Shown here in pieces: positions 1-12,892 of a stretch of 12,892 bases of DNA. Source of the DNA: Gemmatimonadota bacterium. Its GTDB lineage: Bacteria > GCA-2686955. Position numbers and translations under genes: made by a program. The first letter of the stretch is position 1. Each line of letters begins with the position of its first letter. Under the pieces are notes generated by a model. That model ran no database searches and had not been told where the DNA came from. It saw nothing but the letters and a program-made list of their open reading frames with translations. The stretch is taken from NCBI GenBank assembly GCA_002686955.1, contig NYZA01000072.1, forward strand, positions 1 through 12,892, written 5' to 3'.

Positions 1-23
1 CCCTTTTGTGGCGAAACGTGTGT

Positions 24-42
24 AGCAACCCGTTTCTACCGC
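24..42 (+). repeat. 18-nt short repeat, left copy
   Basis: AGCAAC followed after one extra C by CGTTTCTACCGC. The same string without the extra C occurs at 762-779. The two copies bracket the small exported-protein gene and most of the gene-free stretch after it. The function is unknown; it could be the edge of an old mobile unit or a chance match. Confidence 0.45.
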
Positions 43-56
43 AACTGGGGCCTTCT

Positions 57-254
57 TCAATTCAATAACGAAACTTCTTCACGAATTATTCGGGCTAGCC
101 CCTCAGACGTAGAGGCGTTGAGACCGACGAACCCAAGACCATTCCCACCTCCGTCGTAGGCGACAGTCGTCGCGCCGACCCACTGATACGGGTCGGTCTG
201 AGCGTAGCCGGCCGGGGCAACGAGGAGAAGGGCAAGGATCAGCATCCAGCGCAT
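57..254 (-). CDS. small exported protein, hypothetical
   Basis: This encodes 65 residues. The start at 254 is preferred over an in-frame ATG 30 nt upstream, because GGAG lies about 8 nt before it and translation then opens directly with a signal peptide (MRW, then a run of Leu/Ile/Ala/Val, ending GYAQ). The mature part is only about 45 residues, rich in Gly, Thr and Asn, with YQWVGATTVAYDGGGNG near its start, and has no cysteine. That suggests a periplasmic or secreted peptide, or the N-terminal part of a longer protein that has been cut short by the TGA at 57-59. I do not recognise a family. No partner gene is adjacent: the next gene on this strand, the DUF499 fragment, ends about 830 bp upstream. 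Confidence 0.5.
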   Translation of the reverse strand: MRWMLILALLLVAPAGYAQTDPYQWVGATTVAYDGGGNGLGFVGLNASTSEGLARIIREEVSLLN

Positions 255-583
255 CGGATCAGCTCCGGCCCAGCCCCTCGCCACCCTGTGTTTAGGCTAC
301 CACGGCAGAGGCTCGCACTAGTGGGTCGTCTGACGGAGATCCCGCCGGAAAACAGGCGGTTAGCGCTGACGAAGTGTTGATCTGTATACACCTGAGAATC
401 GCGGGATTGGCCGGCCATCGGCCCCGAAGGGGAGTCAGGCACCCTGCGCTGGCTGGCCGAGGCAGAGATCGGGCAGCCTACTTCCTGTATCCGATTGCGC
501 GGCGTCGCCGCCAACCGCGCAAGGTCTTCCGCGGATCCCTCACGAATACGACGAACTGAGCGACCCACCAGAGGACCGGATAG

Positions 584-603
584 GCCCGTCGGGCCTGACG
601 GGC
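584..603. other. GC-rich stem-loop
   Basis: GCCCGTC and GACGGGC form a perfect 7-bp stem around a 6-nt loop. No T-tract follows on either strand, so it is not a typical intrinsic terminator. Confidence 0.4.
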
Positions 604-753
604 AGCGGCTTTGATCTGTTCGAGATTGAGGCGGCGTAGGGGTTTTGCAATCGGGCAGGGAAGAGCGGAGCTGGATCAGGATCAGATGAGTCGCATCACC
701 AGACATCCAATAGTACTCACACGGATCGGATTGGAATCTCTCGGTTGAGCGCA

Positions 754-791
754 GACATAGCAGCAACCGTTTCTACCGCGTTGCCTATGTC
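754..791. other. bulged stem-loop whose loop is repeated at 31-42
   Basis: GACATAG-CA-GCAAC pairs with GTTGC-CTATGTC: two perfect stems of 5 and 7 bp separated by a small bulge, closing a 12-nt loop. The loop sequence is the same 12-mer found at 31-42, where the flanking arms do not pair. A bulged hairpin recalls folded recombination sites, but the integron attC consensus boxes are not present. Confidence 0.4.
762..779 (+). repeat. 18-nt short repeat, right copy
   Basis: AGCAAC directly followed by CGTTTCTACCGC. It matches 24-42 apart from a 1-nt indel and forms the inner stem and loop of the hairpin at 754-791. Confidence 0.45.
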
Positions 792-1080
792 GCCGGTGGT
801 CATCAGTTCATCAGCAATCCGAAGAAGCCCAGATGAAGCACGTCCAGTAGGGGCGGTCCAGGGAGGCAGGAGTTAGTAACACCCACCCTGCAGGTAGCCT
901 GCCCAGAAACCGCACCACCTCTACCGGCGTCTTGCCCGCCCACTAACTGGGAAGGGAATCGGCCGCGTGGCCTCTCCCTGTTTGGATTTCTCGGTCACTG
1001 GGGAGGCGGACGTACACGAGGAGTATGCAGGCGCCACGAAGACCGGCTGTCGCAACTAGCGCCCCGATTCCAAGCGCCAG

Positions 1081-2004
1081 TTAATCCTCAACCTCAACCC
1101 CACCAGTCAGCCCGAGGTCGTCGAGGACTTGCCGCAAATCAGCCGTCAGCGCATCCGCGCCTGGCGCCTCGACATCCACCGAGAACTCCACTCCCACCTT
1201 TAGATCGGTCCCCGACCGGAGCTTCGGCAGCAGCTTCGTACCAAGTCGATTCCAGACCTCAGGCGGGATATTCCCGCGCACCCGAATAGTCCTGGCCTGC
1301 GCGACCGGCTCAGGCCCGGGGCCTCCGCCGGTCACTGGATCCGGCTGCACCACGGGGCCGGGCCCAGGATCCGGTGTGACGACCGGATCAGGCTGAGATC
1401 GCAAGGCCTTTGCCTTGGCCTTCTGCAGAAGAAATACATTCGACTCGAACGCCACCTCATCCGAAGCGATCGATTCCTCGAACCAAAGCCGCTCGAACGT
1501 CCCATCCGGCTTCTGGCCTGAACCAAGACCAAAGTCTCCCTTCCCCACGAACTCAACGACCTTCCCACGCAGGACCGCATCCGGATCCACCAGACGCGTC
1601 AGCGCCCCGTTCAAGAAGCTCTGGCGCAGGCTCGCCAAGGGCCACGCTCCGGACTCCTTCAAAGCAGGCGGCCAGTTGCGGTCCAAGTACCCGGCGCCAA
1701 CAGACTCGTTCAGCAACGCCTGCGACTTGAGCGCCGTGATCACTCGCCCGCACAAGCTCTCGCTCGCGCTTGCATGACCAGCTCCGAGATCGATGGCCGC
1801 GAGTCCATCGGGCTGCTGGCTGTCTGCAAGGACCACGAAGCGATACTCGGCCCAGACCTCGTCACGCGCAGCCTCTTCCGCATCGGAGACCTTGGTCTTG
1901 ATCTCAGCCCGGTCGGAGGGGTCGAACTCGCCGCCCAGAGTGCCTTCGGCAATCTCCGTCGCGACCCGTCGCCCGGAACGAGCCCCTTTGGGCCTACTTG
2001 TCAT
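1081..2004 (-). CDS. C-terminal fragment of DUF499-type ATPase fused to repeat-encoded start
   Basis: The frame is 307 codons. Residues 1-11 ([11 protein letters not shown]) come wholly from the 84-bp repeat; residue 12 onward is foreign to it. From about residue 40 the sequence resembles the C-terminal third of large DUF499-domain P-loop ATPases, which are often found with DUF1156 methyltransferase-like proteins in anti-phage loci (recognised from memory, not searched). Visible hallmarks are DEVWAEYRFVVLAD, SLRQSFLNGALTRL, a Pro-Asp-Pro-rich linker at about 205-240 (PDPVVTPDPGPGP) and a terminal domain with IPPEVWNRLGTKLLPKLRSG. Full-length members are roughly 1000 residues, so the Walker motifs and most of the protein are missing. 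The reading frame is intact, so a tagged 33-kDa product could be made, but ATPase function is lost. Whether it is expressed is unknown; it may simply be a fragment kept open by chance. Confidence 0.75.
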   Translation of the reverse strand: MTSRPKGARSGRRVATEIAEGTLGGEFDPSDRAEIKTKVSDAEEAARDEVWAEYRFVVLADSQQPDGLAAIDLGAGHASASESLCGRVITALKSQALLNESVGAGYLDRNWPPALKESGAWPLASLRQSFLNGALTRLVDPDAVLRGKVVEFVGKGDFGLGSGQKPDGTFERLWFEESIASDEVAFESNVFLLQKAKAKALRSQPDPVVTPDPGPGPVVQPDPVTGGGPGPEPVAQARTIRVRGNIPPEVWNRLGTKLLPKLRSGTDLKVGVEFSVDVEAPGADALTADLRQVLDDLGLTGGVEVED

Positions 2005-2055
2005 ATCGCCCTACTATCGGTGGTGCGGAAAACGGGGCTTATTTTTCCTACTCCC
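1972..2055 (-). repeat. 84-bp interspersed repeat, copy 1 (tail type A)
   Basis: It begins CCCGGAACGAGCCCC and ends CTACTCCC on the plus strand. The first 63 nt are identical to copies 3 and 4. The tail matches copy 2. The two ends form an imperfect inverted repeat: GGAA-CG-AGCCCC against GGGGCT-TATTT-TTCC. Read on the minus strand it holds three AGTAGG motifs and an ATG with AGGG four nt before it. The left flank is the truncated DUF499 gene; the right flank is a truncated recombinase reading the other way. Confidence 0.95.
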
Positions 2056-2387
2056 CAGAGAACGGCCTGATCCAGATCTGCGCCAAGCTCGATTGGCGTC
2101 CCAAGACGCACGCAGAGCGCGCGGTCCAGATCCCGGCGTCGCTCGTCGAGCAGCTCGGCCGACATCGAAGCAAGGTCGCCTCGAATGGGTCGGACTGTGT
2201 CTTCCCGGTTCCGAGCCACAGCGGGCAGTGGACGGAGACAGGACTCAGCCACGCGGCGAAACGAGCCGCGCAGGGGTCGGAAGTCTGGGAACCGCGCCGC
2301 TAGCTGCTCCACGATCTTGGGCGGTCCTGTGCTTCACATCTCCTCGCCGCCGGTGACCCACCCCCGGTTGTCGTAGCGGTCCCTCCT
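2056..2387 (+). pseudogene. tyrosine recombinase/integrase C-terminal remnant
   Basis: Immediately right of repeat copy 1 the plus strand reads a piece of the catalytic domain of a phage-integrase-type tyrosine recombinase. Residues RPKTHAERAVQIPASLVEQL match the region before the second catalytic box (KT.. then VPIP..L). After a TAG at 2301-2303 the same frame resumes with LLHDLGRSCASHLLAAG, which aligns with the HDLRHxxASHLL box II. The box II Arg is replaced by Gly, the first catalytic Arg region is absent, and the later His and the Tyr nucleophile are lost where the frame runs into the upstream region of the sulfatase gene. The remnant is therefore dead, from an in-frame stop and truncation at both ends. 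It may be the relic of an enzyme once associated with the repeat, or unrelated debris. Confidence 0.7.
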
Positions 2388-2444
2388 TTGGACCGAGGGC
2401 CTGTCCCGGCTGGAGCGACTCACCGAAGTGGATACACTCTCCGA

Positions 2445-4406
2445 ATGCGCCAGATTGCTCGGGTGTCATTTGTGTGCGCAGGTGCCGCCTGCTTGGGGAT
2501 GATCGCGATCGAACTCGCTTTCGAGGCGCTGGTCGTGGGCGAGGCTAGGCCTCGCGACACTGCGTGGATGCAGCTCGCCATCAAGCTCAGTCGCGGTATT
2601 GGCATCGACCTGTTCGAGATCTTCCCTCCCTGGGTCAACCGCAGCTTCGATCTATCGGATGCGACGGATGCGGCCCAATACTTCGGGCTCGTCTGTGTCG
2701 TCAGCCTCGCGCTCGCTTGGAGCGCCGCGGCGCTGATCCTGACCATGGTCAGCCTGGTGCGCGGGCTGACTGATGGACCTCGATGGCTCGTCGTGGAAGA
2801 CAAGGCAGCTGTGCTCGTTTTGAGCGCATTCGCGTGGCCGGGTCTCAGCGCGCTCTTTTGGCTAGGCGCCCGCGGCTACGCCAAGGCCCTCCATTTCGCG
2901 CTCGGGGGCCTTCTCTGCTTGGTCATCGCGGCCCTCGGTGTTTGGTTGTCAGCCCGTCCTGCAATCTCCGATCGTTGGATCTCGCGTTTGGGATTCGCGA
3001 ACACGACGACGATCTCGCTCGCCCTGGCCGCGGGGCTGCTGGGTGTGGTACTTGCGCCGGAGTTTCGTTGGTCGGGTGTGGTGTCACCCGACCCGGACGC
3101 ACCCAATGTCGTGTTGATCTCGATCGATACGCTTCGGGCGGATCATCTTGGCTGCTATGGGTACCCTCGCGATACGAGCCCGGCGATCGATCGAATCGCT
3201 GCTGAGGGCGTGCTCTTCGAGAACGCGGTTTCTCCGACATCGTGGACTCTTCCCTCACACATGTCGATGATGACTGGGTTGTCTCCCGCACAGCACAGAA
3301 TCACGAACTGGGGTAGGCGCCTGGACGACGATGTCGTCACCCTTGCGGAGGTGGCTCGTGAATCCGGGTACGCCACCGCGGGCTTCGTCGCCGGTCCCTT
3401 CGTCGAAGGGACGTACGGATTCTCGAATGGCTTCGACGTCTACGACGACCATAGCGCGATGATGCCGCCGCCCTCGCATCAGGGCATAACATCCCCGCTG
3501 CTCTTCGGGCTGGTCGATCGGTACCTGGGAGCGTGGAACTCGGCAGATCGGCCCGTGCCCTTCTTCATCTTCCTTCACCTCTGGGATGTCCACCACAACT
3601 ATCAGCCGCCCGCGCCCTTCGATTCGATGTTTGGGCCGGTCCAAGAGGGAGTCTCGCACGGTAAGCCGGACCTGCTCGACAAGCCGGAGGATGCGGAAGA
3701 GCTGATGAAACTCTACGACGGCGAGATCCGATACGTCGACACGTATGTCGAGAGGTTGTTCCAGAGGCTCGAGGAACTCGGCATCGCGGACGACACGATC
3801 CTCGCGATCACAGCGGACCACGGCGAGGAATTCTTGGACCACGGCCGGTTGACCCATCGTCAGCAGCTCTACGAGGAGTCTATCCGTGTTCCGCTAATCA
3901 TTCGCTGGCCCGAAAAGATTCCGCCCGGCCAGGTCGTCGCCGCCCAGGTCCGGCTACAGGACATTGCGCCCTCTCTGGCGAGTATGATCGCTCAGTCGAG
4001 CGCCCCCGAATTTGGCCGGAGGAGCGATTCCGGTGCCTCGGTCGGTGTCGACCTCAGTCCTCTGATTCTAGCCGGAGCCACTGAAGCCGAGTGGGAGGAC
4101 ATCACGCCTCGGATCGCATTCGGATCGCTCGACCACCTCGACGAAAAACTTGCCTACGCGCGCACGAACAGGTTTAAGTTGATCAGACGCGTATCGCCCA
4201 TCGAGGAGGTACAGCTCTATGATCTATGGAACGATCCCGACGAATCGACGGATCTCTCTGGCGAGATGCCGGATATGGTCGCTCAGCTCAGCGACGAGCT
4301 GGACCATTGGCAATCGCGGCACAACGATCAATCCGAATATTTCATCGAGACCGACGTGAGCGAAGAGCACAAGGCAAATCTGCGCGCGCTGGGCTACATC
4401 GAGTAG
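2445..4406 (+). CDS. membrane-anchored sulfatase/alkaline-phosphatase-superfamily hydrolase
   Basis: This is a 653-residue inner-membrane protein. The ATG at 2445 is chosen because the protein then opens with the first membrane helix; upstream in-frame codons belong to recombinase debris. Five hydrophobic segments lie at about 7-31, 80-105, 120-141, 149-170 and 188-204, followed by a sulfatase domain, most likely periplasmic, from about 219 to 580. The metal-binding start is NVVLISIDTLRADHLGCYGY (221-240), and the late metal site is ITADHGEEFLDHG. In the nucleophile motif, SWTLPSHMSMMTG (266-278), Thr268 stands where Cys or Ser is converted to formylglycine and His272 stands where the conserved Arg is. 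Such variants recur in membrane sulfatase-like proteins and might be phosphotransferases or hydrolases of lipid or glycan head groups; the substrate is unknown. The gene appears monocistronic. Confidence 0.85.
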   Translation: MRQIARVSFVCAGAACLGMIAIELAFEALVVGEARPRDTAWMQLAIKLSRGIGIDLFEIFPPWVNRSFDLSDATDAAQYFGLVCVVSLALAWSAAALILTMVSLVRGLTDGPRWLVVEDKAAVLVLSAFAWPGLSALFWLGARGYAKALHFALGGLLCLVIAALGVWLSARPAISDRWISRLGFANTTTISLALAAGLLGVVLAPEFRWSGVVSPDPDAPNVVLISIDTLRADHLGCYGYPRDTSPAIDRIAAEGVLFENAVSPTSWTLPSHMSMMTGLSPAQHRITNWGRRLDDDVVTLAEVARESGYATAGFVAGPFVEGTYGFSNGFDVYDDHSAMMPPPSHQGITSPLLFGLVDRYLGAWNSADRPVPFFIFLHLWDVHHNYQPPAPFDSMFGPVQEGVSHGKPDLLDKPEDAEELMKLYDGEIRYVDTYVERLFQRLEELGIADDTILAITADHGEEFLDHGRLTHRQQLYEESIRVPLIIRWPEKIPPGQVVAAQVRLQDIAPSLASMIAQSSAPEFGRRSDSGASVGVDLSPLILAGATEAEWEDITPRIAFGSLDHLDEKLAYARTNRFKLIRRVSPIEEVQLYDLWNDPDESTDLSGEMPDMVAQLSDELDHWQSRHNDQSEYFIETDVSEEHKANLRALGYIE

Positions 4407-4416
4407 TCGCTTCCCG

Positions 4417-4464
4417 GTTTTTTTTGGGGGGCCGGGTAGCTGCCCGGGTAGAGGTGACCTACCC
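4417..4464. other. T-tract and GC-rich inverted repeats after the sulfatase gene
   Basis: A run of eight T is followed by GGGGGG, then two direct CCGGGTAG copies (4432-4439 and 4444-4451) and GGGTAG/CTACCC arms at 4446-4451 and 4459-4464. It lies between the ends of two convergent genes. It could serve in transcription termination or be the outer end of the IS3 element; the T-run precedes the stems, so it is not a textbook terminator on the plus strand. Confidence 0.35.
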
Positions 4465-5054
4465 CGGTTGGCTTACCAGCCTCCATGTTAGCCTCGCAGG
4501 TCCCGCGCGATGAAGCGAAGCGGAAGCGGGCGGCATGAGCCGCCAGGCTTCGGGGGCCGGCGGCCGGTAGCCGGGCGAGCTGTGCGGCCCGATCGTGTTG
4601 TCCTCCCGCCGCCATCGCTCGATCAGCACCTTTGCCTCCGTCAGCGTGTAGAAGATTTGGCCGTTCAGGAGCTCGTCGCGCAGCTTCCCGTTGAACGACT
4701 CGTTGTATCCATTCTCCCAAGGGCTTCCGGGCTCGATGAACAGCGTCTGCACACTGAGCCTGCCCAGCCACTCCCGCACCGCCTTCGCCGTGAACTCGGC
4801 TCCATTGTCCGATCGGATATAGGTCGGCGTGCCCCGCTCCGTGAAGAGCGCCGTCAGCCGCTCGAGCACGTTCTCCGAGTCGAGCCTCCGCTCCACGTCG
4901 ATCGCCAGGCACTCCCGCGTGTACTCGTCCACCATCGTCAGCATTCGGATCGGACGCCCGTCGTGGGTTCGATCCGCGACGAAGTCGTAGGACCAGACAT
5001 GATCGCGGCGCTCGGCACGGCGCCGGATACAGGAACCGTCGCCGAGCCACAGGC
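4459..5054 (-). pseudogene. IS3-family OrfB transposase, 5'-truncated
   Basis: About 198 residues of the integrase core of an IS3-family OrfB. The frame reads back from [11 protein letters not shown] through [20 protein letters not shown] and GLWLGDGSC to the edge of repeat copy 2, where it stops being IS3-like. The complete DDE triad is visible: Asp in WSYDF, Asp in RSDNGAEF, and exactly 35 residues later Glu in GYNESFN. The typical tail [13 protein letters not shown] follows. The N-terminal HTH_21 part of OrfB and all of OrfA are missing, so the element cannot transpose by itself. The cut falls at the same repeat boundary as in the DUF499, rnpB and 12759-12817 fragments. The repeat's ATG is out of frame here. 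Confidence 0.92.
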
Positions 5055-5139
5055 CCCGGAACGAGCCCCTTTGGGCCTACTTGTCATATCGCCCTACTAT
5101 CCGGTGGTGCGGAAAACGGGGCTTATTTTTCCTACTCCC
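5055..5139 (-). repeat. 84-bp interspersed repeat, copy 2 (tail type A, one extra C)
   Basis: Identical to copy 1 except for one additional C at about 5101. The left flank is the IS3 OrfB fragment. On the right, the first frame after the repeat runs only about 20 codons to a TGA at 5202-5204, possibly another short 3' gene end. Confidence 0.95.
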
Positions 5140-5322
5140 GCGAGGCGCAGACGCGGCTTGTTGTCACCGATTTGCATCGGCCGTTGCGGCGCCCGGAGGG
5201 ATGAGATCTGCGCCCGCTTGTCGTTCCCAGGATGATGTCGGCGGTAGACAAGGGACGCCTAGCGGGGGGGCTCCAGAACGCGCATCTTTCCAACCCTTGG
5301 GGCTGGACGAACCGGAGAGTTG

Positions 5323-5739
5323 ATGCACATAGAGTCGCTCGATCACATTCACATCTACGCCGCCGACCCCGAAGCGTCCGCCGAGTTCTATCAGCGTCAC
5401 TTCGAAGCAAAGCCCGTGCATCGCAATACCAACGCCAACGGCGACACGCGTATCTTTTTGGCGCTCGGTGGGCAAATTATCGTGGTCGGCGATTTGCCGG
5501 CGGGCATGGCGCCGGCTCCACTGCCTGAAACCGGCGACGGTGCATATGTTCACGGCTTTGGCGTCGCGCATTTCGGGCTTCGGGTTGCGGATCTGGTCGC
5601 GGCCGCTGCGGAGCTTGCGGCTTCGGATGTTCGCCTTCTCGGCGAAATTGTGAAGGAACCAACCGGGCTTTCCTACTTGTACGTTGTCGCTCCGGACGGC
5701 GTCGTTCTCGAGCTCACTCAGTACGAGTCCGCCGTCTAG
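5323..5739 (+). CDS. glyoxalase/VOC-family protein
   Basis: This encodes 138 residues, the usual length of a single-domain vicinal oxygen chelate protein with two paired beta-alpha-beta-beta-beta modules. Likely metal ligands are the His in LDHIHIYAADPEASAEFY near the start, the His of VAHFGLRV in the second module, and the Glu of GVVLELTQYE near the end. Members include glyoxalase I, dioxygenases, epimerases and drug-binding proteins; the sequence does not say which this is. The ATG at 5323 has GGAG 6-8 nt upstream, which decides it over a TTG one codon earlier. The thioesterase gene follows 83 bp downstream on the same strand, so the two may be co-transcribed. Cytosolic: no signal peptide. 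Confidence 0.88.
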   Translation: MHIESLDHIHIYAADPEASAEFYQRHFEAKPVHRNTNANGDTRIFLALGGQIIVVGDLPAGMAPAPLPETGDGAYVHGFGVAHFGLRVADLVAAAAELAASDVRLLGEIVKEPTGLSYLYVVAPDGVVLELTQYESAV

Positions 5740-5822
5740 CGCGATGGCTCGCCCCTCGCGGCAGGTAAAAGGCTAATCTTTGCCGATCGTCCCCCCGATA
5801 GATCTCGAGGGGCGCATGCGAA

Positions 5823-6746
5823 GTGGATACTGTGTTTGAAATTCCTTCTGTCGGTGAATTCGACGAGGAGGCCGCCGAGCGCGCGCCGCTCGCGGGTTTC
5901 CATCTTGGGGATGGAGGGCCGGATGACTCGCGGGAGACCTGGTTCCTGATTCGAAGCTGGAGCCGTGAGCTGCGTCTCTATCAGAACCTGGCTCGCCACC
6001 TCGGCGACGATCGCCGCATCGTCACCATCGCTCCTCCGCGCGGAACGCGGAAAGAAGATTTCCCACGTACGGTCGAACGCTGGCGCGACTTTTGCCTTGA
6101 GCGCTTGCGGCCGCAGTTGGGTTCAAACCCGCGTGTCTTGCTCGGCGGCTGGTCGTTCGGTGGCGTGCTCGCACTCGAGATGGGGCGCCAGCTTGAGAAA
6201 GACGGAACGCCAGTTGCGTTGGTCACGATGCTCGACACCCGGCTCCCCAAGGCGCATCCGACCGAGCAGCGAATTGCCCGCTCGCTCCCCCATGCCTTAG
6301 CAAATCATGCGACGCGTTTCTTCGAAACCCCCTCCGAAGGTCGAGGCGAATATCTGCGAGAGCGACTCGCCTGGCAGTTCTATCACGCGCGACGCAAGGC
6401 TGGGGAGTGGAATGCGGCACGGCGCAATCAGCCTGCACCGGTCTATCAACGTCCCGACGGTCGAACCTCCGAGCCGCGCGACGTCACCGAGATGACCCCG
6501 CTGCAGAAAGCACTTTGGGTCGCCTATCTGAAGTATCAGCCGCGCGAGTGCACGGTCCCGGTCGCACAATTCTGGTGCGACGACTCGTGCTTACACACCG
6601 GCGACGCGAGTCTCGGCTGGGCGCGCTACCTGCGCGGCCCCTTCGTTTCGCTCCCAATTCCCGGCGGACATCTCACGATGTTCGACGACCCCCACGCCGA
6701 AGCACTAGCCCAAACCCTCGGCGAGCGACTCGCGTCACTCGTCTAG
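5823..6746 (+). CDS. alpha/beta-hydrolase thioesterase (PKS/NRPS type)
   Basis: This encodes 307 residues with the thioesterase fold of polyketide or non-ribosomal-peptide synthases. After an N-terminal extension comes the beta-strand opening DDSRETWFLIRSWS, then the nucleophile elbow LLGGWSFGGVLALEMGRQL (GxSxG, catalytic Ser at about residue 114), an acidic residue in the lid or late-strand region (FWCDDSC), and the catalytic His in PIPGGHLTMFDD about 25 residues from the end. The GTG at 5823 is the likely start, with GAGGGG about 11 nt upstream; a nearby ATG at 5816 gives only a short frame. Length suits a free-standing type II thioesterase or the released TE domain of a synthase, but no synthase gene is in the window. 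It may act on an acyl-CoA or acyl-carrier thioester. It follows the VOC gene on the same strand. Confidence 0.85.
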   Translation: MDTVFEIPSVGEFDEEAAERAPLAGFHLGDGGPDDSRETWFLIRSWSRELRLYQNLARHLGDDRRIVTIAPPRGTRKEDFPRTVERWRDFCLERLRPQLGSNPRVLLGGWSFGGVLALEMGRQLEKDGTPVALVTMLDTRLPKAHPTEQRIARSLPHALANHATRFFETPSEGRGEYLRERLAWQFYHARRKAGEWNAARRNQPAPVYQRPDGRTSEPRDVTEMTPLQKALWVAYLKYQPRECTVPVAQFWCDDSCLHTGDASLGWARYLRGPFVSLPIPGGHLTMFDDPHAEALAQTLGERLASLV

Positions 6747-6840
6747 TTCGAAGTTCTGACGTGGCTTGTTGTTTGTCCAGCTGCGGCGAGCGTTTCGCAA
6801 CGCAGCGATCATGTCGAAGTCGCGCGATCGAGAGGGCTGC

Positions 6841-6860
6841 GAGCTGCTTCGAAGCAGCTC
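6841..6860. other. perfect 20-bp palindrome
   Basis: GAGCTGCTTC is followed immediately by its exact reverse complement. It lies about 95 bp past the thioesterase stop and before the rnpB fragment. It could be a dimeric-protein operator, a hairpin terminator (CTCTGTTCTT follows on the plus strand) or a leftover recombination site. Confidence 0.5.
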
Positions 6861-6896
6861 GCTCTGTTCTTGCCAGCCAACAAGGACCCGTAGGAG

Positions 6897-6937
6897 CCCG
6901 GCGGGGCTTATCAGAAGACTGACTTCCTCCCGCCGGG
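6897..6937 (-). terminator. strong stem-loop downstream of the rnpB fragment
   Basis: CCCGGCGGG (6897-6905) and CCCGCCGGG (6929-6937) form a perfect 9-bp GC stem around a 23-nt loop. A smaller hairpin, ACCAA-GCAA-TTGGT on the minus strand (6944-6957), lies between it and the rnpB 3' end. Both sit where an rnpB 3' processing or termination structure would be. No clear T-run follows, so intrinsic termination is only possible. Confidence 0.4.
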
Positions 6938-6960
6938 TGCCCAACCAATTGCTTGGTCGG

Positions 6961-7165
6961 TAGTGGACTGTAAGCCGGGTTCTGTTCTGCTTTGGGCTCT
7001 CGCCCTCGCAGTGAGGATCATTCCTCTAGGCGACACGTTGCCGTGTAGCTCAAGCACTCTCACCCGGATACCCCGAGCCGGCGAGCCGGTTCGATGGGAC
7101 GGGTCGTCCTCTGCGGTATCCCTATTCGAGCTTGCTCCGGGAAGGGCTTGCCTCGCCGCCGGTCA
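6961..7165 (-). ncRNA. rnpB: RNase P RNA, 3' half (5'-truncated)
   Basis: The minus strand carries the conserved 3' half of bacterial class-A RNase P RNA, the ribozyme that matures tRNA 5' ends. Recognisable landmarks in order are CCCGGAGCAAGCTCGAATAGGG, matching the CCCGGAGCAAGGCCAAATAGGG element of E. coli; CCGGGT followed by GCTTGAGC; CCTAGAGGAATGATCC, matching the CCUAGAUGAAUGACUGUCC region; and near the end ACAGAACCCGGCTTA. The 5' part, including P1 5', P2-P4 5' and the specificity domain, is missing; the molecule starts at the first base next to repeat copy 3. It cannot be a working ribozyme, so the cell must have an intact rnpB elsewhere. The exact 3' end is estimated because its P1 partner strand is lost. 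Confidence 0.92.
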
Positions 7166-7249
7166 CCCGGAACGAGCCCCTTTGGGCCTACTTGTCATAT
7201 CGCCCTACTATCGGTGGTGCGGAAAACGCAGCTTGAAATCCCTATTCCC
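7166..7249 (-). repeat. 84-bp interspersed repeat, copy 3 (tail type B)
   Basis: The 63-nt core is identical to copies 1 and 4. The tail (CAGCTTGAAATCCCTATTCCC) differs from type A but aligns with it: both read CG, GCTT, then CCTA-C/T-TCCC at the same spacing. The left flank is the rnpB fragment. The repeat's minus-strand ATG meets a TGA directly after codon 11 here. Confidence 0.95.
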
Positions 7250-7272
7250 CGCCGACCGTCAGGCTGGACAAG

Positions 7273-7587
7273 ATGAGTAGCAGGAAGGGAAGGGGCGGCA
7301 CTGCCGTTTCGTCGGTGCCCAACCCCCGGAGCGCGCAGACATCGCCGCCCCGGCTGCCAGGGTGCCCGTTTCTAGAGCTGAGCCCCGATAAACTCGGTGA
7401 AATGATGGCCCCCACGCTCGACCTAGACGAGTTGGGGCCGTCGATCGGCTCGCCAGGAAGTGACCTCAGCGGGCCAGATTACGATCACTTCCTCTCGGTG
7501 CTGGGAGCCGGGCGAAAGCTGCGTCGAGCCGAAGTCGGGAAAGCCGTCCGGCATAGCTTGATGGTCAGTCGTTTCGACTGGTCCTGA
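7273..7587 (+). CDS. hypothetical protein
   Basis: This encodes 104 residues and is of unknown family. It begins 23 bp right of repeat copy 3; GGACAAG just before the ATG may serve as a weak ribosome-binding site. The first 35 residues are Arg/Ser/Pro-rich and low in complexity. The middle is more protein-like (FLELSPDKLGEMMAPTLDLDELG), followed by GPDYDHFLSVLGAGRKLRRAEVGKAVRHSLM. There is no signal peptide or membrane helix. It may be a real small gene or a fragment that has acquired a start; the true start could be internal. Confidence 0.45.
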   Translation: MSSRKGRGGTAVSSVPNPRSAQTSPPRLPGCPFLELSPDKLGEMMAPTLDLDELGPSIGSPGSDLSGPDYDHFLSVLGAGRKLRRAEVGKAVRHSLMVSRFDWS

Positions 7588-7775
7588 GCCCTTCGCCTCT
7601 CTGCCACGATGTTCACCGATTCCGATTGCGGGCTGTGGTTCCGGCGAACGGAATTGGGGTCGTCCTGGCCCAGGTCGTCGCCGTGAACACCCCGGCAACG
7701 GCGCTACTGGTTTCAGCCCGACAGCTTTGGATTTGGAGTTGAATGACGGCGGAACGTGACGCAATCTGACCGCCG

Positions 7776-8912
7776 ATGAGAACGATCGAGATCGAGCCCG
7801 AAAAGTCAGCCAGCCGATACGATCAGCTTGCTTCCTACTGCGAGAGCAATCTGCTGAGTTCCGATAGGACCTTCTGTTGCGCCAACGCTGACGCATGCCG
7901 CCAGTCAATTCGCGGTGACTGGAAGATCTATGAAGGGCAGTGCTCCTACCTAGGAGAGCACTACGAAGCACTCGATGACGGCCACCCGATGCGAATTCTC
8001 GTCGTAGCGATGCAAACTGGACGGCCGAACGTCGGCGTGGACCTTCAAAGGCGTCGATCGCAGCTTCAGCGCTCGCGAGACAAGCCTTATTCGGGGTCGG
8101 ACAGTCGAAACGCCCACATGAAGGGAGTGACGACGGCGCTCAAGGTTCTTTGGGGAATTGATCCGACTAGCGGTAGCGAGGGAGAGTTGCTGGAAACCAA
8201 TCGCGGGCAGGTCCATCTCTTTGACACGTTCGCAATGGCGAATGCGACCCTTTGTTCCCGCATCAAAGTGGGATCAGCGAAGGGCCAGGGCACAAACGTG
8301 ATGCTCGATCGCTGCTCCAAGCACCTTCGAGAGACCATCCGCATACTTGAGCCCACGATCATCCATTCCCAGGGACGCCAGAAGGCGGGTCGATGTACGC
8401 ATACGTCGGTCGAGGCAGCTTGCGACGAAATTGAATGGATAGATGACTACGTAGCGCGCGTCAGAATCGGCGATGTGCGAGCAGTCTGGGTCAGTCTGCG
8501 TCATCCCTCGATGCAATGGGGAAAGCAGCAGCTCAAGGACGTGGTTATTCCGGCGCTAGAACGGGCACGGTCGCTCTCTCGATCACAAGAGTGCCCGGTG
8601 TGCCGAACTCCTGTTCCGCACGTAGCGCGTCATCCCCGATATCTGTGCGAAAGCTGTGCTTCCGAAGCGTGTAGCAGCGACGGGCGAGCACTCGAATTTT
8701 CGAACGTTGACATCTCTGGTGGATTTGAGGCCGTATACGCGGACACTGGCGCACCCTACGAAGGACACGTCTGCTTCGTTCGTGGCTTCGAGTGTTGGGC
8801 AGACGAGTATCGCTTCGGTGGAATTGTCATCGAAGTTCGAGATCCAGATTCGGATCTCCGAGGTACCGCAACCCCTCGGCCGCGCGGTTTCCGAAGACCT
8901 CGACCTTCCTGA
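7776..8912 (+). CDS. uracil-DNA-glycosylase-like protein fused to zinc-ribbon domain
   Basis: This encodes 378 residues in two parts. Residues 1-265 look like a distant uracil-DNA-glycosylase-superfamily domain: a strand with MRILVVAMQTG (72-82) where the active-site loop sits, HMKGVTTALKVLWG, FDTFAMANATLCS (149-161), ILEPTIIHSQG (190-200) and VSLRHPSMQWG (239-249), matching the UDG HPS motif. Clustered cysteines (34, 35, 41, 56, 160, 180) might hold an Fe-S cluster as in family 4 UDGs. Residues 271-355 begin with a zinc ribbon (CPVC...CESC, 273-294) and continue with SGGFEAVYADTGAPYEG and ADEYRFGGIVI, a module I know as a small stand-alone protein. The expected role is recognition or excision of a modified or damaged base, or antiviral use of that fold; activity is not shown. 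The Pro/Arg-rich last 20 residues look like read-through. No strong ribosome-binding site. Confidence 0.65.
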   Translation: MRTIEIEPEKSASRYDQLASYCESNLLSSDRTFCCANADACRQSIRGDWKIYEGQCSYLGEHYEALDDGHPMRILVVAMQTGRPNVGVDLQRRRSQLQRSRDKPYSGSDSRNAHMKGVTTALKVLWGIDPTSGSEGELLETNRGQVHLFDTFAMANATLCSRIKVGSAKGQGTNVMLDRCSKHLRETIRILEPTIIHSQGRQKAGRCTHTSVEAACDEIEWIDDYVARVRIGDVRAVWVSLRHPSMQWGKQQLKDVVIPALERARSLSRSQECPVCRTPVPHVARHPRYLCESCASEACSSDGRALEFSNVDISGGFEAVYADTGAPYEGHVCFVRGFECWADEYRFGGIVIEVRDPDSDLRGTATPRPRGFRRPRPS

Positions 8913-9139
8913 TGTAGCCCGGAGGGTGCCCGTACTTTCGTGCCGGGAGACTTCGCTGACGGTGATGACCGAGGCACAGCGAGCGGCGGTGCTCGCGGCG
9001 GCCAGGACCGAAGGCAATTGGCGAGTCCGGCGACAATTGGGAATGGGTGTTTAGGGCTTCGCAAGGATCTGCCCGTCAGATTCGCGGGGGCGCGGGCACT
9101 GGGCGCTACCATCATGCCGAGGGTGCAGGGGAACCGGAA

Positions 9140-9721
9140 ATGACGGACGAAGAGAAGAAGAAGATCCGGGCTCGCCTTCGGAGCTACGAGCGCAAGCTTC
9201 GAAAAGAGAAGGAGAAGTACGGCTGGTACGACGACGGCGCGGGCAAGCGGTACCAGATTGGCCCTCACTACATGCTCCTCGATGACAACGACGGCGCTCT
9301 TGGGGCCTTCCAGTGGTTCGAGAAAGAGTTTCCTGACGACGTTGGCGTGCCCGATCACTTCCTGTGCTGGAGCCTCGCACTTTACCGGGCGGGCAATGAG
9401 ATCGGCGCGGCCAAGAAGCTGCGGCAAGCGATGTTCAGCAACCTCTACCTCGTGCCCCGATTGCTAGGCATGCCGATCGCCGAACTCGATATCTGGCACG
9501 GGTCGAGCGACGCCGAGCTTTCCTACGCCGAGCACATTCACGAGCCCTACCTCGAAATCTGGACCGAGGAAGAGAAGGCGTGGGCGCAGGGCCTCTATGA
9601 AGGCCCGGGGTTCTGGTCGGCCCGCGAGCGCTTCATCAAGATCGCCAGGGCGCTATCGACAACGCGACCCGGCCCGGAGCGAAGCCGTCTGGTCGAGGAA
9701 CTGCACAAGTTGGAGCGGTGA
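9140..9721 (+). CDS. TPR-like helical protein, hypothetical
   Basis: This encodes 193 residues, soluble, with no catalytic motif seen. It opens with a charged helix (MTDEEKKKIRARLRSYERKLRKEKEK, residues 1-26), then GWYDDGAGKRYQIGPHYMLLDDNDGALGAFQWFEKEFPDDVG, a tetratricopeptide-like pair of helices, then LCWSLALYRAGNEIGAAKKLRQAMFSNLYLVP as a second pair. The C-terminal half (LDIWHGSSD to ELHKLER) is conserved-looking but not assignable. Such proteins are usually annotated as tetratricopeptide-containing hypotheticals and act, if at all, through protein contacts. The ATG at 9140 is chosen because the preceding 31 codons of the open frame are Arg/Gly-rich and unlike protein, and GGGGAACCGG lies just upstream. 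It sits between the glycosylase-like and DUF262 genes on the same strand. Confidence 0.75.
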   Translation: MTDEEKKKIRARLRSYERKLRKEKEKYGWYDDGAGKRYQIGPHYMLLDDNDGALGAFQWFEKEFPDDVGVPDHFLCWSLALYRAGNEIGAAKKLRQAMFSNLYLVPRLLGMPIAELDIWHGSSDAELSYAEHIHEPYLEIWTEEEKAWAQGLYEGPGFWSARERFIKIARALSTTRPGPERSRLVEELHKLER

Positions 9722-9836
9722 AATCGACGGCGGCGCGGGGAGGGTGGTGCCCGTTGCTTGCCGAAACCGTTTTCTTCGGTCGCATCGTCCTGCTCGTGTA
9801 GCCGTGGTTCCGATCACGAAGATCACAAGTTCCACT

Positions 9837-9859
9837 TGCGGCTCTGGTTGCGATTGCCG
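9837..9859 (+). repeat. composite short repeat upstream of the DUF262 gene
   Basis: TGCGGCTCTGGTTGCG (9837-9852) recurs exactly at 11847-11862. The overlapping CGATTGCCG (9851-9859) appears as its reverse complement at 11861-11869, the same place relative to the 16-mer. The pair encloses the DUF262 gene. Confidence 0.55.
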
Positions 9860-9968
9860 ATAAGAGAGTCGCAGTGGCATCGAAATGGGCTCATTGTCGG
9901 TCACGACGGTTGCGAATGGAGCCGGTCACTCCATATCGTCAAGAAGCGGCTCTACCTGGGGGGATTCA

Positions 9969-11816
9969 ATGGCGACTTTCGACTCAACAAAAACCCGACT
10001 CGCGGTCCTTCTAGACGAGATCGAGGCTGGCAAGATCCAGTTGCCAGACTTTCAGCGTGGCTGGGTCTGGGACGACGAGCATATCCGGTCGCTGCTGGTG
10101 AGCATCGCCAGGGCATTCCCAATCGGGGCAGTGATGCTCTTGGAGAACGGCGGAGATACGAGGTTCAAGGTTCGTCCGGTAGAGGGCATTGATACTTCGG
10201 CCACCGGGGAGGATGTCGAGAAGCTGATCCTCGACGGGCAGCAGCGCCTCACTTCCCTGACTCAAGTGCTCAAGCTTAATACGCCGGTCCAGACGAAGGA
10301 CAACAAGAAACGCCTGATCGAGCGGTACTACTACATCGACATCGAGCTAGCCCTGGAAGGGCCACAGTCTTATGAAGACGCGATCATCAGCGTAGATTCT
10401 CAGAAGACGCAGCGAACGAACTTTGGCCGCGACATCACACTCGATTTGAGTACGCCCGAGAAGGAGTACGAAAACTTCTACTTCCCATGCAGCCAGATCC
10501 TCAACTCGGATACCTGGGAAGAGGGCCTCAATACGTTCGATTCGTCGAAATTTCCCCAGTACATGGACTTCCGTAAGAACGTCCTCAGCGTCTTCCGAAA
10601 CTACGACGTACCGGTTATCGAGCTAAAGAAGGACAACCGGAAAGAAGCCGTGTGCTTGGTCTTCGAGAAGGTCAACACGGGGGGCGTCCCGCTCTCGGTT
10701 TTCGAATTGGTCACCGCTACCTACGCCGCAGATGGCGTCAACATGCGCGACGAGTGGTACGGCAACCCGAAGGAGAGCGTTGAGGGGCTGAGCAAGTGGC
10801 TCGGGCGTCAGCGGATGCTGAAGGACATCCAGCCCACTGATTTTCTTCAGGGTCTCTCTTTGCTCTACAGCTTCGAACGTCGGAAAGAAGACGTTGCTGC
10901 GGGCAAAACGGGCAAACAGATTACCGGCGTCAGCGCCAAGAGAGAATCTGTGCTCGCACTCCCCCTCGAAGCCTATCAACGCCTTCGCGATCCCCTTCGT
11001 GATGGATTTTGGCTCGCTGCCAAGTTTCTGCGGAAAGAATCCTTTTTCTCCAAGAGGGATCTGCCGTACCGAACTCAGCTCGTGCCGTTGGCGTGCATCT
11101 TGGCGCTGCTCGGTGACCGCTGGCTTGAACAGAGCGTCTACAACCGCCTCTCGCAATGGTTCTGGTGCGGTGTTCTCGGCGAACTCTATGGAGGCGCGGT
11201 CGAGACTCGAATGGCACTCGACCTTCAGGAGATGATCGCGTGGATCGACGGCTCGGACGCGGAACCAGCCACGGTGCGAGATGCCAATTTTCAGCCTGCG
11301 CGGCTCGACACCTTGCGTTCAAGGAATAGTGCCGCGTATAAGGGCATCCATGTGCTGATTCAGAGAAACGGTGCAGTCGATTGGTTCTGGAAGACCACGA
11401 TTCGTGACCTCGATGAGACTGATTGGGAGGAGAACAAGCTAGATATTCATCACATCTTCCCGAAGGACTGGTGCCAGAAGCGGAGCATCGAACCAAGAAG
11501 GTTCAACTCGATCCTTAACAAGACGCCGATCTCGTACAAGGCAAACCGGATGATCGGCGGCAAGGCTCCGAGCGAGTACATTCAGCAGCTTCAGACGCAC
11601 AAGAGCGTCCAGCTAGACGACGGCGAGATGGACGAGCTTCTTGTCACTCATTGCCTGGACACCGGCCTGCTCCGAAACGATGACTATGACGGTTTTGTCG
11701 AGGCCCGCCGGAAGACTCTTGTCGAGCACATTTCGGGTGTCATGGGGAAGCCGGTGGTGGAAACCGGCGAAGCGGTCGCCGAGGATGAAGTTGATGACGA
11801 TGAGGGGGATGAGTAG
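9969..11816 (+). CDS. GmrSD-type restriction protein, DUF262 + HNH (DUF1524-like)
   Basis: This encodes 615 residues. The N-terminal DUF262 (GmrS-like) domain shows IQLPDFQRGWVWDDEHIRSLL (23-43) and the nucleotide-binding LILDGQQRLTSL (86-97). The centre has KVNTGGVPLSVFELVTATYA. The C-terminal His-Asn-His nuclease region reads LDIHHIFPKDWC (from about 491) followed by NSILNKTPISYKANRMIGGKAPSEYI, with the asparagines expected of the motif. In GmrSD, a type IV enzyme, the two domains use NTP hydrolysis to cut phage DNA with modified bases; here both are in one chain, a common single-protein form. All key motifs look intact. The ATG at 9969 is preceded by GGGGGGA six nt away, a strong site; the open frame upstream is not protein-like. 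The tail is acidic (EDEVDDDEGDE). It follows a TPR-like and a glycosylase-like gene on the same strand, separated by 247 bp. Confidence 0.92.
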   Translation: MATFDSTKTRLAVLLDEIEAGKIQLPDFQRGWVWDDEHIRSLLVSIARAFPIGAVMLLENGGDTRFKVRPVEGIDTSATGEDVEKLILDGQQRLTSLTQVLKLNTPVQTKDNKKRLIERYYYIDIELALEGPQSYEDAIISVDSQKTQRTNFGRDITLDLSTPEKEYENFYFPCSQILNSDTWEEGLNTFDSSKFPQYMDFRKNVLSVFRNYDVPVIELKKDNRKEAVCLVFEKVNTGGVPLSVFELVTATYAADGVNMRDEWYGNPKESVEGLSKWLGRQRMLKDIQPTDFLQGLSLLYSFERRKEDVAAGKTGKQITGVSAKRESVLALPLEAYQRLRDPLRDGFWLAAKFLRKESFFSKRDLPYRTQLVPLACILALLGDRWLEQSVYNRLSQWFWCGVLGELYGGAVETRMALDLQEMIAWIDGSDAEPATVRDANFQPARLDTLRSRNSAAYKGIHVLIQRNGAVDWFWKTTIRDLDETDWEENKLDIHHIFPKDWCQKRSIEPRRFNSILNKTPISYKANRMIGGKAPSEYIQQLQTHKSVQLDDGEMDELLVTHCLDTGLLRNDDYDGFVEARRKTLVEHISGVMGKPVVETGEAVAEDEVDDDEGDE

Positions 11817-11846
11817 GTACGGGGTGCTCTTGCGACCAGACCCCCC

Positions 11847-11869
11847 TGCGGCTCTGGTTGCGGCAATCG
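11847..11869 (+). repeat. composite short repeat downstream of the DUF262 gene
   Basis: It carries the same 16-mer as 9837-9852, then CGGCAATCG, the reverse complement of the 9-mer at 9851-9859. A preceding GCGACCAGA can pair with TCTGGTTGC (one mismatch), so this copy can fold. A weaker relative, TGCGATTCTGGTT, occurs near 12135. Confidence 0.5.
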
Positions 11870-11873
11870 CCCT

Positions 11874-11888
11874 GCGCTCTGGGAGCGC
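11874..11888. other. GC-rich hairpin after the DUF262 gene
   Basis: GCGCTC and GAGCGC pair perfectly around a 3-nt TGG loop, 58 bp past the stop codon. No T-run follows. It may help end transcription or be part of the repeat unit just before it. Confidence 0.3.
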
Positions 11889-11921
11889 GAACTGCGCGCG
11901 ACTCGATACTGTCGTGAGTCG

Positions 11922-12041
11922 CTACCAGATCTTGTCCGGGTTGTTCCACATCCAGACGAGCATGTCCTTGAAGACGACACCGAACATGACGACGAACGCG
12001 ATCACGAATAGGGTCCCGATCCCGGCGATTCTGTTCATCAT
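11922..12041 (-). CDS. 39-residue single-helix membrane protein
   Basis: Two tandem ATGs open a short frame: MMNRIAG, then a hydrophobic stretch of about 19 residues (IGTLFVIAFVVMFGVVF), then KDMLVWMWNNPDKIW and TAG. One positive residue before the helix and a Trp/Lys-rich end give it the look of a real one-pass inner-membrane mini-protein. It lies in the gap between the convergent DUF262 gene and the minus-strand hypothetical, about 120 bp after the latter's stop. The ribosome-binding site is weak. Function unknown; such proteins can be regulators of larger membrane proteins or small toxins. Confidence 0.5.
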   Translation of the reverse strand: MMNRIAGIGTLFVIAFVVMFGVVFKDMLVWMWNNPDKIW

Positions 12042-12160
12042 TGCGCTGCGCTCATTTCGTGGCGGTGGCGCGAGAAGTTTCGTTGACGACTTGATCGCAC
12101 GACTTCATTGCAGGTGCCGAGCGGGGGGGCGAGCCTGCGATTCTGGTTCCAGTCACCGGG

Positions 12161-12487
12161 TCATTCATCGTCAAAAAGCAGCCCCTCAAATGGGTCCCCC
12201 GGCGTGGCAGTCGCTTTGAGCCATTCCGCCTGCTCCTTGAGCCGAGCTGGCCCGATCTGGCGGTATATGTTCGCCGTGTCAATCTGCATCTTCAGCGGCA
12301 GCGACGGTTCGGTTCCGCACAGCACCCAGTACCGGATCGCGTCGAGGAGATAGCGGGCGGTCCCGACGACCACATCGCGGTAGTCGGGATCAGCTATCAG
12401 AAAGTCCTTGGGGTTCCTCGCTTCTTCCTGAATGGCCTGCCAGCGCTCCAGCTCTTGTTGCATTTCGTCGATCCATCGTTCTCCCAT
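12161..12487 (-). CDS. hypothetical protein, partner of the RHH gene
   Basis: This encodes 108 residues and is of unknown family. The ATG at 12487 is chosen because AGGAGG lies 9 nt upstream; the open frame continues further upstream, but only as an out-of-frame reading of the RHH gene. It has an amphipathic helical start (MGERWIDEMQQELERWQAIQEEAR), then PKDFLIADPDYRDVVVGTARYLLDAIRYWVLCG, and a C-terminal IYRQIGPARLKEQAEWLKAT ending acidic (GLLFDDE). No signal peptide or clear membrane helix. It starts 38 bp after the RHH stop on the same strand, so the two probably form an operon, which could be a toxin-antitoxin or plasmid-type regulatory pair; no toxin motif is recognised. Confidence 0.7.
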   Translation of the reverse strand: MGERWIDEMQQELERWQAIQEEARNPKDFLIADPDYRDVVVGTARYLLDAIRYWVLCGTEPSLPLKMQIDTANIYRQIGPARLKEQAEWLKATATPGDPFEGLLFDDE

Positions 12488-12525
12488 CTCAGAAGCCTCC
12501 TGGCGTCTCTGTCGCCCTCGCTCGC

Positions 12526-12744
12526 CTATCGCGAGGCTTTGCCCTTCTTGCGGCGGCGCGGTTTTTCGGGGGCGGCCACGTCGTCCGCAGCGCCAACCTG
12601 CGCCACGACCGGCTGGTCGCGCACCCAAAACCTCAATAGAACTTCGAACATCGCGCTGCGACTGAGCCCCATCGTCTCGCGCTCGCGGTCGAGAATTTCG
12701 AGACCCTGTTCGGTGAGTGACACGTTGATTCTCTCTCTGGACAT
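12526..12744 (-). CDS. ribbon-helix-helix (CopG/Arc-type) DNA-binding protein
   Basis: This encodes 72 residues. The first 40 fit the ribbon-helix-helix fold: a beta strand RINVSLT (5-11), helix EQGLEILDRERETM, a turn with G-L-S-R-S, then helix AMFEVLLRFWV. The C-terminal tail is disordered and very basic (PEKPRRRKKGKASR), likely adding DNA affinity. Such proteins bind DNA as dimers and often autoregulate their operon or act as antitoxins. Start at 12744 with AAGGGGGG a few nt before it; it begins 14 bp after the stop of the truncated gene at 12759-12817, which suggests the original operon had at least three genes before the repeat replaced its front. Confidence 0.82.
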   Translation of the reverse strand: MSRERINVSLTEQGLEILDRERETMGLSRSAMFEVLLRFWVRDQPVVAQVGAADDVAAPEKPRRRKKGKASR

Positions 12745-12758
12745 TCGCCCCCCTTGGC

Positions 12759-12817
12759 CTATGCGGCCTTCGCCTCCAGCGTCCCTTCGAACTCGCGGCG
12801 GGTGATATGGTCAGCGG
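12759..12817 (-). pseudogene. last ~19 codons of an unknown gene, cut at repeat copy 4
   Basis: Reading minus from the edge of copy 4, one frame gives DHITRREFEGTLEAKAA and a TAG at 12759-12761. It ends 14 bp before the RHH start, the spacing of an operon, so I read it as the 3' end of the former upstream gene. It is too short to name. The repeat's own ATG frame runs through here in a different register. Confidence 0.5.
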
Positions 12818-12892
12818 CCCGGAACGAGCCCCTTTGGGCCTACTTGTCATATCGCCCTACTATCGGTGGTGCGGAAAACGCAGCTTGAAATC
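12818..12892 (-). repeat. 84-bp interspersed repeat, copy 4 (tail type B, cut by window end)
   Basis: The 63-nt core is identical to copies 1 and 3 and the visible 12 nt of tail equal copy 3. It runs off the end of the window. Confidence 0.95.

Follow-up and report, generated by a model that had tools for sequence, protein, structure and literature searches.

A short non-coding repeat at the junctions of truncated, unrelated genes in two marine MAGs

How do four copies of one short repeat come to lie in the same orientation along a single small contig, each directly adjoining a gene that lacks its beginning? The question is raised by contig NYZA01000072.1 (C72), which belongs to the Gemmatimonadota MAG GCA_002686955.1 (G000; 4.28 Mb in 270 contigs); the whole contig, of 12,892 nucleotides, is the window to which positions refer. 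A repeat search of the window returned the four direct copies given in a preliminary description of this DNA, beginning at 1972, 5055, 7166 and 12818. The element is 84/85 bp long and is termed R here. An 85-bp repeat with zero or few changes cannot be a product of chance. The copies, the segments between them and the genes cut at their edges are as follows.

41-98, minus strand: 58 bp identical to positions 7199-7256 of contig C15; in C15 the stretch ends at the R left edge, in C72 there is no R at this place
1081-1971, minus strand: DUF499 protein, C-terminal part only, ending at R copy 1 (tblastn to DUF499 proteins)
1972-2056, plus strand: R copy 1, right-arm type v2, CCCGGAAC...CTCCCC (repeat search and alignment)
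2057-5054: segment A, with a recombinase-like piece, a sulfatase and an IS3 orfB piece
2057-2303, plus strand: 5'-open frame starting at R copy 1, tyrosine recombinase-like by eye
4459-5054, minus strand: IS3 orfB (rve), 5'-cut at R copy 2
5055-5139, plus strand: R copy 2, type v2 with a 1-bp insertion (TATCCGG) (repeat search and alignment)
5140-7165: segment B, with a glyoxalase, a thioesterase and an rnpB piece
6955-7165, minus strand: bacterial RNase P RNA of class A (rnpB), present with its 3' part only, 5'-cut at R copy 3
7166-7250, plus strand: R copy 3, right-arm type v1 (repeat search)
7251-12817: segment C, with a GmrSD/DUF262 protein, unknown genes and a 5'-cut frame at R copy 4
12818-12892, plus strand: R copy 4, cut by the contig end at R position 75

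R has a narrow distribution, and both genomes that carry it are marine MAGs. G000 contains seven copies, confined to three contigs of its 4.28 Mb: four within the 12.9 kb of C72, two within the 7.3 kb of C15, where the contig stops inside the second, and a single copy of 85% identity within the 12.6 kb of C94. An exact 25-mer of R, searched against 84,980 GTDB species genomes, led to a single further genome, the "Planctomycetota" MAG ARS15 (G060), where R is likewise clustered and has four copies, two of them identical over 85 bp and two shorter ones at 79%. R copy 3 of the window is 100% identical to two of the G060 copies and to one in C15. Within a contig the copies are in direct orientation (all four in C72, both in C15 and both long copies in C127 of G060), an observation that rests on few copies. 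The preliminary description had proposed searching the 84-mer against the host and related genomes; this recovered the host copies and nothing from 159 other genomes searched whole. R was found neither in 59 genomes drawn as relatives of G000 (one from the same family, the rest from the same domain), nor in the two genomes of its phylum, nor, using a degenerate pattern, in 100 relatives of G060. IMG/VR and phages contained neither R nor parts of it, and plasmids gave only 24-bp matches at chance level. More distant cousins (C15_x, C94_b and C94_c), which have the left edge region and the core in common with R, occur within G000 only in C15 and C94. In C94, three members of the R family follow stop codons at a distance of 15-74 bp, with the same relative orientation.

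In an alignment, R reads CCCGGAAC GAGCCCCTTTGGGCC TACTTGTCATATCGCCCTACTATCGGTGGTGCGGAAAACG, followed by a 22-bp right arm that ends in TTCCCC or CTCCCC. The preliminary description had stressed a sharp, common left edge, and CCCGGAAC is indeed identical in all four copies of the window, but the right edge is equally sharp: both are fixed in four sequence variants, and the right neighbours are cut genes too. Copies 1 and 2 have one right arm in common (GGGGCTTATTTTTCCTACTCCC), copies 3 and 4 another (GCAGCTTGAAATCCCTATTCCCC), within which copy 4 ends. All 8 differences between v1 and v2 fall within the last 22 of the 85 positions (P ~7e-6 if they were randomly spread). Compared with C94_a, the v1 arm has 8 differences and the v2 arm 3, while the left parts match C94_a equally. 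As the differences are restricted to the last 22 bp, and v2 is closer to C94_a with the left parts being equal, R is a mosaic in which the right arm was probably exchanged, with the switch near GGAAAACG.

R is non-coding and, at 85 bp, lacks a transposase of its own. Inspection of the alignment revealed no clear pair of terminal inverted repeats at its ends, CCCGGAAC and TTCCCC not being mutual inverted repeats, and the repeat search found no inverted repeats of at least 25 bp in the window. A candidate partner for a terminal inverted repeat beside the minus-strand copy in C127 of G060 was rejected, as it is sulfatase coding sequence. Across the copies compared by eye no matching bases that would indicate a target-site duplication were evident, and there is no constant target motif beyond the edges of R. 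No Rfam family matched in the window at the gathering threshold.

Nine R copies have both flanks, and at none of them (0/9) are the two halves of one gene seen. The missing 5' parts, as had been reported for the window, do not continue across R; no right flank that was read continues any left-flank gene. The DUF499 fragment matches residues ~645-812 of a 999-aa intact relative, intact relatives of the IS3 orfB extend 5' beyond the junction at copy 2, and a short open frame to the left of copy 4 is also 5'-cut. In G060, a sulfatase left of R starts mid-domain, matching the Sulfatase profile from position 121 of 301. These 5'-cut left neighbours (DUF499, IS3 orfB, rnpB, sulfatase) point away from R. 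The claim that all fragments had lost the same end is correct for the four copies of the window only; it fails elsewhere because an IS481 gene (C15), an IS3 orfA (G060, by direct reading) and an IS91-family transposase (G060, C100), all pointing towards R, are 3'-cut. A long DUF4011 protein is represented in C15 by its N-terminal part, which stops 16 bp short of R. The right neighbours of R comprise an SBF transporter that lacks its start, a frame resembling HsdS on direct reading, and the recombinase-like frame at 2057-2303, which has no Pfam match and only weak tblastn matches. The segments between R copies are 1.8-5.6 kb long and carry several genes, on both strands, with cut ends. No intact copy of the cut IS3 orfA was found in G060, and the C127 segment gave only short matches to relatives of G060 and therefore no empty site; neither a complete empty site nor a circle was seen.

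Over ungapped positions, the rnpB piece has ~74% identity to the intact rnpB of the host itself (contig C225), whereas that gene is 89% identical to its counterpart in the family member G001; judged by this comparison, the piece is foreign and the host retains an intact rnpB. Its 5' half was not found in the G000 genome. The piece meets R in the P9 loop. There the natural rnpB sequence is similar to CCGGG, the end of R, so that a microhomology of up to 5 nt at this junction is possible. A 24-bp perfect palindrome occupies 6839-6862, with the thioesterase gene on one side and the rnpB piece on the other.

The 58-bp stretch near the beginning of the window continues in C72 into other DNA, the contig start being 40 bp further on. 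As these 58 bp exist with and without R at their end, they are consistent with a join at the R left edge. The first copy of a separate repeat, GCAACC(C)GTTTCTACCGC (window 20-44 and 757-783), lies beside this stretch.

What the preliminary description had taken for a sequence that marks or creates junctions is partly supported, in that R lies between unrelated segments; the mechanisms suggested at that time fared less well. A leader joined to transcripts is not supported, given the lack of the ATG in the C94 copy and in the short G060 copies and the presence of genes on both strands of the segments. The leader frame of copy 2 is out of frame with IS3, and a leader peptide or leader RNA was rejected, as the ATG is unconserved and the frames disagree.

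We tentatively favour, at somewhat less than even odds, the explanation that R is a small mobile or junction element that is not autonomous and builds direct arrays of captured segments. According to this scheme, R would have two fixed, non-identical ends and move together with neighbouring DNA, the unit being a single R with the stretch next to it, of any length, probably in the form of a circle. Such a unit would enter beside an existing R, or by recombination with it, and after repeated rounds R copies and segments would alternate head to tail (R-segment-R-segment), all in one orientation, the segments ending anywhere inside genes. The enzyme recognising R, a transposase or recombinase, would be supplied in trans. 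We infer the mobility, the circles and the trans-acting enzyme; no transposase or recombinase with ends matching R was found, and a search for an autonomous partner with R ends in G000 and G060, which are incomplete MAGs, gave only whole R copies or pieces of chance length. Weighing against a mobile element are the lack of a clear terminal inverted repeat, the small number of copies, the restriction to MAGs and the fact that C72 and C15 end inside R.

The closest parallel is found in the translocatable units and pseudo-compound arrays of IS26, in which one IS travels as a unit with the DNA next to it and takes its place alongside a further copy (PMC7986276). IS26/IS6 arrays likewise consist of direct copies between segments that are cut anywhere in genes, with one copy per segment and with target duplications often missing (PMC7986276), and the array of directly oriented copies with segments cut at the element, typical of IS26, is also found with R. 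In these features, and in having no evident target duplication, R arrays behave like those of IS26. IS26, however, has a DDE transposase and 14-bp inverted repeats, while R is a non-coding 85-bp sequence without clear inverted repeats; having neither transposase nor inverted repeats, R is not a member of the IS6 family. MITEs such as MITEPsy1 (PMC3189936) and TIMEs, miniature elements derived from Tn3 that form mosaic transposons built around host DNA (PMC4133298), resemble R in being short, non-autonomous and present in near-identical copies, but they have terminal inverted repeats and normally duplicate their target, neither of which is evident for R.

The strongest competitor, although on balance rather unlikely, is that the junctions are assembly joins: R would be an ordinary MITE-like repeat in several marine bacteria, whose copies were merged by a short-read assembler so that flanks from different places or species became mixed. 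R is 100% identical across two different MAGs, segment B contains a foreign rnpB piece, and C72 and C15 break inside R, which indicates that the assembly is ambiguous there. From its contig names we take G060 to belong to the Tara Oceans Megahit set. If this inferred origin is correct, 85 bp is near the read and k-mer length. The assembly method of the Tara/Megahit set has been published (PMC5769542). A sparse repeat, however, would not give R every 2-6 kb in one direction, as in C72, C15 and C127, wrong joins or not; mixing explains scrambled flanks but neither the density nor the common orientation. A 1-bp insertion is peculiar to copy 2, and the arm of copies 1 and 2 differs from that of the other two, so that their junctions rest on distinguishable R sequence. 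Also against assembly joins is that the left-flank genes are not continued in any right flank. For single junctions, wrong joins at R are a real possibility, because R is about as long as such reads, is common to two genomes, and forms the point where two contigs stop. The same reservation applies to the earlier statement that simple insertion does not explain the flanks: insertion is unsupported, though flanks may have been swapped in assembly. An origin by plain MITE-like insertions in an IS-rich region, with ordinary homologous recombination between the copies or deletions coming later, is improbable. Several left neighbours are IS pieces, and the cousins C15_x, C94_b and C94_c resemble resident repeats of the host, but no two-flank copy has one gene across R or an evident target duplication. 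The copies are recent, given that they are identical, yet none of the right flanks was seen to contain a missing gene half, and the genome yielded no 5' half of rnpB.

A serious alternative, if also an improbable one, is an array produced by site-specific recombination, with R as its attachment site and with segments that act as cassettes, exchange taking place by crossover within R in an integron-like or Xer-like manner. Such a crossover would fit the mosaic structure with its switch near GGAAAACG. As in the attC arrays of chromosomal integrons, a conserved site of similar length stands in one orientation between unrelated segments, and some family members, namely the three in C94, follow stop codons closely. 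Yet attC core boxes (R'' RYYYAAC, R' GTTRRRY) were not seen by eye at the ends of R or its cousins, single-strand DNA folds of R are no better than those of shuffled sequences, and the segments are larger than cassettes, multi-gene, encoded on both strands and cut within genes. The one recombinase-like candidate seen is the short frame beside copy 1, which has no Pfam match. About equally doubtful is a cassette system of an undescribed kind, without attC features, that recombines at R; it would take up arbitrary multi-gene fragments, including chromosomal DNA of foreign origin like the rnpB piece, into directional arrays and pass between bacterial lineages. One-ended rolling-circle transposition of the IS91/ISCR/Helitron type, with R as the fixed end and the segment as captured tail, is less probable still. 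Capture and one-ended transposition have been described for IS801 in P. syringae (PMC3189936), and IS91/ISCR/IS801 elements do capture adjacent DNA with an arbitrary end, which would agree with the variable length of the segments; one R copy of G060 directly adjoins a truncated transposase of the IS91 family. That gene (Y2_Tnp), however, seems itself to be 3'-cut by R, and the other copies, including those of C72, have no IS91 nearby. R also differs in having two fixed ends, no HUH transposase of its own and no constant target motif outside. A one-ended unit, among the earlier suggestions, is not specifically supported because both R edges are fixed and genes are cut on both sides.

If the junctions are real, a non-coding element of 85 bp is sufficient for fragments of foreign and host DNA to be assembled into arrays. 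Uncultured marine bacteria would then have a non-autonomous counterpart to gene capture of the IS26 type, with relevance to the unsolved question of how cassettes come by their sites. Should the junctions be assembly joins, the case is a useful caution about shared short repeats in MAGs.

Some further features were noted in these contigs. The GmrSD/DUF262 restriction-like protein of segment C (9885-11816) matches Pfam GmrSD_N and PADLOC HEC-05/PDC-M55; with DUF499 nearby and DUF4011 in C15, these genes are perhaps the remains of defence islands. A 378-aa open frame at 7776-8912 has no Pfam or PADLOC match. In contig C100 of G060 (L029), a small repeat with terminal inverted repeats (TAGGAAGAATAAGCCCCGGATTCGCTAGGCG) is present at 984-1125 and 1592-1639. 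Its outer bases resemble the right arm of R, and it possibly represents a MITE family.
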